Source: Myxococcales bacterium (GTDB lineage: Bacteria; Myxococcota; Myxococcia; Myxococcales; JAKAPL01). Taken from it: a stretch of DNA of 48,350 nucleotides. Location: the NCBI GenBank assembly GCA_021783235.1, contig JAJXUD010000032.1:1-48350 (forward strand). The letters run 5' to 3'. Position 1 is the stretch's first letter; the number at the start of each line of letters is the position of its first letter. Both the position numbers and the translations under genes were made by a program. A model generated the notes under the pieces. The model saw nothing but the letters and a program-made list of their open reading frames with translations. It was not told where the DNA came from and ran no database searches. Shown piece after piece: positions 1-48,350 of this stretch.

Positions 1-453
<453 letters not shown>

Positions 454-579
454 CGTTTGCTCTGGCTGCGTTCAGTTTAGATCAAGGTCGAGATCGACTG
501 CCCGAGGTTTTGGGACATCGACTTCTTTCGAGAGGTTTTCCGGTTCGTGAGCGCCCGAGGGCGCTCCGGCCGGGCGCTT

Positions 580-695
580 TCCGGTGGCTATTGCGGAGGG
601 GATACACCCGTTCCCATCCCGAACACGGCAGTTAAGCCCTCCAGCGCCGATGGTACTGCACGGGAAGCCGTGCGGGAGAGTAGGACGCCGCCGGA
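580..695 (+). rRNA. 5S ribosomal RNA
   Basis: The roughly 116-nt 5S rRNA is recognisable from the conserved cores CCCATCCCGAACACGG and AGCGCCGATGGTACT and from GAGAGTAGGACGCCGCC. The terminal helix pairs 580-588 (TCCGGTGGC) with 687-695 (GCCGCCGGA), with one G-U pair, and this fixes both ends. It sits about 126 nt after the 23S end, as in a normal 16S-23S-5S operon, and is followed by a T run and then a strong terminator. Confidence 0.96.
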
Positions 696-704
696 TTTTT
701 TTTG

Positions 705-743
705 ACCCGTCGAAGCCGAAGAGGCTTCGGCGGGTTTTTTGTT
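705..743 (+). terminator. Rho-independent terminator of the rRNA operon
   Basis: A 13-bp stem (705-717 with 723-735, one G-U pair) closes a GAAGA loop and is followed directly by a T tract (735-740, then GTTG). It lies right after the 5S gene and is the classic end of an rRNA operon. A second T run (696-703) sits between 5S and the stem. Confidence 0.93.
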
Positions 744-802
744 GTGGCGAGGTCCGCTCCGAGGGGGCTGGCGTCGCATCCTGTGCTATGGAAGGAGGCG
801 CA

Positions 803-2395
803 ATGGCACGCGCCTCCATGCTGCAGGGTCTTCGCGCGGCTGCCCGATCGCCCCGAGTCGGGGCGGTCGCGCTCCAATCCTTCTCGTCTGGCCTTCCGCT
901 GGGTCTCGTCTGGATTCTTCTTCCGGCCTGGCTCGCTTATCGCGGAGTGGACATCAAGACGATTGGGCTCTTCTCTCTGGCCCAGGCGCCCTGGAACTTC
1001 AAGTTTCTCTGGGCGCCCCTCATGGATCGCTTCAGCCTGCCGTTCCTCGGGCGAAAGCGCTCATGGATCGTCGTCACCCAGCTGCTCCTGGTTGGGGCGA
1101 CGCTGGCTCTGGCGTTCGAGGTGCATTCGCCGTCGGTGATCGTGGTCGCGGGGCTGGCGACGTTGATCGCATTCGCTTCGGCCTCGCAGGATATCGCCAT
1201 CGACGCCTACGCGGTCGAGGTGCTCGAGCCTTCGGAGCAAGGGGTCGCAGTTGGGGCTCGGATCGCCGTCTATCGCGTCGCGATGTACCTGGCCGGTGCG
1301 CTCGCGATTACTCTCGGCGCGCGGCTCGGCTGGTCCTGGGTGCTCGTTGGGGTGGCTCTCCTGTTCGTTCCGATGATCGGCGTGGTGGTGGCCTCGCCCG
1401 AACCCGTGGAGGTGCCGCTACCCCCTCGAAGACTCAGGGACGCGGTCTGGGGCCCGCTCGTCAGCGTCTTTCGGATGGACCGGGCTCTGGAGATCCTCTC
1501 GTTCGTGCTGCTCTATAAACTCGGGGAGAACCTGGCGACTGCGCTGACGCGGCCCTTTCTCATCCAGAAGGGCTTCTCCGCAGCGGACGTCGGCGTGGCC
1601 ACCGCGACCATTGGTCTCGGGGCGACGCTTCTCGGCACCTTTGCCGGCGGGCTGGCGACCGAGCGGGTGGGGCTCGGACGGGCCCTCTGGATTTCGGGCG
1701 TTCTGCAGATGGCGGGCTGCCTGGGCTACGCGCTGGTCGACCGGCTCGGCGGCCCGATCTCCGCGGGAATGTTCGATTCGCACCGGCTTGCCATGTACGC
1801 GGCCGTGGGCGGCGAGGCGACGTTTCAGGGAATGGCCGCCGGTGCGCTCGGGGTGCTACTGCTCCGGCTCACCTCGAGGAGCTTCTCGGCGACCCAATTC
1901 GCTCTGTTTTCCTCGATCTTCGCACTGGGGAGGGTCGTGGTCGGCCCACTTGCCGGAATTCTGGTCGACGCCCTCGGCTGGACTCCTTTCTTCCTCTTCA
2001 CGGTGGTCGCGGCATTGCCGGGGCTCGCGATGCTCGAGCGCTTTGCTCCCTGGGGTAGCGCCGAGCCGACGCTTGGTGTCGGGGGAATGCGTCCGCCGAA
2101 AGCGCCGGTCGGCCGTCCGGCGCTCGCCGCTTTCGGCATCATCGGACTCACGGTGGGGTCCGGCTTCGCTGCCGCTGCCTCCGCGCTGCTGGACGGAGCG
2201 CGCGATTTCCGAAAGCTCTCGGGCGCGGGTCGCGGGATCGCGTCATTCTTCCGCCTCTCCGGAGGCCACCTCGGGGCGCTGGTCGCTCCCCATTCCACGC
2301 GCGATTTAATCTCACTCGCGGGGCCAATGTCGATCGGGCTCGCCTGCGCCCTCGCGACGGGCGCTCTCGTCGCGGTTCGCCGTGGCGTCCGCTGA
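803..2395 (+). CDS. AmpG-like MFS permease
   Basis: A 530-residue, highly hydrophobic protein of the major facilitator superfamily with about 12 membrane segments. The N-terminal half carries the signatures of the AmpG / acetyl-CoA transporter branch: KFLWAPLMDRF at residues 67-77 and ASQDIAIDAYAVE at 127-139. AmpG proteins import anhydromuropeptides released from peptidoglycan for wall recycling, so that is the likely role; the exact substrate cannot be read from sequence. The ATG at 803 is chosen because GGAAGGAGG lies just upstream; the reading frame stays open farther upstream through the 5S region, which is not coding. No ampC-type or other wall-recycling gene is next to it. It is probably monocistronic. 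Confidence 0.85.
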   Translation: MARASMLQGLRAAARSPRVGAVALQSFSSGLPLGLVWILLPAWLAYRGVDIKTIGLFSLAQAPWNFKFLWAPLMDRFSLPFLGRKRSWIVVTQLLLVGATLALAFEVHSPSVIVVAGLATLIAFASASQDIAIDAYAVEVLEPSEQGVAVGARIAVYRVAMYLAGALAITLGARLGWSWVLVGVALLFVPMIGVVVASPEPVEVPLPPRRLRDAVWGPLVSVFRMDRALEILSFVLLYKLGENLATALTRPFLIQKGFSAADVGVATATIGLGATLLGTFAGGLATERVGLGRALWISGVLQMAGCLGYALVDRLGGPISAGMFDSHRLAMYAAVGGEATFQGMAAGALGVLLLRLTSRSFSATQFALFSSIFALGRVVVGPLAGILVDALGWTPFFLFTVVAALPGLAMLERFAPWGSAEPTLGVGGMRPPKAPVGRPALAAFGIIGLTVGSGFAAAASALLDGARDFRKLSGAGRGIASFFRLSGGHLGALVAPHSTRDLISLAGPMSIGLACALATGALVAVRRGVR

Positions 2396-2455
2396 GGGCG
2401 GTGGCCTAACGCGACCGAGGTGCGCGGTGGATTCGCGCCGCGCCCTGCGGATGGC

Positions 2456-5050
2456 TCAGGTCGGTCGGCGGCGCAGCATCGCCGCGGCGGCGATCGCGAG
2501 GAGCCAGAGGGCCGCCGCGGGTGAGTTCTCGTCCGGCGAGCAGCCGCAGCCCTTCGCCTTGTGAGGGGTGCCGCTCCCGGCGTCGCCCCCCACCGCGTGC
2601 CCCGCGTCGATCGTGCCACCATCGGGGACAGTCGGTCCCGCGTCGATGCCCGCGTCCTTCGCGGGCCCGCCGCAGTAGCCGCTGTCCACGTCGCACGGCT
2701 GGCTCGAGCCGAGCACCTGGCAGGTATCGAAGGTCTGGCCGTTGAAGTTCAGAATCCCGCAGGCCGGCAAGCAGGCGCCGCCGCCGACGTCCTGGATCTG
2801 GCAGAGGTAGCCAGGCCGCTGAGCGCAGGCTTTGCCCGGGTCGGCGCAGGTGGCGACGCAGAAGTCGCCCGCGAACGACTGCAGGCAGATCGAGGTCCCA
2901 GGGCACGCGCACGGGTCGCTCGCCGGAACGTTCGGGTAGCAGGCCTCGGTGCAGTAACCACCGTTGCTGAAGCCGTGCTGGTTCAGGCAGTAGGAGCCCG
3001 AGGGACAATCCGTCGAGGTCTGGCACGCATCGCCGATCTTCGCGGACGCATTGCCCCCCGGAACGCAGACCGCCTCGCAGCCGCTACAGACCGTCCCGGG
3101 CTGGCTCGCGCAATCGGCGTTGGTCAAGCAGCCTGGGACACAAGCGCCGCCGCCGTCGACGTCGAAGAGCGCGTCGTTCGGGCAGATCGTCCCCGAGGCA
3201 CAGCTTCCCGCGTCCGCGGGGTTGCATGCCACGGTACAGGCCGAAGGCCCCTCGGGCAGTGTCGTGCAGAGCGTTCCGCCGTCGCAGGCGATGAAGCCGC
3301 ACTGGCTGTATGGCACTCCGGGGAGCACACCGCCGTCCGTCGTCGTGCCGGCGTCGTAGGCGTTGCCGCCGTCCGCCGCCCCACCGTCGAGCCCCGCGTC
3401 CGCACTGCCCCCGTCGAGCAGAGGCGGCGAGCAGCTGGGCCAGGCATCCGCGATCGCCTCGACGTTCAAGGAGCCCCAGCCCGACGCCGAATCGAAGCCC
3501 GGCCCGGCTGATGGCCCCGTGACGCCGTCATAGCTCACGTTTCCCTTCGTGATGTCGTGGAAGACCACCGTGCCACCGTCGGCCTGTGCGTGGCCGAGGG
3601 CGTAGAGGACGGCGTGGACGTCGCCGAGTCGGCAGCCGACGCGGCTCGCGATGACGCCGAAGATGCCCGCCGAGAGCGGCGACGCGACCGAGGTTCCCTC
3701 GACCGGGAAGAGCTGACCGGGGAGCGTGGAATCGGTCGCCACCCCGGGCAGCCCGGCGATGAGCGCGATGTCGGGCACGCTGCGCCCCGTTAACCCGAAG
3801 CCCTCCTGGTAGGCCGGGGGAGGGTAGAGAATGCTCTGGCCGCCGCCGCCCGCGCCGCCCTGCTGCCCGTCGTTCCAGACGACCTCCGGTTGCCAGGCGG
3901 GGAGCGCCGAGTTCTGGTCCCAGGCCGGGTTCGGGATTTCGCTCCCGCCCGCCGCGACGACCTCCGGGATCGACGACGGGAAGTCCACCGCCACCGTCTG
4001 TCCATCCTGGCAGTCGTCGGCGCCGCTGTCGCCCGATGCGGCCGACCAGGTCTGCCCCTCGGTCACGCCCTGCACCACCGCTTCGCGCAGCGCCGCCGCT
4101 TCGTCCATGCCCTGCGCGGCCATCTGCTGCTCCGCCGGCTCGCAGGTGCCAAGCGAGACGCTCACCGCCGTCGCCCCGGGCAGATTGTTCGCGATGTCCT
4201 GGGCGCCAGTGGTGAAGACCTCGCTCGCCGGCGAGACCTCGAGGGTGATGCTCTCCGCCCCCGGCGAGGCGACCGACTGCATCTCGACGTCGAGCTCGAA
4301 CTCGACGCCGCCTCCCTGCTGCATGTCGACGTCGTTCTGTGGGTTCGGCAGGACGCGCTGCACGAAGGCCGCCCGTGCGTCCGAGACGTTCGAGAGGAAG
4401 TACTGGATGTCGACCGGGTTCGGTCCGTTACCCGGCGCCTCCGCCGTCGAGAGCACCACGAGCGCTTGCCCCTGTCCCACGTAGCCTCGGTCGAGCAGCG
4501 GCTGCACGCCGTAGAAGCGGCGCAGGTCCTGCGGCCCCAGCGCCGGCGGCGCGCCCGCCTGCTCGTTGATGCGACGCCGCAGGTGGACGCGCGTGTCGAG
4601 CCCCGCGACGTGGACGACGAGCGGCGCGATCTCGGCCGGGAAGGTAGGCCGCCGGTCGGGCGCGTGGACGGAGGGCGGCTTGCCCTCGACCTGACGCAGC
4701 CGAATGGAGAGGAGCTTCTCCACCTCCGCGGCGGTGCCGGTCGCCTCGAGGAACGTCCGGTTCGGCGCGAGCTTCACCGTCATCCCCGTCGAGCCGAGCC
4801 AGTCGGCGACGTGGCCGTAGGTCGCCTTCGGCTGGCCGAAGCGCGCACCGAACTCCTCGGGCCCGAGCCAGTGGTGGTAGAGCGGCGAGCTTGGGTCTTG
4901 CTGCCCGCGCCGCAGCGCCTCGAACTCAGCGAGGTGCGTCTGCCGCAAGGTCACACCGAGGTGGACGGGCGTCTCCGCCGGCACCTCCTTCGGGGAGAGC
5001 GCGGGCAGCGGGGAGGCGAGGCAGAGCGCGAGGGCGAGGGCAGAGGTCAC
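2456..5050 (-). CDS. S53 (sedolisin/kumamolisin) peptidase with MYXO-CTERM tail
   Basis: An 864-residue secreted serine-carboxyl protease. A signal peptide (about 1-19) is followed by a pro-kumamolisin activation domain (about 25-165) and an S53 catalytic domain (about 170-540). The catalytic acids are in EFELD (Glu250, Asp254), the oxyanion Asp341 is in SGDSG, and the nucleophile Ser454 is in GTSVASP. A calcium-site pattern (DITKG, then GFDSASGWGS) closes the domain. A Cys-rich, Asp/Gly-rich region follows (about 545-830). The C-terminus is GCGCSPDENSP, a hydrophobic stretch, then RRRPT, which is a MYXO-CTERM surface-sorting signal. The start is GTG (5050) with GGAG 6 nt upstream. The neighbour at 5227 is divergent. 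The protein probably matures at the cell surface; its substrate is unknown. Confidence 0.9.
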   Translation of the reverse strand: MTSALALALCLASPLPALSPKEVPAETPVHLGVTLRQTHLAEFEALRRGQQDPSSPLYHHWLGPEEFGARFGQPKATYGHVADWLGSTGMTVKLAPNRTFLEATGTAAEVEKLLSIRLRQVEGKPPSVHAPDRRPTFPAEIAPLVVHVAGLDTRVHLRRRINEQAGAPPALGPQDLRRFYGVQPLLDRGYVGQGQALVVLSTAEAPGNGPNPVDIQYFLSNVSDARAAFVQRVLPNPQNDVDMQQGGGVEFELDVEMQSVASPGAESITLEVSPASEVFTTGAQDIANNLPGATAVSVSLGTCEPAEQQMAAQGMDEAAALREAVVQGVTEGQTWSAASGDSGADDCQDGQTVAVDFPSSIPEVVAAGGSEIPNPAWDQNSALPAWQPEVVWNDGQQGGAGGGGQSILYPPPAYQEGFGLTGRSVPDIALIAGLPGVATDSTLPGQLFPVEGTSVASPLSAGIFGVIASRVGCRLGDVHAVLYALGHAQADGGTVVFHDITKGNVSYDGVTGPSAGPGFDSASGWGSLNVEAIADAWPSCSPPLLDGGSADAGLDGGAADGGNAYDAGTTTDGGVLPGVPYSQCGFIACDGGTLCTTLPEGPSACTVACNPADAGSCASGTICPNDALFDVDGGGACVPGCLTNADCASQPGTVCSGCEAVCVPGGNASAKIGDACQTSTDCPSGSYCLNQHGFSNGGYCTEACYPNVPASDPCACPGTSICLQSFAGDFCVATCADPGKACAQRPGYLCQIQDVGGGACLPACGILNFNGQTFDTCQVLGSSQPCDVDSGYCGGPAKDAGIDAGPTVPDGGTIDAGHAVGGDAGSGTPHKAKGCGCSPDENSPAAALWLLAIAAAAMLRRRPT

Positions 5051-5226
5051 GGGAGCTCCGGTGCTGGGGGGGGCGACGGCGGGACAGACTGGCTGAACTC
5101 CGCGTTGCAGGCAAGGGTCCGCTGGACGACCTTTCCCCGGGCGTCCAAGCGTCAGGAGCGCCGCAACGACGAAACTCTTTCGGACGGCGCGGCTCGTGCG
5201 CTACTTTCGGGGCCCCTGGAGGTGCC

Positions 5227-5826
5227 ATGTTCAAGAGGCTCTCGCTCGTCCCCATCGCGTTGGCCGTCGCGCTCGCCGCCTGTTCGGACCACGCTTCGAA
5301 GGCGCGCTCCAAGGGGGCGCTCACCGTCGTGCCGCTGGGTCAGCCGATCCAGGTGGCGGGGCTCTCGTTCGCGCCGCCGGCCGACTGGCCGCGGGGCGCC
5401 GACCGGCCGATGCGCGTCGCGACCCTCCATCCACCCGCGGCGACGGGCGCCGCCGACGAGGCCGAGTGCGGCGTCTTCTACTTCGGCAAGGGGGAGGGCG
5501 GCGCGATCCGCGCGAACCTCGATCGCTGGCTCGGCCAGCTCCGCACGGCGGAGGGTCAGCCCAAGGCGCGCTTCGACCGCGAGGAGGAACTCGTCGTCGA
5601 CGGCGTGCGGATCCACGAGGCCGACGTCAGCGGCACCTTTCTCTGGACGCCGGGGCCCATCTCGCCCGAGGCCACGCCGAAGCCCGACTGGCGGCTCCTC
5701 GGCGCGGTGATCGAGGCGCCCGAGGGGCTCGTCTTCGTCAAGCTGACGGGGCCGGCCGCCACCGTCGCGAAGGCGCAGGCCGGCTTCGAGGGAATGCTTC
5801 GCTCGATCCGCCCCGGGCAGCACTGA
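5227..5826 (+). CDS. Predicted lipoprotein of unknown function
   Basis: A 199-residue protein with a signal peptide ending in the lipobox LAAC (Cys19), so it should be lipid-anchored. The mature part begins with a basic linker and then a compact alpha/beta-looking domain with no motif I recognise. The ATG at 5227 has GGAGG 6 nt upstream. The frame is open for more than 300 nt before it, but that stretch overlaps the divergent protease gene and its promoter region. A TACTTT -10 candidate with a TTCGGA -35 lies about 20 nt upstream of the start. It converges with the HEAT-repeat gene, leaving 69 bp between them. Confidence 0.8.
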   Translation: MFKRLSLVPIALAVALAACSDHASKARSKGALTVVPLGQPIQVAGLSFAPPADWPRGADRPMRVATLHPPAATGAADEAECGVFYFGKGEGGAIRANLDRWLGQLRTAEGQPKARFDREEELVVDGVRIHEADVSGTFLWTPGPISPEATPKPDWRLLGAVIEAPEGLVFVKLTGPAATVAKAQAGFEGMLRSIRPGQH

Positions 5827-5895
5827 GCGAAGGTCGCGGGCCGGGCAGCGACCACCCGAGCCAGGCTGCGGCGACCTCGGCCGCTCCCCGCGAGG

Positions 5896-7485
5896 CTAGT
5901 TCCCCAGGATCTCCGCCGCCTTCTGTCGCGTCGCCGGGTCCGGGTCGCGCGAGGCCACCTGCATCAGCGCGTCGTAAGCCTTCGGATCGTCGTCGTGGGC
6001 GAGCAGGTCGATGGCGCGCCGCCGCTCGACGGCGCTGCCGCGCTGGAGCTCCGCGAGGAGGAGCAGGAGGGCTGCGGCGTGCGGTAGCTTGGGCAGGGCG
6101 CCAAAGAGGTGGGGGCGGACGGCGTCGTCCGAGGCGCTCCGCGCGCAGAGCGTCGCGAGCTCGGCCGGCGGGAGAATCTCAGTGAGTGGCTCTGCCGCGG
6201 CGGCGCGGACCTCGCCATCGCGGTCGCCGAGTAGGCTCCGCAGCAGCGGCACCCCATCGGCGCCAAGCCGCCCGAGCCCGAGCGCCGCCGCCACCCGCAC
6301 CGCGGGCGCGGGATCGACGGCCAGCGATCCGAGCGCCGAGACGGTCGGCCGCCGCTTCGTCGAGGCGAGCGCCCAGGCTGCGATGGCGCGGACCTTCGCG
6401 TCGACGCTGTCGAGCGCCTGGGCGAAGCGCGTCGCGCCGAGCGGCGAATCCGCGAGCGCCAGCGCGCAGCGGCTCGCGGCCGGCGAGGCGGTCTGCAGGC
6501 AGCGGTCGAGCGGCTCGACGCCGTCGGGCCGTGCCGCGAGCAGCGCTGCCGCCTCCTCGGCCGCCCGATCGTCCTGCCCGCAGAGGAGCGCCGCGAGCTC
6601 GGCCGACGCCGGGGGATGGGTCGCGAGCGCTGCGTCGACGGCCGCCCCGAGCGTGGGGGAGCGGCCGCGCAGCGCGAGCAGCCGCGGTAGCCCCGGAAGA
6701 GAGCCGCCGAGCGCCGCCGCGGCCCGCGAGGCGAGCGCGGGGTCCGGACCCTTCGCGAGCGCCTCGAGCCGCGCGAGTCCCTCCGGGCGGCCGAGCCGTG
6801 CGATCTCGGCGAGCGCCGAGTCGCCGAGGGGACCGGGCAGCGCCGCGAGCGGCTCGAGCGCCGCCTCGGCGGCCCCTGCGTCCGAGGCCTCGAGCGCCTC
6901 CGAGGCGAGCAGCCGGATCTCGGGCGAGGGATCGGCCGCGAGCCGCCGCGCGTCACCGGCCGGCAGCGGCAACCCTGCTCCGCGCGCGATGCGGAGCCCG
7001 GCGAGTCGCCGCGCGGGCGACCCCGGGTCCTCGATCGCCGCGCGGGCGGCCTCGAGCACGGCCGGAAAGAGCGGCCCCGCCTCGACGAGCGCGGCGCAGA
7101 GGTCGGGATCGGGATCGCCGACCCGCGCCGCCACGGGCCTTTCGAGCGCCCGAAGCCCGAGCTTCGCCGCCGCACGCACCGCCGCCGCCGCCACCGCTGG
7201 CGAGGGGCGCCGGAGCTCGGCGCGCAGCGCCCACTCCGCCGCGGGGTTGTCGAGCTCGCCGAGCGCTCGGATGGCGCGGGCGCGCGTCGCGTCGTCGGGC
7301 GCGCCCGCCACGAGATCCTGCACCGCGTAGAGCCCCGGCAGCCCCTTCGCCCGCAATCGGGCGAGCAGCTCGGAGCGGGCGCGGTCGTCGTTCGAGAGGG
7401 CGGCTTCTTTCCAGGAGGGGGCGGGCGCCGCCGCGAGCAGGGCGGCGCAGAGCGAGAGGGCGAGCATGCGGTCTCGAGAACGCAT
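5896..7485 (-). CDS. HEAT-repeat protein, probably exported
   Basis: A 529-residue, Ala/Leu/Arg-rich protein built of about a dozen ~30-residue helical hairpins of HEAT / PBS-lyase type, with units such as DPAPAVRVAAALGLGRLGAD. These repeats form a curved scaffold for protein-protein contacts; no catalytic residues are visible. Residues 7-22 look like a signal peptide (MLALSLCAALLAAAPA), so the inner ATG at 7467 may be the true start; neither start has a clear ribosome-binding site. The last repeat (DDPKAYDALMQVASRDPDPA) is well formed, so the protein looks complete. Partner and role are unknown. Confidence 0.8.
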   Translation of the reverse strand: MRSRDRMLALSLCAALLAAAPAPSWKEAALSNDDRARSELLARLRAKGLPGLYAVQDLVAGAPDDATRARAIRALGELDNPAAEWALRAELRRPSPAVAAAAVRAAAKLGLRALERPVAARVGDPDPDLCAALVEAGPLFPAVLEAARAAIEDPGSPARRLAGLRIARGAGLPLPAGDARRLAADPSPEIRLLASEALEASDAGAAEAALEPLAALPGPLGDSALAEIARLGRPEGLARLEALAKGPDPALASRAAAALGGSLPGLPRLLALRGRSPTLGAAVDAALATHPPASAELAALLCGQDDRAAEEAAALLAARPDGVEPLDRCLQTASPAASRCALALADSPLGATRFAQALDSVDAKVRAIAAWALASTKRRPTVSALGSLAVDPAPAVRVAAALGLGRLGADGVPLLRSLLGDRDGEVRAAAAEPLTEILPPAELATLCARSASDDAVRPHLFGALPKLPHAAALLLLLAELQRGSAVERRRAIDLLAHDDDPKAYDALMQVASRDPDPATRQKAAEILGN

Positions 7486-7631
7486 GCGCCGTGCCGCCGC
7501 GGGTTCCCAGCGCTCTCGGGTAGTTGCGAGGGACGGGCGGGGGTGCGGCGCGACCCGGCGGGGCGGCCAGCCACCAGCGCGAAGAGGCCGGCCCGAGCTT
7601 CGGTTCCGGCCTCTTCGCTCTCTGTTTCGAG

Positions 7632-7707
<76 letters not shown>

Positions 7708-7720
7708 ACAGGTGGCCGCG

Positions 7721-7749
7721 CTTATAGGGGCAGCGCCGGACGGCGTCAA
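7721..7749 (-). promoter_or_regulatory. Promoter of initiator tRNA
   Basis: On the minus strand TTGACG (7744-7749) is separated by exactly 17 bp from TATAAG (7721-7726), a near-consensus housekeeping sigma promoter. It ends 13 nt before the first base of the tRNA. Confidence 0.85.
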
Positions 7750-7836
7750 CGAATATTCTCGTCGGCGCGCTCGCTTTCCACTCGAAGTCGGGTACAATTT
7801 CGGCGAGGCGGTACCCGCCGCCCGGAGGTCCGCCCA

Positions 7837-9102
7837 TTGGTTCGCACGATCGCGATTCTCTCTCTGGTCTCGGCGTTCGGCTGCCAGGGCTACCGCTTCA
7901 AGCAGGTCTCGCCGCTGCCCGTGCAGATCGTCCACCAGACGGTCAACATCGCGACGAACCACAAGCCGCCGTACCTCCTAATCGTTCAGGACACCTCGGG
8001 GTCGATGAACGAGCCGATCCAGCTCCAGGCGAAGAGCGGCGACTCCTGCATCTCGCCGAACAACGGCTACGCGAGCTGCGTGCTCGACAACAGCTGCCCG
8101 AGCCCTCAGGACAGCGCGGACTGCCAGACGCGGATGGTGCTGACGGCGGATGACATCCAGGGGGCCCTGAACCAGGTGGCGCCCAAGACGACCGGCGTCT
8201 TCAGCGTCGGCCTCGCGAGCTTTCCCTACACCGACCCGACGAGCCTCTCGCCGTCTTCGAACCAGTGCCAGGCCGGCGCGATCGAGGTGCCGATCGAGGA
8301 CGCCACCGAGGGGATCCCGTCGATCGACGGCTGGTACACGAAGCTGCTCTCGACCGCCAACCAGCCCGGAGGCGGCACGCCGACCGCGGCCACGCTCTCC
8401 GGCTCGGTCGCGACCGATCCCGACATGACGAACCCGGATCCGACGACGCCGAAGTACGTCATCCTCGTCACGGACGGCCTTCCCAATTGCGATAGCGGCA
8501 ACGGCTGCCAGAGCGAGGCCTGGTCCGACGGGCAGGACCACGGCTGCGAGTCGCCGAGCATCTTGCAGCAGTCGGGCGTCAACGCTTCACCGCCATCGGG
8601 CTGCGTCTGCTCGTTCGGGGCCTGCCCGGATCCGAAGGCGCAGAACGCCGGAGCGGCCTGCTGCCCTTCGAACAGCCCGCTCTACTGCCTGGACGATCAG
8701 GCGACCGTCAGCGCCATCGCCTCCCTCAAGGCGAACCAGAACGTCACCACCTACGTCGTCGGTATGGGCTACGACTACAACAACGGCGCGATCCTCGACG
8801 CGATGGCCCAGGCCGGAGGGACCGGCACGCACTTCCAGGCGAACGACCCCGCGACGCTCCAGTCGACGCTGGTGAAGCTCATCCAGACCGTCACGGCGAG
8901 CTGCAAGTACACGCTCGACGCGCCACCGGCCGACCCGTCGCTCATCGAGGTCACGCTGGACGGCAAGACGCTGACCGCCGGGGACGCGAACGGCTACACC
9001 TTCGTGCCGCCGAACGAGGTGGAGCTCCAGGGCACCGCCTGCGCCACCGTCACCGACGGCCAGCAGCACGACCTCGAGATCTCCGCGGTCTCCACGCCGT
9101 GA
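7837..9102 (+). CDS. Von Willebrand factor A-domain lipoprotein
   Basis: A 421-residue secreted protein. The N-terminal signal ends in SAFGC (Cys16), consistent with lipid anchoring. A von Willebrand A domain spans about residues 45-350; its metal-ion site begins with DTSGSM (52-57), and the third-strand Asp is in VTDGLPNCD. The domain is interrupted by Cys-rich insertions. Such proteins usually bind other proteins through a divalent metal. The start is TTG at 7837 with GGAGG 8 nt upstream; a TACAAT -10 box lies at 7793-7798, divergent from the tRNA promoter. The last 53 bp overlap the end of the convergent protease gene. Confidence 0.85.
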   Translation: MVRTIAILSLVSAFGCQGYRFKQVSPLPVQIVHQTVNIATNHKPPYLLIVQDTSGSMNEPIQLQAKSGDSCISPNNGYASCVLDNSCPSPQDSADCQTRMVLTADDIQGALNQVAPKTTGVFSVGLASFPYTDPTSLSPSSNQCQAGAIEVPIEDATEGIPSIDGWYTKLLSTANQPGGGTPTAATLSGSVATDPDMTNPDPTTPKYVILVTDGLPNCDSGNGCQSEAWSDGQDHGCESPSILQQSGVNASPPSGCVCSFGACPDPKAQNAGAACCPSNSPLYCLDDQATVSAIASLKANQNVTTYVVGMGYDYNNGAILDAMAQAGGTGTHFQANDPATLQSTLVKLIQTVTASCKYTLDAPPADPSLIEVTLDGKTLTAGDANGYTFVPPNEVELQGTACATVTDGQQHDLEISAVSTP

Positions 9103-10159
9103 GAACGCCCAGCGCGGGCTGAGCGTCGCCGCGGCCTCGCGCGCCACCCCTCGCGCGCCACCCAAAGACGAGCGCGGCGAGGAGCGCGAGGAGCGCCCCC
9201 GGGCCCGGAGCCGTCGCGCAAGAGGGCCGGCCGTGGAGCTGAACCGGGCTCGTCCCCGCCTCGTCCTCGAGGTTCACGAGCACGGTCGGGATGCCGCGCG
9301 GGTAGATGTGGCAGATGCCCGCGACGTCGTCCGGCTTGAGCGTCCGCTTGGTCGTCTCCTCGGGCGTGGTCTCGTCGGCGAACATGACCCCCTGGGCGAG
9401 CGCCGGCGTGCAGGCGGGTGCACCGGCCGGCTCGCCCGTGTCCCCCGGGACCAGGCAGTTGTGGGCGAGGCCGATGAAGTGGCCTGCCTCGTGGGTGATC
9501 GTGTTCTGGACGTCGTGCGTCCCCGCGATCGGCGCGCCGGTCTCCGCCGAAAAGTCGAAGCCACCCTGGCTCTGGGGCGCGTCGTTGACCTCGATGTCGG
9601 CGTCGAGCAGCATGCCGTTCGAGGGCTGGTAGGTCGTCGTCGTCAGCGCGATGACGTCGCTGCCGTGGGAGAAGCAGCCGTACGGCCCGTCGCAGCTGTC
9701 GTCCTGCCAGCAGGGATCGCTCTGGGGAACCACGGCCTCGCAGAGGATCGGCTGGAAGAGGACGAGGTTCGTGTTGGCCGCCGGATCCGTCGGGTCGTAG
9801 CCCACCTCGCGCTGGGCGACGTCGCCCGCGAACGGCAATTCGAGGTCCGTGCAGCCCGCGCCGCCGGCGTCGACGTCGCCGACGTCCTGCCACGATCGGA
9901 ACGAGCGCTCGACCGCCGCGTGGCACATCGCCTGGTAGGTCGCCTCATCCTCGCCTGCCGCGGCGACCGCGGGCGGGAGCGGCACAGGGCTCGGCGGCGG
10001 CCGGACCGCGCAGTCCTCCTGGATGACGTACGGGACGCTGCGCGTCGGCCACCAGAGGTCGTGGCCGCCGTCGAGCGTCTCGCTGCGCACGAAGGCCCGA
10101 GCGGGCGCGGCGAGCGCCAGCACGAGCGCGAAGGCGGGGAGGGCGGCGAGCGGGCGCAT
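9050..10159 (-). CDS. Matrixin-like zinc metalloprotease with MYXO-CTERM-like tail
   Basis: A 369-residue exported protein. The signal peptide ends at about residue 22. The zinc site HEAGHFIGLAH (223-233) fits the metzincin HExxHxxGxxH pattern, and the N-terminal region (LWWPTRSVPYVI) is the usual start of a matrixin catalytic domain. Several Cys pairs suggest disulphides. Near the C-terminus a Cys, a small-residue patch, a hydrophobic segment (ALLALLAALVFGW) and Arg-rich residues look like a MYXO-CTERM signal. It is odd that about 35 further residues follow, because such signals normally end the protein. That tail is encoded in and next to the overlap with the vWA gene. A -10 candidate (TAGAGT) lies 10 nt before the ATG. 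Confidence 0.82.
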   Translation of the reverse strand: MRPLAALPAFALVLALAAPARAFVRSETLDGGHDLWWPTRSVPYVIQEDCAVRPPPSPVPLPPAVAAAGEDEATYQAMCHAAVERSFRSWQDVGDVDAGGAGCTDLELPFAGDVAQREVGYDPTDPAANTNLVLFQPILCEAVVPQSDPCWQDDSCDGPYGCFSHGSDVIALTTTTYQPSNGMLLDADIEVNDAPQSQGGFDFSAETGAPIAGTHDVQNTITHEAGHFIGLAHNCLVPGDTGEPAGAPACTPALAQGVMFADETTPEETTKRTLKPDDVAGICHIYPRGIPTVLVNLEDEAGTSPVQLHGRPSCATAPGPGALLALLAALVFGWRARGGARGRGDAQPALGVLTAWRPRRSRGRAAGRR

Positions 10160-10237
10160 CCGATGGAAAACTCTAGCAGAGCGATCCGTCCCTCGCTCGC
10201 GCTCGGGGCGCGGCCCGGGGCAGCCGGCGCGGTGGGC

Positions 10238-10266
10238 TTGACGCGCCGGGAGAGAAGGTCTACAAG
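10238..10266 (+). promoter_or_regulatory. Promoter of tRNA-Arg
   Basis: TTGACG (10238-10243), a 17-bp spacer, then TACAAG (10261-10266) end 29 nt before the tRNA. The arrangement is nearly the same as that of the initiator tRNA and yajC promoters in this window, which supports a common housekeeping consensus. Confidence 0.8.
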
Positions 10267-10295
10267 CACGACCCGCTCTCGGGCAGCCCGGCGTC

Positions 10296-10369
10296 GGCCC
10301 CGTAGCTCAGCTGGATAGAGCAACTGTTTCCTAAACAGTAGGCCGCGCGTTCGAGTCGCGCCGGGGCCA
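10296..10369 (+). tRNA. tRNA-Arg (CCU)
   Basis: A complete cloverleaf: acceptor GGCCCCG pairs with CGGGGCC, the D-arm is GCTCAGCTGGATAGAGC, the anticodon stem ACTGT/ACAGT frames the loop TTCCTAA, and the T-arm is GCGCGTTCGAGTCGCGC. Anticodon CCU reads the AGG arginine codon. The discriminator base is A; the following TCCA means CCA is not encoded directly. Confidence 0.96.
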
Positions 10370-10503
10370 TCCAACGAGTTCTCAACAGGTTTATCGACAG
10401 CGCGGCCGAGGGTTGGCCGCTCCGCTCTTCAAGGCTTGAAAAAGTCAAGTGCCATCAATCCCTTGCGCGGCAAGGGCTCCGTCCGGAGGAGAGCGGCTGG
10501 GCG

Positions 10504-10512
10504 TGTGGATAA
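10504..10512 (-). promoter_or_regulatory. Perfect DnaA-box match
   Basis: TGTGGATAA is the exact complement of the DnaA box TTATCCACA. A near match, TTATCGACA (one mismatch), lies 105 bp upstream at 10391-10399. Both are in the gap between tRNA-Arg and the histidine kinase gene. A single box can occur by chance, so binding is only possible. Confidence 0.4.
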
Positions 10513-10578
10513 CTTGTGGTTTCGCGACCTTGGCCCCGCTGGCGGGCCGGGCCCGGACCCACTATCATCTCCGCCACT

Positions 10579-11334
10579 GTGAGCCTCGCGCCCTTGGCAG
10601 ACGGACGTTCTCGTGAGCCGACCATGGCCGAGCAGGCGGCCTTCTTGCACAGCGTCGCCCACGAGCTCTCGACGCCGCTGACGCCGATCGTCGGCTACCT
10701 CAAGATCCTGCTCTCGGGCAAGCTCGGGAGCTTGAGCGATCAGCAGCGGCGCATCCTCGAGTCGATGGAGCACAGCGCCGATCACCTCTCGCTCATCATC
10801 GACAACCTGGTCGACCTCGCCGATCTGGAGGCCGGCCAGACCGAGCTTCGGCTCGCCGAGCTGGATCTCGGGGAGATCTTCGAACGCTGCCTCGACGACG
10901 CGCGAGGCGTCGGCCGGGCGAAGCGGCTCGCCATCGAACGGGTGCTCGACGGGCGCGCGAACGTCCTCGCCGACTCCGGCAAGCTCAAGCAGGCCATCGC
11001 GAACCTGCTCGACAACGCCATCCGCTTCTCGCCCCACGGCGGCGTCGTGCTCGGCGAGCTCCGGCGCCGCGACGGCGGCTTCGAGCTGTCGATCTACGAC
11101 CAGGGCCCGGGGATGGACGTGGCGCAGCTGGACGTCCTCTCGAGGCCCTTCTGCTGGGCCGCCGCCGCCTATCCCGCCCGCCGCCCAGGGGCCGGTCTCG
11201 GCCTTCCCGTGGCCCGGCGCATCGCCGAGGCCCACGGCGGCGAGCTGCGGGCCGAGAGCCCGCCCCAGCGCCAGCCGCTCGCCCTGCACCACTTCGCGGG
11301 GACGCGAGTCTCGCTGCTCCTGCCGGCGGCCTGA
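10579..11334 (+). CDS. Sensorless histidine kinase
   Basis: A 251-residue protein made only of a kinase core. The H-box is FLHSVAHELSTPLTP, whose His is the phosphorylated residue. The N-box is LKQAIANLLDNAIRFSP, the G1 box IYDQGPGM and the G2 box GAGLGLPVARRIAEAHGG. No membrane segment, HAMP or PAS domain precedes it, so the input must come from a partner or the short N-terminus. GTG 10579 is chosen because a TATCAT -10 box (10563-10568) ends 10 nt before it; ATG 10624 is the alternative (236 residues). Neither has a clear ribosome-binding site. No response regulator gene is adjacent, so it is an orphan kinase, common in myxobacteria. Confidence 0.85.
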   Translation: MSLAPLADGRSREPTMAEQAAFLHSVAHELSTPLTPIVGYLKILLSGKLGSLSDQQRRILESMEHSADHLSLIIDNLVDLADLEAGQTELRLAELDLGEIFERCLDDARGVGRAKRLAIERVLDGRANVLADSGKLKQAIANLLDNAIRFSPHGGVVLGELRRRDGGFELSIYDQGPGMDVAQLDVLSRPFCWAAAAYPARRPGAGLGLPVARRIAEAHGGELRAESPPQRQPLALHHFAGTRVSLLLPAA

Positions 11335-11424
11335 CCTACCGCTCGGGCCAGCTCCGTCCGTGACGAGCGAATGCCCTTCGCCCCAACGCCCTGGCCGTCG
11401 AGAAGGGTGCAGATGCGAGGCGGA

Positions 11425-11479
11425 GGGCTGGCGAGGGGCGGAGTTACCGTGGTGGGGTAATGAGCAGCGCAGCCAGCCC
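11425..11479 (+). other. Possible structured RNA element upstream of mnmA
   Basis: An 8-bp stem pairs GGGCTGGC (11425-11432) with GCCAGCCC (11472-11479) and encloses an inner hairpin TTACC (11444-11448) with GGTAA (11456-11460). The nested pairing lies in a 232-bp gap without a gene. It matches no riboswitch I know. It is upstream of the likely mnmA promoter, so it would not be in a leaderless mnmA transcript. Confidence 0.25.
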
Positions 11480-11528
11480 GACAACGAAGCAGATGCGCCC
11501 TTATCGACGGATCAGGGCTCGGGCCAGC

Positions 11529-11558
11529 TTGACCCGGATGCGCGTTTCACGGTACGCC
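11529..11558 (+). promoter_or_regulatory. Probable mnmA promoter (leaderless)
   Basis: TTGACC (11529-11534), an 18-bp spacer and TACGCC (11553-11558). The -10 box ends 8 nt before the ATG, so transcription should begin at about the start codon. Confidence 0.45.
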
Positions 11559-11566
11559 CGTGCGCC

Positions 11567-12715
11567 ATGCCTGCGCCCGGCGAGCCTGCGAAGCGAGCTC
11601 CGGGGCCGTCCACCGTGGGCGAGCCGCCCGCCTCGCCGAGCCGCGTCGTCGCCGCCCTCTCCGGCGGAGTCGACTCGTCGGTCGCGGCGGCGCTGGCGCG
11701 CGACTCCGGGCGCGAGGTGATCGGCCTGACCTTGCGGCTTCACGGGGAGCCCGACCGGGACGGCGCCCCGCGAAGGCGCGCCTCCTGCTGCGCTCCTCGG
11801 GACATCGCCGACGCCCGGGCCATCGCGCGCCGGCTCGACATCCCCTTCTACGTCCTCGACGCCGAGGAGCGGTTCGAGCGCCACGTGGTCGGTCCCTTCG
11901 TCGAGGCCTACCTCGAGGGCGAGACTCCGCTGCCGTGCGCGGCCTGCAACCGGGAGCTGAAGTTCGGCCACCTCCTGCGAAGGGCGGCGGCGCTCGGCGC
12001 TCGGCTCCTCACCGGCCACTACGCCCGCGTCGCGCGCGCCCCCGACGGCCGCTTTCGGCTCCTGCGCGCGAAGGACGAGCGGCGGGATCAGAGCTACTTC
12101 CTCTACGGGCTCTCGCAGGAGGCGCTCTCCCAGCTGGAGTTTCCGCTGGGGGAGCTCTCGAAGGACGAGGTCCGCGCCGAGGCGCGCGCGAGGGGGCTGC
12201 GGGTGGCCGAGAAGCCCGACAGCCAGGAGCTCTGCTTCGCGCCCGAGGGCTACGCCCCCTTCGTCGAGCGGCGGGCCGGCCGGCCCATCCCGGCGGGTCG
12301 CTTCGTGACGAGGGAAGGGCGCCGCCTCGGAGCGACCCAGGGAGTCCACCGCTACACGATCGGCCAGCGCCGGGGCCTGCCCGTCGTCGGCGGCCGGGCC
12401 ACCTACGCGGTGCGACTCGACGGCGCGACGGGCGACGTCGAGGTCGACTTCGAGGCGGGGATCTCGCTCTCGGAGATCGAGGTCCGGGGCGCGAGCTGGC
12501 CTGGCGGCGCGCCAACGGGGCCTTTCGAGGCGCTGGTCCGGGTGCGCCACCAGCACCCGGGCGAGGTCGCCACCGTGACGCCGCTCGTCGACGATCGCGC
12601 CCGCGTCCGGTTCCGCCGCCCCGTCCGTGCGCCGGCGCCCGGCCAGGCGGCCGTCTTCTACCTCGACGACGAGACCGTCGGCGGGGGCACCATCTCAGCA
12701 GCTCGGAGGAGTTGA
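11567..12715 (+). CDS. mnmA: tRNA-specific 2-thiouridylase MnmA
   Basis: A 382-residue enzyme that puts sulphur on C2 of the wobble uridine (U34) of tRNA-Lys, -Glu and -Gln, using ATP and a persulphide relay. The PP-loop SGGVDSS is at 32-38; the two catalytic cysteines are Cys127 (in CAACNRELKF) and Cys223 (in SQELCF). HYARV, DQSYFLYGLSQE and the barrel-rich C-terminal third are typical of the family. Length is normal once the ATG at 11567 is used; the frame is open about 200 nt farther upstream but reads low-complexity sequence. No ribosome-binding site is visible; the -10 box 8 nt upstream suggests a leaderless message. The outer-membrane protein gene follows 2 nt after the stop. Confidence 0.95.
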   Translation: MPAPGEPAKRAPGPSTVGEPPASPSRVVAALSGGVDSSVAAALARDSGREVIGLTLRLHGEPDRDGAPRRRASCCAPRDIADARAIARRLDIPFYVLDAEERFERHVVGPFVEAYLEGETPLPCAACNRELKFGHLLRRAAALGARLLTGHYARVARAPDGRFRLLRAKDERRDQSYFLYGLSQEALSQLEFPLGELSKDEVRAEARARGLRVAEKPDSQELCFAPEGYAPFVERRAGRPIPAGRFVTREGRRLGATQGVHRYTIGQRRGLPVVGGRATYAVRLDGATGDVEVDFEAGISLSEIEVRGASWPGGAPTGPFEALVRVRHQHPGEVATVTPLVDDRARVRFRRPVRAPAPGQAAVFYLDDETVGGGTISAARRS

Positions 12716-12717
12716 AC

Positions 12718-13500
12718 ATGCGATTCGGAACCCTTGCCGCCCTCGCCGCCCTGCTCGCCGCCGCGCCTGCCCTCGCCGACGAGGCGCAGCAGCAGATGAC
12801 CGCGAGCCAGACGCTCGACGCCTACCCGCAGCGGGTCGCCGACCGGCCCGTCGAGATCGGGCAGGGCATCGCCCAGCTCCAGCTCGAGGGCTCCTACCTC
12901 TTCGGCCAGGCGGCCGGGCTCGCCGAGGCGCCGAGCCTGCGCTACGGCATCACGGACAAGTGGGAGGCCGTGCTGCTCGGCGTCCGCTACAACATCGCGA
13001 AGGATGGCGGCTACCTCCCCGGGCTCGCGGTGCGGGCGCAGCTCCACGACCTGGCCTACGCGCCGCCGTTGCCGGCGGTCAGCCCCTACCCGTACCCCGC
13101 GCTCCGACCGGGCCTCTTCCTCGACCTGCGCGACCGGCTGCCCGCCCACGTGGCGCTGAACGCCACCGTCGGCTACGTCGTCTCCTGGCAGACCGGCAAC
13201 ACGCTGAGCGGCCAGCCGATCCCGCTCGGCCAGCGCGAGACCTCGCAGCTCGCGCCGATGTCGATCACGGTGGACTACAGCCCGCTCCGGATGTTGTCGT
13301 TCCAAGGGGCGGCCGGCTTCATCTACGACGTCGGGGTGGCGCCGCTCTTGCCCAGCCAGGACGATCTCTACGGCCGGATCGACGCGGTCTTCACCCCGAA
13401 CAACCGGCTCGACCTGCGGCTCTTCGCGGTGGCGAACCAGTTCGACCAGCCCATCGGCCTCGTCCCGGAGTTCGGCGTCGGCGCGGCTTACCGGCTCTAG
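12718..13500 (+). CDS. Predicted outer-membrane beta-barrel protein
   Basis: A 260-residue protein with a clean signal peptide (MRFGTLAALAALLAAAPALA). The mature part alternates polar and hydrophobic residues in short strands such as IAQLQLEGSYLFG and LDLRLFAVANQF, and it ends in a strand with a C-terminal aromatic-x-Leu pattern (FGVGAAYRL). This looks like a 10-12-strand barrel. GGAGGAG (12705-12711) lies 6 nt before the ATG and overlaps the mnmA stop codon, so the two genes form one transcription unit. No substrate can be inferred, and no enzyme motif is visible. Confidence 0.75.
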   Translation: MRFGTLAALAALLAAAPALADEAQQQMTASQTLDAYPQRVADRPVEIGQGIAQLQLEGSYLFGQAAGLAEAPSLRYGITDKWEAVLLGVRYNIAKDGGYLPGLAVRAQLHDLAYAPPLPAVSPYPYPALRPGLFLDLRDRLPAHVALNATVGYVVSWQTGNTLSGQPIPLGQRETSQLAPMSITVDYSPLRMLSFQGAAGFIYDVGVAPLLPSQDDLYGRIDAVFTPNNRLDLRLFAVANQFDQPIGLVPEFGVGAAYRL

Positions 13501-14406
13501 CTACCGCTCGATCAGCGCCACGGGCGTCGGGTGGTCGAGGCCGCAGAAGGCGCGGCTCATCCGGCGCGTGTTGAAGGCGATGCCGAGCTCCCCGCGCGGC
13601 GAGACCAGGATGATCCCGCCCTCGCCGCCCGTCCGGAGCGAGAGCTCCTCGATCGAGTCCTCGGCCGCGCGCTGGGCCGAGGCGCCGGCGCGCATCCGGT
13701 CGACGGCGGCGCGGGTCAAGGTCACCCGCAGGATCGCCTCGCCCTGGCCCGTGGCGGAGGCGGCGCCCGCGGCGTCGTCGGCGTAGCTGCCGGCGCCGAT
13801 CACGGGGCTGTCGCCGACGCGGCCCGGCAGCTTGAAGAACGTGCCTCCGGTGCTGGTCGCGGCCGCGACGTGCCCCTGCGCGTCCAGCGCGACGGCGCCC
13901 ACGGTGCCGTGCTTGAGGGGGGCGCCCGCCGCGAGCCCGGCGAGGCGCCGCTCCCGCTCGGCGAGCCACTTCGCCCGCTGCTTCGGCGTCACGAGCGCGG
14001 CGGGATCGACCTGCTCGAGCCCCCGCTCGCGCGCGAACCGCGCGGCGCCCTCGCCCACCATGAAGACGTGGGGCGAGGCACGCCGGACCTCGTCGGCCGC
14101 CGCCACGGGGTTCTTGAACCCCACGAGGGCTCCGACCGCGCCCGCCGAGAGATCGCGCCCGTCCATCAGCGAGGCGTCGTGCTCGACCGTCCCCTCGGAG
14201 GTGAGCACCGCGCCGGTGCCAGCGTTGAAGGCGAGGTCGTCCTCGAGGGCGCGGACCGCCGCGAGCACGCCCTCGACCGCGCTCCCGCCCGCGCGCAGCC
14301 GGGCGAAGCCGGCCGCGGCCGCCGCGGCGACGCCCGCGACCGCCTCGGGCAGCGCCTCGTCCCCGTAGATCCCAGCTCCCCCGTGAACGACGATGGCCGG
14401 TGGCAT
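13501..14406 (-). CDS. Isoaspartyl peptidase / L-asparaginase (Ntn-hydrolase)
   Basis: A 301-residue plant-type asparaginase precursor that cleaves itself into two chains. The N-terminus AIVVHGGAGIYG is the family signature. Autocleavage should occur before Thr168 in KHGTVGAVALD, freeing the threonine nucleophile. Later motifs, GDSPVIGAGSYAD and the GGEGGII near the end of the beta chain, are also standard. It hydrolyses beta-aspartyl dipeptides and asparagine and probably recycles isoaspartyl damage. The start ATG at 14406 is supported by homologue N-termini and by a TAATCT -10 box that ends 8 nt upstream. It is divergent from the small membrane protein gene and converges with the outer-membrane protein gene with no gap. 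Confidence 0.92.
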   Translation of the reverse strand: MPPAIVVHGGAGIYGDEALPEAVAGVAAAAAAGFARLRAGGSAVEGVLAAVRALEDDLAFNAGTGAVLTSEGTVEHDASLMDGRDLSAGAVGALVGFKNPVAAADEVRRASPHVFMVGEGAARFARERGLEQVDPAALVTPKQRAKWLAERERRLAGLAAGAPLKHGTVGAVALDAQGHVAAATSTGGTFFKLPGRVGDSPVIGAGSYADDAAGAASATGQGEAILRVTLTRAAVDRMRAGASAQRAAEDSIEELSLRTGGEGGIILVSPRGELGIAFNTRRMSRAFCGLDHPTPVALIER

Positions 14407-14444
14407 GGCGCGGCAGATTATCACGCCCGGGGCCAACGGGGGCA

Positions 14445-14473
14445 TTGACGAGAAAAGGGGGGGAAGGTAGGAG
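14445..14473 (+). promoter_or_regulatory. Promoter of the small membrane protein / tmk operon
   Basis: TTGACG (14445-14450), exactly 17 bp, then TAGGAG (14468-14473). The -10 box ends 7 nt before the GTG at 14481, so the mRNA would start at the initiation codon. The AGGAGG seen here could otherwise be read as a ribosome-binding site; the two readings compete. Confidence 0.6.
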
Positions 14474-14480
14474 GCAGCGC

Positions 14481-14846
14481 GTGAACGCCGCCGCTGAACG
14501 AGCCTTCGTCGCCGCCGCGCCCACGGAGGTCCCGGCGGCGCTCGTCGAGGAGATCGATCGGCTGCGAGTCGATCTGCGCGAGCGGAGGAGCGTCGACCGG
14601 TTCGCCCACGCCTGGGGCGCGACGCTCGCCTTCCTCGTCCTGCTCGGCTGCTTCGTGAAGCTCGCTCACGACAGCGCTGGCCACCCGCTCTTCCTCTGGC
14701 CGGGCGCGCTGCTCGTCCTCTCGGTCGCGCTCTACGCGGCGCAGGAGGTCCGGCGCGGCGTCGGCCTCCTCGCGAGCGAGCGCCGCCTGCTGCGGCGGCT
14801 GCGGGAGCTCGAGGGGCGGCAGGGGCCGCCGAGGGAGCTCTTCTGA
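14481..14846 (+). CDS. Small two-helix membrane protein of unknown function
   Basis: A 121-residue protein: a charged N-terminal helix (EEIDRLRVDLRERRSVDRF), two membrane segments (WGATLAFLVLLGCFVKLA and LFLWPGALLVLSVALYAA), and a basic coiled-coil-like C-terminus (ASERRLLRRLRELEG). No enzymatic motif is visible. The GTG start at 14481 is set by the promoter spacing and an AGGAGG motif. Its stop codon overlaps the putative start of tmk, implying translational coupling. I do not recognise the family. Confidence 0.7.
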   Translation: MNAAAERAFVAAAPTEVPAALVEEIDRLRVDLRERRSVDRFAHAWGATLAFLVLLGCFVKLAHDSAGHPLFLWPGALLVLSVALYAAQEVRRGVGLLASERRLLRRLRELEGRQGPPRELF

Positions 14847-15595
14847 GCCCCACCTCCTCTCGCCCCGCGACGCCGCGCGGCCGCTTCCTCGTGCTCGAGG
14901 GGCTCGACGGCGCGGGGACCACGACGCAGGCCGCCGAGCTCGGGCGCCGGTTGCGCGCCCGCGGCCTCACGGTCCTCGTCACCGCGGAGCCCAGCCGCGG
15001 CCCCATCGGCTCGCTCATCCGCACCGTCCTCGGCAAGCGACTCGTCGGCCCGGCTGGGCGCCCCTTCGACCGGGGCGCGCTCGCGCTGCTCTTCGCGGCC
15101 GACCGGCTGGATCACGTCGCGTCGGAGATCGTGCCGACCTTGGCCTCGGGCGGCTGGGTCATCTCCGACCGCTACTTCGTCTCCTCCCTCGCCTACCAGA
15201 CCCTGGATCTGCCGGAGCCGTTCGTCCGGCAGATCAACGAGCGGGCGCCGAGGCCGGATCTGACGCTCTTCCTCGACGTGCCCGCCGAGGCGGCGCTGCG
15301 CCGGAGGCGGGCGGAGGGCGCGGCGCCCGAGCTCTTCGAGGATCTGGCGCTTCAGCGGCGCGTCGCGCTGGGCTACCGGCGCGCGCTCACGGAGGGCGGC
15401 GGCGGCTCGCCGGTCGCCGTCGTCGACGGGACCGCCTCCATCGCCGCGGTCTCGGACGCCGTCGAGGCGGCCATCCTCGAGCGCTTCTTCTCGGCCCGTC
15501 CAGCGTCCGAACGGCGAGCCGCTGAACGGCGGCCAGGGCGGTCGGTCGGGGCCGCCGGACGCTCCAAAGTTGCGCGGGTTGCGCGCACTCGTTAG
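14843..15595 (+). CDS. tmk: Thymidylate kinase with unusual P-loop and start codon
   Basis: dTMP kinase converts dTMP to dTDP for DNA synthesis. The fold is clear from FLVLEGLDGAG, the DR-Y motif SDRYFVSSLAYQ and a LID region RRRRAEGAAPELFED. Two features are odd. The P-loop reads GLDGAGTTTQ, with Thr where the Walker A Lys normally is. No ATG, GTG or TTG precedes the first strand in this frame; the GTG at 14891 would remove beta-strand 1. A CTG at 14843 overlaps the TGA of the preceding gene and has GAGGGAG upstream, so it is the best start (250 residues). The last ~30 residues are an Arg-rich extension. The identity is secure; the start is not. Confidence 0.8.
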   Translation: MSPTSSRPATPRGRFLVLEGLDGAGTTTQAAELGRRLRARGLTVLVTAEPSRGPIGSLIRTVLGKRLVGPAGRPFDRGALALLFAADRLDHVASEIVPTLASGGWVISDRYFVSSLAYQTLDLPEPFVRQINERAPRPDLTLFLDVPAEAALRRRRAEGAAPELFEDLALQRRVALGYRRALTEGGGGSPVAVVDGTASIAAVSDAVEAAILERFFSARPASERRAAERRPGRSVGAAGRSKVARVARTR

Positions 15596-15598
15596 ACT
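15570..15598 (+). promoter_or_regulatory. Promoter of the PocR/sigma-54 activator gene
   Basis: TTGCGC (15570-15575), a 17-bp spacer and TAGACT (15593-15598). The -10 box overlaps the tmk stop codon; the start codon lies about 70 nt downstream. The -35 is the same as at yajC. Confidence 0.7.
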
Positions 15599-15668
15599 GC
15601 TGGCGTTCAGGAGCTGAACGGTCGCCGACCCTCTCGGCACCCGCTTCACGCCCCCCGCCAAGGCCAGG

Positions 15669-17257
<1,589 letters not shown>

Positions 17258-17261
<4 letters not shown>

Positions 17262-18028
17262 CCCCCTCGCGCGGAGGGCCGAGCGCCGCCGTGGTCATCG
17301 TCGGCAACGAGGTGCTCTCGGGCAAGGTGCGCGACGAGAACGGCCCCTTCCTCCTGGAGCGGCTGCGCGGCGCCGGCGTCGAGGCCCGGCGCCTCCTCAC
17401 GGTGGCCGACGAGATCGACGAGATCGTCTGGGCGCTGCGCTCGCTGCGCGGCGAGGTCGACTGGATCCTGACCACGGGGGGCGTCGGCCCGACCCACGAC
17501 GACGTCACCGTGGCCGGAGCCGCCGCCGCCCTCGGCCGCCGCGTCGTCCGTCCGGAGGCGCTCGCCGAGCGGGTCCGCCGCCACGTCGGCGCGGAGGTTT
17601 CCGAGGGCTTGGGGCGGAGCATTCCGGAGGCCGCGCTCCGGCTCGCCGACGTGCCCGAGGGCGCCGAGCTGCTCTTCCAGGAGGGGATCTGGCTCCCGCT
17701 CATCGTCGTCGAGCGGATCGCGCTCTTCCCCGGGGTCCCGGCGCTCTGCCGCCTCCAGTTCGAGGCGCTCGCGCCGAGGCTGCGGGGCAGCCCGTTCACC
17801 CTCCGCTCGGTCTACGTCTCCTCGAGCGAGCCCGAGATCGCCGCCGCGCTCGACGCGGTGGCCGACGCCCACCCCTCGGTGGCGCTCGGCAGCTATCCCC
17901 GCTTCGACAGCGAGGCCGACCATCGGGTCAAGCTGACGCTCGAGTCGCGAGACGGGACGGCGGTCGACCGAGCCTTGCGGGAGCTGCTCGACCGGCTGCC
18001 GCGCGGAAGCGTCATCCGGCAGGAGTGA
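17258..18028 (+). CDS. CinA-type molybdopterin-binding-domain protein
   Basis: A 256-residue protein consisting of the MoCF/CinA N-terminal domain: VVIVGNEVLSGKVRDENGP, TTGGVGPTHDDVT and PGVPALCRLQFEAL are the conserved blocks. In CinA proteins this domain is a nucleotide pyrophosphatase module. The C-terminal nicotinamide-nucleotide amidase of full CinA is absent, so this is the stand-alone form. The start is TTG at 17258, overlapping the TGA of the activator gene (TTGA), with GAGGG upstream. The alternative GTG at 17291 falls inside the first strand. It is likely co-translated with the activator; any functional link is unknown. Confidence 0.85.
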
Positions 18029-18080
18029 GCGGCTCGGGCCCGAGAGGGCGTCGCGCGAGCCGCGCGGGGCTCCGCCGCGG

Positions 18081-18926
18081 CTACCGCGTGATCTCCGCCC
18101 AGCGCTCCTTGATCTCTGCCGGGGTCCAGGCGCCCTTGTCCTTGCTGACGCCCGGGGTCTCCTCCATGCGGTAGAGGAAGACCTTGCTCCCCTGCACCCC
18201 GACGATCTGCCCGGTGATCTCCGCCGCGAGGTCGCTCGCGAGGAAGGCCGCGACGGGGCTGATGTGCTGGGGCCCCAGGTCGTCCGCCTTGACGCCCTTC
18301 ATCATCGGCAGATCCTCGGTCATGCGGGTCAGCGCCACGGGCGCGATGGCGTTCACGGTGACGCCCATCTTCGCGAACTCGAGCGCCGCGACGCGGGTGA
18401 GCGAGTAGATGCCGCCCTTCGCGGCGGCGTAGTTGCCCTGGCCGAAGTTGCCGATGAGCCCCGAGAGCGAGCTCGTGTTGACGATGCGGCCGCCCTTGCC
18501 CTGGACCTTGAGCTGCCGGGCCACCGCCTGCATGCAGAAGAAGGTCCCCTTGAGGTGGACGTCGAGGACCAGGTTCAGATCCTGGTCGCTCATGTTGACG
18601 ATCGTCCGGTCGCGCAGGATGCCGGCGTTGTTGACGAGGACGTCGACCTTGCCGAACTTCGAGAGCGCGCTCCAGAGGATGCCGTCGGCCCCCTCGCGGG
18701 TCGAGACGCTGTCGTAGTTCGCGACGGCCTCGCCGCCGGCCGCCTTGATGTCGGCGACGGTCTTGTCGGCGAGCTCGCCGCCCTTGCCGCCGCCGTGCCG
18801 ATCGCCGCCGAGGTCGTTCACCACGACCTTGGCGCCCTCCTTCGCGAAGTAGAGCGCGTGCTCTCGGCCGATGCCGCCGCCGGCGCCAGTGACGATTGCG
18901 ACCTTGCCCTCGAGCAGCTTCGCCAT
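18081..18926 (-). CDS. Short-chain dehydrogenase, 3-hydroxyacyl-CoA dehydrogenase type
   Basis: A 281-residue NAD(P)-dependent oxidoreductase. The Rossmann motif TGAGGGIGRE is at 13-22, then NNAG (99-102), the catalytic Ser in NTSSLSG, and YAAAK with Tyr166 and Lys170. The insert NDLGGDRHGGGKGG after strand 2 and the tail WTPAEIKERWAEITR are typical of the dehydrogenase domain of peroxisomal multifunctional enzyme type 2. The substrate is therefore probably a 3-hydroxyacyl-CoA. AAGGAG lies 8 nt before the ATG at 18926; the open frame extends beyond it but reads unrelated sequence. TTGATC-18-TAGCTT on the minus strand just upstream is a plausible promoter. It converges with the CinA-type gene. 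Confidence 0.9.
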   Translation of the reverse strand: MAKLLEGKVAIVTGAGGGIGREHALYFAKEGAKVVVNDLGGDRHGGGKGGELADKTVADIKAAGGEAVANYDSVSTREGADGILWSALSKFGKVDVLVNNAGILRDRTIVNMSDQDLNLVLDVHLKGTFFCMQAVARQLKVQGKGGRIVNTSSLSGLIGNFGQGNYAAAKGGIYSLTRVAALEFAKMGVTVNAIAPVALTRMTEDLPMMKGVKADDLGPQHISPVAAFLASDLAAEITGQIVGVQGSKVFLYRMEETPGVSKDKGAWTPAEIKERWAEITR

Positions 18927-19060
18927 GGAGACGCTCCTTCGGCCGTCCGGCCGCTTGTCTGCGCGGCAAGCTACCCGAGCCGGCGAAGAAAGATCAAGCG
19001 GCTCCAGAGCCCCCGAGAGCCTCGCGAGGGGCCGGCCGGCGCCCGCCCGAGCCGCAGAGG

Positions 19061-19092
19061 AAAAAAAAGGGGTCGCCGTCGAGGGCGACCCC
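19061..19092 (-). terminator. Rho-independent terminator of the zinc-ribbon gene
   Basis: On the minus strand a perfect 9-bp stem GGGGTCGCC...GGCGACCCC (19069-19077 with 19084-19092, 6-nt loop) is followed by eight T residues (complement of 19061-19068). It is 49 nt past the stop of the zinc-ribbon gene and ends its transcript before the dehydrogenase gene. Confidence 0.92.
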
Positions 19093-19141
19093 GAGCTCTC
19101 CGCCGGCGCCCGGATCCTGCCGGGCGCCTCTCGGAGAGGCG

Positions 19142-19273
19142 CTACTTCTTCACCTGCTGTCCCTGCGCGCGGATCTTCTGGGCGCAGCTCGGGCAGAGCG
19201 TGCGATTCCCCATGTGAACCGCCCGCTGCTCGTCGATCATCGTCCCGCAGCTCTCGCATCGGACCTGGGCCAT
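19142..19273 (-). CDS. Small zinc-ribbon protein
   Basis: A 43-residue protein with two CxxC pairs: CESCG near the N-terminus and CPSCA about 20 residues later, enough for one zinc. The tail is basic (KIRAQGQQVKK). GAGGAGG lies 8 nt before the ATG. The gene has its own terminator and is divergent from yajC, so it is a real stand-alone gene in spite of its size. Zinc ribbons of this kind bind nucleic acid or protein; no specific role can be named. Confidence 0.8.
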   Translation of the reverse strand: MAQVRCESCGTMIDEQRAVHMGNRTLCPSCAQKIRAQGQQVKK

Positions 19274-19388
19274 CGGTGGTGCCTCCTCTCTTTCGCGGGA
19301 GACGTTGGCCACGCGCGGCGAGGAAGGGAAGCCTCTGGACGGCGCGGGCCCGGGCGGGGCCTCTCTCGCCCGGCGGGCACATTTCGGT

Positions 19389-19417
19389 TTGCGCAAGGCG
19401 GCCTCATTTGCTACAAG
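19389..19417 (+). promoter_or_regulatory. Promoter of yajC-secD-secF
   Basis: TTGCGC (19389-19394), a 17-bp spacer and TACAAG (19412-19417). The start of yajC is 46 nt after the -10 box. Confidence 0.75.
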
Positions 19418-19463
19418 GCCGCCACTTCACGGGCGTTTCTCGCCCGCGAGAGGGCCCCCACCG

Positions 19464-19847
19464 ATGGTGCATATCACCGTGCTCCACCCCTTCGCCTCCC
19501 TCTGGCTCCAGGCCTCGCCGGCCCAGAGCTGCACCGATCCGCAGGTCCTCCTGCCCTTCGCCGCCATCGCGGCCGTCTTCTACTTCGTGCTCTTCCGGCC
19601 GCAGCAGAAGCAGGCGGCCCAGCACAAGCAGCTGCTCGCGAGCCTCAAGAAGGGCGACGCCGTCGTCACCCAGGCGGGCCTGTTCGCGAAGATCCACTCG
19701 GTCGGCGACAAGGACGTGGTCCTCGAGATCGGCGGGGGCACCAAGGTGCGCTGGCTCAAGAGCCAGATCGCCGCGGTCGAGAAGCCCGCCGAGGGCGACG
19801 GCGCCGACGCCGACAAGGCCAAGGCCGACAAGAAGGAGCAAGCATGA
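19464..19847 (+). CDS. yajC: Sec translocase accessory subunit YajC
   Basis: A 127-residue single-pass inner-membrane protein. Residues 27-43 form the membrane helix (VLLPFAAIAAVFYFVLF), followed by the family signature RPQQKQAAQHKQLLASLKKG and VVTQAGLFAKI. YajC associates with SecDF to help protein export. The acidic/basic tail (ADKAKADKKEQA) is normal. It is the first gene of a tight operon: its stop overlaps the secD start (ATGA). The start ATG at 19464 has no strong ribosome-binding site, but the downstream hydrophobic segment and family length fit. Confidence 0.92.
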   Translation: MVHITVLHPFASLWLQASPAQSCTDPQVLLPFAAIAAVFYFVLFRPQQKQAAQHKQLLASLKKGDAVVTQAGLFAKIHSVGDKDVVLEIGGGTKVRWLKSQIAAVEKPAEGDGADADKAKADKKEQA

Positions 19848-21616
19848 CGAGGTCTTGGTGGTGGAGGACGATCCTCATCCTCGGCGTCGTCGGCTACGCG
19901 GTCTACTACCTCGTGCCCTCGTGGGTCTACTTCCGGCTGCCCGCCGACGAGCGCAACGACAGCTCGCTGCTCGAGAAGCTGACGCCCCACTGGGCCCCGA
20001 AGAAGCATCTGAACCTCGGGCTCGATCTGCAGGGCGGCATCGAGCTGGTCATGGGCGTCGACGCCGACAAGGCCATGCGCGACAAGGCCATGCGCCGGGC
20101 CGACGACCTGCGGCGGATCGCCGGCGACAAGAAGGTGCCCTTCAAGGAGATCAAGTCCGTCCAGGGACAGCCCGAGATCGCGCTCGTCGGGGCGAGCCCC
20201 GCGGAGGCCAAGGCGCTCGCCGACCTCGCGCAGGAGCAGTTCCCCGACAACTTCCGCGTCGTCTCCTCCGAGGGGAACCAGACGATCGTGGGCTTCCAGG
20301 ACGCCTGGGTCAGGAAGCAGAAGGACGACACGGTGGACCAGGCCGTCAAGAGCCTGCGCAACCGGATCGACAAGTGGGGCGTCAGCGAGGCCGAGATCAA
20401 GCGGATCCGCGGCTCCGACGGCATCCAGATCCAGCTCCCCGGCTTCAAGGACCCCGAGCGCGCGAAGCAGCTCCTCGGCCAGACCGCGCAGCTCGAGTTC
20501 AAGATCGTCGACGACGACGACCGGAGCCTCGCGAAGGTCGAGCACGAGCTGCCCCAGGGCATCCACTACGGAATGGACGGCGCCATGCCGTACCTCTGCT
20601 CGCAGGATCGGCTGGCGCTCGAGAAGTTCACCGCGGGCAAGGCGCCGGAGGGCGACGAGTACGGCGTCGAGAAGGTCGAGGCGCTCGCCCCCGACGCGAA
20701 GAGCCCGCCCTGCGACGTCCCCTACTACCGGACCCTCACCCTTCACGCGAAGACCGAGGTGACGGGCGATCAGCTCACCGACGCCCGGGTCCAGCTCGAC
20801 AGCTCGGGGGGCATCCAGAAGCCGGTGGTCGGCTTCACGCTCGACCGCGAAGGCGCCGAGAAGTTCGGCGAGCTGACCGGCGCGAACATCGGCAAGAGGC
20901 TCGCCATCGTGCTCGACGGCATGGTCAACTCGGCGCCGGTGATCCAGTCGAAGATCACCGACAGCGGCCAGATCACGCTCGGCGGCCTGAAGAGCCAGCA
21001 GGAGATCTACCAGGAGGCGAGCGACCTCGCCCTCGTGCTCAAGGCGGGCGCCCTGCCGGCGCCGGTCCGGATCCTCGAGGAGCGGACGGTCGGTGCCTCG
21101 CTCGGGCCCGAGCTCATCCGCAAGGGGACCTGGGGCGCGCTCGCGGGCCTCTTCATCGTCTGGCTCTTCATGGCCTTCTACTACCGGATGTCCGGCTTCG
21201 TGGCGGACGTCGCGCTCGCCGTCAACGGCCTGCTCCTCCTCGCGGCGATGGCGATGTTCGGCTCCACCCTCACGCTCCCCGGCATCGCCGGCACGGTGCT
21301 GACGCTCGGCATGGCGGTCGACGCGAACGTGCTCATCAACGAGCGCATTCGCGAGGAGCTGCGCGCCGGCAAGACCTCGCGCGGCGCGGTGGACGCGGGC
21401 TACGACAAGGTCTTCTGGACCATCGTCGACGGACACGTGACCGCCTTCGTCGCGGGCGCGATCCTCTATTACACGGGCACCGGACCGGTGAAGGGCTTCG
21501 CCGTCACCCTGATGATCGGCCTCGCCGCGTCGATGTTCACCTCGATCGTGGTGACGCGGCAGATCATCGACGTCCTCGTGCGTCGCAGCGGGACGGTCCG
21601 CCGGGCCGCGGCCTAG
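19844..21616 (+). CDS. secD: Protein translocase subunit SecD
   Basis: A 590-residue inner-membrane protein of the RND superfamily that uses the proton gradient to pull proteins out of SecYEG on the periplasmic side. The N-terminal helix (WWWRTILILGVVGYAVYYLV) precedes the signature LNLGLDLQGGIELVMGVD. The large P1 domain fills about 70-420, and five membrane helices follow, with GMAVDANVLINERIREELR and TGTGPVKGFAVTLMIGLAASM. The Cys-containing insert around residues 250-290 appears longer than in E. coli. It overlaps yajC by 4 nt; secF starts 9 nt downstream. Confidence 0.96.
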   Translation: MTRSWWWRTILILGVVGYAVYYLVPSWVYFRLPADERNDSSLLEKLTPHWAPKKHLNLGLDLQGGIELVMGVDADKAMRDKAMRRADDLRRIAGDKKVPFKEIKSVQGQPEIALVGASPAEAKALADLAQEQFPDNFRVVSSEGNQTIVGFQDAWVRKQKDDTVDQAVKSLRNRIDKWGVSEAEIKRIRGSDGIQIQLPGFKDPERAKQLLGQTAQLEFKIVDDDDRSLAKVEHELPQGIHYGMDGAMPYLCSQDRLALEKFTAGKAPEGDEYGVEKVEALAPDAKSPPCDVPYYRTLTLHAKTEVTGDQLTDARVQLDSSGGIQKPVVGFTLDREGAEKFGELTGANIGKRLAIVLDGMVNSAPVIQSKITDSGQITLGGLKSQQEIYQEASDLALVLKAGALPAPVRILEERTVGASLGPELIRKGTWGALAGLFIVWLFMAFYYRMSGFVADVALAVNGLLLLAAMAMFGSTLTLPGIAGTVLTLGMAVDANVLINERIREELRAGKTSRGAVDAGYDKVFWTIVDGHVTAFVAGAILYYTGTGPVKGFAVTLMIGLAASMFTSIVVTRQIIDVLVRRSGTVRRAAA

Positions 21617-21625
21617 GAGAGAGAG

Positions 21626-22855
<1,230 letters not shown>

Positions 22856-22868
22856 CGACGCCGTCCGC

Positions 22869-23249
22869 TCAGAGCGGCTGCGGGCTCAGCTCGGCCGCGG
22901 AGGCGGCGTAGACCGCCCGCTCGAGCGCCTCGAGCTCGAAGGGCGCCGCCAGCGTGGCGCTGGCCCCCATCTCGTGGGCCCGGCTCGCCTGGCTGCGCGG
23001 GTCGGTCATGAGGCAGACGATCAGTGCCCCCCAGGCCCTCAGAAATAGGGCCTCTTCGACCTCGCCCGCCGGGTCGAGCGGCAGGTAGAAGATCCCCGCC
23101 TGCGGCTCGAACTGCTCGGCCAGCGCGCATCGCTGGCCGACCGGGAGCCGATGGTCGCAGAGCTGGACCTGGTCTCCATTCTGCGTGAAGACGTAGGAGA
23201 TCGCTTCGATGACTTCGCAGGCGTCCGGACCACACAGCACGAGCCGCAT
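22869..23249 (-). CDS. Small cytoplasmic protein, possibly a degenerate receiver domain
   Basis: A 126-residue protein without signal peptide. The pattern MRLVLCGPDACEVIEAISYV at the start and DPRSQASRAHEMGASATLAA, then PFELEALERAVYAAS at the end resembles the beta1-alpha1 and beta5-alpha5 parts of a response-regulator receiver. The conserved Lys is replaced (LAAPFE) and no clear phospho-acceptor Asp is present, so it would be a phosphorylation-independent version. The start ATG at 23249 has a G-rich stretch 6 nt upstream; a GTG at 23297 is possible. A strong promoter lies at 23331-23359, leaving a leader of roughly 75 nt. The receiver reading is an inference from pattern only. Confidence 0.65.
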   Translation of the reverse strand: MRLVLCGPDACEVIEAISYVFTQNGDQVQLCDHRLPVGQRCALAEQFEPQAGIFYLPLDPAGEVEEALFLRAWGALIVCLMTDPRSQASRAHEMGASATLAAPFELEALERAVYAASAAELSPQPL

Positions 23250-23330
23250 CGGTTCCCCCCGGAACTCGAACTCACCCCGGGCGTCGGGGCCCCGCACTCC
23301 TGTGAAAAAAGGACTTCACTACCCGAACGG

Positions 23331-23359
23331 ATTGTAACGAGGGGCCGGCTGCTTGCCAA
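23331..23359 (-). promoter_or_regulatory. Promoter of the receiver-like gene
   Basis: On the minus strand TTGGCA (23354-23359), a 17-bp spacer and a perfect TACAAT (23331-23336). The transcript would carry a leader of about 75 nt containing GTGAA...TTCAC around a T run. Confidence 0.75.
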
Positions 23360-23374
23360 GGGGAAGACGCCCTC

Positions 23375-23896
23375 TCAGCGCCTCTTCTTCTCGATCGGCT
23401 GGCCGTCGGCGCCGAGCACGACCACCCGGAGCTGCCCGGTCGACCGGATCGCCTGCCGCTGCCGCGCGCCCATCGTGTGCCGCTCGGCCCGCGTCAGCTT
23501 GCCCTGCGCGCTGGCGGCGAGCTGCGTCTCGGGGGAGGGCCGCTTGCGCCGCGCGGGGCGGATCCCGAAGTGGACGAGCTCGGCGTTCGAGGCGCCGAAC
23601 TTCAGCTTGATGAGCGTGGGCAGGTTGCGGACCCACGGCTCGGCGGCGAGCACGGCCGCCTCGAGCGCGACGAGCTTCTGGCGCGCCGCGACGAGGGCGT
23701 CCCGCTGCTCCTCGCGCCTCTCTTCGACGGCCCGGAGGAGCGAGAGCAGCGCGCTCGTCGTGACCGTCTTTCCCTCGACCTCGATCGGGCCGAAGCTCGC
23801 GCCGAAGCGGGCGAGCCCGCCGGCGAGGGCCCGGGCCCTCTTCTCGAAGCCGTGCTCGATCGCGTACTGCGCCCGGTTCCTCGCCCTTCTCGGCAT
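23375..23896 (-). CDS. Small basic helical protein next to a tandem-repeat array
   Basis: A 173-residue protein with no signal peptide, membrane segment or known catalytic motif. The N-terminus is Arg-rich (MPRRARNRAQYAIEHGFEKR). Residues about 45-90 are a long amphipathic, coiled-coil-like helix (LLRAVEERREEQRDALVAAR). A conserved-looking block follows, LKFGASNAELVHFGIRP, then a basic linker and LTRAERHTMGARQRQAIRST. The tail reads GQLRVVVLGADGQPI, then KKRR. From memory, proteins with the TR-RHTMG-RQ block occur in several copies in Myxococcota, Acidobacteria and Planctomycetes with no assigned function; I cannot verify this. GGAGG is 9 nt before the ATG. TAGAAT at 23920-23925 (minus) could be its -10 box, with the -35 region inside the last repeat unit. 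Confidence 0.75.
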   Translation of the reverse strand: MPRRARNRAQYAIEHGFEKRARALAGGLARFGASFGPIEVEGKTVTTSALLSLLRAVEERREEQRDALVAARQKLVALEAAVLAAEPWVRNLPTLIKLKFGASNAELVHFGIRPARRKRPSPETQLAASAQGKLTRAERHTMGARQRQAIRSTGQLRVVVLGADGQPIEKKRR

Positions 23897-23930
23897 CGCG
23901 CGGGACCTCCAGGGCCCCCATTCTACCTCA

Positions 23931-24182
23931 GGGTGCCGGCACCAAGGGCTCGAAGTGACCCCGGCGAGCGACGGGTGCCGGCCCCAGCGGCTCGAAGCTG
24001 CTCTGGCGCACGACAGGTGCCGGCCCCAACGGCTCGAAGTGACCCCGGCGAGCCTCGGGTGCCGGCCCCAACGGCTCGAAGCTACTCTGGTGAACGACAG
24101 GGGCCGGCCCCAACGGCTCGAGGCCGCCCCGGCGAGCGACGGGTGCCGGCACCAGCCGCTCGAAGCGCCCTTCCTCGAGCTC
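23931..24182. repeat. Six-unit 42-bp tandem array with alternating variants
   Basis: Six head-to-tail units of exactly 42 bp start at 23931, 23973, 24015, 24057, 24099 and 24141. Each has a conserved ~25-bp core (GGTGCCGGCCCCAACGGCTC then GAAG, plus strand) and a ~17-bp segment that alternates. Units 1, 3 and 5 carry the CCCCGGCGAGC form; units 2 and 4 carry the CT-CTCTGG form; unit 6 has diverged. The array begins 8 bp after the stop of the lipoprotein gene and ends 34 bp before the small basic protein gene, both on the minus strand. Because 42 is a multiple of 3, several frames stay open; none has its own start codon. Confidence 0.95.
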
Positions 24183-24190
24183 GGTGAAGC

Positions 24191-26971
24191 CTAGCGGACG
24201 GCGTGCAGCAGGCCGTCGTCCGAGACGAAGAAGACCGTGCCGTCGGGGCCGATGGCGGGGGACGAGCTGATCCGGCCGTGGGTCGCGAGCTTGAAGCGCT
24301 GCGAGCCGTCGGGGTTGACCGCGTAGAACGTGCCGTCGGCCGTGCCGAAGAAGATCGTTCCGTCGCCGCCGATGGCGACGGCCGTGTCGAGGTCGGAGGA
24401 GGTCTTGAAGGGGAAGCCCGACTTCAGGCTGCCGGTCGCGCCGTCCACCGCGTAGAGGCCGTCGACGTTGCCGACGTAGACGGTGCCGTCGGCGGCGATG
24501 GCGGGGGCCGAGTTGCCGACGTCGGCGTTGAAGAGGCCGGAGCCGGTGAAGGGGCTGAAGTTGCCGGGCGTCGTCCCCGACGGCATGCCGTTGAAGACCC
24601 AGTGCTGCTGCCCGTTCGCGGGGTCGATGGCGGCGAGCGTCGTCTGCCCGCTGTTGCCGGTCTGCGTGCCGACCTCGATCATGAGCCAGCCCGTGTGCTG
24701 CTCGTCGTAGGCGAGGTCGGAGTTCTGGAGGAAGCCGCCGCCGGAGCCGACCGTGACGCCCGCGGCGGGCCAGGCCGGGATGGCCTGGAAGCCGGACTCG
24801 GGGGCGGTGACGCCGAAGCAGAGGGCGCCGCAGCACCAGTAGCTCTGGTCGTTCTGATCGATGGCGACCGCGACCCGCTCCATGCCCCAGGGCAGGATCA
24901 GCGTGTTCGACTGGGTGAGGCTGCCGTTCGAGCCGGTCTGGTAGGTGACCGTCTGGCCGAAGTCGTCCCCGTCGAACAGAAGGCCGTCCTGGCCGATGCT
25001 GGGGTTCACGTCGAAGCCGTCGGCGCCCTGGCAGCCGCCGCTCGAGTTCCCGTTGGCGGCGTTGCTGCCGCCCGCGGCGCAGCCGGTCGGGGGGCCGATC
25101 TGGAAGAGGATCTTTCCGGTGGCGGAATCGATGTGGTAGAGCTGCGCCGGCTGCATGCTCGCCGAATCCGTCCCCGACTCGAGGTAGATCGTGCCGTCGG
25201 CGGCGAGGATCGGCGTCGCCGGGTGCTCGTCGGGGTTCGGCGCGAGCAGCGAGTCCTTCCAGAGGATGTTCCCGCCGGGGTCGACGGCGACGAAGGTGCC
25301 GTCCATCCCGAGCTGGTAGACCGTCCCGTCGGGCCCGACGATGGGGGAGTTCAGGTAGCTCGGGTTCGGGTTGACCATTCCCTCCATGCCGCCCGCGCTC
25401 TGCGGCACGGCGAGCTGCACGGTCCAGAGCTCGGTCCCCTGGTTCGCCGAGGTGTCGGCCTGGCTGCGCCCCTGGTCCGTGTTGTCGGCGTGCCACTTCG
25501 GCCAGCCGTCGGCGTAGGGGCCGCTTCCCTTGACGTAGGCGGAGAGCGGCACCGCGCCGTTCGCCCGCACCGGGTCGTTGCTCTGGAAGACGATGCGGCC
25601 CGTGTGCAGGAGCGGCGTCCCGCTGGAGGTGAGATCGCAGGTCACGGCGATGGTCGTGCTCTGCGCCGGATGGATCGTGAGGCTCGCGGCCTGGGCCGGG
25701 TCGAGGGTGAAGGCCGGGTCCGTCCCGGGGGAGAGGCCGATCCCGCTGACGGCGCAGTCCTGGGCCCCGCTGTTCGTGAGGGTCACGGACTTCGTGACCG
25801 CCGTGCCGACGCCCGGGTTGCCGAAGTTGATCGACGGCGGCTGGATCGCGAGGGTGCACGGGTTCGGCTTGCCGTTCCCGAAGAGCTGGTCGGTCGCGAG
25901 CTCGGCCGGCACCTGAGCCTGTTGTCCCCCCGCGAGGAGGGGCTGGGTGACCGCCGTCAGAACGTCCTGGTCGTTGCCGGTCTGGCTCGCCGTGTAGGAG
26001 ACGGTCGCGGTGACGCTCGCGCCCGGCAGGATCGTCTGCGGCAGCGCGAACGACTCGCTCACGGAGAAGGGGCTCTGCGGGTTCTGCGTCGTCAGGCTCG
26101 TCAGCGCGACCGCCGCGAGCCCCTGGTTCGTGAGGGTGACCTGCTGCGAGCTGTTCGTGCCCACCGGCACGTTCAGGAAGGAGACCGGGCTCGGGGAGAA
26201 GACGATCTGCCCGTCGACGCCGACGCCGCTGAGCGAGATCTGCTGCGGGTTGCAGGTCGCGCAGTCGAGGTAGGGGAGCAGCGCGCTCGCGGGGCCCTGC
26301 TGCCCGGGAGTGAAGGTGATCTGGAGGGTGAAGGAGCCATTGGCCTGAATCGGGCCGGGCGTCCCCGTCCAGCCGAAGGCCGACGCCTGGGTGCCCACGA
26401 TCGGCTGGACCTGGATCGGGCTCGAGGCGTCGGTCCCCGTGTTCGAGAAGGTCACGGCCAGGGTGGCGAAGGTCCCGACCTGGACGTTGCCGAAGTCGAG
26501 GGTCGTGGGCTTCACCCCGATGACGATGTTGCTGCCGTTGCCTCGGAGCGGCACCGTGTAGCTGGGCAGCGCGTTGCTGTTCGACTGGATGGTCAGCGTC
26601 CCGGTCTGCTCCCCGGTCTGCGCGGGCTGGAACTCGATGTAGATCGTCGCCTTCGCTCCCGCCTGGAGGCTGCTCCCGAAGGGCGCGTGGACGTTCGTGG
26701 TCTCGGTGAACGAGAACTCCGCGGGGCCGCTCTGCCCCTGGGTGAGCGAGACGGCCGAGATCGCGAGGTCGAGCGATCCCGTGTTCGTCAGGGTGACGGG
26801 GAGCACCTTGCGCTCGCCCACCGGGACGTCGCCGAAGTCCACCGGGTTCGGCGAGGCGGACGGGTGAGAGTCCTTCGAGACGAGCTGTCCCGCCCGATGC
26901 TGGCAGCCTCCGCAGCCCGGGGCGACCGCGACGAGGGTGAGCGCGAGCAGTCGCGAGATCGATCGGTTCAT
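24191..26971 (-). CDS. Lipoprotein with ASH (HYDIN-like) domains and PQQ-like beta-propeller
   Basis: A 926-residue lipoprotein; the signal ends at APGC (about Cys18). Residues about 40-490 hold four or more ASH/choice-of-anchor-D immunoglobulin-like domains, each with a PSSVxFGNVxVGT-type start (NPVDFGDVPVGE, TLDFGNVQVGT, PVSFLNVPVGT, SINFGNPGVGT). The C-terminal half is a beta-propeller of PQQ-like blades recurring as GPDGTVY, AADGTIY, GQDGLLF, AADGTVYVGNVDGLYAVD and GGDGTIFFGTADGTFYAV. It is probably an envelope binding or scaffold protein. No PQQ-enzyme catalytic residues are evident. The ATG at 26971 has GGAGG 7 nt upstream; an upstream in-frame start (27007) would spoil the signal peptide. 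The stop is followed at once by the 42-bp array. Confidence 0.85.
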   Translation of the reverse strand: MNRSISRLLALTLVAVAPGCGGCQHRAGQLVSKDSHPSASPNPVDFGDVPVGERKVLPVTLTNTGSLDLAISAVSLTQGQSGPAEFSFTETTNVHAPFGSSLQAGAKATIYIEFQPAQTGEQTGTLTIQSNSNALPSYTVPLRGNGSNIVIGVKPTTLDFGNVQVGTFATLAVTFSNTGTDASSPIQVQPIVGTQASAFGWTGTPGPIQANGSFTLQITFTPGQQGPASALLPYLDCATCNPQQISLSGVGVDGQIVFSPSPVSFLNVPVGTNSSQQVTLTNQGLAAVALTSLTTQNPQSPFSVSESFALPQTILPGASVTATVSYTASQTGNDQDVLTAVTQPLLAGGQQAQVPAELATDQLFGNGKPNPCTLAIQPPSINFGNPGVGTAVTKSVTLTNSGAQDCAVSGIGLSPGTDPAFTLDPAQAASLTIHPAQSTTIAVTCDLTSSGTPLLHTGRIVFQSNDPVRANGAVPLSAYVKGSGPYADGWPKWHADNTDQGRSQADTSANQGTELWTVQLAVPQSAGGMEGMVNPNPSYLNSPIVGPDGTVYQLGMDGTFVAVDPGGNILWKDSLLAPNPDEHPATPILAADGTIYLESGTDSASMQPAQLYHIDSATGKILFQIGPPTGCAAGGSNAANGNSSGGCQGADGFDVNPSIGQDGLLFDGDDFGQTVTYQTGSNGSLTQSNTLILPWGMERVAVAIDQNDQSYWCCGALCFGVTAPESGFQAIPAWPAAGVTVGSGGGFLQNSDLAYDEQHTGWLMIEVGTQTGNSGQTTLAAIDPANGQQHWVFNGMPSGTTPGNFSPFTGSGLFNADVGNSAPAIAADGTVYVGNVDGLYAVDGATGSLKSGFPFKTSSDLDTAVAIGGDGTIFFGTADGTFYAVNPDGSQRFKLATHGRISSSPAIGPDGTVFFVSDDGLLHAVR

Positions 26972-27054
26972 CGGGTGCCTCCGCCACGAAGAAATTTCGG
27001 GATCCATACCAGCGGCGCCCTCGAAAGGACAGCCCCTCGTGCTAAGGGTTCGCC

Positions 27055-28788
27055 GTGCGCTGGCGACTCGGCTGGACGGAGGGCGAGGACGAGGGGGACG
27101 CGCGCCCCCTGGCCCGCGATCTCGGGCTCCACCCGCTCGTCGCGCGGATCCTCGCTCGCCGCGGCCTCTCGTCCCCGGAGGCCGCGCGCGCCTTCCTCGA
27201 GCCGGGCCTCGGCGAGCTGCCCGACCCGTTCCTCTTTCGCGACATGGAGAGGGCCGTCCAGCGGATCGTCCGCGCCGTCGAGGAGGGCGAGGCGGTCGTC
27301 GCCTACGGCGACTACGACGTCGACGGCGTCTCCTCGGCCGCGCAGCTCGTCTCGTTCTTGCGGGCGGTGGGCGCCCGGGCCGACTGGTACGTCCCCCACC
27401 GGCTCCGGGAGGGCTATGGGCTCAACGCCGAGGCGCTCGAGCGGCTGCGGGGGCAGGGCGCGGGGCTCGTCGTCGCGCTCGACTGCGGAATCGGCGCCGT
27501 CGCCGAGGTGGACCGCGCCGCCGCGCTCGGGCTCGACGTCGTCGTGGTGGACCACCACCGGCCGAGCCCCGAGCTGCCGCGGGCCGTCGCCGTCTTGAAC
27601 CCGCTCCAGCCCGACTGCGCCTTCCCCGAGAAGCGGCTCGCCGCCGCGGGCGTCACCTTCTTCCTCCTCATGGCGCTGCGCCGCCGGCTCCGCGAGCGGG
27701 GCCGCTTCGGCCCGGCCCGCCCCGAGCCCAACCTGCGGGCCTTCCTCGACCTCGTCGCCCTCGGGACGGTGGCCGACGTGGTGCCGCTCCTCGGCGTCAA
27801 CCGGCGGCTCGTCCGCGAGGGGCTCGTGGAGCTCGACCGGACCCGGCGGCCCGGCATCCGGGCGCTCTGCGACGTGGCCGGGCTCGATCCGCAGCTGCCG
27901 CTCACGGCCGGGCAGGTCGGCTTTCGGCTGGCGCCCCGCCTCAACGCGGCCGGCCGGCTCGACGACGCCGGCCTGTCGGTCCGGCTGCTCCTCGCGGAGG
28001 AGTGGGGCGACGCGGTCCGCCTGGCCCGCGAGCTCGACCGGGAGAACGAGCAGCGGCGCGCCCTCGAGGCGAGCCTCACCGCCGAGGCGATGGCCCAGGC
28101 CGAGGGTCGCCTCGCCTCGGCCTCGCCACCCAAGGCGCTCGTCCTCTCGGGCGAGGGCTGGCACCCGGGGGTGGTCGGCATCGTCGCCTCCCGGGTCGTC
28201 GAGCGGACGGGGCGCCCGGCGCTGCTCCTCGGCCTCGAGGGCGAGCTGGCGCGCGGCAGCGGTCGCAGCCTCGCCGGCTTCGACCTCCACGCCGCGGTGG
28301 CCGAGGCCGGCGACCTGCTCGACCGCTTCGGGGGCCACCGGATGGCCGTCGGCCTGCAGCTTCCCCGCTCGAAGCTGCCGGCGCTTCGGGCCCGGCTCGA
28401 GGCCGCGGCGGCCGAGCGGCTGTCCGACGAGCTGCTCGGCCCGAGCTGCCACGTCGATCTGCCGATCGACGCCGCCGAGATCGACGAGCGGCTCGCGGGC
28501 GACCTCGGCCGGCTCGCCCCGTTCGGCGCGGGCAACCCCGAGCCCGTCTTCGCCGCCTTCGGCGTGCGGGGAAAGGCTCGGCTCCTCGCGGCGAAGGCCG
28601 AGGGCGCCGAGCCGCACCTCAAGGTCGAGCTCGGTGGGCGGCTGACGGGCATCGGCTTCGGGCTCGGCCGCTCGCTCGATCTCTTCAGCGGGCCGGTGGA
28701 CGCCGCCTTCCACGTCGCGCTCGACGAGTGGCGGGGCCGCCGCCAGCTGCAGCTTCGGCTCCGCTCGGTCCGCGCCGCGCTGCGCTGA
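27055..28788 (+). CDS. recJ: Single-stranded-DNA exonuclease RecJ
   Basis: A 577-residue 5'-3' ssDNA exonuclease of recombination and mismatch repair. The DHH phosphoesterase core is clear: YGDYDVDGVSS (metal motif), VALDCGIGA, and VDHHRPSP, which gives the family its name. The DHHA1 part has GWHPGVVGIVASRVVE and GSGRSLAGFDLHAA, then FGGHRMAVGLQL. A C-terminal OB-like region follows. Length is normal. The start is GTG at 27055, 6 nt after a TAAGGG sequence that could be a -10 box, so the message may be leaderless; no good ribosome-binding site is present. It is divergent from the lipoprotein gene at 24191-26971. Confidence 0.94.
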   Translation: MRWRLGWTEGEDEGDARPLARDLGLHPLVARILARRGLSSPEAARAFLEPGLGELPDPFLFRDMERAVQRIVRAVEEGEAVVAYGDYDVDGVSSAAQLVSFLRAVGARADWYVPHRLREGYGLNAEALERLRGQGAGLVVALDCGIGAVAEVDRAAALGLDVVVVDHHRPSPELPRAVAVLNPLQPDCAFPEKRLAAAGVTFFLLMALRRRLRERGRFGPARPEPNLRAFLDLVALGTVADVVPLLGVNRRLVREGLVELDRTRRPGIRALCDVAGLDPQLPLTAGQVGFRLAPRLNAAGRLDDAGLSVRLLLAEEWGDAVRLARELDRENEQRRALEASLTAEAMAQAEGRLASASPPKALVLSGEGWHPGVVGIVASRVVERTGRPALLLGLEGELARGSGRSLAGFDLHAAVAEAGDLLDRFGGHRMAVGLQLPRSKLPALRARLEAAAAERLSDELLGPSCHVDLPIDAAEIDERLAGDLGRLAPFGAGNPEPVFAAFGVRGKARLLAAKAEGAEPHLKVELGGRLTGIGFGLGRSLDLFSGPVDAAFHVALDEWRGRRQLQLRLRSVRAALR

Positions 28789-28886
28789 CAGGGGCGAGGC
28801 CACGGGCGGGCGTGGCCGCTCTCGCCCGCGGCGAGCTTCTTGCAGCTTCAGCCGTCGGCCGGGCTGGCGGCCGAGGGAGGCGTGCA

Positions 28887-29090
28887 ATGCAGATCGACCC
28901 GATTTGCGGGAAGCGGCTGGAGGCGGAGGCGGGGGCCCCGACGGCCGAATACAAGAAGCGGCGCTACTACTTCTGCTCCGACCGCTGCCAGAAGCTCTTC
29001 GAGCAGCGGACCGAACGGAGCCGGATGAGCCACCTCGCGAAGGTCGGCGCGCTGCTCTCGAACGGGAAGGTGCGCTGGGGCCTCGCCTAG
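28887..29090 (+). CDS. YHS-domain protein
   Basis: A 67-residue protein consisting of one YHS (TRASH-like) module: DPICGKRLEAEAGAPTAEYK, then RRYYFCSDRCQKLFEQ. The Cys residues (one early, two in CSDRC) can bind a metal, as in YHS domains of copper ATPases and monooxygenases. A short basic tail follows (KVGALLSNGKVRWGLA). GAGGGAGG lies 9 nt before the ATG. It is 98 nt after recJ, separated by a GGCCACG/CGTGGCC hairpin (28798-28817), so it is probably expressed separately. A metal sensor or chaperone role is possible but not shown. Confidence 0.8.
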   Translation: MQIDPICGKRLEAEAGAPTAEYKKRRYYFCSDRCQKLFEQRTERSRMSHLAKVGALLSNGKVRWGLA

Positions 29091-29237
29091 GAAGCGCCGT
29101 TCCCACCCTGGGGCGGCGGCGGCGCCTCGCCGTCAGCGACGAATTTCCCTCGGCTCGACGGGGCGAAGCCTCGGAAAACTGACGGGCGGGCGCCGCGCCG
29201 GAGGGCCAAGGTCCCGAGATCAGGGGGCAGGGGGCGC

Positions 29238-29253
29238 TGGCACATCGGTTGCT
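29238..29253 (+). promoter_or_regulatory. Consensus sigma-54 (-24/-12) promoter
   Basis: TGGCAC-ATCGG-TTGCT matches the sigma-54 consensus TGGCAC-N5-TTGCW at every specified position, with the invariant GG and GC at the correct spacing. It lies 55 nt upstream of the beta-propeller lipoprotein start. Copies of CCGTCAG in both orientations (29130-29136, 29179-29185 inverted, 29272-29278) flank it and could be activator sites. Confidence 0.8.
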
Positions 29254-29308
29254 CAACCCCCCGGCGCGTGGCCGTCAGGCAGCCATCCGCCACGGGAGGA
29301 ATCGACCG

Positions 29309-32215
29309 ATGAACGCGCGTACCCGCCTCTGGCCCCTCGCCGCCGCCTCGCTGCTGGCGGCGGCTTGCGGCAAGCCCGGCTCCAAGGGGGCCGGTTCGAA
29401 GCCGCCGAACCCCATCGGCGCCACCTCGTTCGTCTCCCAGCCGCCCGGCGGCGGAGGCGGTCGCACGGCGATGGCCGGCGGCGCCGCGGGCGCCGCGGGC
29501 GGCGCGGCCCCGACCTCGAGCCAGAACGGCACGAGCGGCGGCTCGGCCCCGGCCCGGACCATCCAGGAGGCCGACATCTACAAGGTCGCGGGCAACACGC
29601 TCTTCGTCTTGAACCAGTACCGCGGCCTGCAGATCGTCGACGTGACGAACCTCGCGGCGCCCCAGCTCGTCGGCAAGGTCCCGCTGGTCGGCACCCCGAT
29701 CGACCTCTACGTCGAGGGGAACACCGCCTACGTCCTCGTGAGCGACTACTTCGACTACTGGTACGGCGGCGGTCCCGTCATGGGGGGCGCCGCCCTCGAC
29801 GGCCCCATGACGCCCTGGGTGGGCTCGCAGCTCTGGACGGTCGACGTGACCTCGCCCGCCGATCCCAAGGTCCTCTCGACCCTGCCCATCGAGGGCAACG
29901 TCACCGACACCCGGATTGTCGGCAGCGTGCTCTACGTGGTCTCGAACGTCTACTCCTGGGAGGAGTACGCGGCGAACGGCCAGGCGGCGACCCAGGACCT
30001 CACCTACGTCGCGAGCTTCGACGTCTCGAACCCCGCCGCGCCGAAGCCGGTGCAGCGGCTCGACTTCCCGGCCTCGGGCTGGAACATCCACGCGAACGTG
30101 ACGCAGAGCCGGATCGTCCTCTCCGAATCGGGCTGGGACCAGAACAGCCAGGGGCCGGTGACCCAGTTCCAGCCGATCGACATCTCGGACCCGGCCGGCG
30201 CGCTCGCGCTCGGCACGGGCTACACGGCGCCGGGAATGGTCCAGGACCGCTGGTCGATGGACTTCGACCCGACGACGAACCTCTTCCGGGCGGTGCTCCA
30301 GAGCCAGTGGGGCAACTCGGGCGGCACGCTCGAGATCTGGAGCGCCCCCACGGTGAGCCAGGCGACGCCCACGGGCAGCCTCGCGTTGAACCTCCCCGAG
30401 GCGGTCACCGCGACGAGCTTCTCGGGGAGCCGCGCCTACATCGTGACGGCCTACTGCACGGACCCGCTCTGGATCGCCGACACCTCGGACCCGAAGAACC
30501 CGGTCCTCGAGGGCTCCGTCTCGATGTCGGGCGAGCTCGACTTCATCCTCCCCGAAGGAGACCAGCTCCTCGCGCTCGGCCACGACGGCCAGGGCTGCAG
30601 CCTGGGGGAGGGCGGCGCGCCGCTCGCCGTCTCGATGTTCGACGTGACCGATCCCACGAAGCCGTCCATGATCTCGCGGGTCGACTTCGGCTCGGGCTAC
30701 ACCTACATCGGCGCCTCGGCGGACGACATGAAGAAGGTCTTCCAGGTGCTGCCGCAGCTGGACCTCATCCTCGTCCCCTTCCAGAGCTGGGATCAGTCGA
30801 GCTGGCAGTACCAGGGCGGCACGCAGCTCATCGACTACCAGCCCACGGGGCTGACCTTGCGCGGCTTCGCGTCGCACGCCGGCCAGATCACCCGGGCGTT
30901 CCCCGTCCAGAACGACGTGGTCGCCATCTCCGACCGCTCCCTCCAGGTGCTCGACATCTCGAATCGCGACAGCCCGACCACGGTCGCGCAGCTCGACCTC
31001 GCGCGGCCGGTCCTCAGCCTCTCGTTCGTCGGCGGCCAGGCGGTCGAGCTCTCGGGCGACTGGAGCCTCGGCGACACCGAGCTCGCGGTCGTCGATCCGG
31101 CGACCCCCGACCAGGCGTCGCCGGCGGCGGTGGTGTCGATTCCGGCGCCGAACGCCCGCGTCTTCCAGGACGGCGCCATCGCCTGGATCCTCGCGAACGA
31201 CTACCAGGGCCAGACGGCCTGGCTGCAGGCGGTCGACCTGACGAACCCGAAGGCCCCGCGGCTCCGAGGCAAGCTCTCGCTCGATCCGGCCATCGTCCCG
31301 GCCTGGTACGGCGGCTGGTGGTGGTGGGGCTACGGCGGCGAGGCCGCGCAGATCGGCCACTCGCTCGTCTTTCACCCCTACTACGACGGCTGCTGCTACG
31401 GCGGGCCGGCCCCCGCGGGCGGCAGCGGCCCGGGCGGCGCGAACCAGCCGCCGCCGGACGAGCTCTTCGTTGTCGACCTCTCGAACCCGGACGCCCCGAC
31501 GCTCGGCTCGCCCGTCGTGCTGCCGGGGAGCGACTGGTCGTGGGGCCTGACGGCGGTGGGCAACTTCGCCTGGATCACCCACTACGAGTGGGTGCCGAAC
31601 TCGAACGACGGGCAGGTCCGCTACTACCTCGACCGGCTCGACGTCTCGAAGCCGAACGCGCCCGCGCTCTTGCCCAAGATCAACGTCCCCGGCGTCTTCT
31701 TCTCGGCGTCCCAGGACGGGCAGACGATCTACACCGAGGACTTCGCCTACTCGAGCGACTGGTCCATCCAGACGAGCTGGATCGAGAAGCTCCTCTTGCT
31801 CCCGACCGGAGCCGCCGAGCTCGTCGCGGCGACGCCCATCGACGGGTCGCCGGGCGGAGCGGTGGTGTCGGGCCAGACGGCGTACGTCGAGACCTGGAGC
31901 TACTCGCAGAACCAGGGGCAGACGAATCTGAGCGCCCTCGACCTCGGCACGATGGCGGTCGGCTCCACCCAGGCGCTGGCCTCGCAGTGGGCGTCGATCC
32001 TCGGCGTCGCCGGCGGCAAGCTCTTCTTGCAGACGAGCTGGAACGACTCGGGGATCGTCATCTACGACCTCGGCAACCCCAGCCAGCCCGTCTACCAGAC
32101 GTTCTTCCGCAGCGAGGGCTGGCCCGAGCAGGTGGTGGTCTCGGGGCAGACGGCCTACCTGCCCTCGGGCGACTACGGCGTGCCGATGGTCAGCCTGAGC
32201 GCCGGGGTGCAGTAG
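29309..32215 (+). CDS. Large lipoprotein with beta-propeller (LVIVD-type) domain
   Basis: A 968-residue lipoprotein. The signal ends at LLAAAC (Cys16), followed by a Gly/Ala-rich linker (about 20-75). The rest is repeated blades such as LFVLNQYRGLQIVDVTNLAA, FDVSNPAAPKPV, VLDISNRDSPTTVAQLD, AVDLTNPKAPRLRG and VVDLSNPDAPTLGS. This is the D-V-S/T-NP-x-P pattern of secreted beta-propeller proteins distantly related to WD40. Aromatic- and Gly-rich loops (YGGWWWWGYGG) are striking. It is probably exposed on the outer membrane and binds protein or sugar. GGGAGGA is 8 nt before the ATG at 29309. The perfect sigma-54 promoter upstream means expression should need an enhancer-binding activator. Confidence 0.85.
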   Translation: MNARTRLWPLAAASLLAAACGKPGSKGAGSKPPNPIGATSFVSQPPGGGGGRTAMAGGAAGAAGGAAPTSSQNGTSGGSAPARTIQEADIYKVAGNTLFVLNQYRGLQIVDVTNLAAPQLVGKVPLVGTPIDLYVEGNTAYVLVSDYFDYWYGGGPVMGGAALDGPMTPWVGSQLWTVDVTSPADPKVLSTLPIEGNVTDTRIVGSVLYVVSNVYSWEEYAANGQAATQDLTYVASFDVSNPAAPKPVQRLDFPASGWNIHANVTQSRIVLSESGWDQNSQGPVTQFQPIDISDPAGALALGTGYTAPGMVQDRWSMDFDPTTNLFRAVLQSQWGNSGGTLEIWSAPTVSQATPTGSLALNLPEAVTATSFSGSRAYIVTAYCTDPLWIADTSDPKNPVLEGSVSMSGELDFILPEGDQLLALGHDGQGCSLGEGGAPLAVSMFDVTDPTKPSMISRVDFGSGYTYIGASADDMKKVFQVLPQLDLILVPFQSWDQSSWQYQGGTQLIDYQPTGLTLRGFASHAGQITRAFPVQNDVVAISDRSLQVLDISNRDSPTTVAQLDLARPVLSLSFVGGQAVELSGDWSLGDTELAVVDPATPDQASPAAVVSIPAPNARVFQDGAIAWILANDYQGQTAWLQAVDLTNPKAPRLRGKLSLDPAIVPAWYGGWWWWGYGGEAAQIGHSLVFHPYYDGCCYGGPAPAGGSGPGGANQPPPDELFVVDLSNPDAPTLGSPVVLPGSDWSWGLTAVGNFAWITHYEWVPNSNDGQVRYYLDRLDVSKPNAPALLPKINVPGVFFSASQDGQTIYTEDFAYSSDWSIQTSWIEKLLLLPTGAAELVAATPIDGSPGGAVVSGQTAYVETWSYSQNQGQTNLSALDLGTMAVGSTQALASQWASILGVAGGKLFLQTSWNDSGIVIYDLGNPSQPVYQTFFRSEGWPEQVVVSGQTAYLPSGDYGVPMVSLSAGVQ

Positions 32216-32240
32216 CCGCTCGGGGGCTTGCCGCGCGCCG

Positions 32241-32273
32241 CCCACCCACCCCAGCTTTCGGGGGGTGGGTGGG
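32241..32273 (+). promoter_or_regulatory. Strong hairpin over the start of the next gene
   Basis: CCACCCACCCC (32242-32252) pairs perfectly with GGGGTGGGTGG (32262-32272), extended by one C-G pair, with a 9-nt loop. No T run follows, so it is a poor terminator. The right arm supplies the only G-rich ribosome-binding candidate for GTG 32277, so folding would hide it. Confidence 0.5.
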
Positions 32274-32276
32274 GTC

Positions 32277-32858
32277 GTGGCGCGGGGACTCTCGGTCGTG
32301 TTTCTTGCCTGGGCGGTGGGCCTCTGGCCCGCCGCCCAGGCCGCGTCTTCGTCGGAGGAGGGCGCGCCGGTGACCGTCCGGGCCGCGCGGCCGGACCAGC
32401 GCTTCGACCTCTCGGTGACGAGCTGGTCCACGACGGGGCGCTGCCTCGTCGGCGACGGTCGGCCCTGCCGGCTGCGGCTCGACCCGGGGCTCGCGACGCT
32501 CGCGTTCGACGGAGGCGAGCAGCGGGGCGTCCTCGTGCCCAACGCCGGCGCCGAGCTGATCATCGACTACGACTCGCGGTTCGGCATGAAGCTCGCCGGC
32601 CTCCTGGAGACGGCCTTCGGCGGCCTCGGAGTCGCGTCGATCCTCCAGGGGCTGGAGGTCCGCTTCCCCTGCGCGCACGGCGACCTGCGCTGCTCGGCCC
32701 TCCTCGTCGACAGCGGCTTCTTCCTCGGCATCTTCGGCCTCGGCCTCGGCATCCCGACGACCATCCTCGGCTTCACCCTGGCGGGTCCCCGCGTCCAGGT
32801 CCGCGAGTTCGAGGCCCCGACGAGAGCCGCCGCCCCGGTCGCGCCGGCCGGCTTCTAG
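32277..32858 (+). CDS. Exported/membrane protein of unknown function
   Basis: A 193-residue protein with a signal peptide (LSVVFLAWAVGLWPAAQA). A short beta-rich domain follows, with a Cys pair (GRCLVGDGRPCRLRL) that resembles PEGA-like surface domains. Two hydrophobic segments come after (LAGLLETAFGGLGVASILQG and GFFLGIFGLGLGIPTTILGF), between them a Cys pair (PCAHGDLRC). GTG 32277 is preferred over GTG 32265 because the latter lies in the hairpin stem. No family is recognised. Confidence 0.65.
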   Translation: MARGLSVVFLAWAVGLWPAAQAASSSEEGAPVTVRAARPDQRFDLSVTSWSTTGRCLVGDGRPCRLRLDPGLATLAFDGGEQRGVLVPNAGAELIIDYDSRFGMKLAGLLETAFGGLGVASILQGLEVRFPCAHGDLRCSALLVDSGFFLGIFGLGLGIPTTILGFTLAGPRVQVREFEAPTRAAAPVAPAGF

Positions 32859-32900
32859 ACTCGTCAGGGCCCCGCCCCTGGGGTCGGAGGCAGGGGGGAT

Positions 32901-32929
32901 TTGCGTCCCGCGTCGCCTCGCGTTAACCA
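32901..32929 (+). promoter_or_regulatory. Promoter of the FemAB-like gene (leaderless)
   Basis: TTGCGT (32901-32906), a 17-bp spacer and TAACCA (32924-32929). The -10 box ends 7 nt before GTG 32937. The TTG at 32901, which opens the reading frame, is therefore best read as part of a -35 box, not as a start codon. Confidence 0.65.
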
Positions 32930-32936
32930 AGATCGC

Positions 32937-34085
32937 GTGCAGGTTCGCCTCCTCGGCGCCGTCGCCGACGTCCCCCGCGAGCGCTGGAACGCGCTGCTCG
33001 CCCCCGACGCGACCCCGTTCGTCGACTGGCGCTGGCTCGAGGCGCTCGAGGGCTCGGGCTGCGCCTCGGCGGAGAGCGGCTGGCGCCCCCGCCACCTCGC
33101 GCTCTTCCGGGGCGGCGAGCTCGTCGCGGCCAGCCCCGCCTACCTCAAGGAGGACAGCGACGGCGACTTCGCCCGCGACTTCGACCTCGCCGACGCGGTC
33201 GAGCGGGCGGGCCGGCCCTACTACCCGAAGCTCGTCGTCGGCGTGCCGTTCACCCCGGTCACCGGCCGCCGGCTCCTCGTCCGGCCGGGCGAGGACTGGA
33301 ACGGCTGCGCCGAGGCGCTGCTCGACGCGGCCCGCGAGCTCGCCCGCCGCGAGGGCTGCTCCACGCTTCAGATCCTCTTCCCGCTCGAGGAGGAGGCGCG
33401 CGCCCTCGCGGCGCTCGGTCTCTCCCCGCGCGTCTCGCACCAGTACCACTGGCTGAACGCGGGCTACGGGAGCTACGACGACTTCCTCGCCCGCTTCCCC
33501 TCGAAGCGGCGCCACGCCTTGCGGCGCGAGCGGGCCGCTGCCGCGGGGCAGGGGGTGACGATCCGCACCCTGCGCGGCGAGGGGCTGCGCGATCGCCGCC
33601 TCGCCCGCGCGGCCCACGATCTCCACCGCGCCACCGTGGACAAGCTCCTCTGGGGCCGGCGCTGGCTGAACGAGCGCTTCTACGAGCGGGTCTTCGAGGC
33701 GATGCCGGAGCGGCTCGAGCTCGTCCTCGCCGAGCGGGGAGGGCGCCTCGTCGCCGGCGCCTTCAACGTCTCGTCCGAGCAGCGGCTCTACGGCCGTTAC
33801 TGGGGCGCCTTCGAGGAGCTGCCGTTCCTCCACTTCAACGTCTGTTACTACCACTCCATCGACGACTGCATCCGCCGCGGCCTCACGGCGTTCGAGGGCG
33901 GCGCCGGCGGCGAGCACAAGCTCTCGCGCGGCTTCCTCCCCGCCGCCACCTGGTCGGCCCACGAGTTCTACGACCAGCGGCTCGCAGGCGCGCTCGAAGG
34001 CCACCTCGCCCGAGAGACGCCCGAGCGGCTCGCGGCGCTCGCCCGCTTCGCGGAGGAGTCGCCCGTCTTCAAGCGGCTCGCCTGA
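32937..34085 (+). CDS. FemAB-like / DUF482 GNAT-fold protein
   Basis: A 382-residue cytoplasmic protein of the PF04339 (DUF482) family, related to FemAB aminoacyl transferases. Diagnostic blocks are FVDWRWLEALEGSG, YPKLVVGVPFTPVTGRRLLV, HQYHWLNAGYGSYDDFLARF with KRRHALRRER, and the C-terminal FNVCYYHSIDDCIRRGL with FEGGAGGEHKLSRGFLP. Members are annotated as peptidoglycan-linked but the reaction is not known. The start at GTG 32937 is set by promoter spacing. It is probably monocistronic; clpS follows after about 90 nt with its own promoter. Confidence 0.85.
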   Translation: MQVRLLGAVADVPRERWNALLAPDATPFVDWRWLEALEGSGCASAESGWRPRHLALFRGGELVAASPAYLKEDSDGDFARDFDLADAVERAGRPYYPKLVVGVPFTPVTGRRLLVRPGEDWNGCAEALLDAARELARREGCSTLQILFPLEEEARALAALGLSPRVSHQYHWLNAGYGSYDDFLARFPSKRRHALRRERAAAAGQGVTIRTLRGEGLRDRRLARAAHDLHRATVDKLLWGRRWLNERFYERVFEAMPERLELVLAERGGRLVAGAFNVSSEQRLYGRYWGAFEELPFLHFNVCYYHSIDDCIRRGLTAFEGGAGGEHKLSRGFLPAATWSAHEFYDQRLAGALEGHLARETPERLAALARFAEESPVFKRLA

Positions 34086-34138
34086 GGCGCCGCCCCTGCC
34101 GCGGGAAGGGAGGGCTCCTGAGAGGGGGGCAGGATCCG

Positions 34139-34167
34139 TTGCCGAGCGGCCCTCGCCGGGCTAACAG
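34139..34167 (+). promoter_or_regulatory. Promoter of clpS-clpA
   Basis: TTGCCG (34139-34144), a 17-bp spacer and TAACAG (34162-34167), 11 nt before the clpS ATG. The short leader holds a weak GGAG. Confidence 0.6.
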
Positions 34168-34178
34168 GTAGCGGAGCG

Positions 34179-34526
34179 ATGTCTCGGGATCCGAAGAGGG
34201 AAGAGGGCGGCACGGCGGTCGCCGTCGAGAAGAAGAGCCGGCAGCGGCTGGCCCGGCCGCCCCGCTATCGGGTCCTCCTCCACGACGACGACTTCACGCC
34301 GATGGAGTTCGTCGTGGCCGTCCTGCGCGAGGTCTTCCGCCGCTCCGAGAGCGAATCGACCGCCATCATGCTCCACGCCCACACCCAGGGGGTGGCGGTG
34401 GCCGGCGTCTACGCCTTCGAGATCGCCGAGGCGAAGGCCGCGAAGACGATCGAGCTGGCCAGGAAAGCGCAGTTCCCGCTGTTGTGTACGATCGAGCCGG
34501 AAGACGACGGCGAGCCCCAACCCTAG
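34179..34526 (+). CDS. clpS: ClpS adaptor of ClpAP
   Basis: A 115-residue adaptor that delivers N-degron substrates to ClpA and blocks others. The core matches the family throughout: YRVLLHDDDFTPMEFVVAVL, MLHAHTQGVAVAGVYAFEIA and AKTIELARKAQFPLLCTIEP. The Asp residues after the first strand (HDDD) and the His of LHAH line the N-end binding pocket. The N-terminal ~28 residues are a charged extension of the type that engages the ClpA pore. The ATG at 34179 has GGAG 4 nt upstream. The stop codon sits at the junction of a 12-bp tandem duplication. clpA follows 27 nt later. Confidence 0.96.
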   Translation: MSRDPKREEGGTAVAVEKKSRQRLARPPRYRVLLHDDDFTPMEFVVAVLREVFRRSESESTAIMLHAHTQGVAVAGVYAFEIAEAKAAKTIELARKAQFPLLCTIEPEDDGEPQP

Positions 34527-34536
34527 CCCCAACCCT
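34513..34536 (+). repeat. 12-bp tandem duplication across the clpS stop
   Basis: AGCCCCAACCCT occurs twice in a row (34513-34524 and 34525-34536). The clpS stop codon TAG (34524-34526) spans the junction. The duplicate is followed by the clpA ribosome-binding site AAGGAGG. Confidence 0.8.
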
Positions 34537-34553
34537 AAGGAGGAGTGACGTCG

Positions 34554-36836
<2,283 letters not shown>

Positions 36837-36865
36837 TCCCGGCGCGGCCGCCGGGCGAGCTCCGC

Positions 36866-37330
36866 TCAGAAGCTGACGCCCAGTCCGCCTCCGTGGAAGG
36901 CGGACTGCTGCTGCGCGACCTGGGAGCTGTACCAGGACTGCTGCTGGGCGACCTGGGAGTCGTACCAGGACTGCTGCTCTGCGACCGACGCGCGGTAGGC
37001 CGCCTGCTGCTGGTTCGAGATCACGGCGAAGGCGACGACCCCGACCACGGCCAAGGCGACGGTGGCGAGGATGGCGGGGAGGGAGGAGTCCGACGAGACC
37101 GTGAGCCCGGGGCCGTCGAAGCTCGGATTCATCGCGGGGTTCATGGCCGGGTTCATGGCCGGGTCGAGCCCGAGCCCCATGCCGAGGGCTGCGTTCGGGA
37201 CCCCGGCAGCCGGGGCCATGCCGGCCCCGCCCATGCCGAACCCGTCGTCGGCGAGGGCCGGGGCGCCGTGGGCGACGACGAAGGCGAAGGCGACGCAACC
37301 GCAGAGGATCTTCAGGCTCGAGGGTCTCAT
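36866..37330 (-). CDS. Small exported protein with NPAM and QQQSWY repeats
   Basis: A 154-residue protein with a signal peptide (about 1-27, ending APALA). The mature part starts Gly/Met-rich (DDGFGMGGAGMAPAAG), then has MNPAMNPAMNPS, a membrane segment (LPAILATVALAVVGVVAFAV), and a C-terminal tail of tandem SxxAQQQSWY-SQVAQQQ units. The tail is Gln-rich and aromatic, suited to self-association. GGAGG lies 6 nt before the ATG at 37330. It converges with clpA and is divergent from the glycosyltransferase gene. No family is recognised. Confidence 0.7.
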   Translation of the reverse strand: MRPSSLKILCGCVAFAFVVAHGAPALADDGFGMGGAGMAPAAGVPNAALGMGLGLDPAMNPAMNPAMNPSFDGPGLTVSSDSSLPAILATVALAVVGVVAFAVISNQQQAAYRASVAEQQSWYDSQVAQQQSWYSSQVAQQQSAFHGGGLGVSF

Positions 37331-37418
37331 GGCAGCCTCCGCCCTATGGACGGCGGCGCGCGCCGAGCCATTCACCGGGCGAGCGTGTCCCAGGCGGCCG
37401 CCGTGCTATGAAGCGTCC

Positions 37419-38822
37419 ATGTCGGCGGGCGTCCCCGAGGCGAGGCGCGGGCCGGGACGGCTCGCTCTGTCGACCTGGCTCGTCGCGATGGGGGTCGCGC
37501 TCGTCGCCCGCGGCCGCGTCCACCCCGACGAGATCTTCCAGGCGCTCGAGCCGGCGCACCGGCTCGTCTTCGGGAGCGGCGATCTCGCCTGGGAGTGGAG
37601 CGCGGGGCTGCGCAACTGGGCGCTGCCGGGGCTGCTCGCGGGGCCGCTCTGGCTCCTTTGCCGACTCGGCGTTCGGGACCCGAGGCCGATGGCCCTCCTC
37701 GTCTTCGCCCTCTGCTCCGGCTGGCAGGCGCTCGGCACGATCTACCTCTACCGGCTCGTCGAGGAGCGGGACGGCGCCGGCCCGGCGCGGCTCGCGGGGA
37801 TCCTCCAGGCGAGCTGGGGCGGCCTCGCGATCTACGCGGCCCGCCCCATCGGCGACGCCCTCGCGATCCCGCCGCTCCTCGCGGCCCTCTGCTTCACCGC
37901 GCGCGCGGCGCGCCGCGGGGACGGTCGCGCCGGGATCCTCGCCGGCCTCTCCCTCGGGCTCGCCGTCGTGCTCCGCTACCCGTCGCTCGTCTTCGCGCTG
38001 CCCGTCGGCGGGACGCTCCTCCGCTCGCGCCGGCCCCGCGCGATCCTGGGCGGGGCCGCGGGGCTCGGCCTCGCGCTCGCCGGCCTCGGCCTGCTCGACC
38101 GGGCGACCTGGGGGCAGGCCTTCTTCTCCTTGCGCCACTACCTCGCCTTCAACGGGCCGGCCGGGGCCGCGGCGGCGACCTTCGGCGCGAGGCCCTGGTG
38201 GTGGTACGGCCCGATCTTCGCCGGCATGGCGCCACTGCCGCTCTTCTGGCCGTTCGCGAAGAGCCTGCGCCGGCCCGGCCTCGCCCACGCCGCCTTCGCC
38301 GCCTACCTCGCGGCCCTCGAGCTCCACCCGCACAAGGAGCCGCGCTTCCTCCTCCCGCTCTTGCCCCTCCTCGCCGTGGCCGCCGCGCCCGAGGCCTTCC
38401 GTGAGCTCGAGCGGCTCCGCGCGCGGATCCCAGCGGCGGGCCGCTGGCTCGCGGGCGGCTACTTGGCCTATTCGCTCGGGGCGGCGAGCCTGCTTCTGCC
38501 CTTCGCGCTCAACCGCGACGTCGTCGACGGCGAGGTGGCGGCCGGGCGCGACCCCTCGCTCGGCGGCCTGCTCGTCGACGACGGCCCGTGGGCGACCGGG
38601 GGGCGCTTCTACCTCCAGCGCGACGTGCCGGTCCGCTACCTCGACGGGAGCGGAGTCGCCGCGGGGCTCCACGACGCGCGCTACTCGCACCTCCTCTTGC
38701 TCGACGGCCTTCCCGTTCCCCGGGAGCTGCTCGAGCAGGCGGGCTTTGAGCCCTGGTGGCGGCGGGGTGCGACCTCGGTCTGGCGGCGCCCGCCGGCGGA
38801 TCGTCCCTCGAGCTCCCGCTAA
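37419..38822 (+). CDS. GT22-family (GPI-mannosyltransferase/Alg9-like) glycosyltransferase
   Basis: A 467-residue polytopic membrane protein. The first luminal-type loop reads HPDEIFQALEPAHRLVFG, then DLAWEWSAGLRNWALPGL. This matches the catalytic loop of GT22 mannosyltransferases (PIG-B, Alg9), in which the Asp-Glu pair is essential. A second family-like block is HKEPRFLLPLLPLLAVAAA. About ten hydrophobic segments are visible. GT22 enzymes use lipid-linked sugars; the acceptor here is unknown and no other glycan genes are nearby. The ATG at 37419 lies 6 nt after TATGAA, a possible -10 box, and has no ribosome-binding site, so it may be leaderless. Confidence 0.85.
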   Translation: MSAGVPEARRGPGRLALSTWLVAMGVALVARGRVHPDEIFQALEPAHRLVFGSGDLAWEWSAGLRNWALPGLLAGPLWLLCRLGVRDPRPMALLVFALCSGWQALGTIYLYRLVEERDGAGPARLAGILQASWGGLAIYAARPIGDALAIPPLLAALCFTARAARRGDGRAGILAGLSLGLAVVLRYPSLVFALPVGGTLLRSRRPRAILGGAAGLGLALAGLGLLDRATWGQAFFSLRHYLAFNGPAGAAAATFGARPWWWYGPIFAGMAPLPLFWPFAKSLRRPGLAHAAFAAYLAALELHPHKEPRFLLPLLPLLAVAAAPEAFRELERLRARIPAAGRWLAGGYLAYSLGAASLLLPFALNRDVVDGEVAAGRDPSLGGLLVDDGPWATGGRFYLQRDVPVRYLDGSGVAAGLHDARYSHLLLLDGLPVPRELLEQAGFEPWWRRGATSVWRRPPADRPSSSR

Positions 38823-38922
38823 CCAGGCTGCGCTCGGGGCGCGACCGCCCGGTTGCCAGCGAGGCGGGCGCGTGGTCTTCTGAACGGGCAGCCCACGACC
38901 TGAGCCGACGACCGGAGTCTAC

Positions 38923-39993
38923 ATGCCGTCTTTGCCACCTCGCGGGGCCCTCGCGGGCCTCGGCGTCGCCCTTGCCTTGGGCGCGCTCGCCGCCTGCTCG
39001 CCGGCGACGCCGAGCGGCCCTTGCCAGTTCGACGCGGACTGCCCGGCCGGCGACCACTGCCACCTCGGCCAGTGCTACGCGCCGGTGGTCGGCGCGGGCT
39101 CCACCTCCGGCGGGGGGAGCGCTTCCAGCAGCGGGACGACCGGCAGCAGCGGCGGCACGACGGGCGCGACGTCGACCGGGGGCGGCACGGGCTCGACCAG
39201 CGGCGGCACGACGGGGGCAGGGAGCAGCGGCGGCGGCAGCACGACGAGCAGCGGGGGCACGACCAGCGGTGGGAGCTCGACCAGCGGCAGCGGCACGAGC
39301 GGCGGCAGCACGACCAGCGGCAGCGGCACGAGCGGTGGGAGCACGACCAGCGGCAGCGGCACGAGCGGCGGGAGCACCTCGGGCGGCTCGACCTCGGGCG
39401 GCTCGACCTCCGGTGGCAGCGGCGGAGCTCCCGTGACCTGCTCGGCGCCGAGCACGAGCTACCAGCAGAACGGCGGCAGCTGCGGCTCCGAGCGCTGGGA
39501 CATCAAGGTCGGGACCGATCCAGAGGCTCCGAACGTCAGCCTCGTGCCCCAGCCGACGACGATCCAGCAGCTCGTCAGCCTGCCCGCAAGCCCTGGCGGC
39601 AGCTGCACGCGAAACGATCCCACCGAGCTGACCACCTTCGAGCTGACCAACGTGAACCTCCACTTCGTGAGGCTCGAGGCCGACAGCGACTACCACCTGG
39701 TCGCCTCGGACGGAAACGGGAACACGATGATCGTGGAGGTCCCGTACCCCGGCTGCGTCAAGTCCGTGAACTGCTCGGGCGGCGGGACCCCCTTTCTCTG
39801 CGACATCACGCATTCTCGAGCCACCGCCGACGCGATCTACTCCTCCCGCCAGGACCAGATCGGCACCGTCATCGGCGTCGGCTTCTTCGACACCCTCCAC
39901 GGCCAGACCGGCGTGGCGCCGAACGGGATCGAGCTCCACCCGGTGCTGGCCCTCTGCTTCGGCCAGGGCTGCGACCCGCTGCAGGGCTACTGA
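38923..39993 (+). CDS. Lipoprotein with Ser/Thr/Gly-rich stalk
   Basis: A 356-residue lipoprotein. The lipobox LAAC (Cys26) is followed by a small Cys-rich knot (PCQFDADCPAGDHCHLGQC), a very common motif in myxobacterial surface proteins. Residues about 50-165 are a low-complexity stalk of TSGGST/GSGTSGG units encoded by imperfect 18-24-bp repeats. The C-terminal domain (about 170-356) has four or more cysteines (SCGSERWDIKVGTD, NCSGGGTPFLCD) and ends in CFGQGCDPLQGY. The C-terminal domain is of unknown function; the layout is anchor, stalk, then binding domain. The ATG at 38923 has CCGGAG upstream. Confidence 0.8.
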   Translation: MPSLPPRGALAGLGVALALGALAACSPATPSGPCQFDADCPAGDHCHLGQCYAPVVGAGSTSGGGSASSSGTTGSSGGTTGATSTGGGTGSTSGGTTGAGSSGGGSTTSSGGTTSGGSSTSGSGTSGGSTTSGSGTSGGSTTSGSGTSGGSTSGGSTSGGSTSGGSGGAPVTCSAPSTSYQQNGGSCGSERWDIKVGTDPEAPNVSLVPQPTTIQQLVSLPASPGGSCTRNDPTELTTFELTNVNLHFVRLEADSDYHLVASDGNGNTMIVEVPYPGCVKSVNCSGGGTPFLCDITHSRATADAIYSSRQDQIGTVIGVGFFDTLHGQTGVAPNGIELHPVLALCFGQGCDPLQGY

Positions 39994-40068
39994 TCGCCGG
40001 TCCGTCCGGGGAGCGGCCTCGGATCGGCCGCGTGGCTGTCGGAGGGGTTCGCTAGTCTCACCCACCCC

Positions 40069-41829
40069 ATGTCGTCCCTGCAAGAGCGCTCCCTCGCGAC
40101 GGAGGCCCCCGAAGGCCCGTCCCTCTCGGCCCGAATCGCGGCCCTGCGCGACGACGCGCGGGACCCCTCCCGCCGCGAGGCGTGCGCGATCGCGCTCGAC
40201 GAGCTGCGAGCGATCTTCCGCGAGCGCTCGTCCCTGTTCACCGAGCAGGCGATCGCCGACCTGCGCGAGGTGGCCGCGGCGCTGAACCCGCCCCGCGAGC
40301 CCGCGCTGGAGCGGCTCGCGGAGGCGCGGCTGGTCCTGCGCGACGCGTTCGGCTACGAGGCCTTCCGGCCGGGGCAGGAGGAGATCCTGGGCGCGGTGCT
40401 CGCGGGCCGCGACTGCGTGGGCGTCATGCCCACGGGGGCCGGCAAGTCGATCTGCTACCAGATCCCGGCGCGCGTCCTCGGCGGGCTGGCGCTCGTCGTC
40501 TCGCCGCTCATCTCGCTCATGAAGGACCAGGTGGACGCGCTCTCGGAGGTCGGCATCCGCGCGACGTTTCTGAACTCGAGCCTGACCCCCGACGAGCGCC
40601 GGGAGCGAACCCAGGCGGTGCGGCGCGGCGACGTCGAGATCGTCTACGCCGCGCCCGAGGGGCTGGAGACGTCGGTCGGCGCGGCGCTCGCGGGCATGCC
40701 GCTCTCGCTCATCGCGGTCGACGAGGCCCACTGCATCAGCCAGTGGGGGCACGACTTCCGTCCGGCCTACCGGCAGCTCGCCGGGCTGAAGGAGCGGTAC
40801 GACGGGGTTCCGGTGCTCGCGCTCACCGCCACCGCGACCGAGGCCGTCACCGACGACATCGCGCGGCAGCTCGGCATGGAGCGCCCGCTCTTCGTGCGCG
40901 GCTCGTCGTTCCGCCCGAACCTGCGCATCGAGGTCCGCAAGAAGGGCGACGGCGCCGAGAAGGTCGGCGACGCCATCGTGCGGCTGGCGCTCGCGCGGCA
41001 GGGGCAGAGCGGCATCGTCTACTGTCTCTCGCGCCGCACGGTCGAGGCCACCGCCGAGCGGCTGCGCGACTTCGGCGTCCGCGCCGACGCCTACCACGCG
41101 GGTCTCGAGCCCGAGCGGCGGGCCCGCGTCCAGGAGGCGTTCCAGAAGGACGACCTCGACGTCGTGGTCGCGACGATCGCCTTCGGCATGGGCATCGACA
41201 AGTCGAACGTTCGCTACGTGATCCACCGCGACATGCCGCGATCCGTCGAGGGCTACGCTCAGGAGATTGGCCGGGCGGGGCGCGACGGCCTCCCCTCCGA
41301 CTGCATCCTCTTCTACTCGTGGGCGGACGTCGTCTCGTTCGATCGCTTCGCGGTCGAGGGGCCGCCGGAGGTGGCGGCCTGGCACCGCCGGCGGGTGCGC
41401 GAGATGTTCCGCTTCGCGGACGAGCGGCGCTGCCGCCACCAGGCGCTCGCTTCCCACCTCGGCGAGACGCTCGCCGCGTGCGGCTCCTCCTGCGACGTCT
41501 GCCGGGGCGTCGCGGCTCCCGTCGCCGCCCCGTCGAAGCTGCGCAAGCCGACCGCGGCAGGCAAGCAGCCGGGCCTCCCGGCGGCGCGCCCCGAGCGACC
41601 GGCCCCGGAGAGCGCCGAGGCCGAGCTCTTCGAGCGGCTGCGGGCGCTCCGGCGCCGGCTCGCCGACGCGCAGGGGATCCCGGCCTACCTCGTCTTCAGC
41701 GACGCCACGCTGCTCGCGCTCGTGCAGCGGCGGCCGCGGGAGGAGGGCGAGCTCGTCGGCGTTCCCGGCATCGGCCCGAAGAAGCTCGCCCGGTACGGGC
41801 GCGAGTTCCTAGACGAGCTCCGGCGCTAG
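40069..41829 (+). CDS. recQ: RecQ-family ATP-dependent DNA helicase
   Basis: A 586-residue 3'-5' helicase. Residues 1-85 are an extra helical N-terminus. Helicase motifs include FRPGQEEIL (motif 0), [12 protein letters not shown] (I), [16 protein letters not shown] (II), ALTATATE (III), [19 protein letters not shown] (V) and [14 protein letters not shown] (VI). A four-Cys zinc site follows ([17 protein letters not shown], then CDVC). The RQC winged helix is missing. The C-terminus has an HRDC domain ([17 protein letters not shown] to [14 protein letters not shown]). The ATG has no ribosome-binding site; a TAGTCT -10 candidate ends 10 nt upstream. RecQ repairs stalled forks; the lack of RQC may change substrate choice. 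Confidence 0.92.
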
Positions 41830-41911
41830 CTTTCCCCCATCAGCGGACTGCTCGATCGGGCCGCCAGAGGCCGGCCCGCCAGAGGCGCTCCGGCGGAGCG
41901 GCCGTCCCGCG

Positions 41912-41944
41912 CGTTCGCGAGCCGGACGAGCCGGCTCGCGAACG
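41912..41944. terminator. Perfect 14-bp inverted repeat between convergent genes
   Basis: CGTTCGCGAGCCGG (41912-41925) pairs perfectly with 41931-41944 around a 5-nt loop. It lies between recQ and the convergent FKBP gene and could end transcription from both sides, but it has no T tract on either strand. Confidence 0.45.
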
Positions 41945-41954
41945 GGGGAGGGGT

Positions 41955-42698
41955 CTACTTGCCGCTGGGGGGCGCTCCGGCCGTCTGGCCCTCGATGGCG
42001 AGCAGATCGATCTTGAAGTCCAGCGTCGAGCCGCCGGGGATCGTCGGGGGATGGCCGCGGTCGCCGTAGGCGAGGTCCGAGGGGCAGACGACCTCGGCCG
42101 ACCCGCCGACGTGCATCATCTGCACGCTCTCGGTCCAGCAGGGGATCACGCCCTTGAGCGGGAACTCGGCCGGCTGGCCCCGCTTGTAGGAGCTGTCGAA
42201 GACCGTCCCGTCGGGCAGCTTGCCCTCGTAGTTGACCTTCACCTTGTCGTCGGCCGTCGGCTGCGGCCCCGTTCCGGGCTTCCCCGGGATGAAGACGAGT
42301 CCGTCGGGCTTGACGATCGCCCCCGGCTCCTTCGCCTTCTGGTCGCGGAAAGCCTTGCCCTTCTCCTTGATGGGTCCCGCCTCGGCGGCGGCCATGGCGG
42401 TCGCGCGCCCCATCATCATCTGCTGCACCTTGGGGCCGTACGTCTTCAGGTCGACCTGGGGCTCGTGGCCGAGCGCCTGATCGGTGAGGCCCGCCTTCAC
42501 GAATTCGAGCTGCTCGGGGGTCAGCTTGAAGCGCTTGAGGTTGCCGCCCATCATCATGCCGAGCGCGTAGTAGGTCTTCTGATCGTCGGTCTGGGGGGTG
42601 GCCTGCGCCCCTCCGGACGACGGGGCGGCCTGCTGGCAGGACGCGACGGGGAGCATGGCGAAGAGGCCTACGACGGCCCAGAGACGCATCGAAGTCAT
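41955..42698 (-). CDS. FKBP-type peptidyl-prolyl isomerase lipoprotein
   Basis: A 247-residue envelope isomerase. The signal ends at LPVASC (lipobox). An FKBP N-terminal dimerisation domain (about 40-125: TYYALGMMMGGNLKRFKLTP) precedes the catalytic FKBP domain (about 130-245: DKVKVNYEGKLPDGTVFDSS, AYGDRG, IPGGSTLDFKIDLLAI). It resembles FkpA/Mip proteins that help fold exported proteins. GGAGG is directly next to ATG 42707 but 9 nt before ATG 42698, so the latter is chosen. A TATAGC -10 candidate lies about 60 nt upstream. It is downstream of the thioredoxin gene on the same strand, 102 nt away. Confidence 0.92.
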   Translation of the reverse strand: MTSMRLWAVVGLFAMLPVASCQQAAPSSGGAQATPQTDDQKTYYALGMMMGGNLKRFKLTPEQLEFVKAGLTDQALGHEPQVDLKTYGPKVQQMMMGRATAMAAAEAGPIKEKGKAFRDQKAKEPGAIVKPDGLVFIPGKPGTGPQPTADDKVKVNYEGKLPDGTVFDSSYKRGQPAEFPLKGVIPCWTESVQMMHVGGSAEVVCPSDLAYGDRGHPPTIPGGSTLDFKIDLLAIEGQTAGAPPSGK

Positions 42699-42800
42699 TT
42701 GGTTCATCCTCCGGCCCGGCGCCCGGGCGCTGCCCGCGTCAGCGCAGGCGGCCGAGAGCTATACCATCTTGGCGGCGGAGGAGGCCCAAAAAGCAGCCGA

Positions 42801-43247
42801 TCAGATCACGAGCGTCGCGGCGCGGATGAACCGCTCGAGCTCGGGCAGCGAGCGGGCGCCGACCGCCCGGTCGACCTCGCGGCCGCCGCGAAAGAGGAGG
42901 ACCGTCGGGATCCCCTGGATACGGAAGCGCGAGGCGATCTCGGGCGCGGCGTCGACGTCGAGCTTCGCGACGAGCAGCTGGCCGGCGTGCGTCCGCCCGA
43001 GCTCCTCGTAGGCCGGCGCCATGGCGCGGCAGGGGCCGCACCAGCCGGCCCAGAAGTCGACGAGCACGGGCACCGGGGAGCCGCTCGTCGTAGCGTCGAA
43101 GCTCTCGGCCGTCAGCGCCGCCGGGTGGCCCGAGACGTCGAGATCGGCCTTGCACTTGCCGCAGATCGGCGCGCGGCCGGGGACGAGCAGCGACAGCCGG
43201 TTGAAGGCGCCGCAACGATCGCAGCGGAAGACGAGCGGGCTCGGCAT
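42801..43247 (-). CDS. Thioredoxin with N-terminal zinc ribbon (Trx2/TrxC type)
   Basis: A 148-residue cytoplasmic disulphide reductase. Two CxxC pairs at the N-terminus (CDRCG and CGKCK) form a zinc ribbon, the mark of thioredoxin 2. The thioredoxin fold follows, with the active site FWAGWCGPCRAMAP and the cis-proline loop GIPTVLLF. It should reduce disulphides under oxidative stress. On the minus strand TTTACA-16-TACCTT ends 6 nt before the ATG, so the mRNA may be leaderless; no ribosome-binding site is seen. Confidence 0.93.
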   Translation of the reverse strand: MPSPLVFRCDRCGAFNRLSLLVPGRAPICGKCKADLDVSGHPAALTAESFDATTSGSPVPVLVDFWAGWCGPCRAMAPAYEELGRTHAGQLLVAKLDVDAAPEIASRFRIQGIPTVLLFRGGREVDRAVGARSLPELERFIRAATLVI

Positions 43248-43253
43248 GACGCG

Positions 43254-43281
43254 AAGGTAACGCAGGACTTCGCGCTGTAAA
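43254..43281 (-). promoter_or_regulatory. Promoter of the TrxC-type gene (leaderless)
   Basis: TTTACA (43276-43281), a 16-bp spacer and TACCTT (43254-43259) on the minus strand. The -10 box ends 6 nt before the ATG. Confidence 0.55.
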
Positions 43282-43390
43282 GCGAGCCGGAGCCCGCCTG
43301 GGACGCGAGGTGCCGAAGGGGGGCCCGGGGGTGGCAGGGGCGCTGGCGCGCACTAGCTTCCGGTGACTTTTCACGAGGAGGGCACCGCAC

Positions 43391-43993
43391 ATGAAGATGA
43401 TCGAGAGAATCTGCCTCTGCTGCGCGCTGGTCTTGGCCATGGCCGCCCAGGCGGAGGACGGCCGATCCGTCCAGGACGTCGCGACGACCGATCCGGGGAC
43501 GACGGACGACGCGGCGGCGACGGGCTCCGAGACCCTGGGCCCGAACGAGATCCTCTCGAAGCTCCACCAGGAGAACCTGAACGAGATCCAGGAGGGCGAG
43601 CTCGCGCAGAGCAACGCGAAGTCGAGCCAGGTGAAGAAGTTCGGCAAGAGGGTCGTCCACGACCACCAGCAGGCCGACAAGCTGGTGATGGCGCAGGCGA
43701 AGAAGCTCGGGATCGACCTCTCGACGACGGCGGCCGCGGGCCAGGGCGAAGGCCAGCAGGAGGTCTCCCAGCTCCGCGCCCTGCAGGGCGTCGACTTCGA
43801 CCGGCAGTTCCTCCAGCACGAGGTCCAGGGGCACGAGAAGACCATCGGCATGGTCAAGAGCGCCGAGGCGAGTTCGCAGGACAAGGGAGTGAAGAAGACT
43901 CTCGCGAAGATCCTGCCGAAGCTCCAGGATCACTTGAAGGCCGCGCAGGCGCTCGAGCGGAAAGCGGGCGCCCCCGCCACCGGCCAGCGCTGA
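43391..43993 (+). CDS. Exported DUF4142 protein
   Basis: A 200-residue secreted protein. The signal peptide (CLCCALVLAMAAQA) is followed by an acidic linker and a DUF4142 four-helix domain (about 50-190) with the usual pattern: a first helix LHQENLNEIQEGELAQ, then KKFGKRVVHDHQQADKLVM and FDRQFLQHEVQGHEKTI. The His residues in VHDHQQ and HEVQGHEK sit where ferritin-like metal ligands would be. The function of the family is unknown. GAGGAGG lies 9 nt before the ATG at 43391; ATG 43397 is an alternative. Confidence 0.88.
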   Translation: MKMIERICLCCALVLAMAAQAEDGRSVQDVATTDPGTTDDAAATGSETLGPNEILSKLHQENLNEIQEGELAQSNAKSSQVKKFGKRVVHDHQQADKLVMAQAKKLGIDLSTTAAAGQGEGQQEVSQLRALQGVDFDRQFLQHEVQGHEKTIGMVKSAEASSQDKGVKKTLAKILPKLQDHLKAAQALERKAGAPATGQR

Positions 43994-44090
43994 GCGGCGA
44001 CGGATCGATCGGGGCGGCGGCGGACGACCCGCCGCCGCCTCTGCGCCTCCCCACTGGCGGGGAGCGCGGCCCGCGCGGGAGAATGCGGGG

Positions 44091-44549
44091 ATGCGCTTTC
44101 CCGACGACGCGCCGGTCCGCCCGGAGAAGCGAGAGGAGCTGCGCCGCCGCATCGCCGCGCTCGGGCTCGACCTCGGGGCGGTGGAGGAGCAGGCGATTCG
44201 CAGCGGCGGACCGGGCGGCCAGAAGGTCAACAAGACGTCGAGCGGCGTCCTCTTGCGGCTTCGGCGCGGCGACCGGCAGCTCGTCGTCAAGTGGACGACG
44301 GAGCGCCACTGGTCCTTGAACCGCTACCTCGCGCTGCGGCGGCTCGTCGACGAGTTCGAGGCGCTCTCGACCGGCCACGCGCGCGAGCTGGGCGAGGCCG
44401 AGCGGAGCCGCCGGCGCAAGGATCGGGCGCGTCGCCGGGGCTCCCGTCAGCGCGCGCCGAAGCCCGCCCCGCCGGTGGGTTCGGCAGTGGGCCCGGCAAG
44501 CGGCTCGCCAGGCGGCTCGCCAAGCGTCCCGGAGGGCGAGCGAGGCTAG
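44091..44549 (+). CDS. Peptide-chain-release-factor-like protein (GGQ domain)
   Basis: A 152-residue protein with only the catalytic domain of class I release factors. The GGQ motif is in IRSGGPGGQKVNKTSSGV (residues 37-54); the Gln is needed to hydrolyse peptidyl-tRNA. No codon-recognition domain is present. The C-terminus is Arg/Lys-rich (SRRRKDRARRRGSRQR), then a Pro/Gly/Ser tail. It resembles ribosome-rescue factors (ArfB, C12orf65) and RF-like proteins of proteobacteria. The ATG at 44091 follows a GC hairpin region; only GCGGGG is seen as a binding site. Ribosome rescue is the likely role. Confidence 0.88.
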   Translation: MRFPDDAPVRPEKREELRRRIAALGLDLGAVEEQAIRSGGPGGQKVNKTSSGVLLRLRRGDRQLVVKWTTERHWSLNRYLALRRLVDEFEALSTGHARELGEAERSRRRKDRARRRGSRQRAPKPAPPVGSAVGPASGSPGGSPSVPEGERG

Positions 44550-44580
44550 CCCTCGGAGCCGGTTCCCCACCGGGCTGCGA

Positions 44581-45378
44581 TCAGAAGCTCTTTTCCTTCC
44601 CCGGCTCGAGCACGAGCAGCTTCGTTCGGAGCTTCCTTGCCTTGAGCGCCTTCGCGAGCTCGTCGGGGGTGCCGGTGAGGACCGGGAAGGTGCCGTAGTG
44701 CATGGGCACGATCGTCTTCGGATGCACCCAGCTCGCGGCGAGGGCGGCGCCCTCGGGGTCCATCGTGAAGTGGCCGCCGATGCAGGCGAGCATGAGGTCG
44801 ACCTTGAAGCGGTCGCCGACACGGCTCTTCATGTCCGAGAAGGCGTCGGTGTCGCCCGTGTGGTAGATCGTCGGTCCGCCCGCGATCTGCACGACGTAGC
44901 CGACCGGGTTGCCGCCGTACTCCGGGGGGCCCTGCGGGTTCGAAGGGTTCGAGAAGCCCGAGCTGTGGACCGCCGGCACGAAGGTCACCTTCACCTCGTC
45001 GGTGAGGTCGAGCGTTCCCCCGGCGTTCGCGAGCGTCATCATGGTCGCCTGGTCCTTCGGGTAGCCCGCCGCGACGAGGTCGGTTCCGAGCTCGAACGGC
45101 GCGACGAGCTTCGCCCCCTTCTGGCCGACGGGAATGGCGTCGCCCGTGTGATCGAAGTGGCCGTGGCTCACGAGCGCGAAGTCGATCTTCGGGATCTTCG
45201 CGAGCACCTCGGGGTCGGGGTTTTTCGGGTTGTGGAACCAGGGATCGAAGGCCAGCACCGTCCCCTTCGGGGTCGTCACGACGAAGGTCGCGTGGCCGTA
45301 CCAGGTCAGGTGGGTGTGACCGTCTCCCGCGGCGGCCGGGTTGGCGCTGAACAGCAGCGCGAGCATCAGAGCGTGCAT
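44581..45378 (-). CDS. Exported metallo-beta-lactamase-fold hydrolase (UPF0173-like)
   Basis: A 265-residue protein with a short signal peptide (MHALMLALLFSANPAAA). The metal-dependent hydrolase signature is full: LTWYGHATFVV, SHGHFDHTGD (HxHxDH), HSSGF, YHTGDTDAF and, near the end, VPMHYGTFPVL. UPF0173 enzymes are usually cytoplasmic, so the signal peptide is a small oddity. The substrate is unknown. AAGGAGGA lies 7 nt before the ATG. The open frame upstream to 46224 is antisense to the collagen-like gene and is not coding. Confidence 0.9.
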   Translation of the reverse strand: MHALMLALLFSANPAAAGDGHTHLTWYGHATFVVTTPKGTVLAFDPWFHNPKNPDPEVLAKIPKIDFALVSHGHFDHTGDAIPVGQKGAKLVAPFELGTDLVAAGYPKDQATMMTLANAGGTLDLTDEVKVTFVPAVHSSGFSNPSNPQGPPEYGGNPVGYVVQIAGGPTIYHTGDTDAFSDMKSRVGDRFKVDLMLACIGGHFTMDPEGAALAASWVHPKTIVPMHYGTFPVLTGTPDELAKALKARKLRTKLLVLEPGKEKSF

Positions 45379-45501
45379 GGACTCCTCCTTCGCAGGCCGG
45401 ACGGAGTAACCCGGCCGGTCGTCTCCCGCAATCCAAAAGCTCGCTTTGGGGGTGACTGGCCGAGCTCGCTTTGCTAGCGTTCGTGCCGGGAGGTCGAACC
45501 C

Positions 45502-46419
45502 ATGAAGCGTCTGGTCTCGAACGGCGTGCTCCTCGGTATCGCCATCGCCTTGGCAGGCGGCTGCTCTGGAGCGATCGGTCCTCAAGGGGGCACGGGGCCC
45601 ACGGGCCCCACGGGTCCGTCGAGCGGCCCGGGACCCAGGGGGCCGACCGGGCCGACGGGAGCCGTCGGTCCGACCGGATCGTCCTCCACGGGCGGCTCGC
45701 TCGGTCCGACCGGTCCCACGGGTCCCACCGGCGGGACCGGTCCGGTCGGAGCCACCGGCCCGACGGGATCGGGCGGGGCCGTCGGTCCCACGGGCTCCCA
45801 GGGGCTCGTCGGGCCCACGGGCCCTCCGGGGCTCACGACCGTCGCGGTGACGCCGCCGCTCGGGGGCAACGGCTCGAACGCCAGCCCGCTGACCGTCAAG
45901 AGCATCTACGAAGTCTGGGGGCGAACCAGCTGTGGCGGGAGCGATCCGGTCGTGCTCACCGGTTACCTGGGCGGCTACGGCGGCAGCCAGGGCGCGATGA
46001 GCGGCTCGCCCATGTGCGTCTCCTCGGCGCTCTCGCCCCCCAACTGGGTCGGCTGGAGCAGCGCGCTCGTCTCCCGCGCCGCCTCTTCCGGGAACCTCTC
46101 CGGCAATCGGAGCGAGTACATGCAGGCCGGCGACATGACCTGCGCGGTCTGCAAGGGCTTCTCGTACACGCTCTGGGGGCAGACGACCTGCGCCGCCGGT
46201 GACAGCGCACTCTACACGGGTCACATCGGCGCGCTCGTCTACAATGTCGCGAACGGGGGAGCGAACAACGCCGGCCCCGTCTGCCTCGACGATGGCGCCC
46301 CGGTCACCTGGACCAACTGGTCCGGCAACTCGATCCTCTCGCGCGGCGCCGGGGCGAGAAGCAACCCGTACTCGGAGTACCTCGAGGCGCAGGATGGGAC
46401 CTGCGTCGTCTGCCAGTAG
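45502..46419 (+). CDS. Collagen-like lipoprotein with duplicated Cys-rich C-terminal domain
   Basis: A 305-residue lipoprotein with lipobox AGGC (about Cys19). Residues about 24-112 are a collagen-like region of Gly-x-y triplets ([20 protein letters not shown]) with a few interruptions, enough for a short triple helix. Two related ~75-residue domains follow. The first starts [20 protein letters not shown] and ends [14 protein letters not shown]; the second starts [20 protein letters not shown] and ends [14 protein letters not shown]. Their conserved frame resembles the C-terminal domain of sponge short-chain collagen C4; this is from memory. GGGAGG is 9 nt before the ATG. A -10 candidate TAGCGT lies at 45475-45480. 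It is probably trimeric and surface-exposed. Confidence 0.85.
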
Positions 46420-46428
46420 CCCGTTCGG

Positions 46429-47385
46429 CTACTTCCAGAGCAGCTTCCAGGGGTGCGCCCTCAGGTCCGAGACCAGCGCTCTCAGATCCTCGTACAGCTT
46501 CGGGTCGTTGATCGACCGGCCGAGCGTCCCGTCGCCGCGGTCGATCCGGCCGAGGATCGCCTCGGCTCGGCCCGTCGCCTCGCGCAGGCTCACGAGTTCG
46601 GCCTCGAGGCCACTCAGGCTCGCCTGTATTCGCCGCCCGTCCTCGGGTCCGAGCGACTGGGTCACGGCGTCCAGGCGGGCCGCCACCGCGGCGGCGTGCC
46701 GGGCGGCGGGGGGGACGCTCTCGCGCAGCTCGGCGAGGAGCGGACGGGCCTCGTCGGCGAGCCGCCGCGCCTCCACGGCCGCGGATGAGACGTCGGCGAG
46801 CGCCGTGGCGACCTCCGGCTGAGTGGCCCTCAGCGCTCCATCGGCGTCCGAGACGAAGGCGTCGAGGTGCCGGAGGAGCGAGCGGAAGTTCCCCGGCTCC
46901 GACTCGGCGGCGTCCGAGAGCTTGCCGAGCAGCCGTTCGGCTTCGGTCATGAGCCGGTCGAAGCGCGGCGGATCCTCGCCGCGTCGCTCGGAGCCCGGCG
47001 GCAGCGGCGCCGCCCCGGGCGATCCCGGCACGATCTCGAGCAGCGGCTCGCCGAGCGGGTTCGGCATCGAGATGGCGAAGCGGCTGTCCTGGACGAGGGC
47101 AGGGACAGCCCGCTCGTCCACCCGGATCCGCACGCGGACGGGCAGCGGCGCGCCCCGGTCGTCGCGGCGGACGGGTAGGAGATCGACCGCCTCGACGCGG
47201 CCGACGGAGACGCCGGCGAGCTCGACCGGCGCGCCCGGGGCGAGGCCGGCGCTCGCGGAGAAGTCGACGAGGTAGCTGGAGCCGCCGCCGGGCCAGCCCC
47301 TCAGCGCGAGCCAGAGGGCCCCGACCGCCGCCAGGGCGACGACGGCGAAGAGGCCGATCTGGAGCTCGAGCGCCCGCTCGTTCAT
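46429..47385 (-). CDS. MCE/MlaD-domain lipid-transport protein
   Basis: A 318-residue single-pass inner-membrane protein. The N-terminal helix is QIGLFAVVALAAVGALWLAL. The MCE domain (about 38-125) has YLVDFSASAGLAPGAPVELA, then GVSVGRVEAV and the end motif FAISMPNPLGEPLLEIVPG. A long helical C-terminus follows (LLAELRESVPPAARHAAAVA), predicted to form the tube-like coiled coil of Mce/PqiB proteins. It should carry lipids across the periplasm with an MlaFE-type ABC transporter; no mlaE or mlaF is next to it. The promoter ends 8 nt before the ATG. Confidence 0.9.
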   Translation of the reverse strand: MNERALELQIGLFAVVALAAVGALWLALRGWPGGGSSYLVDFSASAGLAPGAPVELAGVSVGRVEAVDLLPVRRDDRGAPLPVRVRIRVDERAVPALVQDSRFAISMPNPLGEPLLEIVPGSPGAAPLPPGSERRGEDPPRFDRLMTEAERLLGKLSDAAESEPGNFRSLLRHLDAFVSDADGALRATQPEVATALADVSSAAVEARRLADEARPLLAELRESVPPAARHAAAVAARLDAVTQSLGPEDGRRIQASLSGLEAELVSLREATGRAEAILGRIDRGDGTLGRSINDPKLYEDLRALVSDLRAHPWKLLWK

Positions 47386-47393
47386 GGCGGCGA

Positions 47394-47422
47394 ACTCTCG
47401 GCGCAGGCGCGCCGGCTGTCAA
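47394..47422 (-). promoter_or_regulatory. Probable promoter of the MCE gene (leaderless)
   Basis: On the minus strand TTGACA, a perfect -35 (47417-47422), then 17 bp and GAGAGT (47394-47399), a poor -10 box. It ends 8 nt before the ATG. Confidence 0.4.
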
Positions 47423-47441
47423 CCGCCGCTAGAGCTTCGCG

Positions 47442-47849
47442 CTAGTTGGGCTTCGCCTCGGCCTTCGGGCTCGCCGCCTGGGCGCTCTTCCCGCCGTTCT
47501 TCGTGGCGACGCTCCGGCGGACCTCCTCCATGTCGAGCTCCTGGACCGTCGCGACGATCTCATCGAGCGCCTCGGCCGGAAGCATCCCGGGCTGAACGCC
47601 GAGCACGATCCCGTCGCGCATCACGACGAGCGTGGGGATGGCGCGGATCTGGAAGGCGGCGGCGAGCCCCGCCTCCGCCTCGGTGTCCACCTTGCCGAAG
47701 GTCACCCCCGCGTGGCGCCCGGAGGCGGCCTCGAAGACCGGCGCGAACGCGCGGCAAGGGGCGCACCAGGACGCCCAGAAGTCGAGCAGGACGACGCCCT
47801 TCTCGATGGTCGATTCGAAGTTCTTCTCGGTGACGTGAACCGTGGCCAT
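47442..47849 (-). CDS. Thioredoxin-family protein
   Basis: A 135-residue cytoplasmic thioredoxin. The fold is complete: VHVTEKNFESTIEKGVVLLD, the active site FWASWCAPCRAFAP (WCAPC in place of WCGPC), FGKVDTEAEAGLAAAF, and the cis-proline loop AIPTLVVM. The last ~30 residues (VRRSVATKNGGKSAQAASP) are an Ala/Lys-rich extension beyond the usual ~105 residues. GAGGAGG is 6 nt before the ATG. It is the second thioredoxin in the window and lacks the zinc ribbon. WCAPC would alter redox potential slightly. Confidence 0.93.
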   Translation of the reverse strand: MATVHVTEKNFESTIEKGVVLLDFWASWCAPCRAFAPVFEAASGRHAGVTFGKVDTEAEAGLAAAFQIRAIPTLVVMRDGIVLGVQPGMLPAEALDEIVATVQELDMEEVRRSVATKNGGKSAQAASPKAEAKPN

Positions 47850-47949
47850 GAATGCCTCCTCGAAAAGCTAGAGCCGCTCGGCCAGTGAAAGGATTCTTCG
47901 GGAGGAGCGCCCCGCTCGGCGGCCCATGGGCCGGCCAGGCTTCGGGCGG

Positions 47950-47978
47950 CTGCGCGAAGCCCCGTGATCGCCTACAAT
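47950..47978 (+). promoter_or_regulatory. Promoter of the right-edge gene (leaderless)
   Basis: CTGCGC (47950-47955), a 17-bp spacer and a perfect TACAAT (47973-47978), ending 8 nt before TTG 47987. Confidence 0.6.
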
Positions 47979-47986
47979 CCCCCGGC

Positions 47987-48350
47987 TTGTCCGATCTGCC
48001 CGAGAGCTCTTCCCCGCCAGCGCGCTGGCGGCTCGCCATCGCCGTGGGCGCCCTCGCCGCTGCCGCTGCCGTGGCCGGGGCGCTCGTGCTCCATCGCCGG
48101 AGCCTTCCCGCGGCCGAGGCCGTGCCGCCCCAGGGGGCGCGGCGCCTCTCCCCGGCGCCTTCGGCCGGGCCGCCGCCGCTCGCGCCCTCGAGGTTCCAGG
48201 CGCCGCTGCTGCGCGTTGCCGGGGTGAGGCCGGACCGGAGGGCCACCGCGCCCGCGCCGCTGTCGCTCGGATCGTCTTTGGGCCGGGCCCCGGCCGGGCC
48301 GGCGGAGGGCGACGCGCCGGCGGAGCGCCGCGCGTTCCCGCGCCCGCCGG
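47987..48350 (+). CDS. Membrane-anchored Pro/Ala-rich protein (partial, cut by the window)
   Basis: A reading frame starting with TTG at 47987 stays open to the edge (121 codons). It begins SDLPESSSPPARWR, then has a membrane segment or uncleaved signal (LAIAVGALAAAAAVAGALVL), a short basic stop (HRRS) and a Pro/Ala/Arg-rich region. The start is inferred from the TACAAT -10 box 8 nt upstream; no ribosome-binding site is present. The fold is not recognisable from this part. The frame lacks an ATG, so automated callers may miss or shift it. Confidence 0.55.
   Translation, partial: MSDLPESSSPPARWRLAIAVGALAAAAAVAGALVLHRRSLPAAEAVPPQGARRLSPAPSAGPPPLAPSRFQAPLLRVAGVRPDRRATAPAPLSLGSSLGRAPAGPAEGDAPAERRAFPRPP

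Follow-up and report, generated by a model that had tools for sequence, protein, structure and literature searches.

A multi-copy gene-plus-array unit in some Myxococcota: basic protein genes with upstream tandem repeats on a 21- or 22-bp step

The window, i.e. the whole stretch of 48,350 nucleotides analysed here, comes from a Myxococcales bacterium (assembly GCA_021783235.1, contig JAJXUD010000032.1). A tandem array is located in it between a lipoprotein ORF and a gene encoding a protein of 173 aa (Table 1). As had been claimed in an earlier note on this DNA, the array occupies most of the gap between the two, which measures 294 bp from the lipoprotein stop (24191, minus strand) to the start of the 173-aa ORF. 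Tandem Repeats Finder (TRF) reported it at 23931-24165 with a period of 42 and 5.6 copies, and at 23932-24166 with a period of 84, 2.8 copies and a score of 365. Lag analysis revealed an exact register (identity of 0.75 at lag 42, chance level at lag 21), and the units are 75-88% alike without length changes. Thus, of the six exact-length 42-bp units described in the note, the equal length holds, and the count is a little too high.

Table 1. Features of the array locus in the window
Feature	Coordinates	Strand	Description	Source
Tandem array	23931..24166	.	42-bp units (= 2 x 21 bp), 5.6-5.7 copies, 84-bp higher-order repeat	TRF and lag analysis
Gene for 173-aa basic, predicted helical protein	23375..23896	-	ATG start; member of a multi-copy family	ORF list, family alignment A1
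Lipoprotein ORF	24191-27007	-	ASH/HYDIN-type Ig and PQQ propeller domains	
Shine-Dalgarno-like GGAGGT	23905..23910	-	before the ATG	read from sequence
TAGAAT	23920..23925	-	possible -10 region between array and start, weak	read from sequence

No good -35 region is present 16-18 bp before the TAGAAT, and a sigma70-type scan reported no promoter between the array and the gene. The proposal that the last array unit contains the -35 region of the promoter could thus not be upheld. The window copy, in which neither a promoter nor a terminator is recognisable, is atypical in that its array ends 29 bp from the ATG, unusually near the start. The same type of array was found at one other site only (G000:C105:11011-11232 in the same genome, G000), where it adjoins a decayed copy of the gene.

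With a pI of 11.6 the 173-aa protein is strongly basic, and structure prediction from a three-sequence alignment (pLDDT 71) suggests that it is mostly helical. Both properties had been recognised before, as had the lack of a known domain: the family gave no match to Pfam, NCBIfam, PHROGs, PADLOC or PDB sequences. In particular, no Rep initiator domain was found in Pfam, NCBIfam, PHROGs and PDB, and the domain and family libraries yielded no transposase or nuclease match. Among 20 family members none matched Y1_Tnp (tyrosine transposase), and the Y1_Tnp matches in the genome belong to other ORFs. PADLOC matches to ZorA and peptidase_U41 came from single members among 20 and were rejected as identity, and comparison of the predicted model by Foldseek gave a best PDB E-value of 3.2, which is meaningless. 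Family members combine a variable portion, predicted as helical, with a short beta hairpin (modelled with low confidence) and a block conserved at the C-terminus, T-R-x-x-R-[HG]-T-M-G-x-x-Q, with H at the variable position of the window protein. The median pI of the family is 10.3, and the C-terminal block has a pI of 11.7. Since dN/dS among the genes, which ranges from 0.2 to 1.1, is often 0.5-0.9, the protein may be weakly constrained.

The multi-copy nature of the protein, suggested in the note, was confirmed. In its own genome we found 30 matches to the single window protein and 34 to the family profile; these numbers, like all match counts given here, include fragments and decayed copies, and they are uncertain because many contigs of the family-bearing genomes (draft assemblies where contig counts are available) stop in these genes or arrays, which affects the assembly and may also have collapsed array lengths. 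Two genomes of the same taxonomic family contain 15 and 42 matches, two further genomes of the order 14 and two, and G196 contains 19. The family is present in five of the 195 genomes of the phylum that were searched, most of the phylum being without it, and a later search added three more family-bearing genomes. A scan of the genome collection gave two loci only, one in G002 and one in G196, and plasmid records, phages and viral contigs contained no relatives. Similar proteins may exist in other phyla.

A scan upstream of homologues, proposed in the earlier note as a check, was successful. Of 88 family genes from six genomes that are 370 nt or longer and have 600 bp or more of flank, 43 carry within 1 kb upstream an array with a period of k x 21 or k x 22 and a TRF score of at least 100, a simple threshold which, like those for the other array classes and the sigma54 cores described below, was set after inspection of the data. 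An array of another period was found upstream of only two of the 88 genes, and about half of the family genes are without an array within 1 kb. In the control, random 1-kb windows from family-free Myxococcota relatives, an array was present in two of 200. In an out-of-sample test, to which the reservation on thresholds does not apply, 7 of 16 genes in three later-found genomes have 21-bp-step arrays with a score of at least 100 (one top row in this set has a period of 64 with a sub-period of 21). Upstream regions contain 51 arrays in 98 kb, compared to eight, mostly with other periods, in 107 kb of downstream regions. The conjecture of the note that this would be an undescribed element, should other copies of the gene also carry arrays, thus withstood its check across genera and families, and a strain-specific, microsatellite-like expansion is not what we observe.

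The arrays have the step in common and not the sequence. Of 43 strong arrays, 39 follow a 21-bp step and four, all in G196, a 22-bp step, with few indels; altogether this period is shared by about 50 arrays in nine genomes. Higher-order repeats of 42/63/84/126 bp occur. Other repeats in the own genome have periods of 15, 18, 31, 48, 57 and 120. The unit sequence is specific to the locus: once protein identity drops under about 70%, units of different loci are hardly more similar than shuffled ones. Arrays also change faster than genes, as seen in the pairs L010/L012 (0.88 in the array versus 99% in the gene) and L031/L032 (0.81 versus 100%). Within the units, the autocorrelation at 10-11 bp that an internal 10.5-bp repeat would cause is absent. 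Significantly palindromic arrays amount to 7 of 38 under a null drawn from the genome, which is stricter than the mononucleotide shuffles it replaced, under which more symmetry appeared; with this number, uniform palindromes or hairpins are ruled out as a general rule for the arrays. A motif of 31-57 bp (GGAACAGGTCAAGACATCCCTGACA...) was noticed beside arrays of two unit types, at L018 (about -808..-753), L152 (3840-3896) and G000:C6:50010-50040. Further, at L099 (G000:C131) a tandem array with a period of 132 bp and a score of 715 is located about 0.6-1.0 kb downstream of a family fragment.

Sigma54 -24/-12 cores were detected in 18 of 99 upstream regions, while 0.15 were expected from control DNA. 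They lie 81-164 bp ahead of the gene start, and in 12 of the 18 copies a called array is present further upstream. The 3' end of the array is then 120-436 bp (mostly 120-210) upstream of the -24 element, which is a normal position for an enhancer. Only two of 29 copies in G000 have such a core; most copies of this genome have a promoter block of a different kind, and the window copy is without a core. Strong Shine-Dalgarno sites (AAAGGAGGTGA) are general in the family.

Genes for FHA-domain sigma54 activators adjoin arrays at C41 (FHA, 8.7e-6; Sigma54_activat, 1.9e-55), C113 (N-terminal part only, E 3e-5), C45 and C26, and fragments of such genes lie beside the arrays C6:3525 and C6:243892. 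At C41 and C113 the array is shared between the family gene and the divergent activator gene. At L204 (G000:C45, 7522-11410), a protein kinase gene, a 42-bp array and an FHA-sigma54 activator gene follow each other, and a family gene is located about 1 kb past the activator on the other strand; the array and the 3' part of the activator gene have a 96% copy at G000:C6:243861-244737.

Nine family genes from three genomes (L008, L014, L020, L025, L029, L035, L036, L041 and L141) have in common a structured leader RNA about 110 bp before the start (alignment A5). It comprises 27 pairs including a possible pseudoknot helix (GAAGRCC with GGYCUUC); 96% of the cells pair, compared to 32-49% when slid, and nine pairs are changed on both sides, while the pseudoknot helix shows one-sided changes only. 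The leader matched no Rfam family and could be a riboswitch-like regulator.

Near-identical copies of the unit were found at unrelated sites, for example L010/L012 (98%) and L011/L015 (95%). Recent duplicates can be aligned from about -100, or from a point within the array, to the end of the terminator hairpin; outside these limits their sequences are unrelated. No terminal repeats, target duplication or transposase were seen at those copy boundaries that we inspected. A clean empty insertion site was not found in G001/G002, where synteny is one-sided and broken at or near the unit.

Arrays also occur alone. In 859 kb of G000 we counted 16 arrays on the 21-bp step, after longer-period repeats inside coding sequence had been excluded by hand. 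Seven of them precede one of 10 family genes at a distance of up to 1.3 kb; the other nine are orphans. The pairing of array and gene that had been suggested is thus not strict. For some orphans, both the unit and the flank recur at a gene-linked array (C6:3525 with L031/L032, C6:49512 with L018, and C71:1 with L019), and some orphans lie next to genes that lack a sigma54 core. In G001 the array type of L046 is present at seven sites, whereas it is absent from G000 and from the genus-mate G002. The promoter-side flank was read at six of these sites (C23, C126, C65, C88, C31 and C97, the seventh site being C105), and at all six it matches the upstream region of the family gene. C23 is an intact gene; C88, C31 and C97 retain the sigma54-like core, C31 also the leader and the first codons, while C97 is cut by the contig end; and in C126 and C65 the -24 region runs straight into family-gene sequence, i.e. 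there is an internal deletion. Because their flanks match in this way, these orphan arrays look like decayed gene-plus-array units. Such repeats are frequent in family-bearing genomes and rare in others: there are 16 in the 859 kb of G000 and nine in 440 kb of G001/G003 that were selected to avoid the family genes known there, while four relatives lacking the family have none with a score of at least 150 in 400 kb.

As far as sequence comparison can tell, we show here a multi-copy family, arrays that precede its genes with a step of two turns, dispersal and decay of the units, and co-occurrence of family and arrays at the genome level. Judged in the same way, copies of the unit have arisen at new chromosomal sites by duplication, the arrays outpace the genes, and at least some genes decay and leave their arrays behind. 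Our literature search, which covered openly readable full text, revealed no description of such a unit; the gene-plus-array unit of some Myxococcota is apparently hitherto undescribed. The observation in the earlier note is confirmed, and its interpretation as a whole is partly supported.

The reading that we prefer, tentatively and with slightly less than even confidence, is that of a proliferating unit in which the array serves the adjacent promoter as an operator or enhancer with multiple sites, phased to two turns of the helix. The association of arrays with the family genes, the phasing, the enhancer-like distance to the sigma54 cores, the FHA-sigma54 activators next to arrays, the near-identical copies at unrelated sites, the co-occurrence between genomes and the basic character of the protein speak for it. 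The order in the unit would be array on the 21-bp step, promoter (in many copies sigma54), leader (structured in some copies), basic protein gene and terminator. The array would act as DNA and not as RNA or protein. With 21-22 bp corresponding to two turns, it would line up putative binding sites for a protein along one side of the helix, and its occupancy would switch the promoter as an operator or enhancer does. The bound factor could be the basic protein itself, resulting in self-regulation, or a nearby-encoded FHA-type sigma54 activator. As to the downstream role of the basic protein, its charge makes coating or organising of DNA the most obvious guess. Bacteria do not usually keep a strict 21/22-bp step, as seen here in nine genomes, while the sequence drifts freely, and this suggests that the turns of the DNA helix are being measured in some way. 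Against this reading stand the small number of palindromic arrays, the window copy with no promoter between array and gene, the family genes without an array, the scarcity of sigma54 cores in G000, the dN/dS values and the failure to find an empty insertion site, target duplication or transposase; further, one would not expect unrelated unit sequences at different loci if a single protein family recognised them. Since the unit brings along a gene family of its own and a record of dispersal in each genome, with a sigma54 promoter in many copies and a structured leader in some, binding, regulation and mobility can each be tested directly.

Plasmid iterons are repeated in tandem, span about two helical turns and precede the gene for a DNA-binding Rep protein; the arrays are similar to them in both step and position. 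However, the units described here exist in dozens of copies in chromosome-sized draft genomes, have up to about 26 array units, encode no Rep domain and have no matches in plasmid records.

Unlikely, but to be taken seriously, is a selfish repeat system of the REP/RAYT type, in which the basic protein or a partner promotes the copying of the array or the unit and regulation is incidental. REP/REPIN repeats and RAYT genes resemble our unit in the fast-evolving companion gene beside the repeats, the genome-specific repeat types, the dispersal of other repeats between genes and the co-occurrence of gene and repeat (PMC2817692, PMC3116915); RAYT genes evolve rapidly and correlate with their cognate REPs (PMC2817692). 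The multi-site array types restricted to one genome, such as that with seven sites in G001, the orphans sharing unit and flank with gene-linked arrays, the high dN/dS values and the co-occurrence of arrays and family between genomes are all in line with such a system. However, the family gave no transposase or nuclease match and thus differs from RAYTs in having no tyrosine transposase, its predicted fold of helices and a beta hairpin has no Foldseek match, and no terminal repeats or target duplications were seen. The layout is also different: REPs flank the companion gene on both sides, whereas long tandem arrays on a 21/22-bp step without a conserved repeat sequence are found here on the upstream side. 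Moreover, orphans with readable flanks resemble decayed whole units and not separately moved arrays.

It is tempting to speculate on a new class of self-propagating chromosomal element composed of the basic, putatively DNA-binding protein and a sequence-free, two-turn satellite array, in which the protein would read the spacing, control its own synthesis and drive or tolerate the spread. We consider this doubtful; if true, it would be a satellite-like bacterial system of fast-evolving arrays with dedicated proteins.

Alternatively, only FHA-type sigma54 activators would use the array, as their enhancer, and the basic protein would be one output of the regulon and would not bind the array. Upstream activating sequences (UAS) of sigma54 activators usually consist of a few conserved sites, placed some 80-200 bp or more ahead of a -24/-12 promoter. 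The arrays are similar to them in their distance from the -24/-12 promoters in one class of copies and in the adjoining FHA-type activators, one array being flanked by genes for an activator and a protein kinase, but they differ in their length and in their locus-specific units. We regard this explanation as improbable, since most G000 copies have a different promoter block and no sigma54 core, many arrays have no activator in the flank examined, and some orphan arrays border genes without the core; in addition, the differing units would need many activators of differing specificity.

Even less convincing is a passive satellite, generated by slippage and unequal exchange in the unconstrained spacers of a duplicating family, with the 21-bp step as a by-product. 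The concerted and fast evolution of the arrays with their higher-order repeats, the lack of a common sequence, the copies without an array and the arrays elsewhere in the genome would be explained in this way. Slippage is, however, not expected to yield one period in so many arrays from nine genomes, other repeats of the same genome have other periods, family-free relatives are without strong k x 21 arrays, and the placement upstream of one gene family is strongly non-random.

A role of the array as RNA, which had been considered in the note, is not supported. In many copies a sigma54 promoter is located between array and gene, and the array would thus be absent from that mRNA. Transcription of the array and processing into small RNAs bound by the basic protein is very improbable; some arrays are palindromic and would form hairpins, and the protein is very basic, but most arrays are not significantly palindromic and Rfam gave only sub-threshold chance hairpin matches. 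CRISPR arrays likewise lie beside a companion gene, but here spacers and a Cas-like match are absent, the 21-bp units are contiguous, and the array duplicates with the gene. Finally, coding arrays specifying 7-residue repeats can practically be dismissed: 21 bp correspond to seven codons and GC-rich frames are often open, but 22 is not a multiple of three, so the 22-bp arrays in G196 are not coding in a fixed frame and refute this explanation for themselves, many arrays contain stops in some frames, and no start-site or frame logic is common between loci.

Two observations concern possible mobile elements near the arrays. At L176 4869-5540 (G000:C6:244869-245540), a weak IS200-like transposase ORF (Pfam Y1_Tnp 0.0069, below the cut-off) adjoins a truncated sigma54 activator and an orphan array. 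In G001, a short dispersed repeat with the ends CCCGTCTTATTCAC / GTGAATAAGACGGG interrupts or borders array units at L265, L267, L269, L270, L272 and L278, in the manner of a miniature mobile element.

Follow-up and report, generated by a model that had tools for sequence, protein, structure and literature searches.

Tandem arrays with a 21- to 22-bp step accompany a dispersed bacterial gene family on its upstream side

In the window, as we call the whole stretch of 48,350 nucleotides of Myxococcales DNA analyzed here, a tandem array occupies the intergenic space between two minus-strand genes, 35 bp from the start of a gene for a 173-aa protein (Table 1). The original prediction described two alternating unit types with palindromic cores in this array and suspected selection for pairing or for a dimeric binding site. 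Does the array belong to the gene that it precedes, and what might it do there?

The array and its adjacent gene

TRF reported the array both as 5.6 copies of 42 bp at 23931-24165 (score 279) and as 2.8 copies of 84 bp at 23932-24166 (score 365, 88% matches), the second reading outscoring the first. When the units are cut at 23932, 38 of 42 bases are common to the unit pairs 1-3 and 2-4, while neighboring units among the first five have 31 to 33 identical bases. Within an 18-bp variable segment, 13 to 16 bases are common to units 1, 3, and 5 and 15 to units 2 and 4, and odd-even pairs have just 8 to 12 in common. The predicted alternation of two unit types with an 84-bp period is borne out by these scores and identities. 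The observed alternation statistic is reached by 4 of the 120 orders of units 1 to 5, the observed order included; with five units it is suggestive and on its own not strong. Unit 6 is degenerate.

TABLE 1 Features of the window at and around the array
Feature	Position	Strand	Basis
Gene for a 173-aa protein of an uncharacterized dispersed family, with the array in front of its start codon	23375..23896	-	Open reading frame and family search
Putative Shine-Dalgarno-like GGAGGT, 8 nt before the ATG	23905..23910	-	Read from sequence
TAGAAT, possible -10 element at the array end that faces the gene	23920..23925	-	Read from sequence
Tandem array, 42-bp units in 84-bp alternation	23932..24166	.	TRF and unit comparison
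Array unit starts (five full units, sixth partial)	23932, 23974, 24016, 24058, 24100, 24142		
Array and gene, aligning in register with the sister copy on contig C105 (10541-11232)	23374..24147	-	Alignment
Next gene upstream (context only); its 938-aa product has ASH/HYDIN-type Ig-like and PQQ/beta-propeller domains	24191..27007	-	

The palindromes were also described correctly: GGTGCCGGCACC in units 1 and 6 and GGGGCCGGCCCC in unit 5 are perfect 12-bp palindromes, and the core of units 2 to 4 pairs at five of six positions, leaving one mismatched pair. The further claim that both arms had changed in unit 5 fails against its neighbors 2 to 4, from which unit 5 differs by a single change (T to G). 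The double change holds solely relative to units 1 and 6. The form of the core seen most often is the mismatched intermediate, present in three of the six units here and in four of the five well-formed units of the sister array. Perfect 12-bp palindromes number 46 in the window and 364 in 400,020 bp of the same genome, about one per kilobase; those of the array are real yet ordinary for the surrounding DNA. Dyad symmetry with 10-pair arms was not significant in the consensus of the window array (p = 0.74).

The sister array, on contig C105 of the same genome, is 81% identical and adjoins a decayed copy of the 173-aa gene. The two copies align from 24147, in the partial last unit, to the stop codon with 82 to 88% identity and a gap within the gene, and their flanks outside the aligned extent are without match. 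It follows that array and gene were duplicated together, as a single unit.

The TAGAAT listed in Table 1 as a possible -10 element was not among the output of a promoter consensus scan. A sigma-70-like promoter match (TTGGCA-17-TACAAT, 10 of 12 positions) lies elsewhere in the window, at 23331-23359 on the minus strand, just upstream of the minus-strand open reading frame (ORF) 22869-23297. Another repeat block, at 39126-39377, has periods of 18, 33, 51, and 66 bp and lies inside long ORFs; it probably represents coding repeats.

Searching the window's genome with the 173-aa protein gave 30 matches: the protein itself, four that are pieces of the C105 copy, and 25 further ones with 25 to 48% identity. 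In an alignment of 20 family members, the N-terminal part is helical and variable, and a basic motif with the consensus TRxxRGTxGKRQK stands out; the 50-residue C-terminal stretch from an FG-like motif on has a mean charge of +9.5 (69 members). At the limits used, Pfam, NCBIfam, PHROGs, and PADLOC all returned nothing for the window protein. PHROGs gave no match for the family, and those in the other databases were weak and each confined to one of the 20 members (best E values of 0.0079 in Pfam, 0.0023 in NCBIfam, and 0.0004 in PADLOC). Models of two members (pLDDT 83.6 and 82.2; pTM 0.48 and 0.49) have a predicted fold of a helix, a beta hairpin, a 54-residue helix, and a short helix, followed at the C terminus by a helix that coincides with the basic motif. 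A sequence search of the PDB gave a best E value of 0.24, and Foldseek returned nothing at E ≤ 0.001 in PDB (model of the window protein) or BFVD (model of the L162 protein). The best VIA-align Z scores, 5.2 and 5.1, belong to short helical pieces and lie below the meaningful level for helical models. No DNA-binding domain was recognizable by Pfam, NCBIfam, PDB sequence, or fold search. dN/dS was below 1 (0.18 to 0.88) in 17 of the 18 close gene pairs with a defined ratio and 1.11 in the other, and the family proteins thus appear to be under purifying, sometimes relaxed, selection.

Arrays upstream of the family genes

The family is patchy in distribution and present in multiple copies. Matches were found in 7 of 195 genomes of the window's phylum; they are strong in five, which have 34, 15, 42, 14, and 2 matches, fragments included. 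A name-giving scan limited to one motif returned 17 loci from Myxococcales or Polyangiaceae metagenome-assembled genomes (MAGs), one "Proteobacteria bacterium" MAG, and one "bacterium" (JACQDU, groundwater); six of these genomes, reached via their loci, have 19, 5, 1, 23, 7, and 14 matches. In the phylum of the JACQDU genome (G196), matches were found in 2 of 294 and 2 of 392 genomes, each time G196 and one weak match; since more genomes were drawn from this group than the window's phylum holds, it is apparently a second phylum. These scans scored at most 17, 11, and 8 candidates per genome in the 195-, 294-, and 392-genome sets, respectively, and weak members may be missed. Similar proteins presumably also occur in Acidobacteria and Planctomycetes. 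Two motif-limited scans of viral contigs revealed no relative, and plasmids had no match to the window protein or to the stretch resembling an insertion sequence (IS) end that is described below.

Family loci (L numbers) were picked solely for protein similarity, turned so that the gene set their orientation, and searched with TRF. Of 80 loci in five genomes, 39 have an array of at least 80 bp within 1.5 kb upstream of the gene, with a shortest period of 21 or 42 bp in 38 of them, and seven have one downstream, with mixed periods. This count excludes the decayed C105 copy (L026) as well as L029, L031, L033, and L036, which are the same loci as L141, L138, L139, and L140. At 45 loci of other genomes, some of them represented twice, 31 arrays were found upstream (shortest periods of 42, 21, 66, 43, 132, and 65 bp) and 5 downstream.

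With repeats removed, an array with a period of the 21n or 22n type (43, 64, 65, and 85 to 87 bp also accepted) lies upstream at 59 of 103 loci with at least 500 bp of upstream sequence and downstream at 4 of 109 (11 genomes; Fisher P = 2.6e-19). Removal by a rule of 80 identical bases reduced 125 loci to 114, dropping seven records of places represented twice and also four real recent copies (L034, L051, and L087 with arrays, L140 without); by reckoning, the fuller upstream count would be 62 of 107. The scan covered the family matches whose locus sequence was retrieved, apart from some fragments in the window's own genome (e.g., L142 and L143). An autocorrelation analysis independent of TRF detected periodicity (z > 7) upstream of 59 loci and downstream of 3, the upstream lags being 42 (36 loci), 21 (15), 63 (4), 43 (2), 22 (1), and 44 bp (1). 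Ten more loci reached z values of 5.5 to 7 upstream, nine of them at lags of 21, 22, 42, or 63 bp.

Each of the 11 genomes has at least one upstream array, from 9 of 9 loci in G198 to 11 of 30 in G002; the window's genome has one at 15 of 23 loci. Some of the 44 loci that lack a TRF array of such a period (19 of them in G002) show weaker 21-, 42-, or 63-bp periodicity. In 448 kb of the window's genome, an array is present at six of eight family genes, a figure that is not an independent estimate because the contigs were partly chosen for known family genes. The same 448 kb contain seven other arrays with such periods, of which three (66, 132, and 168 bp; 1.9 to 2.6 copies) may be coincidental, and further arrays of at least 80 bp with varied periods, from 12 to 54 and 120 bp. 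The arrays have no strand bias relative to the gene (G > C in 26 of 65, P = 0.10; A > T in 30 of 65, P = 0.71; duplicates were removed from this set by hand, and one pair, L158 and L170, is still inside). The arrays thus go with the family gene and stand on its upstream side, an association that we found in none of the titles and abstract openings listed by literature searches (bioRxiv and most subscription journals were outside their scope).

Other features were seen near some family genes. Companion ORFs of ~110 to 225 aa occur in operon-like position within ~1.2 kb upstream of the family gene at L043, L089, L094, and L109 (one cluster), at L052 and L086 (another), and at L050 (by eye), several of them with an LRSRP-like motif and a DEPWP/DEPFPV-like end. 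In genome G003, related ORFs lie ~0.6 to 1.4 kb after the start of the family match at L118, L121, and L123 (three of the nine loci retrieved from this genome); with their VHHIFPFH motif, they resemble HNH-type proteins. At five loci (L035, L041, L046, L049, and L084), complementary stretches such as GAAGACC ... GGTCTTC were seen by eye in the leader that precedes the start codon, and this 5' leader may be structured.

The conserved step and its possible explanations

The base step of the arrays is 21 bp, of which 42, 63, 84, and 126 bp are multiples. Periods of 43 and 65 bp mix 21 and 22 bp, and one genome (G195) holds 21n arrays (L165, L169, and L180) together with 22n arrays (L149, L159, and L190). 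The period therefore appears to be set by about two helical turns and not by codons. In B-DNA, 21 to 22 bp correspond to two turns, which places successive units on the same helix side. The 42/84-bp alternation in the window is the local version of this general higher-order repeat. The original remark that the alternation is unlike simple slippage of one unit has support insofar as higher-order structure exists family-wide, but the deeper unit is 21 bp and not 42 bp.

We tentatively favor the explanation that these are phased, iteron-like docking arrays, each controlling the dispersed gene that it precedes and probably bound by the product of that gene, which we hold to be plausible rather than probable. 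The array would be the cis-acting half of a two-part dispersed chromosomal unit with the order array on a 21- to 22-bp step, promoter or short leader, family gene, and, in several copies, a terminator-like hairpin. Lined up on one helix side, the units would offer a phased docking surface to a protein, which is probably the product encoded by the adjacent gene, with its helices and basic tail, and the docked protein would set the expression of that gene. Docking is favored by the upstream position and step of the arrays, the enrichment of inverted repeats, the lack of RNA signatures and unique spacers, the promoter-like motif found between array and gene, the array kept ahead of an inserted companion ORF, the modeled protein with its basic tail, and the mostly low dN/dS. 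Several observations count against docking: the family protein has no recognizable DNA-binding domain, 44 of the 103 loci are without a TRF array of this kind, orphan arrays and gene copies without arrays exist, and a 10-pair-arm dyad test reached p < 0.05 in just 10 of 63 arrays. Moreover, arrays that look unrelated at 50 to 70% protein identity would demand very fast coevolution of specificity if binding were sequence-specific. A wider reading, which we regard as doubtful, is that the loci form an undescribed class of gene-array units in which the two-turn step of the DNA is conserved instead of its sequence, a private satellite being combined with a protein tuned to it or one that reads or makes the step. 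As part of that reading, and with the same doubt, such units might be the bacterial counterpart of rapidly turning-over satellite arrays and their binders.

Turnover of the arrays is fast. L138 and L139 are 97.7% identical in the gene region, while their arrays match at 77 to 83%; for L050 and L051, the corresponding values are 99.0% in the gene region and ~78 to 83% in the upstream part with the array. Among protein pairs of at least 70% identity, 12 of 15 array pairs share a 42-mer with at least 28 matches (11 of 14 without the duplicate record, L158/L170), and such 42-mers are shared by 1 of 16 array pairs at 50 to 70% protein identity and by 21 of 862 below 30%. At 50 to 70% protein identity, the arrays thus look unrelated, which indicates that their sequence is exchanged for another and only their position and step persist.

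Turnover that so outpaces the gene is what the main rival explanation would predict, namely, that a near-neutral minisatellite hitchhikes in the dispersed unit and that the step reflects the way in which arrays expand and not a bound protein. Orphan arrays and the presence of five arrays at one and the same IS-end-like 25-mer (see below) point the same way, and the published account of the BrickBuilt element indicates that a 23-nt minisatellite can disperse intergenically (PMC4596501). We nevertheless consider hitchhiking unlikely: the arrays keep a strict upstream position and their step, but not their sequence, over 11 genomes of apparently two phyla, other arrays in the 448 kb have varied periods, and the rate of arrays at family genes is far above background.

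The boundaries of the dispersed unit bear on a different possibility, that arrays pre-exist upstream of various genes and serve as the target beside which the family unit or an IS inserts. As viewed by eye, near-identical copies (L138/L139, L032/L140, and L028/L030/L034) end past the gene at a terminator-like hairpin with a T-rich tail, beyond which the sequence is unrelated. Sharp boundaries between otherwise unrelated flanks, a feature of miniature inverted-repeat transposable elements (MITEs) and IS-type elements, are hence present here. Among these boundaries, inspected by eye for terminal inverted repeats and target-site duplications, no pair of terminal inverted repeats was recognized, and a 25-mer stands at one side of five arrays. 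L028/L030/L034 and L032/L140 have leader, gene, and terminator-like hairpin in common, but not the array; L140 and L028 have the gene and no array within 1.5 kb, which speaks against a strict unit, and some near-identical gene copies (L032/L140 and L028/L034) were made without it.

Orphan arrays were found as well. L194 is a copy of the upstream flank and array of L051 (87% over 851 bp) in which a recognizable gene is absent, L196 repeats the L039 array in inverted orientation (93% over 394 bp), and L196, L199, and L213 lie upstream of other predicted genes. Such arrays could be decayed units, trans-acting sites, or targets. L194 and L196 each adjoin the 25-mer TGTCAGGGATGT[AC]TTGACCTGTTCC, which we take to resemble an IS end. 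It occurs five times in genome G000 (C6:3840, C6:50010, C6:180720, C101:48359, and C120:8650), and a 21/42-bp array starts within ~36 bp of it at all five sites. Three of the copies share a further ~30 bp outside, and no complete element was recognized around the 25-mer in this genome.

The copies with a shared gene and unshared array, the orphans upstream of other genes, and the 25-mer at arrays in five of five cases all suit such a landing site. Against it, homologous arrays traveled with the gene in window/C105, L138/L139, L050/L051, L040/L042, and L175/L184, and orphan L194, being flank and array minus the gene, fits gene loss as well. On balance, arrays as pre-existing targets seem to us quite improbable.

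The unit envisaged under the docking explanation has features between array and gene. A 15-mer, TTGTCACGCTTTTCG, is present at 12 or more of 15 positions within 500 bp upstream of 12 of the 114 genes and downstream of one, and the reversed motif is found at none. In all eight of these 12 that have a TRF array (L032, L041, L045, L046, L117, L138, L139, and L141), it lies between array and gene. The motif, which the window copy does not share, may be part of a promoter. L050 differs from L051 by a 464-bp insertion that holds a 112-aa companion ORF. Since this insertion is located between array and gene, L050 has the array at the head of an operon.

A host factor other than the family product, such as a nucleoid, partition, or replication protein that needs phased DNA and little sequence, would account for a step conserved without sequence and for the orphan arrays. 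It would not be expected to tie the arrays to one gene family and to the upstream side of its genes, and we judge it very unlikely.

Symmetry within the units offers a further guide to what may read them. Perfect inverted arms of at least 6 bp are present in 22 of 61 arrays, compared with 8.3 expected from the flanks (P = 9.6e-6) and 6.3 from shuffled units; arms of at least 7 bp are present in 10 of 61, compared with 3.1 (P = 0.001) and 1.6, respectively. Relatedness among the arrays makes these P values somewhat too small; four of the 65 arrays, with a consensus identity below 0.7, were excluded from these and the pairing tests. When single arrays were compared with their shuffled units, 1, 4, 8, and 7 of 61 reached p < 0.05 for arms of 5, 6, 7, and 8 bp. 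The outcome for dyad symmetry thus depends on the statistic, the arm-count test being the stronger one as an aggregate.

In the 22 arrays with the clearest inverted repeats, G-T oppositions (67) were not above A-C oppositions (81; P = 0.29), and pair counting, used in place of R-scape, yielded 15 compensated and 337 uncompensated cells. As DNA, the units thus lean toward dyad symmetry, and nothing points to selection for hairpin RNA. The predicted covariation of the palindrome and selection for RNA pairing are not supported by these counts. The dimeric binding site fares better, inverted repeats being enriched across arrays, although the window array alone is not significant.

The same data render it highly improbable that the array is transcribed and processed into guide or hairpin RNAs, in the manner of CRISPR or TIGR arrays, with the gene encoding an RNA partner. 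TIGR arrays likewise alternate two repeat types and vary between loci (PMC12045711). Compared with shuffled sequences, folding of the window array is better on the minus strand (z = -2.89) and less so on the plus strand (z = -1.76), with the qualification that repeats fold well by themselves. Rfam gave no match up to E = 1 in 23000-25000, and G-U asymmetry is absent and compensated changes are few, and a structured-RNA array was dropped on these grounds. A guide array was dropped as well because spacer blocks were not found: a block test of the variable columns, covering 55 of the 65 arrays, gave p < 0.05 in nine (combined P = 6e-5, mild clustering), variation is mostly scattered, and no layout of repeats and unique spacers was seen in the arrays. 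Pfam detected no Nop domain in the 20 members. Finally, a coding repeat of 7 or 14 residues (21 bp being seven codons) is barely credible and was dropped, since arrays of 22, 43, 44, and 66 bp at the same family would shift the frame from unit to unit and 22n and 21n arrays coexist in one genome, even if several 21/42-bp arrays have an open frame, which is common for GC-rich repeats in multiples of three.

Significance and comparison with known systems

With up to 42 matches per genome, the unstudied family described here offers many upstream arrays that conserve their step. Should a protein read them, nature would have provided a library of orthogonal DNA-binding pairs, all set on a fixed helical lattice, and the coevolution of satellite DNA and its binders could be studied in a tractable bacterial model. 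Should nothing read them, the strict 21- to 22-bp step would need a growth mechanism that measures two turns of DNA.

Among described elements, the BrickBuilt MITE of Porphyromonas gingivalis contains a 23-nt minisatellite, is intergenic, occurs 19 times in one strain, and has IS-like ends (PMC4596501). It is similar in being an intergenic minisatellite that is dispersed within an element with IS-like ends; it differs in that it is described as a MITE without a transposase and is built on a single 23-nt repeat (PMC4596501), while each family locus has its own array and the gene is constant. In TIGR arrays, edge and loop repeats alternate, unique spacers are ~9 nt long, and a Nop-domain protein is encoded nearby (PMC12045711). 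An array beside one gene, two alternating repeat types, and repeats that differ by locus are common to both systems; unlike TIGR arrays, the family arrays have no 9-nt unique spacers and stand on the upstream side only. A very divergent Nop domain would escape the Pfam search that yielded no match in the 20 members. The family arrays also differ from CRISPR arrays, as they lack identical repeats combined with unique spacers of constant length.

RAYTs are chromosomal Y1 transposases tied to dispersed, palindrome-prone REP repeats. The family resembles them as a chromosomal gene with dispersed, palindrome-prone repeats and with orphan repeats elsewhere, and differs in that Pfam and NCBIfam detect no Y1 transposase domain and that its arrays are tandem with a fixed step.

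In iteron plasmids, direct repeats with a step of roughly two turns lie beside the Rep gene and are specific to each copy. The family differs in being chromosomal and dispersed, with no plasmid match found for the window protein. The family proteins gave no convincing match to a winged-helix Rep initiator, or to any other family, in Pfam or NCBIfam and no close match among folds, in searches that cannot exclude a fold. What the family arrays have in common with the iteron-Rep arrangement is the tandem direct repeat with a step of about two turns, specific to each copy and next to a gene whose product is the presumed binder.
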